Shown: positions 1 through 64,000 of the stretch, one piece after another
Layout: each line of letters begins with the position of its first letter
Numbering within the stretch: the stretch's first letter is position 1
Source of the DNA: Parietichytrium sp. I65-24A
Lineage: Eukaryota; Sar; Bigyra; Thraustochytrida; Thraustochytriidae
Assembly (NCBI GenBank): GCA_012862575.1
Contig: BLSF01000019.1
Coordinates: 496,001 to 560,000, forward strand
Length of the DNA stretch: 64,000 nt
Reading direction: 5' to 3'
The notes under the pieces: generated by a model
Told to the model about the DNA's origin: nothing
The model's input: only the letters and a program-made list of their open reading frames with translations
Databases searched by the model: none
Program-made: the position numbers and the translations under genes

Positions 1-235
1 TAAAGCCTCCAAAGCTGCTCGCCGGGAACTGCTGCTCAGGCTGAGGGGACGTGGAATTGGTCTCCAGCCTTTCTACTTCTTCGACTGGCCGATTGGGGCA
101 CTTACGCAAGAGCTTTTGAAGCACACTGCACCGCACTCCTCCGTCTCCGCTGCTGGAATCGGACTGGCAGTGTCTCGACATCTCCTCAAAATACCTGCAC
201 GCAGGGTCTCGCACATGCTTGAACTCAGACGCCAT
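1..235 (-). CDS. 5' end of an unidentified gene, running off the left edge
   Basis: On the minus strand an ATG at 235 opens a frame that stays open to base 1, giving at least 78 residues. It begins MASEFKHVRDPACRYFEEMS and continues through a cysteine-containing segment into Ser/Pro/Gln-rich sequence. Codon choice (AAG, GAG, CTC, TTC) resembles the confirmed genes, which is the main reason to call it coding. A possible 5' splice site (GTAAGT) lies at 114-109 after CTCTTGC, so the last part could be intron instead. No family is recognised. The rest of the gene lies outside the window. Confidence 0.5.
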   Translation of the reverse strand, partial: MASEFKHVRDPACRYFEEMSRHCQSDSSSGDGGVRCSVLQKLLRKCPNRPVEEVERLETNSTSPQPEQQFPASSFGGF

Positions 236-2699
236 GACCGCGTCGCTTGCAGCAAATCGAATCCCGACTTTTACCCCAACTGCAACCTGCAATATGCAAT
301 ATGCAACCTGCAATATGTAATCTGCAACCTGCAGTCTTCAGCCTCGAAAGTTCCGGAAGTGAGGACTGCTCTTGCAAAGCGAAAGAACCACGTTCTCTCA
401 AAGTGTACTCGCAGTCAGTGGTGATTTGGTAACAGGTTTTGGGACTTGCAGACTGTCCTCGACACGTGTGCAAGGACACTCCCTCTGACAAACAACAAAC
501 AAACACATACTTCATACTCCCTTCCTGCTATTCCCGTCAACGAGCAAGGAATTGATCGCGTACAAAGAGCTATTCTCCGCCGATGTTCTGATTTCCTCCT
601 AGTGCACCGGTATGTACCGGTGGTACCGGTAATTTATTCTTTAGTTACACCGAACGAATACGAACGGAGCTGTAAGTATTGTTCTTCAAGTCAGTGCTGA
701 TGGCTGTAATAAACGTGGAAAGCCGCCGAAGCCGTCTTCCGTAGATTACCGTGGACATGTACAAAATTGGTAGGTTGGTGATGTCTATTGGGTTCTCCAT
801 ACTCGTTCATGGAGAAGCTCTCTTTTGTTCGTTGCAGAACCCACTGAATGTTCGTTTATTCATTGGAATGCTTCCCACCTAGTAGTAGCCTATAGGTTCA
901 GTTAGGCTGCGACGTCTATCATTCTATTCCTCGGACTACTATCATTAGAGATAGCCTATGATTTAGTTGATGAAGTGTGCACATTCAAGTTGTTGTTGTG
1001 CACATCCGGGTGTGTGGCGTTAAACATCATTGTTTCAAAGTTCAGGGTATTTCCATCGCTTCTTGAAACTGCGCAGGCGATACAAAATTCAAAAAGTGAT
1101 AAAGAGAGAATCCATTTTAGTGTCTTGCTGTGTGAATCAATCTCAAAATCACACCGGCCAAGTACGGTCAGCCTCATCCATGCAAGCTCCTCAAGTGTGC
1201 ATTTGCCGACGAGCTGGGACGGAGCCCCTCGTCTGATGGCTGAAACGTTCCGTCGTGTAATCTGACAAGAATAGCGGTGTCGAAATTGCCAATGCCATGC
1301 TTTTATCAACACTGTAAACGAAGAAAACTTTCTTTCTTGGACAGTGTGAATGGGTTCAAATGGATTTGGATTGATTACTCAAGGGAAATTTCCTATGTGG
1401 TTAAGGTTAGCTATGTACCGGCGTAAACAGCGAGATTTGTCTGAATCGTATGTGTGCGTCTACTGTAAACGACTAGTAGCGCACGTGCCAGCAGCCTTAA
1501 GGCCAGGATACTGGAAATAGGGAGGCCGAAGGCTCGTGTGTCGCCACATTACACGACTTGTGAAGTTCGATAGGTTTCGCTACCTAACAAAATGGATTCG
1601 CTATGTGCAACACTGGTTCGGTAACATGGGCTCGGGGCCATGGTCTAAGAGCCAGTTGGGCTTGCCCGTCGTCCCTTAATTAGGCCCAATTATGTGATAC
1701 AATAATAATACACTTGCTCCTACACGAGGCGTCTAAGCTTAAGGCCCCTTAAACGGCAATAGGACTAGCGGTCGCTCCGTCGGACATCGAAAATGATAGG
1801 TAATTCTTAGGCCGCACCAACCTGTAGCTACTAGTAGCTATTTAAGTTGATAGGGGTACAGGCATCCGCTACGCGCTAGTCATAGAAACAATCGTGAGAA
1901 CGTCTGAATTCACTCTTCCGAATCCTCTAGGCATTATTAATCCTAACATTAGAACCACAATGTCCATTCAGAGCTCTACTAGTGGACCCAGTAATTCACG
2001 TAGAAGCACCTCTGGACTTACCGCCGTCCCTAGAGCTGTAACTCGACTAAACCACATGTACGACTCCAACTATACATTCACTAGCAGCATCTACACTTAT
2101 CTGGATAGATTGACTGAGATTTTGAGTTTGCGAAGAAATGTGAAGTAGAATGTGTTGACTGACAAAGGTGAATGAAGAAAGCGAGGAAGCTATTTGGCTA
2201 GTTCACAAGTCCATCAACATCAGAATTCAGAGCTTTGGAAAGAGAAAGTGAATGTGTGCAACTGCGATTTGCTATAATTTCCAGCCCTTTCGTTCTTGAC
2301 GTTGTGAATGTTGTAAAGTGTCTGCTTGGCTGATTCCTAGCCATCGCCAGCAAAAGAAAGAGCGAAACTTGCGAAAGAGAGAGAAGATTGCCGAGTGTAA
2401 GCCCAGCTTCCAAAACCAAAAGTTGCAAGAGTGTGCATCGAGTGAAAGTGGACTGATAGAGAGGGAGCCATCGGCTGAAAGAGCAAGCGCGACCGGAAGC
2501 AGCAGACCCCCAAACAGCTCGCGCCAAAAGAAAAAAGTCACAGGAACAACAAGAGTTTGAGCGCACGCAAGTGTGAGTGAATAAAGTGTAGTGGGGCAGC
2601 TCGAACGCGGTCACAGAACGAGGTTGGACAGGTCGGCAGTCACGTTTGGAAGTTTGCTTGTTGGGACAAAGAAAGGAAGCCACGGTAGTGTTCGGGAGA
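236..2699. other. Gene-free stretch of unusual composition
   Basis: About 2.5 kb has no coding-like frame longer than 118 residues. It is more AT-rich and richer in TAG/CTA words than the genic DNA around it, particularly at 600-2000. At 608-633 there are overlapping ACCGGT palindromes. A frame at 1894-2148 (84 residues, Ser/Thr/Asn-rich) lacks recognisable motifs. The last few hundred bases, rich in GAAAG and AAGAG, look like promoter and 5' UTR of the RING gene. Old mobile-element debris is possible, but I see no terminal repeats or enzyme motifs. Confidence 0.5.
281..334. repeat. Degenerate tandem repeat (TGCAACCTGCAATA)
   Basis: Units built from TGCAACC, TGCAATA and TGCAGT words follow each other over about 54 bases just upstream of the left-edge minus-strand gene. 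They lie outside any supported coding frame. Confidence 0.8.
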
Positions 2700-4544
2700 A
2701 TGCAGAGCGGGGAGGGTAACTTTGCCGAAATGGAGGGTCTTAGCGCGCGACTTTCCTCGCAAAGGCCGCCAATCATGGCAAACACTAGCAGGAGGAGGAG
2801 CGCCATGCAGGACGCCCCGTGCGTGGACACCTACGGGTCGTCTGCGGCGTACTTTATGTCCACCGGTCTTGGGCAAGAACAGGGCCACATGCAGCATCCA
2901 TTAGCTGCAAACCCAGAGCAGCGATCTCTTTCTTACGCATCTTACATGACGGTTCTCTCTCCAAAGATGAACCCTTTTGAGTCCATCTGCGCGACGCTAG
3001 ACGGCGGGAGACGCCGAAACTCTTGGTCCGCAACCATCTATGGCGCAGGAAAGACGACTTTCATATCAGTGAGGGATACACTCTTCACCAACTCTGAGGC
3101 CAACGAAGCTTCCGAGGCTCAGGAGGCCCTGCTCGGCCGTCACTCATCCTTCTCTGGAGAGAGCAGCACCAATTCCGATGAATTTTCGAGCACATATGAC
3201 AGCGATAGTAGCAACGAGTTCCTCTCCTCTGACGACGGATCCGCGTGCGAAGAGAGCGCAGTGTGCTTCGACTTTACCGCTGCAAAGACGCTTGCTGCTC
3301 CTGGATACCTTCACGAAGACAAGAGTGAGAGTGTGGTGCATGCCTCGCAAGCAGAATCGGGAATCGTCTGCAAGAAGGCAGATAGCGCCGAGGAGGAAAG
3401 TGATGATGAGTCTAATTGGGATGAAAACTGCCTCATCTGCATGGGGTCCTTTGACGCGAATCGCCCGGAAGAGAAAATTGTCATGCCTTGCCTCCAAAAG
3501 TGTAACCCAGCGCCTGTGCACGCCAAGTGCATCTACGAATGGAGAGAAAGGTGTGATACATCCAAAGAGAAGAGCGCGACTTGCCCACTCTGCCGCGGAC
3601 AGCTGAGCGAGTTTAAGTACACTCCTCCTGACAGACTCCAGATCCACACGTTTACCATGTTCTCAGCCCGCAAGCAGTTTGTCATGCATCCAGTTCCGAA
3701 GGAAGCTGGCACGATTCGCTGCTACTTGCGCGTCACCCCTTCGTCTTGGCTCGGGAGCTCGACTTACGAGATGTACATTCAAGCGCCATGCGCTCTGCCA
3801 TATCCGCTAGGGGTTTTGCCAAGTGCAGAAGGTCCACGTGAAGGAGATCAGCTCCTCATGTGTGCAAGGAAGCGATCAGGGCTGCTTAGTAGCAAATTAG
3901 ACATATCCCTGGATCGCAACGGAGATGATTTTGAGCCAAAGTCGCCAAACTACGTCGGGCACGTACAAAGCAATTTCTCTGGTCTGGAGCACACGGTGGC
4001 TCAATCGTCGCCGGAGCTCGGGACTATCGAGCTTGGCGCGGTTCTGTACAACCAAAACCGTTTTGGACTGGCGGTTGGACCTCGAAAAATGAAGGTTGCG
4101 TTGCCCAACGTGGAAGAGCTGGAGGTCCCAAGCGACTCGCCCCCGAACGCGCCATCGCACCGGACAAAACCGAACCGCCCAAGTCGAAAAAGCGAAATGC
4201 TCTCAAGCGTTGTGAGAGAAGCCCCGCATTCAGACGAGATCCCGCCCATTGGGCCAAGCACCAGAGTACTCCATGGCTACAACAGGGAACCCGTCTACTT
4301 AGATGCGCTTCATCAGTACTCGCTAGACTTTCAGGGTCGCGTCACACTGCCTTCCAACAAGAACTTTCAGCTTCTTGTGGGGTCTGGCGCAGGGGCAGAA
4401 ATGATCATGCAATTTGGAAAGGTAGTTGCCCACGAGACGCACGACATTGCTGTGTACACGCTAGATATCGCCTTTCCCTTGTCCCCGTTGCAGGCATTCG
4501 GCATCGCTCTAAGTTCCTGCGACAAGAAACTTGGATGCGCTTAG
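2700..4544 (+). CDS. RING-variant (RING-CH-like) zinc-finger protein, probable E3 ubiquitin ligase
   Basis: This is a 614-residue protein from the first in-frame ATG. The N-terminal third is Ser/Glu-rich and probably disordered. Around residues 244-300 the cysteines and histidine run CLIC, MPC, KC, VHAKC and CPLC. That C4HC3 order matches the RING-CH/MARCH type rather than classical RING-HC. The family usually binds E2 enzymes and transfers ubiquitin. MARCH proteins are membrane-anchored, but I see no membrane helix here, so this would be a soluble relative. The C-terminal 300 residues are not recognised. Another ATG at residue 11 is an alternative start. Confidence 0.75.
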   Translation: MQSGEGNFAEMEGLSARLSSQRPPIMANTSRRRSAMQDAPCVDTYGSSAAYFMSTGLGQEQGHMQHPLAANPEQRSLSYASYMTVLSPKMNPFESICATLDGGRRRNSWSATIYGAGKTTFISVRDTLFTNSEANEASEAQEALLGRHSSFSGESSTNSDEFSSTYDSDSSNEFLSSDDGSACEESAVCFDFTAAKTLAAPGYLHEDKSESVVHASQAESGIVCKKADSAEEESDDESNWDENCLICMGSFDANRPEEKIVMPCLQKCNPAPVHAKCIYEWRERCDTSKEKSATCPLCRGQLSEFKYTPPDRLQIHTFTMFSARKQFVMHPVPKEAGTIRCYLRVTPSSWLGSSTYEMYIQAPCALPYPLGVLPSAEGPREGDQLLMCARKRSGLLSSKLDISLDRNGDDFEPKSPNYVGHVQSNFSGLEHTVAQSSPELGTIELGAVLYNQNRFGLAVGPRKMKVALPNVEELEVPSDSPPNAPSHRTKPNRPSRKSEMLSSVVREAPHSDEIPPIGPSTRVLHGYNREPVYLDALHQYSLDFQGRVTLPSNKNFQLLVGSGAGAEMIMQFGKVVAHETHDIAVYTLDIAFPLSPLQAFGIALSSCDKKLGCA

Positions 4545-6026
4545 AAATATAGTTAGACTGTGGTTGAGACCTCGAATGAAGCTGCGCGGCCATGACGTGG
4601 GGCCGCATCCGCATCATTTCCATCGCAGACGGACTCTCGCCGCCAGTCCCTTTGTAAAAATAAATGTACACATTGTAGTAAACACTAAAACTTTTATGAC
4701 CTCGTTCGTTCATCTTCGCAAACTATGGTTTGCCACTACAAGTACTAGAGTTTAGCACTCACAGTCAGTACACACTTGCCTGGTCCAATTTCCGCTCACT
4801 CGGAGACCCTTTCCAAATTCCACTTTCCAATTCTTGGGACGATGAAATCTTCTCTCTTTTCCAAGCTCCAATCCTCAAGATTCAGATCAAGGGATGTCAA
4901 AGTCATAGTTTGAAAAAAAAAAAAAAAGGAGAATGGCAGCGCTTTTCCTTCGCCATGGCATATCCACGTATCCTAACGACGTCTCAGTTAAGGAAGTATG
5001 TCCTACTCTAGCACGGCAGCCAACGAACGAGCGGACTGCGCGCCAAAGTGGCGCCACCTTCGCGTTTCGCATCAATACGCATTCCAACCTTTCTTACTTT
5101 CTTCTTTCATTGTTCTTTTACTTGCTTCCTCAAACCGTTCCAAATCGCATCCCTCCAAGCCACACCGAGTAGCCTTGCACAACCGAGGTCAGCTAACCTA
5201 CTGCACGGGAAAACCACCAGCGCTACGTTGACAGTCATACTATCGAAACACACAAAACAAAGTCAAATTCAAAGACAAAGACAAAGTCAAAGCCAAAGCC
5301 GACCAAAGACAAACGCACTGAGCAGCACTGCTTGACTTCCTGTCCAAACGCTGCTCTTGACAATGACGCTCTTGACAATGATCCTCAACGAAATCACCAA
5401 CATCAACATCCAACAACATCACCATCAAGAAAGTGCACCATCAATCGCCAAAAGAGCACAGGTTTCCAAAGGCAGCAAGGTCGTCCTTACCTTCACTGCA
5501 ACTTGCAACTCGCGAGGTACTAGCTATCCAGACAGCACCATCACTACGAGTCAGTCCAAAGGTGACTCGGATCAAAATAGAGCGGTCCTATTCACAGTCA
5601 GCGCCAACTACTAGCACTGCTCCGGAGTCGTAGTCCCAAGGTGTGCACAGCCAAGCGCACACCTCCGCTGAGACTCTTAGTGAGTCATCAGGGTAAATGG
5701 TAGCAGTGCGCTACAGGCGGTGATCTGGGCAGTGATCCAGAGAGTGGAGTGACACGACGGGTGGGATCTTATGGTAATAGGTGGCGAGACGATAAGGCGG
5801 AGTTTCGATTGACAGATATTATTGACAGTATTGAGATTGACAGTATTGACAGTATTGATGAAGCAAGTTATGTGATTTTGCGTTGGGCGAAGGTAAAAGT
5901 GGTTTGTAAGTGGTGACTGGGACCGAAGCAAGGAAGGGTGCGCGCGGACGGGACTCGCGTGCGTGCATTTGGGAAGTGCAGATAGGTGAGGCTGGGCTGG
6001 GCTGGCAGCCTATAGTTGTTGGGAAG
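4545..6026. other. Intergenic region with low-complexity tracts
   Basis: This holds the RING gene 3' UTR (AAATAAAT near 4658), an A14-15 run around 4911, a degenerate CAAAGA/CAAAGT tract at 5260-5310 and CAACATCAA-type repeats near 5400. Short frames occur but overlap each other and lack motifs. The last 200 bases are probably the 5' UTR of the next gene. Confidence 0.6.
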
Positions 6027-7739
6027 ATGGTGGGTCGAGCGTCGTTCGTGCTGCCGCGAAAGATGACGATGGATTCTATGTCTGACGGTGGGGACCTGAG
6101 ATTTGGCAGACTGTTCACGCTCGCCTCGGCAGCGGCTGCCGTTCTGTTTCTGGGTAGCTGCAATAAACTCGCCGGCGAGATGGGCACATTCGCGGCGCTG
6201 GCAGAAATCTCTTCTGACGCCGGGCTTTCTGTCTTTGCAACGCTGCAGTTTTCAATATATCTGATGATTGCTGGCGGCTCTTTGCTCTTGCTTGCGTCGA
6301 TGGTCGGTTTTGCGGGGACCCATCTCAACAAGACAGGCATGGTGTACTGCTACGGATTCCTTGCAATGGTTGGAGTGGGCCTCCTCGCCGCGGGCAGTAT
6401 TAACACCGGAATGATTGCTGCAGACATGGCCGTCGTCTTGTGCGAAGACGAAGACTGCAACCCAAGAGATGCTGGTTTCACGGATCGTCAACTGGAGATC
6501 GTTGCGATCGAGATGGGCATCTTTGACGAGTGCTGTATCACTCGCCATCAAGAATGGAGCGACCAAGCCCAAGCTATTATCACCCAGCTGTTCAACGATG
6601 GCCAGCTGAGCTCTGGAGCGGACATCAACTTGGTTCCAAAAAGAGTGCAAAACGAGTCATTCGGAAGATGCTATCCAAGTGGGGATATATACGAGCAGCA
6701 GTGCTCAAGTAGCGCGCGGATTCCGACGATTATTTCCGATGTTCTACCACAGCTCGCGCCATTTTTGTGCACCTGTGCTCCAGACAATCAACAATACACT
6801 AGGGTGCGGGAATCCTTGGCTGCATCAAAGAGTGATCCGTCCAGAGGCTGCTCGGCGCTGGAGTCCACAATTGTGAAGGCTGACAGTAGCTTGCTCATCC
6901 CCAACGTCAACACCGGGCTGCTTGCCATTCTGGCGAGCTCTTATACTACGTTTTTCGAAGCCAATCCAAATTACAGAGTGGAGGCTGACTTGCCTCTCGT
7001 TGGGTCGCCTGCGCCGCCGTTTACGACGAAAGACTATCCGACAGGAGGGTTCGGGTGCGGACTCGGACTTACCAAAGGCTTCTTCTGGTACCTGCTTATC
7101 TATATGGACCAAAAGCTCTACGTGATCGTTCTCACTGCGATAATTGCGAGCGTGTCGTGCTTTATCACTGCGGTCCTAACGCTGATTCTCGTGAGCATGG
7201 TGAAGAGACAAAGCATTGATCTCTTGGATTACTCTGATGAAAACTATCAAGTTGGTTACGTTGCTCGAAACACCGACCCTGCTCCAATCACAAGGCTTCC
7301 TCACAGTCGATCAAGCACCTCCTCTGAGGAGAGCGGAGCCTCACCGGTGACTCCGCCGCGCGTTGCATCCGCTGAAAAGGAAAGTCACATCGTATTGGTA
7401 TCTTCCAAAAAGCGAAACTCTATCAGGAGGCAGCTGACGGCGTTTTACAAGGAGCATGAGCCGTCTAAATTGATGGAGGACGGCTACGCTCAAGACGACA
7501 TTGTAAATTATGCTTTGACTCGAGGACTGGATGCGCTGAATGGCAAATTAATGCAAAAGTACAATGCGGACCTAAATTCTTTGGAGGTTGAAGACGACTC
7601 ATCGAGCGGTGACGACGGAAGTGAGGTTGCTGTAGAAGTCCCTCAGGACAACTCCGAGCCAGCCGCGCAGAGAAAGGCGAAGGGCTCATCCGCTTGGGGC
7701 AGGCGTCTCGTCCAGAACGAAGTGGACGACATCATCTAG
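6027..7739 (+). CDS. Tetraspanin-like four-helix membrane protein
   Basis: This is a 570-residue protein from the first in-frame ATG. An alternative ATG lies 12 codons later. Three hydrophobic helices sit at about residues 28-48, 72-95 and 105-130. A long extracellular-type loop of about 200 residues follows, with many cysteines (including CEDEDC and DECC), and then a fourth helix around residue 360-390. The three-helices, large Cys-rich loop, one-helix plan is that of tetraspanins, but the canonical CCG motif is not seen and the loop is longer than usual. The C-terminal tail of about 180 residues is Ser/acidic and cytosolic by this topology. It could be another four-TM family. Confidence 0.55.
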   Translation: MVGRASFVLPRKMTMDSMSDGGDLRFGRLFTLASAAAAVLFLGSCNKLAGEMGTFAALAEISSDAGLSVFATLQFSIYLMIAGGSLLLLASMVGFAGTHLNKTGMVYCYGFLAMVGVGLLAAGSINTGMIAADMAVVLCEDEDCNPRDAGFTDRQLEIVAIEMGIFDECCITRHQEWSDQAQAIITQLFNDGQLSSGADINLVPKRVQNESFGRCYPSGDIYEQQCSSSARIPTIISDVLPQLAPFLCTCAPDNQQYTRVRESLAASKSDPSRGCSALESTIVKADSSLLIPNVNTGLLAILASSYTTFFEANPNYRVEADLPLVGSPAPPFTTKDYPTGGFGCGLGLTKGFFWYLLIYMDQKLYVIVLTAIIASVSCFITAVLTLILVSMVKRQSIDLLDYSDENYQVGYVARNTDPAPITRLPHSRSSTSSEESGASPVTPPRVASAEKESHIVLVSSKKRNSIRRQLTAFYKEHEPSKLMEDGYAQDDIVNYALTRGLDALNGKLMQKYNADLNSLEVEDDSSSGDDGSEVAVEVPQDNSEPAAQRKAKGSSAWGRRLVQNEVDDII

Positions 7740-8133
7740 ACTGTTCTTATCCAAACATACCTGTGTTTTTTTCCATATCACTCAATTTTTCATCAAAACA
7801 CAACACTATCGTCCGGCACTCTCCCTTCTTGCCACCCAATCTTTCCATTCGAGGCCCACCGCCTTCGAGTCCCGCGCGTAACCAACCCACTCGCGCAGTC
7901 CATGATGTACATTGCTGAAGGCTAATTCTGGATCTGAGGGATTACCTAGCGACACTTTACTCAACGAGCGTAGCAGCTAACTCTCCATCGTCTCGCACTC
8001 GTCAGAAAGTCGCAAGGTCGCAAGGTCGCAAGGTGGCGAGCAGGTTGCAAAGTTGTAAGAGGGAAAGGTGTTCATTTTACGTGTTTGCCGTGGTCTCAAT
8101 AGCACGAACGCTCTTTACGCCAGCACGACAGTG
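7740..8133. other. Intergenic region with GTCGCAAG tandem repeat
   Basis: This holds the 3' flank of the tetraspanin-like gene and the promoter/5' UTR of the ABC ATPase. Near 8008-8032 the unit GTCGCAAG is repeated about three times. No coding frame is supported. Confidence 0.6.
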
Positions 8134-10251
8134 ATGTACCGCGGGCGTGGAGGCGGCGGCGGCGGCGGTGGTGGTGGTCGCGGCGCTTATTACAAAGCCA
8201 AGTATGTAAGTTCGGTCTCGACTCGAAAGCTGCGAGCGAGCGCAGGCTGAGGGCTGATGCTTTAGGGTGGAAGGGCGGGGAGGGCTTGCTTGTTTGTTTG
8301 AGATTGTGCTGATGGAAGAGTCTTTGATGCTGGCCAGGGCGGTGGAGGCAGAGGCCGTGGTGGACATGGCGGACATGGTGGACGAGGCGGAGGTGGCGGA
8401 GGCGGCAACTTTCGAGGCGGTGGACCTCATGCGGCTTCGAGCACGGTGAGGTCTTCGAATGAGCTGTACAGCACATTGGAACGCATCGATGGGAGCCAGT
8501 TTGGAGCTTACAAGGAGCTGTACGGGAAATGGCAGCTCAGTTGCAACCAAGGGGAGTTTCTCCTGGTGTTTGACCACATCCAGGCGGACCCGTTTGCAGC
8601 GCCGACTCGCGCACACATTGAAATCAAGGAAGCTAGGTTCCCGGAGTGGACAAGGAACAACGAAATCCGCAAAATTGCTTTTGCCGATTACCTGTCGCGA
8701 TCGTTCGCTTCCGTGGCGAGCAAGCATGGTGTCGACCAGAGAACGCAAAGTGCCCATTGGGGCGGCGCAAAAGGCGGAGAGCTGAGTATTGATGCCCCTG
8801 GACAGCAGGTATTGGCCAGGACTTCCGTCGTTGCGGACTCGAAGGGGGCTTTCGAGGTTCGTTTCAATGTTGGGCTTCCAGCGCAAGGCCGAACCGTCCT
8901 GGGCGAGTGGGCATACGACATTTTGATGAAGCATCTCCCCAAGGTCGCCGAAGAGGCTTTGTACCCTGCATCGCTAAATATGGTGCACCTCGAGTCCCAT
9001 ATCAACTCGGTGGAGGATCAAGAGACGCTTCGAGATTTGGTGAAGGAAAAGGACTTGGTCGCGTTTGTGGCCAATGGGGCAGTACTCCCTCGTGCGAGCG
9101 GGGCGAGCGATTTACCCATGAACAAGGCTAATGCAATCCTTTTCCAGTCGCCGCCTTCCTTAGAGGTCGAGTTCACCTTGCCGCACAGCGGAAAGATCTC
9201 CGGCATGGGCTTAAAGAAAGGAGTGACGACTATTGTGGGTGGCGGGTTTCATGGCAAATCCACCGTATTAGAAGCTCTCGAGCGGGGAGTGTACAACCAC
9301 GTTCCTGGGGATGGGCGCGAATTTGTCATTGCTTCGAGGCAAGCGGTGAAGATTCGCGCAGAGGACGGCCGCGCGGTCAGTAACGTCAACATTTCTCCCT
9401 TTATCAACAACCTGCCTTTCGGGAGAAACACGTCGGACTTCTCCACCCCAGACGCGAGTGGTTCTACCTCGCAGGCCGCAAATATCATCGAGGCTGTGGA
9501 AGCCGGCGCAGATACACTCCTTGTTGACGAGGACACTTGCGCGACAAACTTTATGATCCGTGACGAGCGCATGATGCAGCTTGTCTCGAATGATAAGGAG
9601 CCCATCACCCCTTTCATCTCCAAGGTGAGAGCGTTGTTCGATCAACACGGAATCTCTACAATTCTAGTCGTGGGCGGATGTGGCGACTATTTCGAAGTCA
9701 GTGACTGCGTCGTCATGATGGATTGTTACAAGCCACATGATGTGACGGCCAAGGCGCAAGAGATTGCCAATGCCAACCAGGCCACGCCATCGTCAAGGCA
9801 AAGCGAGTTTGGGTCACTCTCCGTGAGGTGTCCGGAGCTGAAGGGATTTTTGACAACAGGAGATAGCGACAAGGTTGTCGCTCGCCGTCTCGAGACTATT
9901 CAGTACGGCGGTATTGACCTTGACCTTACATCTGTCGAGCAGCTCGTGGAGGTCAGCCAAGTTCGCGCCATTGCAGATATCATGCAATGGTGCGTTCGAA
10001 ACAAGGTCTTTAACGGAACGCACGGTCTCTCGCAGGTACTCGACCTTGTGGAGGATGAGGTTGCAAGGTGTGGTTTGGACTCCGTTTCGTCAATGTCAGC
10101 TTCAGGAAACTTGGCCAAGCCGAGGCGTTTCGAACTTGCATCTGCCATCAATCGGCTTCGTTCAGCGTCGTTTGCTCTCAAGGCTGCAGGATCTGCCCCT
10201 TCAAAGCTCAGCTCCGGACCGCCTCAGCCCAGCGGTGGAGACGCTTTCTGA
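8134..10251 (+). CDS. RGG-box ABC-class ATPase (MRB1590-like), 2 exons
   Basis: Exon 1 is 8134-8205, the intron 8206-8337 (132 nt, GTAAGT to CCAG, phase 0) and exon 2 8338-10251, giving 661 residues. Splicing joins two glycine/arginine-rich stretches into one N-terminal RGG region of about 60 residues, typical of RNA binding. The body belongs to the 'predicted ATPase of the ABC class' family. It has a P-loop variant GGGFHGKST, a Walker B-like TLLVDEDTCA and a conserved FINNLPFGR segment. The trypanosome member, MRB1590, acts in mitochondrial RNA processing. An RNA-linked role here is inference from the RGG region and that relative. An unspliced start would have to use a GTG at 8446 and would lose the RGG region. 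Confidence 0.85.
8206..8337 (+). other. Spliceosomal intron of the RGG-ABC ATPase gene
   Basis: The intron begins GTAAGT and ends CCAG, with a branch-like CTGAT about 25 bases before the 3' end. In-frame stops inside it (for example TGA near 8299) show it must be removed for the two glycine-rich exons to join. It is phase 0 and 132 nt long. Confidence 0.8.
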
Positions 10252-10887
10252 AAACGTTAACTCACAAACACAAGTACCTTTCTCTTCAAGCCAATTTTAA
10301 ACTTTTCCGGCACACCCGCAGCTGCATCCATTCACAAAGTCGAGCTCCTCCTAACCTAATCAAAATAAAGCCCATTGCGCAAACGCAAATTCGACCCCGA
10401 GGCTCGAATGTATGAGCAACTCGTACATTTCAAAACCACTGGCAATCGAAGGCAAGATAACTCAATCAACACACACCTCTTCCACCATTGCGCCTTCTGC
10501 ATCGCAGAGCACTCCACTCCACCTACCCCAAACTAGAGTCTTCACTCTCAGCCCTCCACGATACATCACGATACCAGTACCTTATGGTAGCTGACAGTCT
10601 CGCATCGCAGCGCAAAACTGAAAATCCCTGGGACACAACGCATAGCAACGCAAGTCAACATAACGCAACATAACGCAACTCGACCTTAACTTTAAGTGAC
10701 TTGAGTGCCAACTTTCGTCGTCAGACGCTCGTGCTATTGCGGAGCTGCGGCGTGGAGGGGTCGATCTATTTCTCTTGCTTGGAAGCAAGGACAAAGACGA
10801 GCAGAAAACAGAGAACAGAGAACAGAGAACAGAGAACAGAGAACAGAGCAGCACTTGGGAGGTTGAGGTTTGCTCTTGTGGAAGAGC
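10252..10887. other. Intergenic region
   Basis: Between two plus-strand genes. An AATAAAG at 10364 may serve as a polyadenylation signal for the ATPase. The right part holds a 7-base tandem repeat (10808-10848). No coding frame is supported. Confidence 0.6.
10808..10848 (+). repeat. Tandem ACAGAGA 7-mer, about six copies
   Basis: ACAGAGA is repeated almost perfectly in the predicted 5' UTR of the following gene, ending about 40 bases before its ATG. Confidence 0.9.
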
Positions 10888-11766
10888 ATGGAGCACGCAG
10901 CGTCGCTGCCGTGGAGCCCTGAGCTGAATGCCGAGCTCGTTCGCTTGGTGGAAGCATGCGAGTTCGACTTTGAGCAGGCAGCCCGGGGACTGCGCAAGTC
11001 GATTCGCATGGAGAATATTGCTGTGAAGACGTCCACAAGACACCGCGCCGAGGAGTTCTCCGCGGACGTGTGCAGACTGCAATTCTCGAGACTGGACGAC
11101 GGCCTCGGCGACGACGTAGAGGCCGAAGCGGATGGCGGCTTGGAGCTTCAGGACGCAGTCGATGATCACGGGCCGGCAGTGGACGAAGAGGTTGAGTACG
11201 AGCAGAAGGAGCGGAAAGGTGAAGAAGAGGTGGGTGGCGACGGGGAGAGCGAGGAGAAGCAAAGTGCTTCAGGGTCCGGCGCGATGGAGCCAGGCGTGGT
11301 TCTGGAACTTGACCACAAGGCTCAAAACGCAATGTCTGCAATCGATCTTGACGAGCTCTTGAAAGGATGCAACCAGGAGATAGACCCCGATTCTGAACTA
11401 GGAGAAGTATTGCGCATATTGGAGACTGGCCAGCATTCGAAAGATCGGTCCAAGATCCGCGAGAAAGCATTCAAGGTATTCTCAAGCGAAGTGTCGAAAA
11501 TTGAACCTGTTGCTCTGTCCAAGGCGCGAGAAGTACCAAGCCAACCAGGGAAGGCTCGCGAGAGCAAGGGTAAGCAAGCCAATGAGAAACTTAGTGCACC
11601 AGTGCGACCCCAGGGGAAAACGCCAGAGCGACAGTTTGAGTTTGGAAAAAGCAAAGGAACCCGTGAAGAAGTATTTTCGCACGTCGATTACGAGGATGGC
11701 GATTCAGAGGAGGAGGCAGATGAGTGGCGCGCCTCCCGCCGCGCGATGAAAACCAACCTATCGTGA
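10888..11766 (+). CDS. Acidic protein with a degenerate SANT/Myb-like N-terminus
   Basis: This is 292 residues from the first ATG. Residues 8-65 (PWSPELNAELVRLVEAC, then FEQAARGLRK and CRLQFSRL) follow the spacing of a Myb/SANT helix bundle: a Trp, an acidic helix, A-x-x-L, then a C-R-x-x-F helix. The remaining sequence is strongly charged and probably disordered, ending in an acidic patch and a basic tail. A DNA- or histone-binding role is only a suggestion. The gene is convergent with Ku70, 185 bases away. Confidence 0.6.
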   Translation: MEHAASLPWSPELNAELVRLVEACEFDFEQAARGLRKSIRMENIAVKTSTRHRAEEFSADVCRLQFSRLDDGLGDDVEAEADGGLELQDAVDDHGPAVDEEVEYEQKERKGEEEVGGDGESEEKQSASGSGAMEPGVVLELDHKAQNAMSAIDLDELLKGCNQEIDPDSELGEVLRILETGQHSKDRSKIREKAFKVFSSEVSKIEPVALSKAREVPSQPGKARESKGKQANEKLSAPVRPQGKTPERQFEFGKSKGTREEVFSHVDYEDGDSEEEADEWRASRRAMKTNLS

Positions 11767-11951
11767 TGGTCACATTCGAGTTCAGCGGCCCCATTGAGCG
11801 TTTGCTATACTACGCAGTGACAAACCTGGGCATTTGTAATTATTCAGGAACTATTTTTCGTTGGAATTGAATGATTGTCACGCCGTGTCATATTACTTAC
11901 TTAGCTAATCTATAAAATAAAAACACAAATCAGTGGCAAGCGAACCACTGT

Positions 11952-13985
11952 TCAAGCAATTTCCTCAATCATGGCGATGAGATCTGCTTTCTTTTTGCCC
12001 GAGGAAGGTAAATCATTCTCTTTACAAATTGTCTTGAGCTCGTCAACTTTGAGAGCACCGAGCTGCCCGCTCTTTGCCAGATCCCTCCACTCCGAAGCAG
12101 AAGGTTTTTCGGTCTTCACCCTCTTGGAAGTCCCAGCCGCGCTAGGCGCCTTGCGCTTTGGTTTGGGCTGCAAGAGGCTGAGATCGTCATGCCCACCCCA
12201 TGCCTCCTTGAACGCGCTGATTGCGTTAATCTGCTTGGGTCCGAGCTCCTGCGGCAAGGTCTCGTCGTCGACCAAAGGGTCCCACTCCATCACGGCGTCG
12301 CTGTGCCCGGCTCCGCGCAGAGCAACACTTTCCAGGGCTGCGTAGTGCTTTTGCAAGTTGGGATTTTGCAACGGGAAGAATCTTCCGGTCGTGTCCTTAG
12401 GCTCGAGTGTCATCTGATTAATGATTTTTTTCGCAAGCTGTATCTGCTCAGGCTTTGCTTTGCAGGGATCCTCCTCAACGTCGGCGTCGTCATCTTCCCC
12501 GTCGCCGGACAAATCAATCTGCGGGCCAAGCTTTGGTCTCCTAATATCGTTCGCCCACGGTAGAACAATCACGTCAAAGCCTTGGTAATCCATAACCGTG
12601 CCGTCTGATGCCAATCGCTCTTCGCGAGGCATCAGGCACATAAATTTGCACGAATCATTGGTCCGCAATGTCCCAATAGCGTACATGACCCATTCGTTCT
12701 CGACCATGACTTTCAGAAGAGCGTTGAACGCTTTTGTACTGCCTTCCAGCTTGGTCTCGCTGGGCACCACAAAGTAGGGCGACCGGACATTGTGCCAAGG
12801 CTTGTAGGTGCTCTTGTGCTTGAAACCAAGCACTACGATAGTGGCTGGCGGAGTCACGGACTTCAAGGCTCGCATTTCGTCTCGTCGCACAAAGACTCTC
12901 GTGTAAGCCCCGAACTGAATGTAGGTTTCAATCTGATCAGGAGTTAGTTTGGTCATGGTGGACTCGCAGTTGTACTCCGTGTTGACTCGGATGACTGACT
13001 GGGTTTGGCCGTCTAACTTTTGCGCAACTGGAAGTTTCGCTTCCATTAAGAGTGGAAACAAATCGAGGCCGATTGCAAGCCCATTTCCCATGTCAAGAGT
13101 GATTGGCGCCAACTTCCTCTTCGGAAAATCTTTTTGACGTACAAAATCTACAAGGTCCTCGTGCTCCAAACCGTTGGACCAGTATATCGAGCACGACAGC
13201 TGTTCATAATCATCATCTTCGTTCTCCTCGTCGGCTACCGTCCCCTTGTTCTTGTTTCCGGCGGCGATGACCTCGTTGTAAAACTTTTTCTGGTCGAAGT
13301 TGCCTTCATCGACCATCGGCCAAATGTCAATGGTTTGGTTCGCCAAGAACAAATCTTCAAAGCGTTTGACCAGCTTGGTCTTTAGCGCATCCTCGCCGCG
13401 GTGGGGCGAGTCGTCGTTCGTAAAGAGCCAAATCTTCTGCTCGTCGTGAGGCTTGAGTTTCGCACCGGAAAAACAAAAGTTGCAGAGCCACAATGCTCTG
13501 TCCAGAGGGCTGTCGCCGCTCTGCGGTGCAGCACTGCCACCAAACTGGCGAACCATGGCACTAGGGTCTTTGGAAATGGACTTGACATCGTAGATTCTCT
13601 CCACGTCGATACCGCCAAAGCTGTGATACTCCACAACATTCTCGAACCCATTCTCATTCTTTTTCTGCTTGGTGCCGTAGAGAATAAGCCCTACAATGTT
13701 TGTCGAGCCAGAGTCCGTAATAACTCGCTTCCTCAACGCCAGGAAAACCACGTCCATTGCCCGCTGCAGCGCACATGAATCGAACACCGATTTCGTCGCA
13801 GTTCCGTTCTCATCCTCTCCGTCCTCATCCTCCTCCAGCCGCTGGTCCATCTTGAGCATCGATTCTCCGCAGTCCACCACAAATATGAGCCCCTTCTTCC
13901 CCTGCCTCAGCTCCGCCTCGCCGCTCTCTTCGCGCTGCCCATCATCGTCGTAGTCCCCGAACAAGTCATCGTCCAGCTCACCCAT
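11952..13985 (-). CDS. XRCC6: Ku70 (XRCC6) DNA end-binding protein
   Basis: This is a 677-residue protein, close to the usual Ku70 size. The N-terminal von Willebrand A-like domain starts at GLIFVVDCGESML (residues 32-44) and includes WLFTNDDSPHRGEDALK. The central Ku beta-barrel covers roughly residues 250-480. A SAP domain occupies the last 45 residues (GALKVDELKTICKENDLP). The SAP domain distinguishes Ku70 from Ku80. Ku70/Ku80 rings load on DNA ends and recruit the non-homologous end-joining machinery; Ku80 is not in this window. The ATG at 13985 is the natural start, with an acidic leader before the vWA domain. Confidence 0.95.
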   Translation of the reverse strand: MGELDDDLFGDYDDDGQREESGEAELRQGKKGLIFVVDCGESMLKMDQRLEEDEDGEDENGTATKSVFDSCALQRAMDVVFLALRKRVITDSGSTNIVGLILYGTKQKKNENGFENVVEYHSFGGIDVERIYDVKSISKDPSAMVRQFGGSAAPQSGDSPLDRALWLCNFCFSGAKLKPHDEQKIWLFTNDDSPHRGEDALKTKLVKRFEDLFLANQTIDIWPMVDEGNFDQKKFYNEVIAAGNKNKGTVADEENEDDDYEQLSCSIYWSNGLEHEDLVDFVRQKDFPKRKLAPITLDMGNGLAIGLDLFPLLMEAKLPVAQKLDGQTQSVIRVNTEYNCESTMTKLTPDQIETYIQFGAYTRVFVRRDEMRALKSVTPPATIVVLGFKHKSTYKPWHNVRSPYFVVPSETKLEGSTKAFNALLKVMVENEWVMYAIGTLRTNDSCKFMCLMPREERLASDGTVMDYQGFDVIVLPWANDIRRPKLGPQIDLSGDGEDDDADVEEDPCKAKPEQIQLAKKIINQMTLEPKDTTGRFFPLQNPNLQKHYAALESVALRGAGHSDAVMEWDPLVDDETLPQELGPKQINAISAFKEAWGGHDDLSLLQPKPKRKAPSAAGTSKRVKTEKPSASEWRDLAKSGQLGALKVDELKTICKENDLPSSGKKKADLIAMIEEIA

Positions 13986-14618
13986 CTCGCCTCGCAGCTC
14001 TTTCCAACCAGAGCTATTTCGCCTTTACGCATGCAACAATCCACTTTGCTCGCAATACTCTCCTCTCTCCTCGTGCTGTTGTGCTGTTGTGCCGGTGCTT
14101 GCTGCTTCACGTTGCCCGCGTCACAACTTTGACCTCTTTTCATCTTCAGTAGGACCTGTCTCGCGAGATACACCGGTGCACCTAGTCGTGGCTACGCTCT
14201 CGCGCTACGAGCCTGCGGTTCTTGTCGGGATGGTATGGATGGGTTGCCAGATGTGCTACTCGAGAGTCGAAAATGGGCGGAGTAGCACGGGGATAAAGTA
14301 AACGGTAGGAGTCATGATGAGCTGCTTGGATTGGGTGACTTTTGGGTTGCCGTGGTGGCCTGCCTTAACGTTGGGTAGTAGTTACTATATTGGAGCTACG
14401 AAGATAATTAACGTTGGTACTGATGATGGATGATGATGGAAAGATAGGCTTTGATTCTCGAAATCGAGAGATCTGACTTGTGAAAAGACACCGCGAAAGA
14501 TGTATGATTTGGTGCTTATTAAAAAAAGAAAAAAAATAACAGCGTGAAATTTCGTAGTGTACCAGAAAAGCAGGGTCCAGAAGAAACGAGGCTCTGTGCG
14601 AAAAAGCAGCCTGGAAGG
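13986..14618. other. Intergenic region between Ku70 and the RlmN-like gene
   Basis: The right side of 633 bases is the 3' UTR of the minus-strand RlmN gene (including an A-rich tract at 14521-14536) and the left side the promoter of Ku70. A GATGATGG repeat occurs near 14420-14440. No coding frame is supported. Confidence 0.6.
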
Positions 14619-16061
14619 TTACTGAGCAGATCGACGCTTGAGGAAGAGCCCGAGACCTGCCAATGCCACGGCGCCAATGGCGATGGCGCCCGGAATAAGG
14701 TAAGGAGAAGTTGCAGTGGAAGTGGGGGCCGGCCTGCGCTTGCTCGAATTGAGACCGATGGTGTGCCGCTTCTTCTTGATGTTTGCTCCGGCTTGGTCGT
14801 AGAGCTGGTTGTCCTTCCTGTTTCTGTACAAGTCCTCGATATCAACATCCTTCCCTTTTGCTTGGTCCGAAATGCACGCAAGCTGGCCACACGCTCCGTT
14901 CACGTCCTGGCCCATCTCGGTGCGCACAGTGCAAAAGATTCCATGCTTGGTCTGAATAATGTTCTTAAACGTCTCCACTGCCTCGTCTGTCGGCGGGACA
15001 AAGGTCTTGGCGAGACCTTCAGGGTTGAAAATTGGGTTGTAGGGAATCAAGTTAACCTTCACCTCGGTTTTGAATGGCAAGAGAAGCTGCGCGAGCTCCT
15101 CTGCGATTTCAGGCATGTCGTTCTCTCCCGAGAGCAGAATATATTCAATCATGACAAAAGAATCCTTACCAGTCGCGTTTTTACGTGTGTCCAAGTAGTG
15201 CCTCAGCGCGTTCATGAGCTTTGGGATTGGATAAGCACCTGCGGTAGGTATGATCTTTTGCCGAAGTGCCTGGTTCGGAGCGTGGAGGGACAATGCGAGA
15301 CTGATTCCGGGAACATCATCATATAGCGTCATCATCCGATTGACAACGCCGACGGTACTGACCGTGACCTTTCCAGGCGAAAGCGAAAAGCGGGCAGTGT
15401 CCACCATGCCACGGCAAGCTGCTACCAAGCTTTTGTAGTTGTTGAGAGGCTCCCCCATACCCATAAACACAATGTTGGACACGTCCCTTGGCTCCGCCGA
15501 CGTCTTCAAAAAGCGGTTCGCGTGCAAGAGCTGCTCCAAAATTTCTCCCGCAGTGAGATTTGCACGTTGACCTAGCGTCCCGGTTGCGCAAAACGTGCAA
15601 CCCATCTTGCATCCTACTTGACTCGAAACGCAGAGCGTTGTGCGCTTGTTGTGGCGTAGAATAACAGCCTCCACCTGGTTACCGCTCACCAATTCGATGA
15701 GCATCTTGGTTGTCACATAGTCATTGGATTCGGATATGTGCACAACTTTAGAGCTGACCATCTTCCAATCGTTCAGCACCTCATACACAGGTTTCGGGAG
15801 CCCGGGCATCATGCTGACGTGGAACTCGTTGTCAATATCTCCAAGTGTGTCAGGATTCTTCGCTACAAAGTCCACCGGACCGTCCTTAAACCTCTGGTGC
15901 AGCTTCCTCTGAACTTTCATCTTCTCGTGCAAGAACGCCTGATGAATCAACCTCTTCGCATGTCGCTCCGCCTTGTCTGCATCTACTTTCCCTGTCTCCA
16001 CTATCGCGTCCACCACCGCCTGCTCGTCCAGCAGCGTCTTGGGTTTGTCGGCCTTGCCCAT
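14619..16061 (-). CDS. RlmN/Cfr-family radical SAM methyltransferase with C-terminal membrane anchor
   Basis: This is 480 residues from the first in-frame ATG. The radical SAM cluster C-x3-C-x2-C is seen as GCKMGCTFCATG, with the partner methyl-carrying cysteine in the late motif MGQDVNGACGQLA. MGMGEPL is also conserved. RlmN makes 2-methyladenosine in 23S rRNA and some tRNAs; eukaryotic copies usually serve plastids or mitochondria. Unusually, the last 28 residues form a hydrophobic helix (IPGAIAIGAVALAGLGLFL) followed by KRRSAQ, a layout of tail-anchored proteins. The N-terminus shows no obvious targeting peptide. The catalytic residues look intact. Confidence 0.92.
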   Translation of the reverse strand: MGKADKPKTLLDEQAVVDAIVETGKVDADKAERHAKRLIHQAFLHEKMKVQRKLHQRFKDGPVDFVAKNPDTLGDIDNEFHVSMMPGLPKPVYEVLNDWKMVSSKVVHISESNDYVTTKMLIELVSGNQVEAVILRHNKRTTLCVSSQVGCKMGCTFCATGTLGQRANLTAGEILEQLLHANRFLKTSAEPRDVSNIVFMGMGEPLNNYKSLVAACRGMVDTARFSLSPGKVTVSTVGVVNRMMTLYDDVPGISLALSLHAPNQALRQKIIPTAGAYPIPKLMNALRHYLDTRKNATGKDSFVMIEYILLSGENDMPEIAEELAQLLLPFKTEVKVNLIPYNPIFNPEGLAKTFVPPTDEAVETFKNIIQTKHGIFCTVRTEMGQDVNGACGQLACISDQAKGKDVDIEDLYRNRKDNQLYDQAGANIKKKRHTIGLNSSKRRPAPTSTATSPYLIPGAIAIGAVALAGLGLFLKRRSAQ

Positions 16062-17435
16062 TTCTCCGTGCTCCGTGCGACTAACGCGCCGTATATCCGT
16101 ATATCCTTTGTACCTGCTCAGCTTTCCCGACTCTCCCAACTCTTCCAACTCTTTCGCCTTCTTGTCTTCTTCGTATTCTTCTTCTTCTTCTTCTTCGTCT
16201 TGTTGTTGTTGTTGTTGTTGTCGCTGTGCATGCCACTCATTCCTGTTGTCCTAGCCGGCGCTACTCTTCTTCTAACGTTCCAGCGACTAGCAAGTAGTGT
16301 GTAGTGCAATAGTGGTTTCATGTTTTCCTTCCAAGGTTTTGGTACGTTTGTTTTGTTGTTTCTTCCAATTTTAATTTGATGAACGTGTGAAGAAAGGATA
16401 TGAATAGCTTCTGTTTTGCTTGTTAGACGAAAAGAGGCAAAAAAGTTGGAAAGGAATTTTGTTTTACTGCTTTAAAAAAAAATAAAGAATTTCATTTTGG
16501 AAGAATAAGTTCGGCACTTTCTACGTGTGATTCTATCGGCACTAGTAGTACCTGGGTACCGATGTCTTGTCCAACTCCACTTCCCTCCCTGCACGCCCTT
16601 TGCATCCCTTTGCGCTCTGCGATCTTCTCTCCTTCGTTCACTCTTTACGAGTCAACAACAACTCCACAAAACAATCAACCCATCATAACCCATCAATCAA
16701 TCATTCGATGAATCGATCAGTTTTAAGAATCAACCAGATTCACAGTCAATCCATCAATCGGACGAAATGCTCTCTCTCCAGTCTCACGATGACACTCAGG
16801 ACTCGCCCTTCGCAGTTATCGCATGTGTAAGTTATCACAGTCGTCGCAGTCATAGGCTTCGCCGTACCGGTACTGACTGTGAGTACTTGTACACGCAGCA
16901 CTGCGAGTACTGGTTGTAGACACTACGCTCTGGTATCTGGTACTCAAGCGCAGGCCTACGGCAGTAAATGACTATGGCACTTTCGCAGGCAGGTCGGAGC
17001 TCTCTCTCTTGGTCAACGTTTTTTTGTTCTCGCTCTCTCTCTCGTTCTCATTCTCATTCACGTGCGTGCGGAGGTGCTACTAACTCACTCAGAGTCAAAA
17101 CGGATCGCTTGCTCCCTTCGGCGCTCGGCAAATCCGGTGCTAAACATCCCATCACGACGGCACCGCTGATACTTCTGTCGCGCTTTCGGACGAGCCCGTG
17201 CTGAATAGGTTTCCAGGTCGCCGGCGCAGGAGACGGCAGATAGGCTGTTGGAGGGAAGAAAGCCGCGAAAGTCAAGTCCTGTAACGTGGGGAGGTGTGTT
17301 TGATCGAAAGCTTCCTGTTGTTGTTGTTTTATTTTGGGTAGAAACGCGAGCCGGTTTTGTCCCGAGGGTGTTGTCTATCGCCTGGTTTGTACGTAGCTCA
17401 CAGACGCAGGGCAGGTGGACTACCTGCGGCCAGAG
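16062..17435. promoter_or_regulatory. Divergent intergenic region between RlmN-like and unknown gene
   Basis: About 1.4 kb separates two genes transcribed away from each other, so both promoters should lie here. It contains triplet repeats beside the RlmN start, an A8 run near 16473 and CTCTCT-rich tracts near 17000-17060. No coding frame is supported. Confidence 0.5.
16180..16226. repeat. Triplet repeats (TTC)n then (TTG)n
   Basis: TTC repeats pass directly into TTG repeats. On the transcribed strand these read CAA and GAA repeats in the 5' leader of the RlmN-like gene, about 120-165 bases upstream of its ATG. Confidence 0.85.
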
Positions 17436-18860
17436 ATGAAGGCCTTGCGATTAAGGCTGGGATCCCTTGGGTTTGGTGCCGCAGAAGCAGAAAATGCTGT
17501 CACCGCTCCTGCTGAAAGTGCTTCCAATGCAACTGTAGATGGTAGACCGGCCGGCGAACAGCCGCAGTCGTTGGGCGGCACCGTCGTTGTAAATAACGAT
17601 CCTCTCAGCGCGTCACAATACCTCCCTAGCTTTGACCAAGATGAAGACAGTGGGCCCGACGAGGAAGAGGACGAGAGCGATGTCATGTGGCAGATATCTC
17701 CGGTTGCCGCGCAATCCTTTAAAAGCCAAAGGTCGTTCGAGCCAGTTGATATAGAGCAAGTCCGGGCGCTTCAGTCGTTCGAGTCAAGTGACACAGGCAT
17801 TTCTACTTCTCCGCCGGATGCGAGTCAACGGTCAGAAGACTGCACGATCTCTAGCCCAATCAGGGAGAACGAAGCACAGAGGGCTGAATCGCCACCTGGC
17901 GAGGAAGCTGCCGACCCAGTCGTTTCAGAAGACACCCCGCCTTTGCCTCCGTTACCTTTGGTTGTGCAATTGCCGCCAGAGATGTGGAATGAGGCTGTTA
18001 AAGGCGCGTCAAGATGCTGGCGCTACCTGGTGGACTCTCCGAAGGCCGAGGGATCGGTGGTGTTTCAAGAGGTGGCTGTCTTGCTAGGCTGCGTTCCACT
18101 GGGTCCACGTACCGATCCAGACGTGGTGTTTTCGCAATTGATGAAAGATATAAAACGCGAGACAGTCCAAGTCAACGGTCAGGTCTTTGTGGGTGGTTCG
18201 TCGTTTGATGAGCTCTTCAATTCTTTGGAGCGTATTGTTTTGAGCCACAACCAGTCTTTAAGCGGAACGCCCCTGGAGCATAAAGTGCAGAGGATTTTAC
18301 GCGGCTGCTCGCGCACCGTCTCAGGCTATGACGCATATGACATAGTGTCAGCTTTGATGGTGGAGGCAACTGAGCCAAAGGCTCTTGTGACGCCTGCAAT
18401 GATGGACAATAGCCCCATCAAAATCGAGTACAAGGAGGGCTCAAACATGGTAACGTTGTCCTCGATCAACGTATTTAAGGTTAGCAAAGAGCTTGAAGAC
18501 GGTTCGCTAGCGACGGTGGTTGTTTTAAAGACGGAAGTGACGGAGCAGATTGAGTTGGATATGTGGACTACAGTTAGATGGATCAGCGTCAAGCCGCTCG
18601 ACAAGGCGGAGGAGTGCGTTAATCCTTTATTCATATTTCGGGATCGGACTCTCGCTTCTTTACTCGAACAAACCAAAGGCAAAGGAGACCACGCAGACGC
18701 CACGGAATATAACAAGGAGCTTTTCGAGCTGGTCTCCAAAACAAAGGCCTCGCTGAATCAAGCTATTGAGCAGACGATCAAAAACATCAAAAGTTTGGCC
18801 GAAACAGAATATCACCGAGGTTACCAAGATTCCGTGTCCAAAAGGCAAGAGGGCTGCTGA
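17436..18860 (+). CDS. Protein of unknown function
   Basis: This is 474 residues from the first ATG after an in-frame stop. Residues 1-170 are low-complexity, Ser/Glu/Pro-rich and contain an acidic patch (DEEEDESD). From about residue 175 (LPPLPLVVQLPPEMW) to the end the sequence has the mix of hydrophobic and charged residues of a folded domain, finishing in a probable helix rich in Lys/Glu. I do not recognise the family. Codon use matches neighbouring genes. It is convergent with the next gene. Confidence 0.7.
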   Translation: MKALRLRLGSLGFGAAEAENAVTAPAESASNATVDGRPAGEQPQSLGGTVVVNNDPLSASQYLPSFDQDEDSGPDEEEDESDVMWQISPVAAQSFKSQRSFEPVDIEQVRALQSFESSDTGISTSPPDASQRSEDCTISSPIRENEAQRAESPPGEEAADPVVSEDTPPLPPLPLVVQLPPEMWNEAVKGASRCWRYLVDSPKAEGSVVFQEVAVLLGCVPLGPRTDPDVVFSQLMKDIKRETVQVNGQVFVGGSSFDELFNSLERIVLSHNQSLSGTPLEHKVQRILRGCSRTVSGYDAYDIVSALMVEATEPKALVTPAMMDNSPIKIEYKEGSNMVTLSSINVFKVSKELEDGSLATVVVLKTEVTEQIELDMWTTVRWISVKPLDKAEECVNPLFIFRDRTLASLLEQTKGKGDHADATEYNKELFELVSKTKASLNQAIEQTIKNIKSLAETEYHRGYQDSVSKRQEGC

Positions 18861-19447
18861 AATCGCCTGAAGCCACGGTGTGGGAGGCTTGTCTGACTGT
18901 ACCTCACAACCTCAAAAAGGCAATAGACTTGTAGTATACTTTGGACGGCTTCGCTGCCGTCATGCTCGACAATCGTAAGTGTCGAAACTTGTGATTACAG
19001 ACGCGCGAAACATCCCATGCTATTGATATATAAAAAAGACTGGAATGGTGGAAGTTTATGGCGCCACGCAGCTCTCATGGACGCTGGACATTTGGCTTTT
19101 CTTCGCTTCTCAACGGTGAATGGTCAAAGATCTTCTTTTCGTCTCTAGCGTTAACGGCGCAAAAATTTGTATAAAAAGAAAGTTTAACTTGTGGTTTGTA
19201 TTTCATACTTTTCGCGACAAGAACAAAAAGACAAAACGAGAGGAGGAAGAAGTAGTAGAACTTTTTTACTCGCCGATTTCTGGCGGCTTTCTCCTCTTGC
19301 TCGCAGCTATTGAGAGTGAACTCCCCATGCGCTGCTGAGCTGATTCTTGTCATTCTTACAAGCCGCGCTACAGTTGCCAATTACCCAAGGCAAACGAAAC
19401 GAAAAAAAAATCGAGGTACAACAAAACTGGAGAGGCCAAGTGCCGGG
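18861..19447. other. Convergent intergenic region
   Basis: Between two convergent genes, so mainly two 3' UTRs. An A/T-rich TATATAAAAAA lies at about 19026-19037 and a run of nine A near 19402. Short frames have no motifs. Confidence 0.6.
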
Positions 19448-20128
19448 CTAGTTGAGAACAAGCTGATTGTCCAACTCTTTGTCTAGGTCTGCGCTTCCAA
19501 AGCTTGACATCTTGCCAATCTTGGATCGCTTGCGAAAACTAATGTTCTTCACCAGTTTCTTCAAAGACAGTTGCCGCTTGCCTAGCGCCCACCTCTTGCT
19601 GTTGCTCCGAAACGAGGAGGCCTCGCTTCTCTCGCTGGTTGTAGCCGAAATTTCCGACCTGCTCTCCGGCTCGTCTTCGTAATTTACAGGTGCAGACTTG
19701 ACTGCCTTGGGCTGCTCCTCTGCGGCGACCTCCTCCTCCTCCTCAGCGAGCACAGGCAACTCCACGACTGGGTGAGAGAGCTTCTCCGTAGGCGGGGAGG
19801 CGCAGAATCCATTTACACTTGCAGCTTGCTCCATCTGCGGAGCCACATCGACAAGGTTCTCCACTTGAGCCTCAACCACGGGGAGACCCTCATTTGTCTG
19901 CGCTTGTTCCAAGACGGGCTCCTCCTGTTCAGCTTGGCTCTCCATTTGGCCCTCCATCTGGCTCTCCATTTGGCTCTCCATTTGGCTCTCCTGGCGAGTC
20001 TCTCCTACAGCATTTTCGGCGTTCACGTCAGCTTCGGACGGTCTAAAAGCCGGGAATTTCTGCAGCACCAGAGGGTTTACGTCCTGGCCGTCATCCGCGC
20101 ACCTGCACTTTTGCAACGACGAGCCCAT
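19448..20128 (-). CDS. Acidic repeat protein with possible lipidated N-terminus
   Basis: This is 226 residues with an ATG at 20128. It starts MGSSLQKCRC. The Gly-2 and Cys-8/Cys-10 suggest acylation (myristoyl/palmitoyl), although residue 6 is Gln rather than the preferred Ser/Thr. Residues 51-70 carry a four-residue SQME repeat encoded by 12-base DNA units. The middle is Glu/Gln-rich and disordered, and the C-terminus (RWALGKRQLSLKKLVKNI, then FRKRSK) is basic. No family is recognised. A membrane-associated adaptor would fit the layout, but this is speculation. Confidence 0.6.
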   Translation of the reverse strand: MGSSLQKCRCADDGQDVNPLVLQKFPAFRPSEADVNAENAVGETRQESQMESQMESQMEGQMESQAEQEEPVLEQAQTNEGLPVVEAQVENLVDVAPQMEQAASVNGFCASPPTEKLSHPVVELPVLAEEEEEVAAEEQPKAVKSAPVNYEDEPESRSEISATTSERSEASSFRSNSKRWALGKRQLSLKKLVKNISFRKRSKIGKMSSFGSADLDKELDNQLVLN

Positions 20129-20805
20129 TCCAGTCTATCTCCGCCTGCACCGATTGAGCGCACCTACGTCGTATGCAAAGGGTACTCGCCGAGTACTCAG
20201 TACTGACGAAAACTTTCCTTCTTACGTCCCAAAAAAGGGCTCTCGACACTCTCGACACTCTCGACTGAAAGCAATGACTGAATGAATATGTCCATTGAAT
20301 GAGTGGATCGAAGTGTGGGTTTCCACATAAAATAAGGGCCGCATAGGAGTACATAGTGTTTCGATAGCAAGGGGAGATGGCTCGTGACTGAGGGCGAGTC
20401 CGTCGGGGGTAGGAGGAGATAGGGAAAATGATAGGAGCAGCGTTTTGGGAAATGAATGACGCTGTCATTTCTCGAGTTTGGATTGAAGAATGAAACGAGA
20501 AAGAAAAGAATGTGGATGGTGGATGAGTGAAGGGAGGGGAAGGGTTGGAAGTCTGCGAATGGAAGTTAATGAATGCTTCACTTTGGCTTGCGGAGTTGCC
20601 AATGGAAAGATGGGATGGAAACGGGAATGCAGTTTAATTAAAAATGACTTGTTTGGTACTCACAGTGTCAGTACAATTAATAGCAGCTGGAATCCGACTG
20701 GCAATGGAATGCACGTGTCCTACTAATATTTTAATTACCGCCTACTATAGTGTCGAGATTCTGTCCCGCCAGTCTTGCAAGGCCTACTCGGCAAGTTTTT
20801 TTGGT
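20129..20805. other. Intergenic region
   Basis: Upstream of the acidic repeat protein and downstream of the LRR gene. It contains a CTCTCGACA triplicate near 20240-20265 and AT-rich patches at 20630-20740. No coding frame is supported. Confidence 0.6.
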
Positions 20806-23548
20806 TTACCGAGCATCGTGCATGGACAAGCTTAGGTGCGGCTTTGAAAAGCTGCGTCGTTCGGCGCTCTCGAGAAGTTGCGAGCACCCAGTTTCCGAGA
20901 ACGAGTTTCCATGCAACCTTCCAATATGGGAAAAACAAAGTCGAGTTAGCCCGGTCATGCAAAATCCCTTGGTAAAGCGGAAAGCAACTTACAGGAGAGT
21001 TTGCAAACCGCGGTTCTCGTCCAGTGCCTCGGAAAAGGCTGTCAAACAGCTATCGTCGAGACAGTTTTTTGCCAGGCTGCGGAGTGTACAATTCAAGTCA
21101 GAGTAGATATCCAATGACATTTTGAGCAGCAGGGAATCAACTTACCTGAGATGCTCGAGATTGGAGTTTGTTTTGAGTGCATCTGCCAGTGATTTGCCGC
21201 CGGAACTTTCAATCGAGTTGGCTTCCAGACTGCAACAGGATGCCCAAGTCAGATAGATCCGTCTTGAAACACGTAATGAGCGAAGCGAGAGATTACAAAC
21301 CCACCTTAATATCTTGATTGCAACGTTGGATGCGAGTGCCTTTGCAAGCGCAATTGCCCCGTCCGACCCGACCGAGTTATAAACAAGACTATGACCCGCG
21401 TGTGATGGTTTAGCACTCTTCGCATCGCGACCAATAGACCAGTTGGCGTCACTCACTTCAAATCGACCAAATTGAAATCATCCAAAAGAGCCTGTGCCAG
21501 TGCCTCTGCCCCCAATAAACCGATATCGTTCAACTCAAGGCTACGAGCAACAAGTATCAGCGATATAAATCGTGAGAGACCAACTTGGGCCGGAGTGCGC
21601 ACTCTAGTGAAACTTACTTTAAGTGTCGAAGAGATTTGGTTGTTTTCAGGTCCTTTATAATTTCGACCAAGCCTTGATCACCCAACTTGGCATTCGATAT
21701 ACTGAAAGATCCTGTGAGCTTCTCGAGCGGCAGCAAAGACAAGGTTTTCGTTGGAACACATACCTAATTTCGCTCAGTCTCTCATGGCTCGCCATGCCCT
21801 CTGCAATAGCCGCGCAACCAGCTGCACCTAGGTTGCAGTTGTCCAAGCTTGATACGTGCGAGTTCAGAACCCCGATCCGGTCATTCTCGCACAGATGAGG
21901 CGTTCACTTACCATATTGATGTTAGGGTCTTACTCTCCTGGAGCGCTTCTCCAAGCTCTTGCGCAGCTTCCAAGGCGATAATTTCGCCGTCCATGCTGTT
22001 GGTCGCACCGTTAGCAATCGACTCACACCTGGTCTCCGCCTTATTGCTACGACAAAAAACATACGTACCTGAAGCTTGCCAAGTTGCTTTTGCGCAGCGC
22101 TCGAAATAGTGCAAATGTACCGTCCATACCAAAATGATTCCATCGCAAGCTATTGGCAGTTGGTTAGTGTCCAGCCCCTTCCCTTGCGATTATGCGCATG
22201 GACTTACTTGATCTCTTCCAAAATCACATTTTTTTCCAGGGCATCAGCGAGAAATATGGCATCGTGTTTCAGTCCGCATTTTTGCAAGCTTCACGACTCT
22301 TGTCAGCGCAGGAAAGGCTGCGGTCCAGTGCGATATTTGGTTCTCTGACGACTTACTCTAGTCGCGTGAGGGTCGAGTTGTTCTTCAAGCCCAACGCGAG
22401 TTCTATTATACCCTTCTTCTCTGGTTTGTTGCCGGAAAGTCTGTACTCTTTAATTAGTCTGACTGCTTTTCAGATTTCGAGCAGGAGATTTCTTCACTAG
22501 ATCAGCTTACATTAACGTTTTCAGAGCGCAAGTAAGCTTCAACAATCTGCCAAGCGCTACCATGCCATTTGCGCCAATTTGATTGTGCATCAAACTTGTT
22601 TCAGAAACTGTTTGTTAATTTATGGTGAGTCCTGAAAAAAACTAGTTCGGCGCAACTTACTCTAGATAGGTCAGCGTACAGTTCTCTTTCAGCGCGCTTG
22701 ACAGCAGGATGGTTCCGGCATTTTTTAAGCGATTCCAGTGGATCCTGAGCCGCGCATGGGTGAGACAAACATGGTATCAGTAATGGCTTTCGATCGTCAG
22801 GGTGGCTCGAGTCTGTCTTACGATAAACTGTGTAAACTGGTGTTGTTTTTTAAAGCCGCCGCGATATTTGCTGCGCCTCTGCGTCCGATGCAATTTCCGC
22901 TCAGGCTGATTTAAATTACCAACCCAAAAAACAGCAAACCAGAAGGTCAGAGTTCTTCTTCTTGGAACCAAGACTCTTTTTATTCCTGATCTTACGTCAA
23001 CATCGAAATCTGGGAAACCCCTGTCCGAAGCGCATTCGCGAGGCACTGTGTTCCATGTGCTCGAATCGCGACGCTCTGAAAGCTATTGGTTTAAGTTGAA
23101 AATTCTCAAAGATTGACTGTGAGCTTGTGATGTTCACCAATGTAAAAACCAAACGAAAAGTGAGCCTAGCAGACTTACCCAAGCACTTCAAGTGCGCTTT
23201 TGTTCATCAGCCCTTGGGCGATATTTTCTGCGACCCGCTCTCCTCCCTCGCAGTCCTTGACCATTAGGTTGCGAAGGGTTTTGTTCTTGCAAAGCGCCAT
23301 TGCCAACCTTCTGCCGCCATGGCCGGACAAGGCGTTTGCAGCGAGAAAGCTTTGTGACGGGAGGTCTCGTAAGAATCTCGTAGACCAACTGCAAATTGCA
23401 TGTCTTTGACGCTAAATTTCGGAGAGGAACGAACGTACCTTATCGATTCTTCGCCTCGAAGGAGAGCCTCCAGACCTTCATCCAAGTCCCGAAATCCCTC
23501 GAATTGCACACATTGTCCGCACACCATTTCTTCGATTTTCTCTCGCAT
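20806..23548 (-). CDS. Ribonuclease-inhibitor-type leucine-rich-repeat protein, 17 exons
   Basis: Exons in transcript order: 23439-23548, 23179-23388, 22996-23082, 22822-22905, 22661-22744, 22511-22594, 22357-22440, 22208-22288, 22069-22149, 21912-21995, 21764-21847, 21618-21701, 21457-21540, 21305-21388, 21146-21229, 20993-21076, 20806-20917. They join to 1605 nt, 534 residues plus TAA, without a stop. All 16 introns are phase 2 and 50-96 nt. Exons 4-16 are 84 or 81 nt, so each encodes one 28- or 27-residue repeat (e.g. exon 4 LSGNCIGRRGAANIAAAL). Such NLRC3/RI-type repeats form curved protein-binding surfaces. No other domain is visible in the ~36-residue N-terminus. The binding partner is unknown. 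Confidence 0.88.
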
Positions 23549-23792
23549 CTTGGCCCTGGCGTATCAAACGCCAGTCGCGCGACGTCGCGGGAATTACGGG
23601 TCTGGCTCAGCGTTGTCCGCTGTCCCCAAGGGTGCGCACCCATTCGCGGCTAGTGACGGATAACTCGTCCGTACCACGGTATGTCAGTGCGGCCTTTCCT
23701 GTGAGATCCGGGGATCCGGGCGAGTGAAACCTTGTGGAATAATCTGCCATCGCAAGCTGCTTTCGCGATCGCTCACGTGGGATCGCTCGGGA

Positions 23793-23828
<36 letters not shown>

Positions 23829-25317
23829 GAAAGAAAGAAAGTAAGAAAGAAAGATCGGAATCGCCAATCGTCGCGTCTCACAACTTGTTTACTTTGACTG
23901 ACAGTGAGACCCGAAGTTAGTCTCTTGGTTGAGAGCATCTCGAGCAATCTCTATCTGCTAGCTCCGAGTGAGAAGTGTCGCGTGCTCAATAGGACCTCCG
24001 GCCGGTATGGTGGCGGCCACTAAAGCCCTCAGCTAAGAATCCAATACCCTCAACCTCTCGACACCCCTTTCGAGACACTACTGCGCTCGCCCAAGTCTTG
24101 ATAAGTCTTGCCGCTCACTAGTCACTCACTCAGTGGCCGTCCGAGAAAAAAAGAAAGATCTATTTCGACTGACAAGATGAGCTCAATGAGCTCCGAACTT
24201 CGAACTTGAACGAACAGAGTCGGCGTTGCGGAGATTGCAAAGATTGCAAAGGACAAGATCACGATGCTTCGCTGACTCGGCTGCCTCCTGGTCACGCGGG
24301 CAGGTGGGTATGCGGTGGGCAGTGAGAGCTCTGCATCTACACTCGCAGTACGTCCACGAAGGGGGGGAGGATTGGCTTGCCTATCTTCATGTGCAATGAT
24401 GTGCAAAGCAATGCAAAGCATTTGTCTTGTCGTGACATTCTCCTGGCCAAGCTTTTTGTGAGTTGTCCAAAGCGAATGCACTTTCTTGACACAGACATTG
24501 TAAACTTACTACAAAAAAGCTACAACTCAAGATGAAGAACATTATGTAGAAGGAGGGGAGGAAAAAAGTAGAATAGTAGGAATCGTCCTGTTCTGCAAGT
24601 TCTGCATGCAGTTTTTTATGTTCTTGTTGTCAGAATTGTCAGCATTGTCAGAGTTTTGCAGTGCAATCTGTTGCAACTTGTACGAAGTTTGTAGATTTAG
24701 AGTTGCGCATTTTACCTTCATCGCCTTGCATCTACTCCCCTCCTTACTGAAAATGTCGCACACTCCACCCTCACATTCCATACCATTCTCCCACTAAAAA
24801 CACTAGGAGAGATGCGAGCCGTCGCACACCTCCCATTCACACGGGTGTGCACCTGGTTCTACTGCTATGATTACGCCAATCTTTAATTATCAGAACCGAC
24901 GGTGAGGTCGACAACCAGGAACCCAACTCGCAGAGCAGACGACCTTAGCAAGTTGGCGCATTTTTACTTAGTGCAAACCGTAGCAACGCGGTGGGAGGCG
25001 GCAGCGATTGTAATCGATGTAATCCATGTAATTACACGTAATACATGAGGCAAACACGAAATGACTCGCGCGTTCAGCGACCGAGTACGGTAAACAGGAA
25101 ACAAACTGGGGAAGAAGGCAAGAGGGCAATTCGCCGAGAGGTGTACGCGCAACCGAAACGCATTGTTGTGAGTGAGGAGAGAGCAAGGAGTGCGAAGCGG
25201 GCTCGCATTAAGAGCGTGCAAAAATACGTAATACCGTGGCTGGAGAGCTGGAGAGCTTTCGTAGAGATCATAGTTTTGGGTTTTGGGTTTTGGGAATTGA
25301 GTTTTAGGGCGAGCGAA
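23549..25317. other. Divergent gene-free region
   Basis: About 1.8 kb lies between the start of the LRR gene and the importin-like gene. It includes a GAAA microsatellite, T- and A-rich stretches around 24500-24800 and possible upstream coding for the importin-like frame from 25045. Only short frames with no motifs occur. Confidence 0.55.
23790..23853. repeat. (GAAA)n microsatellite
   Basis: About 15 copies of GAAA, slightly interrupted, lie some 240-300 bases upstream of the LRR gene start. Confidence 0.95.
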
Positions 25318-28005
25318 ATGTTCAAAGTGCTGCGGACATGCGTGAAGCAGCAGCCGAAGAGACGGCGAGCAGGGGCGTGGACGTCCGCGAAGAAGTGGCG
25401 GACGAATGCGAATGGTGCTCGAATCGACGCAGTGTACATATCAGCCCACGGCGAGCACGGCGAGCAAGTCGAGCATGATTCTCGCAGGGATGCTGAGGAT
25501 CATGTAGAGCCGTGCCCAGAGCCTAGCGTGGGAGGTGGATCAGATATTGAGGAAGGAAATGAAACAGACAGCTTTTATTCGAATGCAGAGGAGTCGCAAG
25601 TTGAAGAATATCTGACGGATACAGACAACGATGACGACAGTGATCAAAGCGAGGTGGCCAGTGATTCGGAGGACGAGGTGGCATACGGGGAGGGGGAGCA
25701 AGTGGCCTTTCATGACGCGCTTGGAGACGCGCCGATTTGCGAACTTGAGGGAAAGAGCACAGCAGCCAAGGTTAATATTGCACACTCTTGGTTGGTGTCC
25801 AAGGAGAGCAAAGACCATATGCGCGGGGCGCGTGCGGTGAGGGAGATACTTGCAAATCCGAGCAACGCAAAAGCTGTGGCAGCGACGTGCATTCCTCCGA
25901 TGGCAGCACTTCTCAAGCAATGCACAACACTGGCTGACTCGGAGCTTGCTTTCATTTTACTCCGAAACTTTAAAAACTTGGCAGGTGGAGCAACAGAGGA
26001 GACGCAACTGGTGGCGATGAAAGTCCTCCCAACGATTGTGGCACACATATACGTACCGATATCGGAAAGGTGCGCCAATCAAGCGGCATGGGTGATCGGG
26101 AATCTGATAGGCGACGGACACGTACTCAGGGATCGCATTCTGAAGACAGGTGTGCAGAACAAGCTGATAGAGCTTTTTAAAAGCGGCAACAGGCTCATTG
26201 ACCGCGTCACAATTGCGTGGGTGCTGAGCAACTTTGTTCGTGGGAAGCCGCAGCCCGATCTAGCTTTGATCCGCGGCATTCCGGACCTCTTTGCAACCGT
26301 AATTAAGGGTTCATCGAACCAAGATCCTGATCCCGACGTCCTCGTGGAAGCTTGCTGGGCCCTGAAATACATCTCTGGTGGCGCCGAAGCTGGAACGCAA
26401 CTCGTTGTAAGCCTAGGTATCTTTCCTGACCTCGTCAAGATACTACAGGGCGGGGGCCCTGCTGCCTTGCCAGCTCTTCGCACCTTAGGAAACTGCCTGA
26501 GTGGAACCGACGACCAAGCACAGATTGTGATTGATGCAGGACTGGTGTCTTGCTTGAAAGATATCATTGTGGACAAACTCAGCGACATAAATATGCAACG
26601 CATAGCAATCTGGTCGGTAAGCAACATTCTCGCTGGTCGGCAGAGCCAGATCGAGGCGACAGCAAGTGTTGGACTTGTGCAGATTCTCATACAGTTTGTT
26701 CAAAACTCGGCCACACCGCCTGCGTTGCGCAAAGAGGCGTGCTGGGCGCTGTCAAACCTTTGCGAGTGTTGTGAAGGCAAGCGGCTGCTCGAGTTTGAGG
26801 TGGGCAAGATAGCATCTGGATTTGTGAGGTATGCCAACGACATGATCTCAGAGTCTTGGATACCGCTGCAAGGCTTGCAGCATTTGGCCAAGCACCCCGG
26901 AGCACACCACGCGATCTTGTATGCGAACACCCCATACCTTCTGCGCACCCTCGCAGACAATCAAGCCAAGCTTCGGCCGAGTGCGAGGTCTTCAATCATC
27001 GAGCTTGCCTCCATCCTCAACATTCCATTGCAGCAAACGCTTCATGCACCAGACCCAAAGCACACCTTCAGCAATATGCGAGACGTTGCCAAGTATTGGC
27101 GCCAACTCGCTGAAGTAGGGCTAGACACTTCTCTGGACAATTTCTGTGTAGATTTTGAGCACAATTCCCGAGCGCTCACTGGAGCTCTTCATTTCTTCCA
27201 ACTTGTGCGACAGCAGTTTGCGCCCGAGCCGCTTTATAGGAAGGCTGTAGCTCAGCGTGTGCTTCAGATCCTCGGGATGATCAAGCACGAGCCCTCGGTG
27301 CGCAATGAGTTTCTCGCTCTGCTCCCTGCTCTCACACAGACTTGTATCGAAACAAACGGAGCGAAGGCTTTGACTGATACTTGGGTGATGGTCCTGACAG
27401 CTAAAGCTCGCGGCGACAGGGAGGAGCTTCAGAGTCTTGCATCTCGAATCATAAGCCTAAACATCGTGCACAAACATGCTCAAATGTGGCTCGAGCAGCA
27501 TGGAAGTTCTTCGAAACCTACAATTCAAAGTAGCCTGTCGGTGTACATATTTTTCGAAGAACGTCTCCGCGATCAATTCCGCCTCCCCATCTTTCCCGTG
27601 AAGATACAAGCGCCCTTCCTGACGGGCAGCCGGGAAGCCCTGGCGAGAGCGAGGAGGGATTGCGCTCTCGCGGCTGCTAATGCCGAGACTCTAGCGCAGT
27701 TTCTCGCTGCCTGGCCCGCGTGGGAGATCAACAGCTCGTCTTCTCGCCAAACGTCCAAGTCTTGGAAACGCTCTAGCAGAGATTTCCGCAACTCTTTGAA
27801 GAGCAAGGTAGGCACCACATTCGTCCACGCTGTTCGTTTGGCTTCGGAGAAGGCCGAGTGCAGCTGGGACGAGCTCATGAAGACCTGGGCGAGAACCGGG
27901 GTGGATCTAAACCCCAGGACTCGGAGCATAGATAACATCGGCCGCGCCATTACTTCTAGAGCAATTGGCAGCTCTCGCCCTTCCTCAACGGGAGTGTCTG
28001 CATAG
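25318..28005 (+). CDS. Importin-alpha-like armadillo-repeat protein with long C-terminal extension
   Basis: From the ATG at 25318 the protein has 895 residues. The frame is open from an earlier ATG at 25045, but that extra stretch includes repeated GTTTTGG sequence and looks like 5' UTR. An acidic, Asp/Glu-rich region precedes ARM repeats (about residues 155-550) with the importin-alpha signatures ANQAAWVIGNL, VEACWALKYISGG, IAIWSVSNILAG and KEACWALSNL. The Trp/Asn array that binds nuclear localisation signals is therefore present. Classical importin-alpha is about 530 residues with a basic importin-beta-binding N-terminus. Here that domain is not clear, and about 340 unrecognised residues are added. 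It may be a divergent nuclear import receptor or a derived ARM protein. Confidence 0.8.
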   Translation: MFKVLRTCVKQQPKRRRAGAWTSAKKWRTNANGARIDAVYISAHGEHGEQVEHDSRRDAEDHVEPCPEPSVGGGSDIEEGNETDSFYSNAEESQVEEYLTDTDNDDDSDQSEVASDSEDEVAYGEGEQVAFHDALGDAPICELEGKSTAAKVNIAHSWLVSKESKDHMRGARAVREILANPSNAKAVAATCIPPMAALLKQCTTLADSELAFILLRNFKNLAGGATEETQLVAMKVLPTIVAHIYVPISERCANQAAWVIGNLIGDGHVLRDRILKTGVQNKLIELFKSGNRLIDRVTIAWVLSNFVRGKPQPDLALIRGIPDLFATVIKGSSNQDPDPDVLVEACWALKYISGGAEAGTQLVVSLGIFPDLVKILQGGGPAALPALRTLGNCLSGTDDQAQIVIDAGLVSCLKDIIVDKLSDINMQRIAIWSVSNILAGRQSQIEATASVGLVQILIQFVQNSATPPALRKEACWALSNLCECCEGKRLLEFEVGKIASGFVRYANDMISESWIPLQGLQHLAKHPGAHHAILYANTPYLLRTLADNQAKLRPSARSSIIELASILNIPLQQTLHAPDPKHTFSNMRDVAKYWRQLAEVGLDTSLDNFCVDFEHNSRALTGALHFFQLVRQQFAPEPLYRKAVAQRVLQILGMIKHEPSVRNEFLALLPALTQTCIETNGAKALTDTWVMVLTAKARGDREELQSLASRIISLNIVHKHAQMWLEQHGSSSKPTIQSSLSVYIFFEERLRDQFRLPIFPVKIQAPFLTGSREALARARRDCALAAANAETLAQFLAAWPAWEINSSSSRQTSKSWKRSSRDFRNSLKSKVGTTFVHAVRLASEKAECSWDELMKTWARTGVDLNPRTRSIDNIGRAITSRAIGSSRPSSTGVSA

Positions 28006-31000
28006 CAAACCGCTCTCACTGTCAATCAAGCGATCTGTGGATCGAAAGCGCCGCGTCGCGCCACACAGGCCTCTTCAAACAAACTCACATGCCAATGGCA
28101 TTGTACTCGTAAACATGAAAACATAGATAGCACTCTTCCTTCCTTCCTTCCTTCCTTCCTCTCTTTTTTTTGGCCTTTGTTCTTGCCTAACTGTACAAAC
28201 TAAATCTAATTTCTAAATTCTAAATTCTACAAACTAAATCTAATTTCTACAAAGCCGTGGCGCACATCTTGCCTGCGACTTCGTTTTTGACAACACCTTT
28301 GACTTGCTGTAAGCTTCCACGAGATCGCGATGATCTCAAGGCTTCCTGGCTAGGTACTGAGTAACGTATGCAGCTGGCTACGGACGTAGACGTCGCTACC
28401 TGCTCGGTAGGCGCTGCGGGAGAGTCCAGACCATTTGTCGCAGTTTCGCGCTTTCACACTTTTTCACCTTTGCACTTTTCCGCTTTTTCAGAAGTCCCAT
28501 TCACCGTTCACCGTTCACCGTTCACCGTTCACCGCTCAGCAGTACCCAGTACTGAATGTGAGTACATGGCAAGAGGGCCACAGAGAGAGAAAGAGAAGGG
28601 CGGATAGACTGTAAGTTGTGAGTTGCGGGACTTGCGCCATGCGCCAAAAGAAGGACCGCTCCCTGACATCGCCATGCTTTTGTTTGCTACTAGTATTTCG
28701 CGGTTACAACGTGCAAGGCGGGCCTGTCAGACCAGCTCCTTGCGGTGGTTGATGGGAGGCTGGGAAAGTTGAGGATGGGGCGATGGCAGGTTCAGGACCT
28801 CGTTCCTTCCGTTGTTAGCGTCTGATTTTACAGTTAGCCGTCCGTTTCGCTGACAGCGAACTTGATCTCGTGCTGTTCTGAATCCTGAGATTCACTTGTG
28901 CACCGCATCGAATCATCGAACCATCGAGACCAGCACGGCGCAGCAGCAACGACTCAGGAGAAGACGGTCTTTAGCCAAGGGAACCGAGCCGATTTCGATT
29001 CTCCTCATATCCAATGCGGACCTGCAGGCAGGCTGCCTGGGGCGGACAAACCGCCACCTTCTTCCCGCGCTAGCGCAGCCGCCATGTCCTTCGGCTGCCA
29101 CATACAAGATCCTCTTCTATCCTCTCGCCGCCTTTGCGCGAACAGCGATCTGCAGCTGTTGCTCTCATGTTTATGTTTACTTGCCTTCATCACTTTCATA
29201 GAATTCTGTTTTTGAAGTTTTTTCTTTTCTTTTCTTTATGCTCGAGCAAGGAAAAGTTTTTTGACGGTGAGCTGTAAGCTGTGAGCTGAGTGAACTGAGT
29301 TGATTGCATTCTTGTATCATCGCATCCTGGCACCCTGGCATCCTCGCATTGCGTCCCATCGCAGGACGACGCTTCAAGATGCTCACGGGTGGACCGAGCA
29401 CATCTGCGCATTCACACCCGGCTCCAGCGCGACGAAACGAGAAACTGAGCACTCAGCACTTGGTGGCCATCTTTGCTCGTCTTTGTTCAATCAATGTTCT
29501 GAAAGCAATGAACCAATGAACTCAATGAATCAGTCTGGGAGGACTGGACACTCTATGAATGCAGCCGGCCTCGCTGAATTTGGCAATCCCGACTCCATTC
29601 ATCCATCCGTCCATCCGCCAAAACACGGTCTATTGCTTTTGAATTTTTTGAAGTTGAAACTTGCTCTCATCTCTCTGTCTTGTTCTTGGACGCGCTCTCA
29701 TTTCCATCTATCTACCCATAGTACTCTTGACTTTGTCGCCCTTTTTCTTATCCTCTCTACGCTAGCTACTAGACACGAACTCTTAACTGCAAGTAGGAGC
29801 TGAGAGATTCAGCAAGAGAAACAAGAGGAGCAAGCGTCGCGCATCAAGTGGGTGCGCGATGCTTTTTTAGAATACATTTTCATTCTTTTTCTTTTTAATT
29901 TTTCTTTTTTCAAAGTTGAACGAGTTCAACGAAGTTGCTTGTGCTTTCAGCGGCGTTTGGACGGGGCACGCATGCACATCACACGCACATCACATCACAT
30001 GCACATGCGCGAGCGGCGGATGAGAGATCAAGACGAATTCATACTACACAGTGTTGAAATCAGACATGAGGTGAGTTTAGTACTCGAGTAGCGCTTCCAA
30101 TTGATTCAAGATCAACTCAATCAAGGTTACTTTTTGAAAAACAGAATGCAGAGCCCACAATATACTCGCTGCCAGTGAGTAAGCTCACTGGGCCACACAA
30201 GCTCTCTGATGCGCAACTGGTTCGGCCCTTCGTTGCGATTGTCGATCGCCGATGGTCGATTGTCGATCGTCGATGGGCGTCGCTGTCCATGTGAGCGAGA
30301 TGTGACTTTGTCTGAAAAGCGCGAGTTTAGGAAGAAAGCGCGAGCACCGTGAGCAACCCAGCAGAGCCAGCACTAAAGTACACCTCCAAGGACTACGCGG
30401 CGCTAATAGCGCTCAAGTTCAAGCTCACACACACCACCCACCCTACCTACCGCCTTTGAACAGAACAGAGCAACACAAAACAATACAGATTGGAAAGTTT
30501 CCAAACGTTTGGTTGCGTTTGCAAATATTTGCAGCGCTCGACAAAACCACACCCGGCTCCTTTGTCTACGTACTCAGCACTGCGCTTTCTTCCTTTCTTG
30601 TTTGACTATCTCTGACTGCCCATAGTGAAGCGTGCTCACCGAGAGATCTCTCACCGAGAGCACCAACGCTCATTCCTCCGCCCATAAGAGAGCAGCACAG
30701 AGCGCAAAAGCTGCAGGCTAGCGCTCGCATAGCCAGCGAGAGGCCAGGAATCTCGTAGCCTCTGCTTCGAACCTCGAACCTTAAAACCTTGAAACTTGAA
30801 CCTCAAACAAGAAGCACGAAAAAAACAGCGAAAGCGACGAAATCAGCTAACTTAACGCTGTAAATTAGCAAGCACAAAAACCAAAAACTACGACGGGTCC
30901 ATGATTCCACAAACAACGCTCGCGTCTTACGCGTCCTGTGAGGGGCGGCCGTAGCGACGCGCAGTGTAAGGCCTCCCCCGAAGCAGCTACGGCACTTACG

Positions 31001-31475
31001 GCACTTAGCAGATGTTGCGGGACGTCTTTGGCGTCCCCCTACCACTACCTGAGTCGTCTACGTTATCTACGTTACCGCGTTCCTTCTCCATGGCACACAT
31101 ACTGGACCCGCCACAACGAGAGAGAAAAAGAAAGAGAGAGAGCGAGAGAGACGTTCCGAGATCTTGCTGACAGTGTTCTAGCTGGTCTAGTGGCGTTGTG
31201 TTGTGCCATTTGCTGCCTTGCTCAATTTCACTTTGACTTGCGAAATCGATTTGACGCAGGACGCTTCTTGCAAAGCATTATACGACGTTCATCGTTCCTG
31301 CAGGACGCCGGTGAGTGGCACGGCCAAGTGTTAGTAGAGCACGCGAGCGCTCCGAGGCTCTGATTTGGTTTCGATTTGTTGGGTTTCGTTGAGTCTCGTC
31401 CAGAGCCGGAACTTTGCGCGGAATACTTCGGAAACGGTGCCCCGGGTCAAGTACAGGTGGGGCTGTGCAAGTTCG
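28006..31475. other. Gene-poor tract of about 3.5 kb
   Basis: This is the longest stretch in the window without a supported gene. It holds (TTCC)n at 28136-28161, a duplicated AAACTAAATCTAATTTCTA element near 28197-28253, a GTTCACC 7-mer array, and many short frames whose codons look random. A frame of 167 residues (29300-29803) lacks motifs and coding-like codon use. A GAAAGAGAG-rich patch lies near 31120-31150. A non-coding RNA or a gene with many short exons cannot be excluded. Confidence 0.5.
28500..28536 (+). repeat. Tandem GTTCACC 7-mer, about five copies
   Basis: Perfect or near-perfect GTTCACC/TTCACCG units repeat five times in gene-free DNA. Confidence 0.9.
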
Positions 31476-31850
31476 ATGCGAATGGCCGTATTCGTGGCTG
31501 GCGAGATCAAGCGCCCTCTTCGGCTGGGCAGAGTGGCCGATCGGCGAGTTAAGTGTCAGGTGAAAGTTAACCGCGCCTGCTCGGACCCGGCGCAGCAGTC
31601 ACCAGAGTCCGACTGCTTTCAACTGCCGTACTTTGGCTCGGCCTGCTCGTGCGGCAGGGCCGACATTGTGGAGGTGAAGAAGGTTGGGTTGCAGACTCTC
31701 GCGGCCACCCTGCTTCTTGCAGTCCTTTTCCTGCCGCTCTTCTGGCTGCCACTCACGTGGAGCACCTGCAAGGACACCGTGTTCCTCTGCCGCGCCTGCG
31801 GGAGAAAGTTGCACAGGGAAAGCCGCCGCCCGATTTGCTTGAAGAGGTGA
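31476..31850 (+). CDS. LITAF-like membrane zinc-ribbon protein
   Basis: This is 124 residues from the first ATG. The pattern is a CSCG pair at residues 57-60, a hydrophobic stretch of about 25 residues ending PLFWLPL, then CKDTVFLCRACGRKL. That matches the LITAF domain, where a membrane-dipping hydrophobic segment separates two halves of a zinc ribbon. The first pair is C-x-C rather than the usual C-x2-C. Family members sit on the cytosolic face of endosomal or plasma membranes. The frame ends at a TGA and reopens in the same frame into the next gene only 54 bases before its ATG, so the two may be one unit. An in-frame stop-free leader upstream of the ATG allows a longer N-terminus. Confidence 0.6.
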   Translation: MRMAVFVAGEIKRPLRLGRVADRRVKCQVKVNRACSDPAQQSPESDCFQLPYFGSACSCGRADIVEVKKVGLQTLAATLLLAVLFLPLFWLPLTWSTCKDTVFLCRACGRKLHRESRRPICLKR

Positions 31851-31904
31851 AGGAACTGCGATCGAACAGTTTGCTTGCTCGACGACACGAAAGACCTCGC
31901 GCTC

Positions 31905-33206
31905 ATGGACAATCAAGCTCTGCTTCTTGGGCGGATGAAAGCCAAATGGCTCGGAGTACTGCAGAGACGCCAAGCTGCAAGAGATGCTCTCATGGAGCGA
32001 GAAAAGCTTGACCTGGACAGCAGACTGAAATGTGAATTGCACGACCTCATGGCCTTTGGCTACAACATAGTGGCTGGAAAGTGGGCATCCGCACATGCGA
32101 GAATCGCCAGGTTGCTCAACCGAGGGGCATCCCCAGCATTTGATGACAACGAGTTCGTGCGAGTGAATCTCGGGCAACTAGAGTATCATGTACTGAGTGA
32201 GGCTCCCGACTTGGCCCCATGTGAATTCCGCGCCCGATTCGCCGTGATGAATGACTTGGTGGCCTGTCCCTCCACCGCGTGGTTGACGAACCTCTGCTAC
32301 GTAGGAAATGGAGGAGAGGCTCTTCCCTTTTTCACGCTTTACTCAGCCATGTATGGAATGTCGTATCATGGAACTTGGACAGTGTCCAGGTACGTAAGGG
32401 CCAAAGCTCTCGAGTCTTTCAAGATTATGGTCATAGTTGCAAGACACCTCTTGGAAGGTGGTCAGTTGAAGGACCTTTCACCAACTCGATACAGCTTTTG
32501 CACTCTGAAAGGCCTTGTCACCGAAACGCTCTGCTATGTTGGGCACCGCCCGGAAGGATTAGAGAGTGCTGTGGCGGATATTCTCTCCTTCTTTTGGGCG
32601 ATTGAGCATACTGCGGACTCCAATTATTCCATTCCCACAGTACGAATTTGCAAGTCGTACAGCGACGAGCTGAATAGCACGCCTGGATGCTGGAACTTGA
32701 AAGTCAGCGCATACTTTTTAACCCAGACCCATCCAATGCTGTTCGAGGCTCTGACGAGACGAATTTGCATCGATGAACGGCAAGCCCGCAACTACTTGGA
32801 CTATTGCAGCACCAGCTCGGAAAGCCGCGGGGCCCTTTTAGACTTGGTCGGGAGAAGACTGTACGTCGCAGAGATGCTCACCTCCACCAGCTTTCTTAAA
32901 GAACTGTGCCGTCGTCGCGAGAGAAAACTGATCGAGCTTCTTTTTGAGCGGGTTCCTCAAAGAATTGCAAGCGTCGTTCCATTCCTTCTGGAAACGCTCA
33001 GATCCAAATCGGTACGCGGAAAGAAGGACAAGCTTATTGAATTTGTTGCCAGCCAGCAGAGCTGTGTCACTGCTCAAGCTAAGAGCAAAGAGCTTTCTGA
33101 TGAGGATACTTCTGTCGAGAACCTCAAATCCTCAGGTCCGCTTCCAAATTTGGGCGATAGTGACGACCGAGAGTGGGTTCTCGTGTCCGTCCACTCACCA
33201 CATTGA
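31905..33206 (+). CDS. Protein of unknown function, downstream of and in frame with the LITAF-like gene
   Basis: This is 433 residues from the first ATG. It is predominantly alpha-helical in appearance, with a Lys/Arg/Glu N-terminus (RMKAKWLGVLQRRQAARD) and a Cys/Trp-containing core. The C-terminus is Ser/Asp-rich and ends DREWVLVSVHSPH. I recognise no family. The open frame extends upstream through 31851 to the TGA of the LITAF-like frame without another stop. The gene either has a 54-base 5' spacer or is the second part of a longer protein. Confidence 0.65.
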   Translation: MDNQALLLGRMKAKWLGVLQRRQAARDALMEREKLDLDSRLKCELHDLMAFGYNIVAGKWASAHARIARLLNRGASPAFDDNEFVRVNLGQLEYHVLSEAPDLAPCEFRARFAVMNDLVACPSTAWLTNLCYVGNGGEALPFFTLYSAMYGMSYHGTWTVSRYVRAKALESFKIMVIVARHLLEGGQLKDLSPTRYSFCTLKGLVTETLCYVGHRPEGLESAVADILSFFWAIEHTADSNYSIPTVRICKSYSDELNSTPGCWNLKVSAYFLTQTHPMLFEALTRRICIDERQARNYLDYCSTSSESRGALLDLVGRRLYVAEMLTSTSFLKELCRRRERKLIELLFERVPQRIASVVPFLLETLRSKSVRGKKDKLIEFVASQQSCVTAQAKSKELSDEDTSVENLKSSGPLPNLGDSDDREWVLVSVHSPH

Positions 33207-34154
33207 CTACCACACACAAACCGTTTGAATAATAATTAAAATACCCTGACGCAAACTAAACTACAGACAAGTAAACAGCTAGTCATAACACTGTCATCAA
33301 ACCCCATCACTCAGCGCCGCTCTTCGCACAGCTTGGGCGTGCCGCAGGCGGTCGATTTCCTCGTCCTCACATCTATTTCACTCAGCGCCAAGTATTTGGC
33401 TTTCATAGGTATACACTTTCCACCAACAAACTCTAAAACAACCCATTTTCATGTTGGTCTCCAATTGATTGCACCATCTCTTGAACCAAGATCCGTCGAG
33501 TCACCCACATCCCATTAAAAATTGAACGACGAAACGAGACGCCTGCATGCCATACATTTGCTTTGATCCAAAGACATTTGGACTGCATTGGGACTTCAGT
33601 AAAACAGTTACGGTCGTTACACATCGTTACGCCTCCTTCTAGCAAGCACTTACAGGTAGTCAGCGCAACCCACGGGTACATTACTGAAAAGACTATACTT
33701 AACTATCGTAGTGTTTAGATATTTTTTTCCATTGTGTACCAGCAACAAGCCTACACGCGCACCTACCCTTTTCTTAATACGCCTATAACCAGCGCTATAC
33801 CACGACGTAACGGCCTGGGTTCTAATAAAAAACCACTGAATACTATTAGTAGAAATACGGAACGGTACTACCTAGCTAGTGGTTAGCACGACAGGTATAG
33901 ATTGGTTAGTGATGACTCTTATTGTGAGTTAGACAGGCAATGGAATGAGCAGTTTAGGTTAGTGAATGAATTGATGCATGTATGTAAGAATGTAAGAATG
34001 AAAAGAAGAGAAGATGTTGCATGGAGACGGAGAAGGAGACAACGCGGAGGTGGCGTAACGGTGATTGTAGGCTGGGTAAAAGCGCGACGAATTGGCGAAG
34101 GTGTAGCTGGAGCACGTGGCGATTGTGGTCATTCGTTGATAGGACGGGGTCAGA
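33207..34154. other. Intergenic region
   Basis: About 950 bases between plus-strand genes. The 33680-33900 part is AT-rich with TAATACGCC, CTAGCTAG and ACTAGTA-type words resembling the composition at 600-1900, distinct from coding DNA. No coding frame is supported. Confidence 0.55.
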
Positions 34155-35723
34155 ATGCCATGGCTCATCAAAGATAAGGAGGATCCGTCGAAAAACCTGC
34201 TCTTCGTGCACGTGCCAAGATGCGGAGGGACCTCGCTGAGCAAACAGTTTGGCGTGCTGGGCAAGAGCTGTAAAGGGAGGGACTGGTACCACCAGGCGGG
34301 GATGAGGTACTTTCAGTATAGGTACTTTGTCCTGGAAAGCGCCAATTATCCGCTCATGACGATTGAGAACATCATCTTTCTGATCGAGTATATCATTGCA
34401 ATTGTCCTCATCGCGACTGGAGTCAACTCGGTGGCCCAGTACTCTCTGTTTGGAACCGGCGGCTTGATGTTCATCAGCTCGACGTTCCTGTTCACGGCGC
34501 CCGTCATCGGAAGAAATAAGGTCATGCGGAGGTTCTATGGCATTTTTGTCGGCAGAATCTTGTGCAACTTTGTGGGAAGTAACGAATGGCTCACGGGGAC
34601 TTCTCATTTGGGCTTCCTTGTTCACTTTACTGCGGCTAAGATGCTCAAGTATAATTTAATCTCCCAGGAAGAGCTGGATAAGGCCGACAGCTTTGCGATC
34701 GTTCGCAACCCGTACTCCCGCATGGTGTCCATCTATATGTACAACCGCATGGGCCCTCTTGAGCCATTCAAATCTTTTGTGAAAGACTGGGTTCACAACA
34801 AGATGAAGATCTACCGGAAAAACCGGTCCACGGAGGAGTGGGACATTTACTGTCACGCGGTCCCTGCCTTTGAGTTTACTCACATGAACGGAATGCAGAT
34901 TGTCAAGTGTATCGTCAAGCAGGAAGAGCTCAAGACACTGTGGTTCCCTGGTCTCACCAAAATGTCCACGCGCCACAACAAGCGCCTTTCCGAGATTCCT
35001 CCCAAAGTTGCGGAGGCGTTGCGAGGAATGCCGCACACCAATCAGCGTTCAAGGTCCAAGCCGTGGTGGGACTACTACGACCAAGAAACCCTCAACCTTG
35101 TTGCGGAAGCCTACAAGGAGGACTTTTACTACTTTGGCTACGAGACCACCTTGCCGAATCGATTGGACCTCCAGGCACCACCTATTGAAACAGATTCCTT
35201 GCGGGCGATCAAGCCTTTCTCGTCAAACTTAGATTTTAGCATTTACAAAACAACGAGCCTGAAGGACATGGCCACAGCAAAGACCCAGCAGTCGCGTCTC
35301 AATGCCATTCAAGAGAGCGAAGGAAGCAGCTCGCAGGCAAACTTGGATAGGGATTCCGAGATACTGGACAGGATCGAGAAAGGGGAGAGTTTAGAAGATA
35401 TTAGACAAGAGAGGAATGGTGGTCTTGAGATGCAAAACGTGTCCAGCAACGGTCGCCCACTTTCTACCAACTCTGCGGCGTTCGCGTATGCAACGTCTTC
35501 TCCCGATGCCGCCTCTAAAGCACTCGCGGCGACTAGCTCATCAAATGCAGACGAGGCGGCATTAGGTTCTTCGGATCTCCTCAAGCAAACTAGTGACTCT
35601 ATTTCCCCACTAGACGTGGCGGACCCTCACGAAGACCTGCATATCGAAGACGATGTTGACACTATCCACTCTGCATCAGAAGATGAAGCCGAAACCCCAT
35701 CTTCCAAGGTTGCTCTCTCTTAA
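34155..35723 (+). CDS. Sulfotransferase-family protein with two internal membrane helices
   Basis: This is 522 residues. The PAPS 5'-phosphosulfate loop is seen at residues 15-29 (LLFVHVPRCGGTSLS) and the 3'-phosphate-binding motif at 182-192 (IVRNPYSRMVS). Both are typical of the carbohydrate sulfotransferase (Sulfotransfer_2) family. The conserved late segment EAYKEDFYYFGY follows. Between the two PAPS motifs are two hydrophobic helices (about residues 70-90 and 98-117) not normally found inside this fold; the family usually has one N-terminal anchor. The Ser/Ala/acidic C-terminal 170 residues look disordered. A role in sulfating glycans in the secretory pathway is inferred from the family. 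Confidence 0.8.
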   Translation: MPWLIKDKEDPSKNLLFVHVPRCGGTSLSKQFGVLGKSCKGRDWYHQAGMRYFQYRYFVLESANYPLMTIENIIFLIEYIIAIVLIATGVNSVAQYSLFGTGGLMFISSTFLFTAPVIGRNKVMRRFYGIFVGRILCNFVGSNEWLTGTSHLGFLVHFTAAKMLKYNLISQEELDKADSFAIVRNPYSRMVSIYMYNRMGPLEPFKSFVKDWVHNKMKIYRKNRSTEEWDIYCHAVPAFEFTHMNGMQIVKCIVKQEELKTLWFPGLTKMSTRHNKRLSEIPPKVAEALRGMPHTNQRSRSKPWWDYYDQETLNLVAEAYKEDFYYFGYETTLPNRLDLQAPPIETDSLRAIKPFSSNLDFSIYKTTSLKDMATAKTQQSRLNAIQESEGSSSQANLDRDSEILDRIEKGESLEDIRQERNGGLEMQNVSSNGRPLSTNSAAFAYATSSPDAASKALAATSSSNADEAALGSSDLLKQTSDSISPLDVADPHEDLHIEDDVDTIHSASEDEAETPSSKVALS

Positions 35724-35917
35724 ATTGGACTCAATAACAAGACTCTACAATATCTATCGTCGCTTCTATTATTATTTTCAGAGTCTGCTCTTTACCGACT
35801 ACCACAGCTTTATTCAGGGGCAAACTAGTCAAACACATGCTCTCGTCAGAGCAACAAGAGTTTCAAATCTTTATAAATTGATGCAGCAGGAGACCGACCT
35901 GGTGCGCTCGAATCTCC

Positions 35918-36733
35918 TCACACCTCCGTGGTGTTGATGACGCGCAGACTGTCTTGCAGCTTGGCTGTGTATCTCGTGAGCGTCTCCACAATCTCGTCAT
36001 CCTCTTTCTCCCGCAGCACGCTCTCTTCTTGAATGGTGTTCTTAAGCACCACAATCTCCTTCTCCAAAAAGTTGTGAAACCGCTCTGTGCGACTCTTGCG
36101 TAATGAGACGCTCTCTTCCAGCAGTGTCTTCAACTCTTGGTACTTTTGCTCGCGCACGTTCCTCTCGGTGTCCAAATCTTCTGCAACAATCTTCTCGTGT
36201 CTCTCCAGTCTGTCTGTGATCTCTTTTTCGCGTATGAGCCGCGCGGCCTTCTCTTCCTCAAACTCAACCTGGAATTTCGTCAAGCGCTCCGTCAGCTCCG
36301 CGCCCCGACGTTCAATGTCGGCCGGTATAATAACCTTCTGTTCCTCCAATGCACCTTCCAGCTCATCCACGCGCTGGTTCAGAGCTACGATCGAAACCTC
36401 GAGGGCCTCCATCTTCTTTTGCATAGCCTGCAGCAGCTCCTCCTTGGTATCTTCAATCTTGTCACTGCACCACACCTGGAGTGACTTTATCGTCTCTTCC
36501 CGCTTCTTGATCTCCCGCTCCAATACTTGCTCGAGGCCTGACATCTCGTCGCGGAGCTCTGTGAGAGCATGCTCGTCCTTTTCTCTCCTCTGCCGTGTCC
36601 CCTCCAGCATCTCCCCTTCGAAAGACTCGAACTTGCTCACCAGCGAGTTTAGCCTCACTTTCGTCGCTTCCGACATCTTTGTGGGCACGAGCGCCGTGTC
36701 CACGCCTTTCCTGTTCGCCCCTTTCGACTCCAT
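35918..36733 (-). CDS. SF-assemblin / beta-giardin family protein
   Basis: This is 271 residues, the usual size for the family, and almost entirely coiled coil after a short Lys/Thr N-terminal head. The periodic pattern is characteristic: LVSKFESFEGEML near the start, ELRDEMSGLEQVLEREIKKRE and the later EEEKAARLIREKEI. SF-assemblin polymerises into striated fibres attached to basal bodies; in apicomplexans it organises daughter-cell budding. It implies that the organism has basal bodies, flagella or a derived fibre. It converges with the sulfotransferase gene (194 bases between stops). Confidence 0.88.
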   Translation of the reverse strand: MESKGANRKGVDTALVPTKMSEATKVRLNSLVSKFESFEGEMLEGTRQRREKDEHALTELRDEMSGLEQVLEREIKKREETIKSLQVWCSDKIEDTKEELLQAMQKKMEALEVSIVALNQRVDELEGALEEQKVIIPADIERRGAELTERLTKFQVEFEEEKAARLIREKEITDRLERHEKIVAEDLDTERNVREQKYQELKTLLEESVSLRKSRTERFHNFLEKEIVVLKNTIQEESVLREKEDDEIVETLTRYTAKLQDSLRVINTTEV

Positions 36734-37726
36734 TTTGCCACTCTCTCACTCTCTCACCCGCTCAGCATTCACCACCTTTCCTCCCCGACCTGCACAATCC
36801 GCAGCGAAAGCAAGAAGACCCAACTCTTTCACGCCAAAGTCAAAGTGCGCGGGACCTCTTCCACCGCCGCTTTGCAGAGAGTTTATGTACGAATTCGCCT
36901 CACCTTCACGTGAATTGGCAAGCGCTTGCCAGCGACCGTGAGCGCGGGTTGCTTTTTCAACTTTTTCAACTTGTTCACTTGCTTCGCATTCACTTGCCTA
37001 CCTTGCCATCTCTCTCTTTCTCTCTTTTGCTGTCTCTCGCGTGCATGCACTTGTGTAAATGTAAAAGTGACCGTTGCCGGAGTATTTGTCACGGTTGGAG
37101 TTGGAAAGTTCGCGCGACGATGCCGTCTTTTGTGACGTGAGTGCCATGACATCGATATTGATACTTGGATGATATGTATACACGGAGGAGTCAGAGTTGC
37201 GTTGTCTCGAAGGAGATGGACTAGGGGACGATAGGGGGACGATGGCGGGCAGAAAGGGAAAATAAATCATCATGTGCAATGTTTTCACAACTCACTTTAA
37301 AAACAAAATCCAAAACGTTTCGCGTTGCACATGTGTGATTTAGAAAAACAGTGTCAAAACCCAAGTCCAACTTTCTTCGCTGAATTCAAAACTTCGGAAT
37401 TCGGATGTGGAAGATGTAGAAGATGTAGAAGAGCACACCATCACACCATACAACGAGCTCATGTACTAGCGAGCTCATGGCATCTCATGGCGATGTGACG
37501 TGAGATAACCAGTCGTCACCTAACAAAGATCATGATGCACAGACGGAGATAGAGGAGACCAGGCAAGATACTGAGATTGGATCCCTTTGCAGCCACGGTC
37601 ATTCGTCATTCGTCATTCGTCACTCTCCAAACTCTTCAGTTGTCAGTTGTCAGTCGTTGGCGAGGCACTTGGAGGCAGTGGGCGGGCTGCGCAGGTGGTG
37701 AGAGATCTGGAGGGGGCAGAGATAAG
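36734..37726. promoter_or_regulatory. Divergent intergenic region between SF-assemblin and NIPA-like genes
   Basis: About 1 kb with both promoters expected. It has CTCACTCTCTCAC-type sequence beside the SF-assemblin start, CTCTCTTT tracts at 37010-37040, a GATGTAGAA duplicate at 37406-37426 and GTCATTC/CAGTCGT-type repeats at 37598-37660. No coding frame is supported. Confidence 0.5.
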
Positions 37727-39616
37727 ATGAGATGTCAGGCGGCGTGGACGCTCGCGGCCCTGGAAGTGGTGCTCAGACTCGCTGGCGTCGCGGAGGGCTC
37801 ACTGTGCGAAAAGCGCGACAGCAACCTGGCGTCCAAGTGCGACCTCCCCACGGGCCTGGAGCTGTGCAGCGACATCACATACTCGGCGTGTTTGACAGAG
37901 GATAGCTGGGCGGAACAAGAGGAGCTGGCTATCAGCAAGTTCAAGAGGGTGCTGGATCAATACGGATATATTTTAAATAGGTCGAAGACTTGTTATGAGA
38001 CTGTTCAAAGGTATCAGTGTGCCAAGATGTTTCCAGCGTGCGAGAGCTTTGGGACGACCGCGGAGCACCTTTGCCCCTCTGAATGTAACAAAGTCAAGGA
38101 CGCGTGCTCCTCCCTAGTGGCCAACGAAAGCGGAGTTATTGAAGAACTGTATTCTATCGATCTCCAAGCGCTGGCAGCGATATGCGGGCCGGATACATGG
38201 CAGATCACTGCCTCCGACAAAGATGACGACGAAGAGTGCTTTGCGCTGGATTACACCGGACCTAGCTATTTCTTGTGGGCTGTGGGGCTCGGCCTGACAG
38301 TTGGCTTCTCCTTCATGAACGCCGTTGCACTCAATTTGCAAAAGCTTTCCCTCAATTGGCACAAGCCAGATGTCCCCGTTCTCAAGCAGCCGCTGTGGTT
38401 GCTTGGTTTTGTCATGCTTCTTCTGGGCTCAGCAATGGACTTTGTGGCACTGGGGTTGGCCCCGGCGTCTCTATTAGCTCCTCTGGCGGCGTTGTCTCTC
38501 GTTTGGAACATGATAGCTGCGCCTTGCTTTCTCAAGGAAAAGCTGACCAAGAGCCAAATCGCAGCCACCTTAATTATATTCATCGGCGCCGTAGTGACGG
38601 TCGTCTTTGCAAGCCATACCTCGCCGGCGTACACGCTTGCGGACTTAAAACTTCTCTTCCTGAGAGAGCCGATGAAAGTTTATACCGCGGTCGTCCCGTG
38701 CTTCATTCTCTTGCATATGATTGCAATCGAGATTGTGGAACGCCTCCCAGAGTTCGGCAAAGAACTCTCTATGGTTAAAAGTATTCACATGATTGGGTAC
38801 GCTGGTGCTGCGGGAACGACTGGCGGCCAATCCATTCTGTTCGCGAAGGCTACGGTCGAGCTTCTAAAGTCGGCCATTGAAGGGGTCTCTGGTGTGTGGA
38901 AATCCGGGGAAACCTACCTTATTGTATCTGGCATGGTGTTTTGCTTGCTTATCCAAATTACCTACTTGAATGGCGGGCTTTTGCATCACAACGCGCTGAT
39001 TGTTGTACCTGTATATCAGGCGTATTGGATCGTCAGCGGCGTTATTGGAGGTCTGGTGTACTTTGATGAGATCCGCTCGTTCTCTCCCCTGCAGCTTGGC
39101 ATGTTTTCTGTGGGCGTTCTTATCTCCATCGCGGGAGTCGCCTTTTTGGCATATTTGGCGAACCAGCATCATCACCATAGTATCCGCCCACGGCGGAGAA
39201 GCAGTGGCGACGACCACTCCAGTGTCAGCGACGACGAAGACGAGTTTGACGATCTGGACAAGGACTTTTACGCGGACGAGAATGCATTTAATGCGTTTGT
39301 AGATTCCACCCCTCGCGCAGGAGTCGCGGAGGTCCTGCTCGACATGGGTATTGCCCCTGCCAAAGTTCGGCGCTTGGTCGGTAACACTAATCCTCGACTT
39401 CGCTCGCAGAGGCGAAAGGAGCTCATTTTGACGGAGATGGGGGTTCGTCCCGAGATCGCGGCGCAACTACTTCGATCCGCCTCTGACCGTCACAATCTCC
39501 AGCTTTCGCGAATGCATCTAGAAGATCCTGATGACAGACCTCTCCCGCCAGTCCAAGAAGGAGGCGATGGCCACTATGATACTGGGTCTTTCAACATCCA
39601 GAGCGCTTCTCTGTGA
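37727..39616 (+). CDS. NIPA-type magnesium transporter with N-terminal Frizzled-like cysteine-rich domain
   Basis: This is 629 residues from ATG 37727; the first 25 residues form a signal peptide. Residues 27-150 contain about 14 cysteines, including RYQCAKMFPACESF and CPSECNKVKDAC, the spacing of Frizzled-type extracellular domains. From about residue 180 nine hydrophobic helices follow with NIPA features (VALNLQKLSL, LGSAMDFVALG, APLAALSLVWN, FIGAVVTVVFASH). NIPA proteins carry Mg2+ across plasma or endosomal membranes. A His-rich and acidic loop (HHHHSIRPRRR, DDEDEFDDLD) and a helical cytosolic tail end the protein. The added ectodomain is not standard for the family. Confidence 0.85.
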   Translation: MRCQAAWTLAALEVVLRLAGVAEGSLCEKRDSNLASKCDLPTGLELCSDITYSACLTEDSWAEQEELAISKFKRVLDQYGYILNRSKTCYETVQRYQCAKMFPACESFGTTAEHLCPSECNKVKDACSSLVANESGVIEELYSIDLQALAAICGPDTWQITASDKDDDEECFALDYTGPSYFLWAVGLGLTVGFSFMNAVALNLQKLSLNWHKPDVPVLKQPLWLLGFVMLLLGSAMDFVALGLAPASLLAPLAALSLVWNMIAAPCFLKEKLTKSQIAATLIIFIGAVVTVVFASHTSPAYTLADLKLLFLREPMKVYTAVVPCFILLHMIAIEIVERLPEFGKELSMVKSIHMIGYAGAAGTTGGQSILFAKATVELLKSAIEGVSGVWKSGETYLIVSGMVFCLLIQITYLNGGLLHHNALIVVPVYQAYWIVSGVIGGLVYFDEIRSFSPLQLGMFSVGVLISIAGVAFLAYLANQHHHHSIRPRRRSSGDDHSSVSDDEDEFDDLDKDFYADENAFNAFVDSTPRAGVAEVLLDMGIAPAKVRRLVGNTNPRLRSQRRKELILTEMGVRPEIAAQLLRSASDRHNLQLSRMHLEDPDDRPLPPVQEGGDGHYDTGSFNIQSASL

Positions 39617-40421
39617 ACACCACTCTATTCTCCTGATCTAATAAACCAACCACATCCACCGCTTACATCTTGACTCCTTCAACTGACTGACCTTTTGAGA
39701 CTCGGAGGTCCAGCATCGAAGCCTGAGGTCTCAGTTTCGCCCATCATGATGCGATACCTTTCAAGAGGCATCTGCTACGGCGAGGACGCCAAACCTACTA
39801 CTCATCAGCAGCTCGTCCCATGAATTGACGGTCATTCGCAATCCACACATACATTTCAGATTCAGCAATTTACTACTAAAGCTCTGTCAGCCAAGCGACG
39901 GTTACGGTTACGTCTCTCGGGCTCAGCTACGCCGCCACTATCCTCGCGACATAAAACCACATTCACAAACCATGGGCAAACCGATGCTCGTTCGACTTCA
40001 ACTCGAATTTCAAGTTGGCCGCAACTACAAAGATTTACCATTCACAGTCAGCATCGACTGTCAAGCGGAACATCTCCAGCACCAGCCCCAGCCCCAGCCC
40101 CAGCTCCACGAACACAAACATGAACAACATGAACGCTTAACTTCAATCCCAAAACACCCAAAGTCAGAGTTTTCAAACTGTTCTCATTGACAACTTTGAC
40201 TTGAAAAACAACTCGCATCCAACTTGTTGCATTGCTGCGGTTAATCAATCAAGAAAGCTATCGAACAGCTGCGACCCTCTCGCAAGGCCAGTGCGCGGTC
40301 GGCCGGCAGCCTTGCGCGTGCTGGAAGGGGCGAGCTTCATACAGAGAAGGGCAGGTGGATAGACAGTTTGGTTGACTTTGATCTCCAGGAAGGCAGCCCA
40401 TATCTAGCTGGATATAGATCC
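39617..40421. other. Intergenic region
   Basis: About 800 bases between plus-strand genes, with AATAAACC at 39641 as a possible polyadenylation signal and a CAGCCC/CCAGCCC repeat at 40080-40105. Short frames only. Confidence 0.6.
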
Positions 40422-42404
40422 ATGATGGCGGACACGACACGGCAGTCGCGACTGCGGATGGAGGACCTGGAGAGCGAATTCGAGACCGCTTTGCGAGGGC
40501 TGCGGAGTCTCGAAACGCAAGGACCGGCCTCCGTGCGCCGGTTCCGAAGCCAGGTGCGGCAACTTCGCGCGGGAAACGGCGGCGTGGGCCATGAAGTGGG
40601 GCGCAGCGCTCGAGATGCGAAATGGAATAGCGCGCCGGATGACAAGGCCTTGCTGGATGAGCTGGCGGGAATACAGGTCGAGATTGAGAAGCTTGCTCAG
40701 GATAGAGCTCAACGGAGAAGTAATAATGCCCGGACAGCGAGAAATGGCTTCGGTACCGCCACACCTGCGGCAGGTGAAAATAACGTGGGTGAAGATGCCA
40801 GCTTCAGCGAGAAAGCTAGCCACGCTGAGCGACAGGTGTACAAAGCTGGATCTCTCACACATGAGAAGAACCGCATGTCCAAGAGCCATCACGTTCAAGC
40901 TGGTAATCTTTCGCGATCGGTGGCACCCTCAAACACATTGGCGCAGAGTGTGGGCACTTTGGAGGAGTACTTTGATGAGGAGAACAAAAGCTTGGAGGGT
41001 ATCGTGCAGCAGCATTTCGAACGGGTCGGCGCCAGTGAGATTCAGAGACTTGGGGAACGACTGGCGTTGCGCAGGAAACAGTCGGTCATGGAGCTTCGAA
41101 AGGAGCTGGAGCTCCGGAATCGAGATCGCATACTCAAGCTCGAGGAAGAGTTGGAGGCTTCTCTCGCGAGCGAGCGGGAGGAGATGGAGGCCATGTACGA
41201 AGAGGAGCTGCAGGAGAGGGCTCGGCAGGTTGAAGAAGACTTTCTCTGCGAGAAAAGAGAGGTGTCTCTCGAGTCTTATCGCCAGGAGCTCCAAAGTGCC
41301 ATCGAGAGGAGAATAGACAGAGTTCGTGAGAGGCTTGAGCGAGAACATCTGAAAGAACTGGAGCAGCTGTCCGAAAGTATGCTCATAGAAAGAGAGCGCC
41401 AGATAGAGGAAATGAAAGCTGCTGTGACAAGAGAGCACCTTGTTCGCCGGGAGCGCGCGCTCAAAGATCTCGAAGAAGCTCTTCGTGAAGGAGGAAAGCA
41501 GGCCAGGAAAATCTTGGAGGGTAAATTGCGGCAAGAGACGGAGCGGGAGTTGAAGCGGACTCGGGCCAAGTGGGCAGATCGAAGGCAAGCTGCTGTGGAC
41601 GAGCTTTCGCTCGAACTTGCCGAAAAGAGGCAAAGTGAATTAGCAGAGCTGGAGAGGACTTGCGCCGCAGAAACGGAAAGAGAGCTCGAAAGAGTATCTC
41701 TTGCAAAAAAGGAAGAGCTTTTGGGTGCGCTTGCGCAGATGTCTCAGCAAGCACATGCCGAGCGCGCGCAGCAATTGGAAGCGTTTCGAGCTGATATCGA
41801 AAGTCAGAACAAGCAACAATTGGACGACTTGAGAAGCTCGCTGGAGAGCGATTTGAATCGCGCCAAGGCCCGAATTCGCGAAAGTGCTAGCGTAAAGCTC
41901 AAATCTGCTCTCGAAACGGAACGTGAAAATTTAACTACACTCCTCGCCAGCCAAGTGGATGCCTTGGAAGCGGAGTTCGGAAACAAAGTCGAGCAAGCAC
42001 GGAAATTATTTTTGGAAATGTCCGAAGCAGCGAAACGTTCTCTGCAAGCGCACGAAGAGAATGTTGATGATAGTGATAGTGATAGTGATGGTGACAGCGA
42101 TGACGGTGCAATCTTCAAGGCACGACTTCGAGAGCCGCCAAAATCTGTCTCGCTTACGAGTAAACAAAGCGAGAAGGAGATTCTCGGTCTCCTGAGGCAA
42201 CTGTGCGATTCGCACAACGAAATGTGTCAAAAGGTATCAGTCACTCAACGCAAACTAGCAAAGACATTGGAGGAACTCGTGGCCGCTAAAAAGTCTAGGG
42301 ATATTGCAGTCGCCAACGAAAGAGACAGAGTCGAAGAGCTCCAGAGGGAGTTGAAGGAGAAGAAATTGCTCGTCAAAAAGCTCTTCTCTACAGATAAGGA
42401 ATAA
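40422..42404 (+). CDS. Long coiled-coil protein
   Basis: This is 660 residues from the first of two consecutive ATGs; the open frame upstream lacks an ATG. Residues 190-545 are an almost unbroken Glu/Arg/Leu-rich coiled coil. An acidic linker (DDSDSDSDGDSDDG) and a second short coiled coil end the protein. The sequence resembles cytoskeletal or centrosomal coiled-coil proteins in general character, but no specific family is recognised. Its nearest coiled-coil neighbour, SF-assemblin, is 3.7 kb away; a shared role in basal-body fibres is only a thought. Confidence 0.75.
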   Translation: MMADTTRQSRLRMEDLESEFETALRGLRSLETQGPASVRRFRSQVRQLRAGNGGVGHEVGRSARDAKWNSAPDDKALLDELAGIQVEIEKLAQDRAQRRSNNARTARNGFGTATPAAGENNVGEDASFSEKASHAERQVYKAGSLTHEKNRMSKSHHVQAGNLSRSVAPSNTLAQSVGTLEEYFDEENKSLEGIVQQHFERVGASEIQRLGERLALRRKQSVMELRKELELRNRDRILKLEEELEASLASEREEMEAMYEEELQERARQVEEDFLCEKREVSLESYRQELQSAIERRIDRVRERLEREHLKELEQLSESMLIERERQIEEMKAAVTREHLVRRERALKDLEEALREGGKQARKILEGKLRQETERELKRTRAKWADRRQAAVDELSLELAEKRQSELAELERTCAAETERELERVSLAKKEELLGALAQMSQQAHAERAQQLEAFRADIESQNKQQLDDLRSSLESDLNRAKARIRESASVKLKSALETERENLTTLLASQVDALEAEFGNKVEQARKLFLEMSEAAKRSLQAHEENVDDSDSDSDGDSDDGAIFKARLREPPKSVSLTSKQSEKEILGLLRQLCDSHNEMCQKVSVTQRKLAKTLEELVAAKKSRDIAVANERDRVEELQRELKEKKLLVKKLFSTDKE

Positions 42405-42628
42405 CCTTCGTGGTAACTCTTATTCTCTTGAATAATTGCTGCTTCAAAGAGCACTTAGTACGCGGTGGACTCAGGGGAGAGGAACACCAGCTGCGCATTT
42501 TCGAGCCGAGACACGATACCGGGGGGTATCATTGTAGACATATTGATCAAACAAATGAAATAAACAATTCCCAACCTTGTTCAACACCAAGTAGTGTAAG
42601 TAAACATCATTTGCTTTTCGCGAGGGAG

Positions 42629-44092
42629 CTATGTTGAAGGTTGGGCAAGTTTTCTTCGCCACCTTCTATTCGTTCGAATCACATCCTGCTCTGCCTGTTT
42701 TGCGAATATTTGGACGGACTGCTTGGCGTTTGCGTGAGCCAAGCCAGTAATCTTGCAAACTCCTTGGGACCCGCTACCCACGGAAGGTTCTTCGTACACA
42801 TGCATGTGTACGTAAAGTATACATATTTTAGCGCGAAATACTATGACGCGTGCCTCTGTGGAGCCAAACGTATCTGCTGCACTAGTTGCCTGGACGAGGT
42901 GTCCAGTCTTGGAGCCGCAGATAATAGAACATGACTCACGAATCTCAAACTCTTTGAGAAACTGAACAAGTCTGGACCAAGCCTCGTCGATCGCGATTTC
43001 CTCTGTTGGGAAACGAAACACAGATGTTGTCTCGGGGAAGGTCCCGCTCAAAAGATCAGCCGCCGAGCTCGTCGAGGTTATCGTAGCAGGTTCCGCAACG
43101 GAGGCTGAAGTTTTCGGCTTGAGAAGGTGTGTAGACGTGCGGATTTGTGAATGTAGCTTGGAAAAGTTCCATGCGATCGCCCATCGTGTCTTTTCCCCTT
43201 GAACTAAACTCGTCACCATGCAATTCACAGTATTTAAATGCTCTTGCTCCCAAGAGGTGATGAACTTGATCGAATCGACAGCCGAATCCTTGTGGCCAAA
43301 CATGCAAGAATACCACAGCGGCCTCGAGGAGGATGGCATACTCAGTAAGCTCGCGGAATCCAAAAACATTGCCCGAAAGAACTCTTTCTCGCCACCTTTT
43401 AAAAATGCGCGCTCGGAGTCGGTTCCGTCAAAGTTTGCCAACGTTCTCCGTCGCTTGCTTGCAGGCTCTTCTGTCTCGTATGTTGCAAAGAATGGAGGAT
43501 TGCAGACGCTAACTATGGCTCCTTTAGAGCAGTCTTGAATTGCGGACATGGCCGGTTGCAGGTATTCCCCGGGTTGAACGTGTTTCAGACACACTTGATC
43601 AGGAGAGATTTTGTTGAGCTGCAAAAGTGTGCGAGCGTTGTCCAGCGCAGCCCCGTCTACGTCCGTTCCGATGAATGTCCAAGGGTACTCAAAGATCTTC
43701 CGGCCAAGCAGCGGGAATATGCACGAGGCTCCGGTTCCGATGTCTATGCATATGGGGCTCAATGAGCATGTTTTTTGTATGGAGCTATCTTCGCCGAAAG
43801 CCATTCGTTGGCCGTGCTCTAAGAAGATGAGATCCTCCAGCCAAAGGAGATAGTTGATGGACCTCGTCACAGCTGGAGTCAGGAATCGCATCTCCTCCCT
43901 CCCATCTCCTGCGTTCGGAGGCAAGCTCCACCTCAAATCAAATCTCTGGCGCAACAACTCCTTGCAAAACTCATAAGCTGCTTTTGGCCGGGACCAGTCG
44001 ACGACTTTCGTCGGGTTGCCGTCCGCATCCCTCACACATTCTTCCCGAAGTCCTTCGGAGCCCTTGACGAGCTCCGCAAAGTCCACCTTCAT
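42629..44092 (-). CDS. METTL16: METTL16-family RNA N6-adenosine methyltransferase
   Basis: This is 487 residues from the first ATG. SAM-binding motif I is ICIDIGTGASCIFPLLG (residues 114-130), and the catalytic NPPFF motif is at 198-202, both hallmarks of METTL16/YhiR-type enzymes. METTL16 methylates the ACAGAGA box of U6 snRNA and, in animals, an S-adenosylmethionine synthetase mRNA. A possible 5' splice site (GTGAGT) at 42930-42925 falls after KEFEI. The stretch it would remove reads oddly (e.g. ICILYVHMHVY), so an in-frame intron near 42800-42930 is likely but unproven. The end TNRRWRRKLAQPST looks coding again. Confidence 0.88.
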   Translation of the reverse strand: MKVDFAELVKGSEGLREECVRDADGNPTKVVDWSRPKAAYEFCKELLRQRFDLRWSLPPNAGDGREEMRFLTPAVTRSINYLLWLEDLIFLEHGQRMAFGEDSSIQKTCSLSPICIDIGTGASCIFPLLGRKIFEYPWTFIGTDVDGAALDNARTLLQLNKISPDQVCLKHVQPGEYLQPAMSAIQDCSKGAIVSVCNPPFFATYETEEPASKRRRTLANFDGTDSERAFLKGGEKEFFRAMFLDSASLLSMPSSSRPLWYSCMFGHKDSAVDSIKFITSWEQEHLNTVNCMVTSLVQGEKTRWAIAWNFSKLHSQIRTSTHLLKPKTSASVAEPATITSTSSAADLLSGTFPETTSVFRFPTEEIAIDEAWSRLVQFLKEFEIRESCSIICGSKTGHLVQATSAADTFGSTEARVIVFRAKICILYVHMHVYEEPSVGSGSQGVCKITGLAHANAKQSVQIFAKQAEQDVIRTNRRWRRKLAQPST

Positions 44093-44499
44093 TTGCGTCA
44101 ATTTTCATCACGCCATGCAGTTGACATTGCAAATTTGGACAGGTCGGCCATTCACGAAGAAACACATCAAACGCCGGGTCAGCATTGGCAGTTGACAACT
44201 GGCAAAGTCCAAGTTCACGCGAGAACGCGAGAACGGGAACCGGGACCCGGGACCCGGGACCCGAGCCTACGCCCAGTTACAGATAGCCTCAGTCCGCCAT
44301 CATTCTCGTGTACGGACACTTACCTTTTCACGGGCGAAAGCGTTGCAAGGGTGCATGTCCGCGTCGCAGCAGACCTCCCTCGTCCCTTGTCCCTCGCCTT
44401 GCGTTTTGTTTACCTTGCTCGACCCGTGCCTTTCCTCTCTGGACTACTTTTCGACGCGTTGGCCTGTTGCTGCTGTGGATTAGTTGCGGAGACCGCAAG
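44093..44499. promoter_or_regulatory. Short bidirectional promoter region (METTL16 / isochorismatase-like)
   Basis: Only 407 bases separate the two divergent start codons. The stretch includes three GGGACCC units at 44241-44263 and several GC-rich patches. No coding frame is supported. Confidence 0.55.
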
Positions 44500-45257
44500 A
44501 TGACGAGCGTGGCGAAGAATCTCGGGAGGCTGGTGCCTGGCAAGAGCGTGTTCTTCCTGTGCGATGTGCAGGAACGGTTTCGCTCTACGATTCACTGCAT
44601 GGACCACGTGATCGCGACCAGCAAGTTCTTGGTGGACGCAGCCAAAGTGATGGATATCCCCGTGGTGGTGACTGAGCAGTATCCAGTAAGTTGGGTCCCG
44701 GCGTTTACGTTTTGTGAAGGTTGCTTCTGCAGGTTGAGGGCGAGGGGTGATGGATGAAGTTTGAAGGATGAGTGCAGGTGCTGGGCACTGACAGCTTTCG
44801 TGGTCACCGCGAATGTGGTGTGTATATGTGGGTGATTTAGCAAGCACTCTTGCACACGTGCAAAGAGATCGATATCAAGGGTCTGCCCGTGTTCGCCAAG
44901 ACCAAATTTTCCATGCTCACCCCCGAGGTGGACGAGCACCTAACGTCCCTTGGTCCAGAGCGGAAGACCGCTGTGATTTTCGGAATTGAGTCTCACGTGT
45001 GCGTGTTTCAGAGCTGCTTGGACTTTCTTGAGCGCGGCTGGGATGTTCACATCGTTGCGGACGGTGTCTCCAGCAGCAAGGCCTTGAATCGATCGGTAGC
45101 TATCGAGCGCCTGAAGGACAGCGGGGCATTCATTACCACCGCGGAGAGTGCTCTGTTTGACTTGATGCGCGACACCAAGTACGAGCACTTTAAAGCCGTA
45201 AGCGCTCTCATCAAGGAGCAAAACGGCGTACTCGCCAAGATTCCATCGAGCCTTTGA
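44500..45257 (+). CDS. Isochorismatase-like hydrolase (ISOC1/2 type), 2 exons
   Basis: Exons are 44500-44685 and 44841-45257 with a phase-0 intron of 155 nt (GTAAGT to TTTAG), giving 200 residues, the usual ISOC2 length. Features are FFLCDVQERFR with the catalytic Asp (D24 region), VVVTEQYP just before the intron, VFAKTKFSML with the catalytic Lys region, and GIESHVCVFQSCLDFLERG holding the nucleophile-position Cys. Without splicing the frame stops shortly after EQYP. The family hydrolyses small amides or enol ethers; the substrate of ISOC-type members is not established. It converges with p23, 168 bases between stops. Confidence 0.9.
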
Positions 45258-45425
45258 AGAAAGAGGTGTGCTATTGACGTCAGCGTGAAGCACACTGTGG
45301 AAGTTTGAACTGATCTTCACCAGAGCGCGATCGTCTTCGCTTACTTCAATGAATCAAATCTCAATCAAAACCAATTTAAAGACGAAAAGAAGAATATTTT
45401 AATATCTCCGAATAGCATTGGTTGT

Positions 45426-46525
45426 CTATGCAGGGGTGGTAGAAGAATCCTCTTCAAGATCAGGCAGCTCCTAAATAAACCAATCCGGCATTCCAGCGGG
45501 CAAAAGTTAGATCGCGAAAGAAACTTTACTTGCCTTGTAGAGCCTTATGTCATGAACTTACATCATCGGAGTCTCCCTCTTCATCACCAGGCATACCATC
45601 CATACCCGACATGTCAGGCATGCCAGGCATGCCTCCCATTCCGCCCATGCCTCCCATCTTGGCCATCAACTGCACCACATCGCAAAGTCACGAGGTCGCG
45701 CGTCAGCAAACAACAAAACCTAAGGATGCGCAGATCGACACTTTGGCTCACAACCATTCGTGGCCATTGCAGTTTCCACTGCCAATGAGGCAGAACTTAC
45801 CTCCTGGAGCTGTGCCATGTCTCCCATGCCTTCCATGCCTGGCATACCTCCCATGCCGCCCATTCCTGGCATGCCTCCCATGCCGCCCATTCCTGGCATG
45901 CCTCCCATGCCGCCCATTCCACCAGCAAGGTCATCCATTCCAGCGGTGTTGAATCCTTCGTCCTCTTCGTCATCCGAGTCAACCCTGCACATCAAACAAA
46001 GAGCCAATTTGCATAGCCACGGAAAAAAGCATCAAGGGTCAGCATCAACTGATTCGGCACTTGCCCTTCCTCCCGCTTTTCATTTCCAGCTTTTCATTGC
46101 ACAATTCTGATGCAAAATTTGCAGAGAATATAATCTGGAAAAGTACATTTCGAAATCATGAAAGCACACAAAATAACAAGGGAGACTCACCACTTGTCAA
46201 AGTCGACCTTTACGTTGGTCTTCTGGAGCTGCTTGTCCTCCAGCAGTCTCGGCCAGAATCCCTCCTGCTTCTTCATCAAGTAGAACTGGATATTGCGCGG
46301 CTTGATGCTGTACTTGGATCCGTCCGCAGCAGCGTCCACGCCTCCATTCTCCTTCCAGAACACGAGCTCCAGCTCGTAGTCCTTGCCCTCAGACTTGCCC
46401 TTGAAAGTCAATGATTCGTCCTTGAGTTCAATCTTCGCAGACTCCTTGTCCACGTCTGGCAGCTGGATCGTCACGAACACGGCGTCATTCCTCTGCGCCC
46501 ACGTCACCGGAGCCAAAAGCGTCAT
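45426..46525 (-). CDS. p23/SBA1 Hsp90 co-chaperone, 4 exons
   Basis: Exons are 46191-46525, 45801-45984, 45562-45669 and 45426-45470, with introns of 206, 131 and 91 nt (GTGAGT, GTAAGT, GTAAGT donors), giving 223 residues. Exon 1 encodes the CS beta-sandwich (APVTWAQRNDAVFVTIQLPD) with the family motif FWPRLLEDKQ. Exons 2-3 encode a Gly/Met/Pro tail of GGMPGM units built from 30-base DNA repeats, and an acidic end follows. p23 stabilises ATP-bound Hsp90 and dampens its ATPase. GGM-rich tails occur in plant and some protist p23 proteins. A TATA-like element lies about 37 bases upstream of the ATG. Confidence 0.93.
45834..45924 (-). repeat. Coding tandem repeat, about three copies of a 30-base unit
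   Basis: Units reading CATGCCGCCCATTCCTGGCA plus ten bases on the plus strand repeat nearly perfectly. They encode GGMPGMGGMG-type segments of the p23 tail. The high identity between units suggests recent expansion. Confidence 0.85.
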
Positions 46526-46561
46526 TTTTCTGTTCCTTGTTCCTTGTTCCTTCTTCGCCCA

Positions 46562-46572
46562 AATATATATAC
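46562..46572 (-). promoter_or_regulatory. Putative TATA box of p23 gene
   Basis: Minus-strand sequence GTATATATATT sits 37-47 bases upstream of the p23 ATG. That would imply a very short 5' leader if the usual 30-base spacing holds. The assignment is by pattern only. Confidence 0.4.
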
Positions 46573-47895
46573 CTCCTCCTGTCTTCAACCATCACAGTCA
46601 TCACCACTCTCTGTCAGCTTTTCCCCATCCCCAATTTCCTTCCAATAGAACCAACTCTCCCACTCTCCCACTGTCCCACTCTCCCACATGCCGCGGCTGT
46701 TGGGAGGCGCGGTGGGACGATGTAGCCTAACCTAATCTAACCTAACATAACTAACGCGGGGACACTTACTCCTTCCTCTTTCCCTCTTCTGTGTACTCGC
46801 TTTGTTGTTGTTGTTGACTGTGAGTGAAAGAACAAGTGCCACTCGAACTTATCCTGGAAACACCGGAGGGTTAGGGGATTGGGGTAGGTAGGCTTACGGT
46901 GGCCCGTCCCAACGCGATTCGGATGGTAGTGTTTGTGGTGGGTGGGGGACTAGCGATCTTCGTGTGAGGGGAGGCTATGGTCGGGGATAGTCGGAGGCGT
47001 ACCAGTCGGAGACACCAGTGGATAGCGGGGAGATAGGGGTTGCGGTAGAGAACAAGGAGCTGATCTTCCCGGGAGTGTGGATGGGTGGAGGAGTGGTACG
47101 GTAAGCGATAGTTCGAGGTTAGGTTTCTTCGAGAAGTGTGCTTGGGATCGGGCGAATGCTTGTTTGTTCACGAAGACTTTCCGGTTCTTGACTCCCATGG
47201 TCGGTTCTGTCGGTTCCGCTGCGAAGAACCCAGCCCTCTCCACCTAGCAATTTCCTATAGCACCCTCCCCGACTGCTACCAAAGAACAATCAACTACTAA
47301 GGACAGTTTAAAAATTCGACACTTTCCTATCACACCCTATAGTTATCAGTAGCTGACAACGCCTCAGAAGACAGGCCAGCGTTTTGCGCGTACACCTTCC
47401 TCCGTGCGAGGACACTTTCTCGGTCACAATCTCATGCTCTGAGGGGAGACGCATACCGCAGACCCGCATACCCGCAGATCCGCAGAGCGGATCGTACCTA
47501 AAGGAGGACTACGGTCGCCGCCGCGCTCCTATAATCACCCCATATCGATCAGTGCACTGGTCGCTGTTTTTATACCATTCTGACTGCGCCAAGGTGAGAA
47601 ACTGAGAAACTGAAAAGCTTAAAAGCTGAGCGCACTTGCGCGGAATACAAAACGTGAATTGGAAAGTGTTGATTTATGGTTTAGTACTGCAGAAGGAAAA
47701 GGACGGTCAAGGACAAGGACAAGGTGAGAAGGGATATTGTATTGTCACAAGCGTTTCATAGGGGACGACATTTCTTTCCCGTCGGCAAATTAAAGTGCGA
47801 CTTTGGGCTCGGAGTTGCTGCGGGCCGGGATTGGTTGGAGAGAGCAAAGAGTGAAGAGTAGAGAGTAAAGAGCGAGAAAGGTGCTGAGGAGCGAG
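46573..47895. other. Divergent intergenic region between p23 and unknown gene
   Basis: About 1.3 kb with both promoters. It has CCCACTCTCCCACT-type repeats at 46660-46690, TAACCTAA-type repeats at 46726-46750, a TTG run near 46803 and an AAAGGAGAGTAAAGAG-like purine tract just before the next gene. No coding frame is supported. Confidence 0.5.
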
Positions 47896-49026
47896 ATGGA
47901 GAAGAATTTCGATGATGAGCCTTTCGTCAATGGCGGGCAGGTTGCAATGCTTTCGCCAGGGCTGAGCGCACATGCCGAACACCTAGTCCGAGGAGTGCAA
48001 ACTGCGAATGAACGTGCGGCGAGAGGCGGGTACCTTTCAGTGAAGAGAGAGCGCGGGGGCGTGGAGGATGAAGAGGAATACGCTTTGCGCAAAAAGCTAT
48101 CCCATTTGAAACGGTCTATAGAGGCGATGGAGGCCGACGAGTTCAAGGAGAATGGCGCTCGCCATGTGTTGAATGGCAGAGCAGCGAGAGAGATAGAAGC
48201 AGAACTGCAATATCGAAACAACAAATCCTTTTTGGCCACAATTCAGCATCAGGATGTGGACCGCGCAGACGAGATTTTATACAAGCAAGATGGCTTTGAC
48301 GCAAACATGCCGCTCCCTGTCTCAGCCGAGTCGGAGTCCCTAGATTTCTTGAGCGAAATGGTCGATTCCTTGGGCGAAGTTACCGGAGTTGCGCTCACCC
48401 AGGTGACGAAAACGAGGTTGCCATCGATATACCACACCGCCTGGAGAATCGTTGGAAAGCCGTCGAGGGTTCCTGAAGAGTTTGCGATGGCGCTCCAATT
48501 CGTGGCGTCCTTTGAAGTGAATGATAAGGACTCGCAAGTCAGCAAATTGAAACTTGAGCTCTCTGATGTCGCCAGGCTTGAGCTCGGCGAGGTTTTGCTC
48601 TATTGTGAGCAGCGCAACTGCTTTCGGACTTTTTTCGCGTGCTTTTCACAGTACGCAGAGCTCTACAGCACCCGGGATACGCTTTACAAGCAGATTATGG
48701 GCCAATTTTCTGGCGATCAGGTCCGGGTGCGACACTCTCTACCACAATCAACACCTATGCGATATGCTGCTCGCGTCTTGGAAATCGGACGCTCAAGCAG
48801 AACGCAAGATAATGCGTGGCTTGTGTGGGAGCCACAGTTCACCTTTCAAAACATCTCCAACGAAGCGTTCAGATACGCTAGCGGCTATATGATACGTCCT
48901 CGAATCGAGCTGTGGAGAAACCTTGGAGCTGGGATGCTGGAGCTAGACGATAATTTCACAAATCTCGTCAAGTCGCAAGGTCTCGCCGCGGCGGTGTACA
49001 ATTTTGTTAGCCACTACACTCAGTGA
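47896..49026 (+). CDS. Protein of unknown function with coiled-coil N-terminus
   Basis: This is 376 residues from the first ATG. Residues 45-110 form a charged helix, probably coiled coil (EYALRKKLSHLKRSIEAMEA). From about residue 155 (SEMVDSLGEVTGVALTQV) a mixed alpha/beta domain follows, with FFACFSQYAELYSTRDTL near residue 265. Helix followed by an alpha/beta domain is reminiscent of RWD-fold kinetochore proteins, but this is a guess from layout and I do not recognise the family. Codon use is normal for the window. Confidence 0.65.
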   Translation: MEKNFDDEPFVNGGQVAMLSPGLSAHAEHLVRGVQTANERAARGGYLSVKRERGGVEDEEEYALRKKLSHLKRSIEAMEADEFKENGARHVLNGRAAREIEAELQYRNNKSFLATIQHQDVDRADEILYKQDGFDANMPLPVSAESESLDFLSEMVDSLGEVTGVALTQVTKTRLPSIYHTAWRIVGKPSRVPEEFAMALQFVASFEVNDKDSQVSKLKLELSDVARLELGEVLLYCEQRNCFRTFFACFSQYAELYSTRDTLYKQIMGQFSGDQVRVRHSLPQSTPMRYAARVLEIGRSSRTQDNAWLVWEPQFTFQNISNEAFRYASGYMIRPRIELWRNLGAGMLELDDNFTNLVKSQGLAAAVYNFVSHYTQ

Positions 49027-50654
49027 TTTGATTTGACTTCCTCACTGTCAAGTCCTGAAAGTCCTGAAAGAGTGAGTTTTCGAAATCCTGTTCTGGTAAA
49101 AAGAGCGATGGAAATTACCAGTTGTACATTTCCTTGTTTCCAAGTCTTGTATCAGACGTGGCATTGTTTACGTATTCAGTGACTCCCACGGGAATTGGGG
49201 GCAGTTCAAGTGGGAGTACATTATGTAATGCCTTCTCAACGACTTTCATCCTTATACCAATTTTACCTTATGAAACTTGTAACCACACACCGACTCCAGC
49301 CAAGACAATTTCTGTTCTGGACCGCGGCGTTGCTCTCCTGCCCGCCCTCCGGCGCCATCTCGGAATCATTTGCAAAGAGTACTAAAAAATGTCTGACTTT
49401 TTTTGCGTGAGTTGCTACCACACAACAATCTCCCTATCAGCCAGAGCTAACAAACCCTTAGCTACGCACAGGCTGCCACTCCTTCCGCGTCAATTTCGCC
49501 CGATCGTTGTCCCTGTGTGGACATGATTCACCACCATGTGCCGATGCACCGCGCATTTCAACAGCCTGCCCGGCGATCATAGCCCGACGAGACGGGCAGA
49601 AATTGTCCTGCGCCGCGTTTGTGCGTGTCGTTCTAAGGATCACCTGCAGTGTCGGGCTGTCTTTTGAACGAACAGGCTGCCAATGGCATGCTAAACTTTC
49701 CTTTTCTACCTTTTATAGCCCAGGCTGACGGCGGCGTTATCGAAATGCGACTCATTGCTCACGCAGCAGTCCAAAGGGAAAAGGAAACTAACTGCAAGAA
49801 GTAATCTGACACCCTCGCGGCCTTGCCTTACTTGGCTTGCTGCTCAGTACTTTCAACGCGCATTTCGCATTTCACACTCCCGCGAACTGGTGCTAACAAC
49901 AAATTAGAAAAGAACGAGTTTTCTTACGTCTCGTCCATCTCAGTGCGCTTCTTATTTTTCCTGGCGTCGTAGAAGTGACCTGCGAGACTGCACGCAGTGA
50001 GAGGGAGAGGTGAATCCACAAGCAGAGCAGAGGTGTAAATCCCCCTCGCAAACAATAAAACAAATAAACAAACTGTGAATGAAAGAATGAATGTATTTTG
50101 AAGGGCAAGTCCCGGAGCTGAGCTAGCTATATAGCACACTCCGCAAAGCGTTTTGCCCTCTCTCTCTCTCTCTCTCTCTGTGTTCCTCTAACACACACAT
50201 GCGCCCTTCCTCAGCTTCCAGCACAAGCTCAAGCTCAAGTACTCGAGTACAAGCTCAAGTTGCGCGACTGTGAAATCTGATGAAATCTGTGAAATCTGTG
50301 AAATCTGTGAAATCTGTGAAATCTGAGTTCACTGACAGTGAAGTTTCCGTAAAAGATAAAAGACAAGAAAAGGAGAAAAAGGAGAAAGAGGAAAGGAAAG
50401 GAGGTTACAGTCCATACATATGCTAAGCTTATTGGCAGTGAGAGCAGTGAGTGCCACACAGTGAGGCGTGAGGCGTGAGGATCTGCGCTAAAGTTGCTAT
50501 CGTTCTCTCTGGACTATCCGAGTCTGGACAGGAAAGCAGGTAGGCAAGTAGTGAGTGAGACGCTGAGACAGAGAGTCGCTGCAGTCACGAACAGACAGAC
50601 GAGAAGAGCAGCGGAGGTGGTAGCTGAGGGAGCAGATTCGCAAGGGGAATCAAG
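49027..50654. other. Gene-free region upstream of ETF-QO
   Basis: About 1.6 kb with only short frames. It contains a CTCTCTCTCT tract at 50158-50178 and a TGAAATCTG 9-mer array. The last 150 bases (GAGACGCTGAGACAGAGAG and similar) are probably the ETF-QO 5' leader. Confidence 0.55.
50271..50325 (+). repeat. Tandem TGAAATCTG 9-mer, about six copies
   Basis: TGAAATCTG/TGAAATCTGA units repeat with little divergence about 330 bases upstream of the ETF-QO start codon. Confidence 0.9.
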
Positions 50655-52454
50655 ATGTTGAGCAGGTTCGCACGGGGCCTCGGGGCCAGAGCGAGGCTTC
50701 AGAGCGCCTGGCGGCAACAGCATGCGCCTGCTTGGCGTCACCAAAGAGCTGCGTTCTTTAGCAGTGAGAGCGATGACGTGATGAACGCCGAGCGCGAGGC
50801 TATGGAGTACGATGTGGTCATCGTCGGAGCAGGGCCTGCTGGTCTCTCTGCTGCGATCAGGCTCAAGCAGCTCGAGGCTGAGAAGGGCCGCGAAATCTCT
50901 GTCTGCGTCGTAGAGAAGGCAGCAGAGGTCGGAGCTCACATCCTGTCTGGAAATGTGTTCCAGCCAACGGCCCTGGACGAGCTTTTCCCAGACTGGAAGG
51001 AGCAAGGTGCGCTCGGAGATGACCCAACACCAGTTGGAGAGGACAAGTTTCTCTTCATGTTGAACGAAAAGTCGGCCATCAGCGCACCAAGTATCCTTAT
51101 CCCACCAACACTCCACAATGACGGAAATTACATTATCAGCCTCGGCAAGCTCGTCCGCTGGCTCGGCGCAAAGGCTGAGGAGATGGGTGTGGAGATCTAC
51201 CCTGGCTTCCCAGCTGCTGAGGTCCTCTATGACGAGTCTGGCGCTGTCGTAGGTGTTGCCACAAAGGATATGGGAATCAACAAGAGCGGAGAAGCCAAGG
51301 ACTCCTTCATGCGCGGCATGGAGCTTCGCGCAAAGCAGACCCTCATCGCCGAGGGTGCTCGCGGAAGCTGCGCAGAGAGCCTCATCAAGAACTTCGACCT
51401 GCGCAAAAACTCGGATATGCAGAGCTACGGCCTCGGTCTCAAGGAGGTCTGGGAAATTCCAGAGGAGAACCACAAGCCTGGTCTTGTGCAGCACAGTTTC
51501 GGCTGGCCTCTTGACTCGAAAACCTACGGTGGCTCTTTCATGTACCACGAAAAGCCAAACCGCGTTCTCATCGGGTTCGTGGTCGGCCTTGACTACGAGA
51601 ACCCATACCTCAACCCGTTCCAGGAATTCCAGCGTTTCAAGCATCACCCTGAGGTCCAAAAGTACCTCGAAAACGGAACTTGCCTTGCATACGGTGCGCG
51701 CGTCATCAACGAGGGCGGGTACCAAGCCATTCCAAAGCTCACCTTCCCTGGTGGAGCTCTCATTGGTTGCTCTGCTGGCTTCTTGAATGTACCAAAGGTC
51801 AAGGGTAGCCACACTGCCATGAAGAGTGGCATGGTCGCAGCCGAGTCGATCTACGAAGCCCTTGAGGAAGAGTCGGAATCTCCAAAGGAGGTGACCGCTT
51901 ACCAGACTAACATGGAAAACTCTTGGGTCTGGAAGGAGCTCAATTCCGTGCGTAACTACGCACCTGCTTTCAAGTGGGGACTCTACGCAGGTGTCCTTTA
52001 CAGTGGTATCTCTGGATTTGTGCTTCGCGGCATGGAGCCTTGGACCTTTAGCAAGCATGGCAAGCAGCGTGATTGTGATGCTACCAAGCCTGCATCCCAG
52101 TTTAAGCCAATTGACTACCCAAAGCCTGACGGAGTGATCTCCTTTGACATTCTCACCAACCTGGCGCGCACTGGAACCAACCACGAAGCCGACCAGCCTT
52201 CTCATCTTAAGATCAAGCCAGAAAAGTCCGACAAGCCAAAGGAATCCATCAAGGTGTTTGATGGACCAGAGCAGCGCTTCTGCCCAGCCAGAGTGTACGA
52301 GTTTGTTGACAACGAGGAGACCGGCGAGAAGGAGCTCAACATCTCCGCTCAGAACTGCATTCACTGCAAGTGCTGCTCCATCAAGATGCGCGATGAGTAC
52401 ATCAACTGGACCGTTCCAGAGGGTGGTGGCGGCCCTGCATACGAAAGCATGTAA
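50655..52454 (+). CDS. ETFDH: Electron-transfer flavoprotein:ubiquinone oxidoreductase (ETF-QO)
   Basis: This is 599 residues, close to the usual length. The first 35 residues (MLSRFARGLGARARLQSAW) form a mitochondrial presequence. The FAD dinucleotide motif VVIVGAGPAGLSAA follows at about residue 55. The 4Fe-4S ligands are FCPARVYEF and NCIHCKCCSIK near the C-terminus, and the protein ends in GGGGPAYESM. The enzyme passes electrons from ETF, fed by fatty-acid and amino-acid oxidation, to ubiquinone in the inner membrane. Codon choice is strongly biased (CTC, AAG, GAG, CCA, GGA), a sign of high expression. A 657-codon antisense open frame is a by-product of that bias. Confidence 0.97.
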   Translation: MLSRFARGLGARARLQSAWRQQHAPAWRHQRAAFFSSESDDVMNAEREAMEYDVVIVGAGPAGLSAAIRLKQLEAEKGREISVCVVEKAAEVGAHILSGNVFQPTALDELFPDWKEQGALGDDPTPVGEDKFLFMLNEKSAISAPSILIPPTLHNDGNYIISLGKLVRWLGAKAEEMGVEIYPGFPAAEVLYDESGAVVGVATKDMGINKSGEAKDSFMRGMELRAKQTLIAEGARGSCAESLIKNFDLRKNSDMQSYGLGLKEVWEIPEENHKPGLVQHSFGWPLDSKTYGGSFMYHEKPNRVLIGFVVGLDYENPYLNPFQEFQRFKHHPEVQKYLENGTCLAYGARVINEGGYQAIPKLTFPGGALIGCSAGFLNVPKVKGSHTAMKSGMVAAESIYEALEEESESPKEVTAYQTNMENSWVWKELNSVRNYAPAFKWGLYAGVLYSGISGFVLRGMEPWTFSKHGKQRDCDATKPASQFKPIDYPKPDGVISFDILTNLARTGTNHEADQPSHLKIKPEKSDKPKESIKVFDGPEQRFCPARVYEFVDNEETGEKELNISAQNCIHCKCCSIKMRDEYINWTVPEGGGGPAYESM

Positions 52455-53597
52455 ATCTACTGCTTTCTCGCACCCGCGATGGCTCAATCAAGTCTCCGCA
52501 ACCCGCCTCGGTTGCTTGAGCCATCTCTTCTCGTTCTACTTTGCATGTTTGTTTCTTTCCGCCTCTGTGCATTGCGCATGCTTCTTCTTTCCATTTCTTT
52601 TAAACTCGCGACGCCGGCGTCGCTTTTAGCGTAACAAGTCGACGTCCAGTGTCCAGTAAGGCGAAATAACAATATCTTTTGGTCCCGTCCTCACACTCGC
52701 CATTCTTTTGCGACTTCATTCTCCCAACTGTCTGTTCGACTCAGATTCAGAAGCAGCGAGAGAGCCCGCAGGAGATTGCAAGTCTTCGTTTCATCAGTTC
52801 GCACATCCTCAACGTGAACATGGTGTGTCATGTACCAACCATCCCACTCTTCTCACTGATTCAATCTGGCCCAGTGAGGGCTTTTTAATGTGGCCCAATG
52901 AGATCCATCCATGACAATGACAATGACAATGACAATGACAATGACAATGACAATGACAACAATGACAATGACAGTTCCTGTCACCGGTTCTCGCTATTAC
53001 CCATCCCGTCTAACCACCTCTACCCTCAGCCGTTACATTCGCTCTTAGCCTACCGTTCCTTCCCTCACTGTCAGTACCCGGCTCCTCCTCTACCCACACC
53101 ACTACACTCTACTACCGCGATAGATGAAACGCCAAACTCCTACTCCAATCTCATAACCGCAAGACACTTACCTTCTCCATAGCCGCAGCACCTAGCATTC
53201 AATCCCTAGCGATGAAAGATTCTTACCGTTTATACTAGAGAGGAGTAGCCGGAGCCAACTTGACGAGTGAAGAGAGAGGATGACAGAGAGAGAACGAAGG
53301 AAACCGATCCAACAATAAGAAGCTGAAAGAAGCTAGAGGGACGCTCCCCACAGGTAAGCTGTTGTGCGGACACGCAGGAACTTGAGGGTGTGCACCCTTG
53401 TCTGTGTGTTTGATTTGTTAGATTCTGCGTGCGCTGTGGGAACAAGAGTTGTTGTTGCCGTGTTCCGTTTCGAGGCAACGAAAGAAAGAAAGAAAGAAGG
53501 GAGCAAGTACAGAAGTAAAGAAGGCAAGAAGTACAGAAGGCAAGGACGAGATTGCTGCGGGTTCTGGGCGAGGCCAGGTGGAGCAGGGCCGTGGAGT
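52455..53597. other. Intergenic region with hexamer repeat
   Basis: About 1.1 kb holding the ETF-QO 3' UTR and the promoter and leader of the ABCG gene. A TGACAA hexamer array lies at 52912-52972 and AAAGAAAG tracts near 53482-53500. The open frame continues upstream of the ABCG ATG but is poor in coding character. Confidence 0.55.
52912..52972 (+). repeat. Tandem TGACAA hexamer, about ten copies
   Basis: TGACAA is repeated almost without interruption over 60 bases in the spacer between ETF-QO and the ABCG gene. Confidence 0.95.
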
Positions 53598-56480
53598 ATG
53601 CGGAATATAATTGTGCGATGCGCATTGGCGTCGCTGGCGTGCGGCGTTTGCGCAGCGCAGTTAGAGGACTGCCCAGCAGTGTCGAGCCAAGTGTGCAATA
53701 ATACGGTTGCCTCGGCAGAAGAGTGCGATGGTTTAGCGGAAAATCCGCAAGCTGGGTCTGTGCAAGCACAGGGGCTCTTCTTGCAACCATCATGCTTGTC
53801 TGAAGCGATCGCTGGAGCTGGCTCGTCGACATCGTACTTGTTCAGCCAATGCGCATATATGCTGACACAGCAGGCATATGGCGTGAACGGTGGGTCCGAG
53901 CTCGCTTACCCGTCCCCGCAACCGCTAGGGTCGCTGGTTGGGTCGCTGATTATGTTTTTACTGTACTTTATCGTCCCGCTCACGTACTTTCTCATCGTGA
54001 TTGTGATGAGGAAAAGGCTTTACGCCAAGTTTGGAGGCAACCCCGACCAGGAGATCGCAAGTACGCAACACCAAGACTCACGCAATCTGCAGTCTGGATT
54101 CTCTTCGGGCGGGGATGAACCGGATCAAACACCGGCATATCTAAGCTTTCATCGCCTGACGTACTCTGTCAAGCTCAATAAAGGAGGAATCAGCAAACTG
54201 AAGAAAGAAAATGGCGGCAAGACTCCAACCACGCCCGGTTGGGATCAGAAGAAAATTCTGCAAAATATCACCGGAGTGTTTCGGCCCGGCACTCTCAGCG
54301 CCATAATGGGGCCATCCGGGTGTGGAAAGTCCACCTTGCTGGACGTTCTCGCAGATCGCAAGCAGGGCGGAAACACTCGCGGAAAGGTTCTCATCAACGG
54401 AACTCCGAGGACAAAGCTTTTCAAAAGGCTCTCCGGCTACGTCATGCAGTTTGATGCCCTTTTCCCGCACCTTACTGTCCGCGAGGTTCTTATGTACACC
54501 GCAGAACTTCGGATCACTGGCCTGGACTGGCGGGCAAAGCGCAAGGCGGTACAGAACGTGATTAAAGATTTGGATCTGAAACGCTGCGCAGATTCGCGTA
54601 TAGGCGGGAACGGCGTGCCAGGAATCAGTGGTGGGCAAGCGAGACGCGTGACCGTTGGCATCGAGCTCATTACTAGGCCTCTGATTCTGTTTCTCGACGA
54701 GCCCACGACGGGGCTTGACGCGTTCTCCTCCTTGCAGCTTGTCCGCACCCTCCGAGTTCTTGCAGATTCCGGGCGAACGGTCATCGCGACAATCCATCAA
54801 CCTCGGCCACAGATCTTTGATTTGTTCAACACTCTACTTCTGATGAAAGATGGAAGAATTGCATACTTTGGCCCCGTTCGCGATATTGAAGCGTATTTCA
54901 ACTCGATCGGAATCAACGTTAGCGGAGGGTCCGTGGCCGATGCGGTCGTGGATCTTACCTATTCCAAGGAAACGAATGACCAAAGTGCAGACGCTGGCGA
55001 AAACGCCGTTGCAGCTCTTGCCGATGCCTATGACTCAAGTCTTCAAGCCAAGAGAATTCAGCTTCTGGCAGACAAAATCGAGGACAGGGTGTACTCCAAG
55101 CTTCCACCTCCGATTGCCTCAATCTTTGGTGCCGTGGATCCAAAGTCAGGGGAATTGTTGGACAAGCGCGCCATGCGCTTCTCTCAAAGCATCCAAATGC
55201 AGATATTTATTCTGATAAGGAGGTCGTACAAAAACATCGGCCGAGACTCGACATACTTCACCAATGTGGGCCTGCAAATGAGCCAGTTCCTGTTTTACGG
55301 CTTGCTCTTCCTCGGGTTGCGTACCCAGACTGTCGAGATTAGTGACGATGCTGGAAGCGTTCTCGGCGTGGCTGATGTCAACTATCTCTTTATCCTGCAG
55401 GAGCGTGCATTTCTTTTCCAGGTGATGAATACCATCATGCTCATTGAAGTAGTGGTGATTGCAACAGCATTTGTGGAGAAGAGCATTTTTCGGCGCGAGC
55501 ATGCTTCCGGGGCTTACTCTGTCATAGCATATCACACACAGTTCATCATTAGATTCTACGTGGATGCCATCTGGAAGGGTCTCATAGCTGCAGTATTGTG
55601 CTACTTCTTTCCACCAATGCGCCTCGACCCCGATGCATTTTTCTACTTTGCAGCCATGCTCATGTTGTGCAGTACTATGGGTTCCGCAATGGCTTTTCTC
55701 ATGGTGAGTCTCATTCCCGATGCGGAAGGCGCCGCAAATATCCACGCACAGGTCTTGGGCACCTTTGGTCTCTACTCTGGGTTTTTCTTGTTTCCCAACG
55801 TTCTCCCTGTATGGATGAAGTGGTTGTACTATATGCTCCCTTTCAAGTACAGTTTTGAGGGCCTGGAGCTCAACGAATTCACGTGTATGACAGTCGGGGA
55901 GGCAAATTACCTATTTGCGATCGATACCACCCTCAATCGCTGGACTAACCTTCTGGTGTTCCTCGTATACCCTCCGATCTTCCACGCTATCGCAATGCTC
56001 GGGTCTTTTGCATACACTCGGCCAAAGTCGTTCTGGGTACGGCATTTTAGCTGCTGCACGGGCTCGGATGACTCTAGTCCTTTGGCGGCATCAAAGCTTC
56101 ACAGTACCATCCCCTTGGACTCGCATGACTCGGGAGAGGGACACGAGGGTGCTTCTCCGGAACCAGCCTTGGAACCAACTAGCACCAAGGCAGCTTCTCG
56201 CAAGGTTTCAAGCGAAAATGGCATCGAGCTTTCGTCCATCGCTGTCCATACTACCGAAGATTCACAATCCAACCCTCCTGCTGTGAACAACGGCGAGGCC
56301 GTAGCCAACTTCGAGGGCGACGATAACGACTCGGAGAGTGATGCGACCTTGACCGACAGCTTAGAACCTTCGATTCTCACAACTACAAGCCTGCAGCACG
56401 ACCCGGCACCGCCTACGCCCGTTTCTAATGCGGATGGGATCTCTATTCGTGATCCGAACTCGCCGGTGCACAAAACGTGA
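53598..56480 (+). CDS. ABCG-subfamily half transporter with signal peptide and Cys-containing ectodomain
   Basis: This is 960 residues from the ATG before a signal peptide (RNIIVRCALASLACGVCA). A Cys-containing extracellular segment and one membrane helix (residues 112-135) come first. The ATPase domain then has Walker A GPSGCGKST (238-246), signature ISGGQARR, Walker B LILFLDEPTTGLDAF and the H-loop ATIHQPR. About six helices of the ABC2 membrane domain follow, and a Ser/acidic tail. Nucleotide-first order and the extra N-terminal helix match the plant ABCG24/28-like group. Half transporters work as dimers. Exported substrates in this group include lipids and surface-coat precursors; the one here is unknown. 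Confidence 0.92.
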   Translation: MRNIIVRCALASLACGVCAAQLEDCPAVSSQVCNNTVASAEECDGLAENPQAGSVQAQGLFLQPSCLSEAIAGAGSSTSYLFSQCAYMLTQQAYGVNGGSELAYPSPQPLGSLVGSLIMFLLYFIVPLTYFLIVIVMRKRLYAKFGGNPDQEIASTQHQDSRNLQSGFSSGGDEPDQTPAYLSFHRLTYSVKLNKGGISKLKKENGGKTPTTPGWDQKKILQNITGVFRPGTLSAIMGPSGCGKSTLLDVLADRKQGGNTRGKVLINGTPRTKLFKRLSGYVMQFDALFPHLTVREVLMYTAELRITGLDWRAKRKAVQNVIKDLDLKRCADSRIGGNGVPGISGGQARRVTVGIELITRPLILFLDEPTTGLDAFSSLQLVRTLRVLADSGRTVIATIHQPRPQIFDLFNTLLLMKDGRIAYFGPVRDIEAYFNSIGINVSGGSVADAVVDLTYSKETNDQSADAGENAVAALADAYDSSLQAKRIQLLADKIEDRVYSKLPPPIASIFGAVDPKSGELLDKRAMRFSQSIQMQIFILIRRSYKNIGRDSTYFTNVGLQMSQFLFYGLLFLGLRTQTVEISDDAGSVLGVADVNYLFILQERAFLFQVMNTIMLIEVVVIATAFVEKSIFRREHASGAYSVIAYHTQFIIRFYVDAIWKGLIAAVLCYFFPPMRLDPDAFFYFAAMLMLCSTMGSAMAFLMVSLIPDAEGAANIHAQVLGTFGLYSGFFLFPNVLPVWMKWLYYMLPFKYSFEGLELNEFTCMTVGEANYLFAIDTTLNRWTNLLVFLVYPPIFHAIAMLGSFAYTRPKSFWVRHFSCCTGSDDSSPLAASKLHSTIPLDSHDSGEGHEGASPEPALEPTSTKAASRKVSSENGIELSSIAVHTTEDSQSNPPAVNNGEAVANFEGDDNDSESDATLTDSLEPSILTTTSLQHDPAPPTPVSNADGISIRDPNSPVHKT

Positions 56481-57225
56481 GAAGGTAAGAGCGCTCCACA
56501 GCGCGTTGATAATTTTCTTTCACAACATCTTTTACGTAAACTTCGTTTTGTAAAACACATTCGTACAGTGCAAAGCCAGCCACCAGATTCAAGTTTTTAT
56601 TTCGATGCTCCGATTCATTCTCTGTGCCCAAATGCGTTGAAACTGGGGAAGGGAACAGGCCGCGTCTTTTTTAACGCGCCACAAAATAGTTCCCAAAAGC
56701 CCCCCAGTCCATGTAGTCCATGTTTGTAGCTGTCACTCGACAAAAATATATCTATCAATCGATCAATCAGTCAATCAATCAAAAAGATTGAAAGCAATCA
56801 GTCAATCAATCAAAAAGATTGAAAGACAAAGGAGAGTGGTTCACGTTGAACCCTCCAATCCATGCTACTTCACACAGACGACGAGCTCATCGAAAAGACC
56901 TTTACTCGACACGCACGCGGCTTTCAATTCATTCACAGTCAATGACCATGGACATTGAACATGCAGAACATGGCACGTCTCCAAGTCGACTCTCACCACC
57001 CGTTCACTTTCCTACTGTTTCATCTATCCAAACCATAGAGAAGCGCGCGCCTTCCGACACATTTTATGTTGTGCACAGCAAAGCAACAAATACTAAAAGT
57101 GCGAGCAGCCGGAAGAGTGTCCGAGTGTCCGCGCAAGCGTGAAACGGCCAGAAACGGCCAGTAACGGCAATAGGAGACTATACTAGAGGGGTAGCGACGA
57201 GCAGCCGTTTGAGGGCGCAGGAACA
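56481..57225. other. Intergenic region with duplicated hairpin element
   Basis: This holds the ABCG 3' UTR and the leader of the fusion gene. A 31-base element is duplicated at 56764-56825. AATATATC-type AT-rich sequence lies near 56744. No coding frame is supported. Confidence 0.6.
56764..56825 (+). repeat. Perfect tandem duplication of a 31-base element
   Basis: Two identical 31-base copies abut each other. Each contains CAATC, five A, then GATTG, so each copy can fold into a small hairpin. Confidence 0.9.
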
Positions 57226-59171
57226 ATGCTGCGCGCGAGGAAGAGCTCGCTTTGCCTGGTGCGACAGCTGTGCACCGGAAGCAGGAAGGACTGGCAGTAC
57301 TTTTCGTTCTACAAGTACGCCGGATTGGAGCAGCCGTGGGCGTTGAGGAGCGCATTGGAGCGAGAATGGCAAGCGATGGGAGTGCTAGGGAGAGTGTATG
57401 TGGCAAGTGAGGGCGTTAATGGGCAGGTGGCGGTTCCATCGGGGAAAGAGGAGGAGTTCAAAAGGAGCATTTTGAACAAAGGAGGCTTGGACAATTGCTT
57501 CATCAATGTGGGCGAATCCATCTCGCAAGATGAGCAGTTCCCGTTTCGCAAGCTCAGAGTCAAGCTGAGGTCGAGGATCGTTAACGACGGCCTGGACGAG
57601 CCGCTAAAGCTCGTAGATCGCGGAGAAGAGACGAGCCCCGAGGAGTGGCACGAACTGGTGAGGAACAAGTCGGAGGACACGGTGATCTTGGACTGCCGCA
57701 ATTCTTACGAGCATGAGATCGGGCGCTTTGATGGGTCGGAGCGCGTCATGGTTGACGTGTTTCGAAACACATTCGAGAAGTTGGACGAGAGGTTTGCAGG
57801 AGATCTCTCTGCAGAGAACACCAACGTCATGATTTATTGCACGGGAGGAATTCGCTGCGAGAAGGTTGGCGCGTACTTGAAGGAGAAACTAAACGTCAAA
57901 ACCGTGAAGAGACTGGAGGGAGGAATCGTCAAGTACTTAGAGTACATCAAAGCAAACGAAGGCTTGACGTCCACGTTCAAGGGGAAGAATTTTGTGTTCG
58001 ATGATCGATCCTTCTTGAACGGCGCCGTCAAGGCGACAGATGACGTGCTCGGAAAGTGCATATATTGCGGGACACCCCATGACGATCACTCCAAGTGCAA
58101 AAATATCATGTGCGGAAGAACACAGCTTCAATGCCCTGCATGCGCCGCAAGGATGAACCACACCTGCAGCCCTGCCTGTAAAGAAGCCGTGGAGCTTTTC
58201 CAGGGGATGAATACAGAAGAGCAGCGGGCTTACAGAAAAGCAAACGTTAGCCGTTTCAAGCCCGAGCTGCAGACGCTACAAAATCGATACGGCATCTTGG
58301 CCGGCCCAATGCCTCCCGGCCCAAATTCACGAGCGAGGGGGTTACACACGTTTCCGCCGCATCACAACGGGGAGCCGTCTTTTTCAGAGCTGGAGGCGTA
58401 CTGTGAGACGGTGTCAAGCGTATTGACGTCGGAAAGTCGAGAATCTGCACTTGCAGAAATCCGACGAGCAACAGAGGCTCGACTTGCCCGTCCCCATATG
58501 CTCGCATCAGTGCAGCAGGGGCGATTATTGCGTAAGTAAGAGGGCTTGAGGTGGCGACGTCCCTTTCTTGTGTGCAAAAAGAGCTCAGGAGTTTCATGTA
58601 CGCAGGCATTATGCAGGCACATTTTGATTATCTTGATGGTGAATGCCCACTGAATTGAGATATCTGTTTTCACTCCTGGTCAGGTTTTCTTGTACAGATT
58701 GTGCGCGCTAAAAAGTGTTTGGAGCTCGGGACATTTAGCGGTTATTCTTCTCTGTGTATCCTTGACGGCCTTCCGCAAGACGGCGAGCTCATCACATGTG
58801 ACATCGACGAATCTGCGCTCGAAATCGCTCGCCCGATTCTCTCTGCGGATCCCCGCGTGAGCGTACGCTCCGAACGTGGAATGGATGTCATCCGCAGCTT
58901 GGGAGAGCCAATGGATCTGATCTACGTGGATGCAAATAAAGTTGGTTATTGGGAGTATTACGAGGAAATAATTAACAATGGCTTGCTCAATCGGAATGGC
59001 GTCATGGTGTTTGACAATACACTTTTCAAAGGCGCTGTAATCTCTCCAAAAAAGCCCCAAAGAATAGCCCGAGCGATGGACAGGTTTAACCAAAAAGTGG
59101 CGGAAGACTCCAGAACTCGCCAGTTGTGCCTTCCGCTTTGGGATGGTGTGACGTGCGTCACTTTGGTCTAG
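57226..59171 (+). CDS. TrhO-type rhodanese tRNA hydroxylase fused to a TrmR-like O-methyltransferase, 2 exons
   Basis: Exon 1 is 57226-58531, the phase-1 intron 58532-58683 (152 nt, GTAAGT to TCAG) and exon 2 58684-59171, giving 597 residues. Residues 1-340 are TrhO/UPF0176: VYVASEGVNGQVAVP, a rhodanese domain with Cys-205 in IYCTGGIRCEKVG, and a Cys-rich end from C278. TrhO hydroxylates wobble uridine in bacterial tRNAs (ho5U34). Residues 375-597 are a class I SAM O-methyltransferase: AKKCLELGTFSGYSS, YVDANKVGYWEYYEE, VFDNTLFKG. The intron falls inside this domain; splicing joins MLASVQQGRLLR to FLVQIVRAKK, the expected N-terminal helices. Bacterial TrmR of this family methylates ho5U to mo5U. 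The N-terminus looks like a mitochondrial or plastid presequence. Confidence 0.9.
58532..58683 (+). other. Intron within the TrhO-methyltransferase fusion gene
   Basis: The donor GTAAGTAAG follows TTATTGC, and the acceptor TCCTGGTCAG ends a pyrimidine-rich tract. Phase 1 is the only phase that joins both open frames. Unspliced, the first frame stops within three codons of the donor. Confidence 0.85.
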
Positions 59172-59199
59172 CTCTAGTGACTCGAGCTCTAGAGTAGCT

Positions 59200-60336
59200 C
59201 TAGTCTACTTCTGAATGGATAATTTCGGGGGCCGCCGATAGGTTCCGGCCGTCCGGTGACCCAGGGTGGATACGCAGTTCTTGACTGTCCAGTGCGCTGC
59301 GGGCTGTAGGCTCAGCCAAAGAAAGCTCGGCCGGAGCGATCTTCAGCTTGTCCGAGGAGAATCTCAGCGCCCGCGACGATCCTTTGTCTTTCGCACGCAT
59401 AGAAAGGGCCAAAGCTGTGAGTACGAATCGCTCAAACTGAAATAGGAAAAAGGCGAGGGTGACTCCGCTGTCAAAGTCGTTGAAAATGGTCTCGCTAGCG
59501 AGGGCTGCAATTTGGAGCACCATGACAAAGAGAAGAACGAACATTGAGGTCACGAAGAACACCCGAGCTTTAAGTAATACGCGCTCAGCGAGTACCTTCA
59601 CGTGCGACTCGTCTGTCGAATTTCGCATGAGCTCTTTGTACCAGCGAATGGATGGCAGCATCACCACACTGGCTTCCCAAAAATATATAAAGCTGACGCC
59701 GGCGACTCCGAGCATGCAGATGCGTATGGTCTCGTGTACACTGTCCTCAGAAACTGAAAATACCACCGTGAAAGAATTAAACGCCAACAATTTAATCCCA
59801 GCAAGGAACCTGAAGGTTTCGCTGCTTAATAACACCTTCTTTCCACTGGTTCTCCGGAACCTGATGTCATGCTCCCATAACTCCACAAATCGGAGCATGT
59901 ACAGTGATAAGGTGATCATTTCCCCAGCACAATAATTTGCCATCAGTGTCGATACGAGCAAATTCTTTCCGAACCTCCACTTCAAAGGGTCGGTGACTTT
60001 GAGTGAGCAGCTGATCACCAAAAGACCCTGAGACGCAATGTAGGTGTAGCGATTTTTGTTTTTGGTATTGGCCCAATCACCAAGCAGATTCCCATCTCGC
60101 CAGGACATCACCAGCAGCAGCATTGGTGGGACAATGTTTATGAGACTCGTTGCGAGCAGCACTCTGTTAACAGCGCGAAAATAATCTTCCCCATAGTCGC
60201 ATTCTCCAGTGCAGTTGAAGCAGAAGAATGTGGTCTCCCATCCGTCCTGGCACTCGCAAGATATTGAGTCCGCCGTGAAGTTATCTACGCATTGCTGATT
60301 CACACTGCAGGCCAATGCCACTGCGCAGGATGGCAT
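59200..60336 (-). CDS. EGF-like multi-pass membrane protein
   Basis: This is 378 residues from the first ATG. Residues 4-45 have the Cys spacing of an EGF-like module (CAVALACSVNQQC, then SCECQDGW). About seven hydrophobic helices follow, starting near residue 58 (NRVLLATSLINIVPPMLLLV), and a Ser/Ala-rich cytosolic tail. The layout resembles EGF-type 7TM receptors, but no receptor family is recognised. No signal peptide precedes the EGF module, so an upstream exon may be missing; the frame is open upstream for 24 codons without an ATG. Its stop lies only 28 bases from that of the fusion gene. Confidence 0.65.
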   Translation of the reverse strand: MPSCAVALACSVNQQCVDNFTADSISCECQDGWETTFFCFNCTGECDYGEDYFRAVNRVLLATSLINIVPPMLLLVMSWRDGNLLGDWANTKNKNRYTYIASQGLLVISCSLKVTDPLKWRFGKNLLVSTLMANYCAGEMITLSLYMLRFVELWEHDIRFRRTSGKKVLLSSETFRFLAGIKLLAFNSFTVVFSVSEDSVHETIRICMLGVAGVSFIYFWEASVVMLPSIRWYKELMRNSTDESHVKVLAERVLLKARVFFVTSMFVLLFVMVLQIAALASETIFNDFDSGVTLAFFLFQFERFVLTALALSMRAKDKGSSRALRFSSDKLKIAPAELSLAEPTARSALDSQELRIHPGSPDGRNLSAAPEIIHSEVD

Positions 60337-60562
60337 GGCGCCGCAGCTTGTCGCCCTTCGAACGGCCCTTGCCTTGCTGCTCGCTTTGGCCTGCGCGCGT
60401 TTCGCCAACCAGTCAGCTTGTCTGGAGCGAAACGAGAACTACAAGTTCCCTGAACTGTTGAGGGAGGCTGCCTTGGTCAAGTATGGACTGCGAAACCGCT
60501 ATCTCTCCTTCTGCGAGCCAGCAAACGAGTCGTCAGGGACAGACAACGACACCAACTCCTAG
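60335..60562 (+). CDS. Possible small secreted protein overlapping the start of the divergent membrane-protein gene
   Basis: This is 75 residues starting with a signal-peptide-like stretch (LVALRTALALLLALACARF) and a short mature part containing two cysteines and three N-glycosylation-type NQS/NES/NDT sites. Codons (AAC, TAC, AAG, GAG, TTC) look like those of real genes. Its ATG shares the CATG palindrome with the minus-strand ATG at 60336. Either one of the two starts is wrong, or the genes truly overlap head to head. It has no recognised family. Confidence 0.35.
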   Translation: MAPQLVALRTALALLLALACARFANQSACLERNENYKFPELLREAALVKYGLRNRYLSFCEPANESSGTDNDTNS

Positions 60563-61824
60563 CACGCCGTAGCACCCTTTCTTCGCCTCGGCAATTGTCC
60601 AAATGGTCTCTTTATCGGACGATTCACTTTGAGTGCGTTACATCAACAGCGATCAACGTTAGCACTCATGAACACTCCTCTTCATTCATCACCATCGGCT
60701 ATATTTTGACTCCCACTCGAAACTGGCGCTTGTATCAGCACAATCGCAGCTCACTCTTTCCGTTCTCCGCTATGCCGCATATTCTATCTCGATTGATTTC
60801 AAGGCATGTATTTTATTTACCGGTATTAACAGCAAATTCGCCTCTGAGCGAAAGAAGGCCACTCGCAAAACTAGCATGAGTTGGTTTCACCAAATTTAAT
60901 ATCGCACGCGCTCAATCACTATAATGTTCTATCCGTTTTGCTGGAAGCGAAATTTCGGACCTTAACTAGTAAACGGATCTCTTTGGAATGAGAAAAAGTG
61001 TGAGAAGAAGGGAGATGGATTTAACACGAACATAAGTTCGACACGATAGGAAGGCGAGTTTCTGAGTTATTCTTTTTTTTTGGAAAGAATCAATAACTGT
61101 TACTTATCAGACGCGGCTGCGCGAAGAGAAGCTGGGAGGTGTAGCTTGGAAAACGAAGATGGCTGGGGATGGTGGATTAAACTTGTCTGTGCATCTATTG
61201 CTAGTCTTCGCCCCGAGAACATTGCTGAAGCACTCGCATTATCGAGCCACTGTCAAGACAACAATCAATTGAGCACGTATGGCCGCGGTAAGCGTACTTC
61301 TAAACGCTCTTCCCAGAGCATGAAATCTTTTTTTGATGCACATGAATGAACACCGCTCTCGACTCCATCAGTGTAGCGAGATGCGAGCGGTGCATTCGCA
61401 CTGATGGAAGCTCTCGCAGGAGGGTTTTTGCGAATAGAGATCTCTGAACTTCTACAGGGCTCTCTTTGGTCTGACATTTACAATTACAATGCCCGCTTCA
61501 CAGGACAGGCAACTCATCAATGCGATACAGCCCAAAAGGTCTTGGTCTTGTATTATTGTTATGGACATATACTATAGTATAAGTGAATAGAATGTCCATC
61601 TCCACAAAACCAAACCCCGTTTTCACCACTCACTTCTCAAGCATCTCAAGCTCATCAAGCTCTCCCGTTCGTGGCTCGACAAGAGGCATCTGTACGCGCA
61701 GCGAAGCACGTGTACGCGTGGCATACGACGGGTATGAACGAGGATATCACGAAACTTTGCACACGTACACGCGCGCCACACGCACTAACGAAGACAAGAA
61801 TTCCATCGACGAGCTCCCGACACC
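60563..61824. other. Intergenic region
   Basis: About 1.26 kb upstream of the ankyrin gene, AT-rich between 60700 and 61090 with a run of ten T near 61073. It includes a stem-loop-forming sequence. Short frames at 61080-61349 and 61265-61477 (opposite strands) have no motifs. Confidence 0.55.
61364..61408. other. Imperfect inverted repeat able to form a stem-loop
   Basis: TCCATCAG pairs with CTGATGGA. Inside it GCGA pairs with TCGC and ATGC with GCAT around a seven-base loop, giving about 16 base pairs with small bulges. It lies in gene-free DNA. No known RNA family is recognised. Confidence 0.5.
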
Positions 61825-63717
61825 ATGCCTGCCAAGGACGAGCCCCTCGGCTGCGGGCACACGTGGGACCTGGAGCTGTCGGACTCGATGGGGATGACTT
61901 GTGAAGGGCCACAATGCAACGGAGCAGAAGTGCAACCCGGAGAGCCTATGATTGGGTGCAGGACATGTGACAAGGACTGGTGTATCCGCTGCTGCTTTGC
62001 CGGTGAGCCGACCTTGTCCAGCGCGGTGGTGGGAAAGTGGCCTAGCAGTCATGTTCATGCAGCTCAGAGCGGCAACGTTTCGGGAGACGAGGAGTCTGCG
62101 GATGAGATGGGCTGGACGCCAATGCACTGGGCTTGCTGGGCGGCCAAGGACAAGCCGTTTCAACTTCCGCAAAAGCAGGAGCAGCTTTCGGTTAAGGACA
62201 AGTTGGGTCAGACACCGATTATGGTGCTCTGCCGACTGGGGGCAGAGATGGACAAACTTGGAAACCTTTTGGATGGGTTGCCAAGCACAGAGGAAAAGGA
62301 TGAGTTTGGAAGATCCGCTCTGATCCACTTTTGCACTGGGGACAGCAATCGTGAGGGAAGGAAAGATGTGTTGGCGAAGCTGTGCTCCAAGGCCGGGAAT
62401 GATCTCGATAGCTTGGATGCATTTGGCTACTGCGCGCTGCATCACGCGGTGATGAGTCGTGATCATGAACTCGTTCGGGGGCTCTTGTCGGCGGGGGCGA
62501 GCGTCTCCACGAAGACAGGAGAAGGGTACTCTCCGCTCTTCCTCTGCATCTCCGGCGAAGGATCGGAGAATGGGTGTGACTTGCAGGTACTGCAGCTCCT
62601 CCTCGCAAGTGGAGCGGACGTCAACGAAACCTTCGAGGAGGGCGACAACATGATGAGCCCTCTTTTGCTCTGCGCTGCCGAAGGGTACGGGGAAGCCATG
62701 GAAATGTTGCTAAAGAACGGCGCCGACGTGCACTACACGGACTCACAGCAGATGAACGCCATGCATTATTGTGTTCTCGAAGAGTCTGACAGCGAAGAAA
62801 ATAGCGGGCCTGGAGCCGGCAAATCATTTGTGCAGTCCATCAAAGCTCTTTTGGATGCCGTTTCATCTGAAGGATCCAAGTCAAAGCTGTTGAATAGCAA
62901 GAATGCAGAAGGTATGACCCCACTTTTGCTAGCGTGTGAGTGCCAAACCTTCGCGGCTGTGAATATCCTCGTGGAGAGTGGTTCTGATGTCAATTTGGGT
63001 CGTGAGAGTGATGGCGTAACGGCCTTGCATCTTGCTTGCATCGCTGGCAACGCGGCAGCTGTGAAAGCTCTACTCAAAGGCGGGGCTCTAGCGGATCAAA
63101 CCTGTCACTCCTCAGCTGGTGGGTATGCTGCTCTACACTTTGCAGCTCAGAATCCAAACGACTCCTCTGAGAGTGTCTTCAAAGAGTTACTTAATGCAGG
63201 CGCGAACGCGAATTTGAAGACAGAAGGCGAAGGGCTCGCTCCTCTGCATATCGCTGCGTTGCTATGTTCTAAAGCAGTCTGTTCACTTCTAATCGAAAAG
63301 GGAGCAAAGGTAGACGAAACGGACAACGATGGTGACACTGCACTACATAACGCTGCTGGGAAACAGGAGAACGGCGAAGACCGCGTCGAAATTGCGGAGC
63401 TGTTGCTTGCGCACGGCGCTCCTCTCGAGGTGGCTAATAGAAAGGGATTCACACCACTTGCAGCAGCCGCAGCCGCGGAAAATCGTCCGGTCGCTGCACT
63501 CTTGGTTAACAGCGGTGCTAAAGCGGTGACGATTGAGGTGAACGAGGCGACGAATGAAATGGGAGTTGTGGCTGAAGGTGCCGAAGGTGAAGAGAGAGAA
63601 AACGAAGAGGAAGTCGCTGATGAGGAACCCTCAGATAAAGCTGGCAAGAAAAAGGCCAAAAAGAGACGTGCAATGATGGGCCTCGGGAGAAACTCTAAGA
63701 AGGCCAAGGACGAATGA
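61825..63717 (+). CDS. Ankyrin-repeat protein with N-terminal Cys/His zinc-binding module
   Basis: This is 630 residues. Residues 9-52 contain GCGHTWDLE, CEGPQC, GCRTCDKDWCIRCC: Cys/His pairs arranged like a small ZZ- or C1-type zinc module. Ankyrin repeats run from about residue 92 (GWTPMHWACWAA) to 575, roughly 12 units, with clear copies such as GVTALHLACIAGNAAAVKALL and GFTPLAAAAAAENRPVAALL. The C-terminus is Glu-rich and then Lys-rich (KKKAKKRR), suitable for nuclear localisation. Ankyrin stacks bind proteins; the partner is not evident. Confidence 0.85.
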   Translation: MPAKDEPLGCGHTWDLELSDSMGMTCEGPQCNGAEVQPGEPMIGCRTCDKDWCIRCCFAGEPTLSSAVVGKWPSSHVHAAQSGNVSGDEESADEMGWTPMHWACWAAKDKPFQLPQKQEQLSVKDKLGQTPIMVLCRLGAEMDKLGNLLDGLPSTEEKDEFGRSALIHFCTGDSNREGRKDVLAKLCSKAGNDLDSLDAFGYCALHHAVMSRDHELVRGLLSAGASVSTKTGEGYSPLFLCISGEGSENGCDLQVLQLLLASGADVNETFEEGDNMMSPLLLCAAEGYGEAMEMLLKNGADVHYTDSQQMNAMHYCVLEESDSEENSGPGAGKSFVQSIKALLDAVSSEGSKSKLLNSKNAEGMTPLLLACECQTFAAVNILVESGSDVNLGRESDGVTALHLACIAGNAAAVKALLKGGALADQTCHSSAGGYAALHFAAQNPNDSSESVFKELLNAGANANLKTEGEGLAPLHIAALLCSKAVCSLLIEKGAKVDETDNDGDTALHNAAGKQENGEDRVEIAELLLAHGAPLEVANRKGFTPLAAAAAAENRPVAALLVNSGAKAVTIEVNEATNEMGVVAEGAEGEERENEEEVADEEPSDKAGKKKAKKRRAMMGLGRNSKKAKDE

Positions 63718-63955
63718 ATCTGGCGAGAGAACTTGATGGTTGTGCATATATATTTACAAAACATTTGTGTTTTTAAAAGTTTTTTTTACTGCGAGTGAAC
63801 TAACAGTTAAAAGTGATTGCTGTACTTCTTTTTTGGAAGTCTCGATGCTCAACGAGGCCTCATGTGAACTCTATTCCTTGTCTCGCAGAGTGAGAGTAGT
63901 GAGAGCCTCGAAAAATGGGTTTGTAAAAGAATCTATCTTTCGACTGGTTTACTTT
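63718..63955. other. 3' flank of the ankyrin gene
   Basis: AT-rich 3' UTR with T8 near 63780. Nothing else is seen. Confidence 0.6.
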
Positions 63956-64000
63956 TTAGTTGCTGTTGCGCAGACGAGACCGAAACTCTTCTCGCTCTAC
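63956..64000 (-). CDS. Possible 3' end of a minus-strand gene entering from the right edge
   Basis: Reading leftward from base 64000, 14 codons (VEREEFRSRLRNSN) precede a TAA. The residues have coding character and a convergent gene would fit the local layout, but the stretch is too short to be sure. Confidence 0.2.
   Translation of the reverse strand, partial: VEREEFRSRLRNSN

Follow-up and report, generated by a model that had tools for sequence, protein, structure and literature searches.

The window, the whole stretch of 64,000 nucleotides from the thraustochytrid Parietichytrium sp. I65-24A that we analyzed (G000:C19:496001-560000), contains at 57226-59171 two open frames which, joined by one intron, encode a protein of 597 aa. 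Our reading of the sequence gives good support to a single nuclear one-intron gene in which TrhO is fused to an O-methyltransferase of the Methyltransf_3 family. By phylogeny, the methyltransferase half does not descend from TrmR and belongs to a COMTD1/CCoAOMT-type superclade. The features of the gene are located as follows, in window positions.

57226..58531, + strand: exon 1, with a presequence-like N-terminus, a complete TrhO, a linker and the first O-methyltransferase helices
57226..57291, + strand: presequence-like N-terminus MLRARKSSLCLVRQLCTGSRKD, judged on composition and hydrophobic moment only
57292..57579, + strand: UPF0176_N acylphosphatase-like domain (Pfam PF17773, 1.8e-19)
57655..57939, + strand: Rhodanese domain (Pfam PF00581, 6.7e-10)
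57838-57855, + strand: active-site loop CTGGIR (aa 205-210), within the Rhodanese domain
57979..58182, + strand: Rhodanese_C domain with a Cys-rich motif (CIYCG...; Pfam PF12368, 1.2e-17)
58429..59159, + strand: Methyltransf_3 domain (aa 402-594), interrupted by the intron (Pfam PF01596, 1.2e-40)
58532..58683, + strand: intron predicted from sequence, phase 1, 152 nt, GTAAGT...TCAG, stop codons interrupting a read-through
58684..59171, + strand: exon 2, with the remainder of the Methyltransf_3 domain plus the stop codon
58719..58748, + strand: SAM-binding motif I, LELGTFSGYS (aa 448-457), from the alignment
58923..58940, + strand: YVDANK, with Asp518 and Lys521, from the alignment
59013..59018, + strand: Asp546-Asn547 pair, from the alignment
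59019..59084, + strand: basic insertion loop TLFKGAVISPKKPQRIARAMDR after the DN motif, net charge +5

The TrhO frame begins with an ATG at 57226 and, if the intron is read through, meets a stop codon at 58537-58539. In this region, 31 GT-AG pairs leave the frame open. Scored with an HMM built from bacterial homologues, the join 58531/58684 came out on top with 175.6 bits, followed by a runner-up at 161.1 bits, while exon 2 alone obtained 149.3 bits. The Pfam Methyltransf_3 domain crosses this junction (aa 435/436), scoring 139.5 bits in the spliced product vs 121.2 bits for exon 2 alone, and homologues align gap-free through the joined sequence (GRLLR/FLVQIVRAKK). The two ORFs do lie in different frames, that of the methyltransferase being open from 58659, as would be expected of two separate genes with a misread intron and a methyltransferase that is a broken gene fragment. 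However, the methyltransferase frame has no ATG upstream of motif I and is therefore not workable as a stand-alone gene, the junction restores the domain and outscores the 30 other open joins, and relatives with the same architecture are described in passages of PMC6599085, so that we find two genes hardly credible. The best-scoring join, the domain spanning the junction, the gap-free alignment and the missing start codon are what makes the fusion well supported, and they bear out the original prediction of an intron and a single polypeptide at these coordinates, as well as its view that the methyltransferase frame alone is incomplete.

Upstream of the gene (53358-56480, + strand) lies an ABCG-type half transporter (PF00005 + PF01061). 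A convergent frame of 412 aa (59200-60438, - strand), whose last codon is ~30 bases from the stop codon of the fusion, had no Pfam match and seems rich in hydrophobic segments.

We then analyzed the TrhO half. The domains UPF0176_N, Rhodanese and Rhodanese_C are present in this order, all over the curated cut-offs, and the NCBIfam TrhO equivalog NF001133 gave 196.7 bits vs a cut-off of 170, in agreement with the predicted identity of the N-terminal half. According to the passages of PMC6599085 on these residues, C200, T201, G203 and R205 are essential in E. coli TrhO, and K112 and R114 are required. The fusion keeps the C, T, second G and R of CTGGIR together with a basic K-x-R (KLR, aa 113-115), which the alignment with 4f67 puts at the apparently equivalent position, on the UPF0176_N strand implicated in tRNA binding. 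The domain order, CTGGIR and K-x-R are common to the fusion and to bacterial TrhO (E. coli YceA; Legionella 4f67; 9j5o), but the bacterial proteins are stand-alone, with neither a methyltransferase nor a presequence. The first 24 residues of the fusion comprise 6 K/R and 1 acidic residue, and this basic stretch is absent from the two other TrhO copies of the genome, consistent with the organelle-type N-terminus that had been proposed. In the TrhO tree, bacterial long-type TrhO formed a group with the fusion copy (100/98), from which the other two copies stood apart, all three copies being long branches between which joins should be read with caution.

The methyltransferase half had been labeled TrmR, and in the strict sense this name does not hold. 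Among solved structures, SynOMT (3cbg), 3tr6, 3r3h and human COMTD1 (2avd) matched this half best, with 91-107 bits, whereas the TrmR structures 5zw3 and 8k1f obtained 46-56 bits. Two trees built on different taxon sets, the first of which included rat COMT, placed the domain in the COMTD1/SynOMT/CCoAOMT superclade (98/92), close to enzymes from Myxococcota, Chloroflexota and archaea (98/98) and outside the validated TrmR clade, which stands separately (98/96). Forcing it into TrmR was 25 log units worse with the first set, which the AU test did not reject (p=0.135), and 44 log units worse with the second, which it rejected (p=1.8e-5). Group HMMs gave 176 bits for the near bacterial group, 146 for COMTD1/CCoA, 95 for BcOMT2 and 73 for TrmR. 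Since the branch of the fusion methyltransferase is long (2.0 changes per site), its exact sister group is unsure. As a matter of phylogeny, the domain clusters with small-molecule methyltransferases and away from TrmR, an outcome that the original prediction had itself named as speaking against it. This position cautions that TrmR should not be assumed for this methyltransferase family. The other members of the superclade, COMTD1, cyanobacterial SynOMT (3cbg) and plant CCoAOMT, differ from the methyltransferase studied here in being unfused, and their substrates are small molecules or unknown.

The D-D-N metal triad (Asp518, Asp546 and Asn547) and Lys521 are conserved in the alignment; we take Asp518 to be a metal ligand and Lys521 to be a catalytic-type residue, roles carried over from the COMT family. 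Despite the separate clade, the Methyltransf_3 fold, the D-D-N site, the Lys and a basic loop after DN-LF(K/R)G are common to the fusion and to TrmR (B. subtilis YrrM, 5zw3; Fusobacterium-type 8k1f). At +5, the loop after DN has the highest net charge among the compared sequences, TrmR proteins being also high with +1 to +3, a measure that we picked post hoc, after viewing the alignment. In the near-bacterial relatives, this loop is mostly neutral or acidic, and they have LWSG where the fusion has LFKG. The best reading of these sequences is that the methyltransferase was recruited independently of TrmR and would have converged on a TrmR-like basic loop. The same alignment showed that human COMTD1 (2avd) has LR at the position of the DN metal-ligand pair, which the rest of the family conserves. 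A Fusobacterium vincentii protein (L108) is nearly identical to PDB entry 8k1f, a tRNA 5-hydroxyuridine methyltransferase, which therefore appears to be the Fusobacterium TrmR.

We then looked into the pairing of trhO with such methyltransferases in bacteria. Out of 234 cyanobacterial genomes, 79 hold trhO plus a strong Methyltransf_3 gene, a co-occurrence with a Fisher value of 4e-22, uncorrected for kinship. The two genes were located within 3.5 kb of each other in 12 of these 79 genomes, vs 0.17 expected by chance, again without correction for genome kinship. All 12 pairs (L033, L041, L042 and L128-L136) are arranged tail to tail; 10 of them are close neighbors (with a gap of ~570 bases in L131), and a further gene lies in between in the other two (L133 and L134). 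The pairs are diverse, with TrhO identities mostly of 55-79%, and the methyltransferase was in every case of the COMTD1/CCoA type (329-362 bits vs 94-108 for TrmR). These partners form a sister clade, separate from the fusion enzyme's own clade. The tail-to-tail linkage suggests that trhO and the COMTD1/CCoAOMT-type methyltransferase are a functional pair in cyanobacteria, and it makes the O-methyltransferases adjoining trhO testable candidate tRNA enzymes.

The original prediction had taken the fusion to be undescribed, but passages of Sakai et al. 2019 (PMC6599085) already report a fusion of yceA, named trhO there, and trmR for Phytophthora sojae, P. ramorum and Phaeodactylum tricornutum, the fusion having served as a comparative-genomics clue leading to TrhO. 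These genes likewise combine TrhO and a methyltransferase in one stramenopile gene; the same passages term the organisms bacterial species and offer, for the methyltransferase, neither a protein analysis nor a placement in a clade. Likened through this published description, our gene differs from them in its stramenopile branch and in a methyltransferase placed outside the TrmR clade. The thraustochytrid gene extends the described TrhO-methyltransferase fusions to a further stramenopile branch, distinct from those of oomycetes and diatoms. No relative of the fusion was found in viral contigs, and no bacterial TrhO fused to such a methyltransferase emerged, the longest TrhO frame having 466 aa in 249 Pseudomonadota and 453 aa in 234 cyanobacteria. 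Longer TrhO frames, of 559-689 aa, occur in a few Myxococcota; an HMM scan, which covered the long-TrhO loci L123 and L125 and left a 590-aa frame (G443) outside, found no methyltransferase at these two loci. In one Chloroflexota genome, a frame of 760 aa that includes a TrmR-like domain (L089) is a probable artifact, as its upstream part is low-complexity sequence.

We also examined the mitochondrial contig, which was recognized by COX1 and has 39.3 kb and 28% GC (C141, loci L023-L026). An ARAGORN scan found tRNA-Leu(CAA) and tRNA-Leu(UAG) on it and no tRNA-Leu(UAA), and its long frames contain 15 TTA vs 376 TTG codons. In the thraustochytrid mitochondrial code (NCBI table 23), TTA is a stop codon, which fits the scarce TTA and the absent tRNA. 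The contig encodes five tRNAs, Val UAC, Ala UGC, Ser UGA, Pro UGG and Leu UAG, each of which is the single U34 tRNA of a four-codon box. No light-harvesting genes (PF00504) were found in the genome, and a photosynthetic plastid is therefore unlikely.

We propose, as the more probable account, that the fusion is a mitochondrial enzyme for the two steps from ho5U34 to mo5U34, with a methyltransferase from the COMTD1/CCoAOMT-type superclade; its activity, reaction order and localization are what we infer. Judging from the composition of its N-terminus, the nuclear-encoded protein would be imported into mitochondria, where the TrhO half would bind the anticodon arm, the K-x-R strand holding the tRNA, and hydroxylate U34 in an O2-dependent reaction through the rhodanese loop (CTGGIR). 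The C-terminal half, with its putative metal site (Asp518, Asp546, Asn547) and Lys521, would then transfer a methyl group from SAM onto the new 5-OH. The likely substrates would be the five mtDNA-encoded U34 tRNAs, each the sole reader of a four-codon box. Of the original two-step proposal, the methylation of ho5U34 after the TrhO step is kept as the best explanation, because sister-clade methyltransferases adjoin trhO in many cyanobacteria and the loop charge resembles that of TrmR, while the identification of the second enzyme with TrmR is given up on account of its clade. On these sequence comparisons, it is plausible that a non-TrmR methyltransferase is the partner of TrhO.

The nearest characterized relatives act on catechols, flavonoids or caffeoyl-CoA, which counts against a tRNA role, and ho5U34 is the kind of hydroxyl that COMT-fold enzymes methylate, which counts for it. 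Rv0187, which belongs to another subfamily, methylates ho5U in vitro as a nucleoside and does not act on ho5U-tRNA, and TrmR does not act on the free nucleoside (PMC6543040). The chemistry of ho5U methylation is therefore open to the fold, and the fold alone cannot imply activity on tRNA; within the fusion, tRNA binding could be provided to the methyltransferase by the TrhO half. Were the methyltransferase a small-molecule enzyme of the catechol, quinol or flavonoid type without a tRNA role, its fusion to TrhO being accidental or serving stability, the tree position with COMTD1/SynOMT/CCoAOMT would be as observed. So would the scarcity of TrhO around its nearest bacterial homologues: of the 16 bacterial genomes that encode the closest methyltransferases, 14 had no match to the Rhodanese_C model of TrhO, a search that TrhO types whose Rhodanese_C is weak could escape. 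We nevertheless consider a small-molecule enzyme unlikely, as the fusion is retained in oomycetes and a diatom (by the description in PMC6599085), trhO is linked to the sister-clade methyltransferase in cyanobacteria, the basic loop is TrmR-like and the fusion gene is the sole Methyltransf_3 found in the genome.

We give still less credence to a methyltransferase that modifies tRNA or rRNA to a product other than mo5U34, for example by acting on a further ho5U derivative or at another position. The divergent clade with its long branch would suit such an enzyme, and bacterial xo5U pathways branch to cmo5U/mcmo5U, as passages of PMC6599085 relate, but aromatic hydroxyls are what the COMT fold methylates, and the fused partner directly yields ho5U. 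Returning to the two-step formation of mo5U34, a broader and more tentative possibility, to which we lean somewhat less than halfway, is that the COMTD1/CCoAOMT superclade contains a second ho5U34 methyltransferase lineage, independent of TrmR, working beside trhO in cyanobacteria and fused to TrhO in stramenopile mitochondria. If true, eukaryotes would use mo5U34 as a wobble modification in mitochondria; no mo5U in any stramenopile organelle is reported in the literature that we searched. A TrhO-methyltransferase fusion that occurs in several stramenopiles, and has a mitochondrial-type N-terminus in the gene studied here, offers a direct handle on whether xo5U wobble bases are used in eukaryotic organelles.

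TrhO homologues are widespread in eukaryotes and include human TSTD2, of unknown function (PMC10135228). In the 42.5-Mb, 172-contig genome studied here, we found three TrhO genes: the fusion, a stand-alone copy (C37) and an RluA-type fusion (C15). This third copy, at L003 (G000:C15:29005-32193; frame 403-3189, + strand), combines TrhO with an RluA-type pseudouridine synthase (PF00849, 6.8e-14) in a frame of at least 929 aa and is thus another TrhO joined to an RNA-modifying enzyme.
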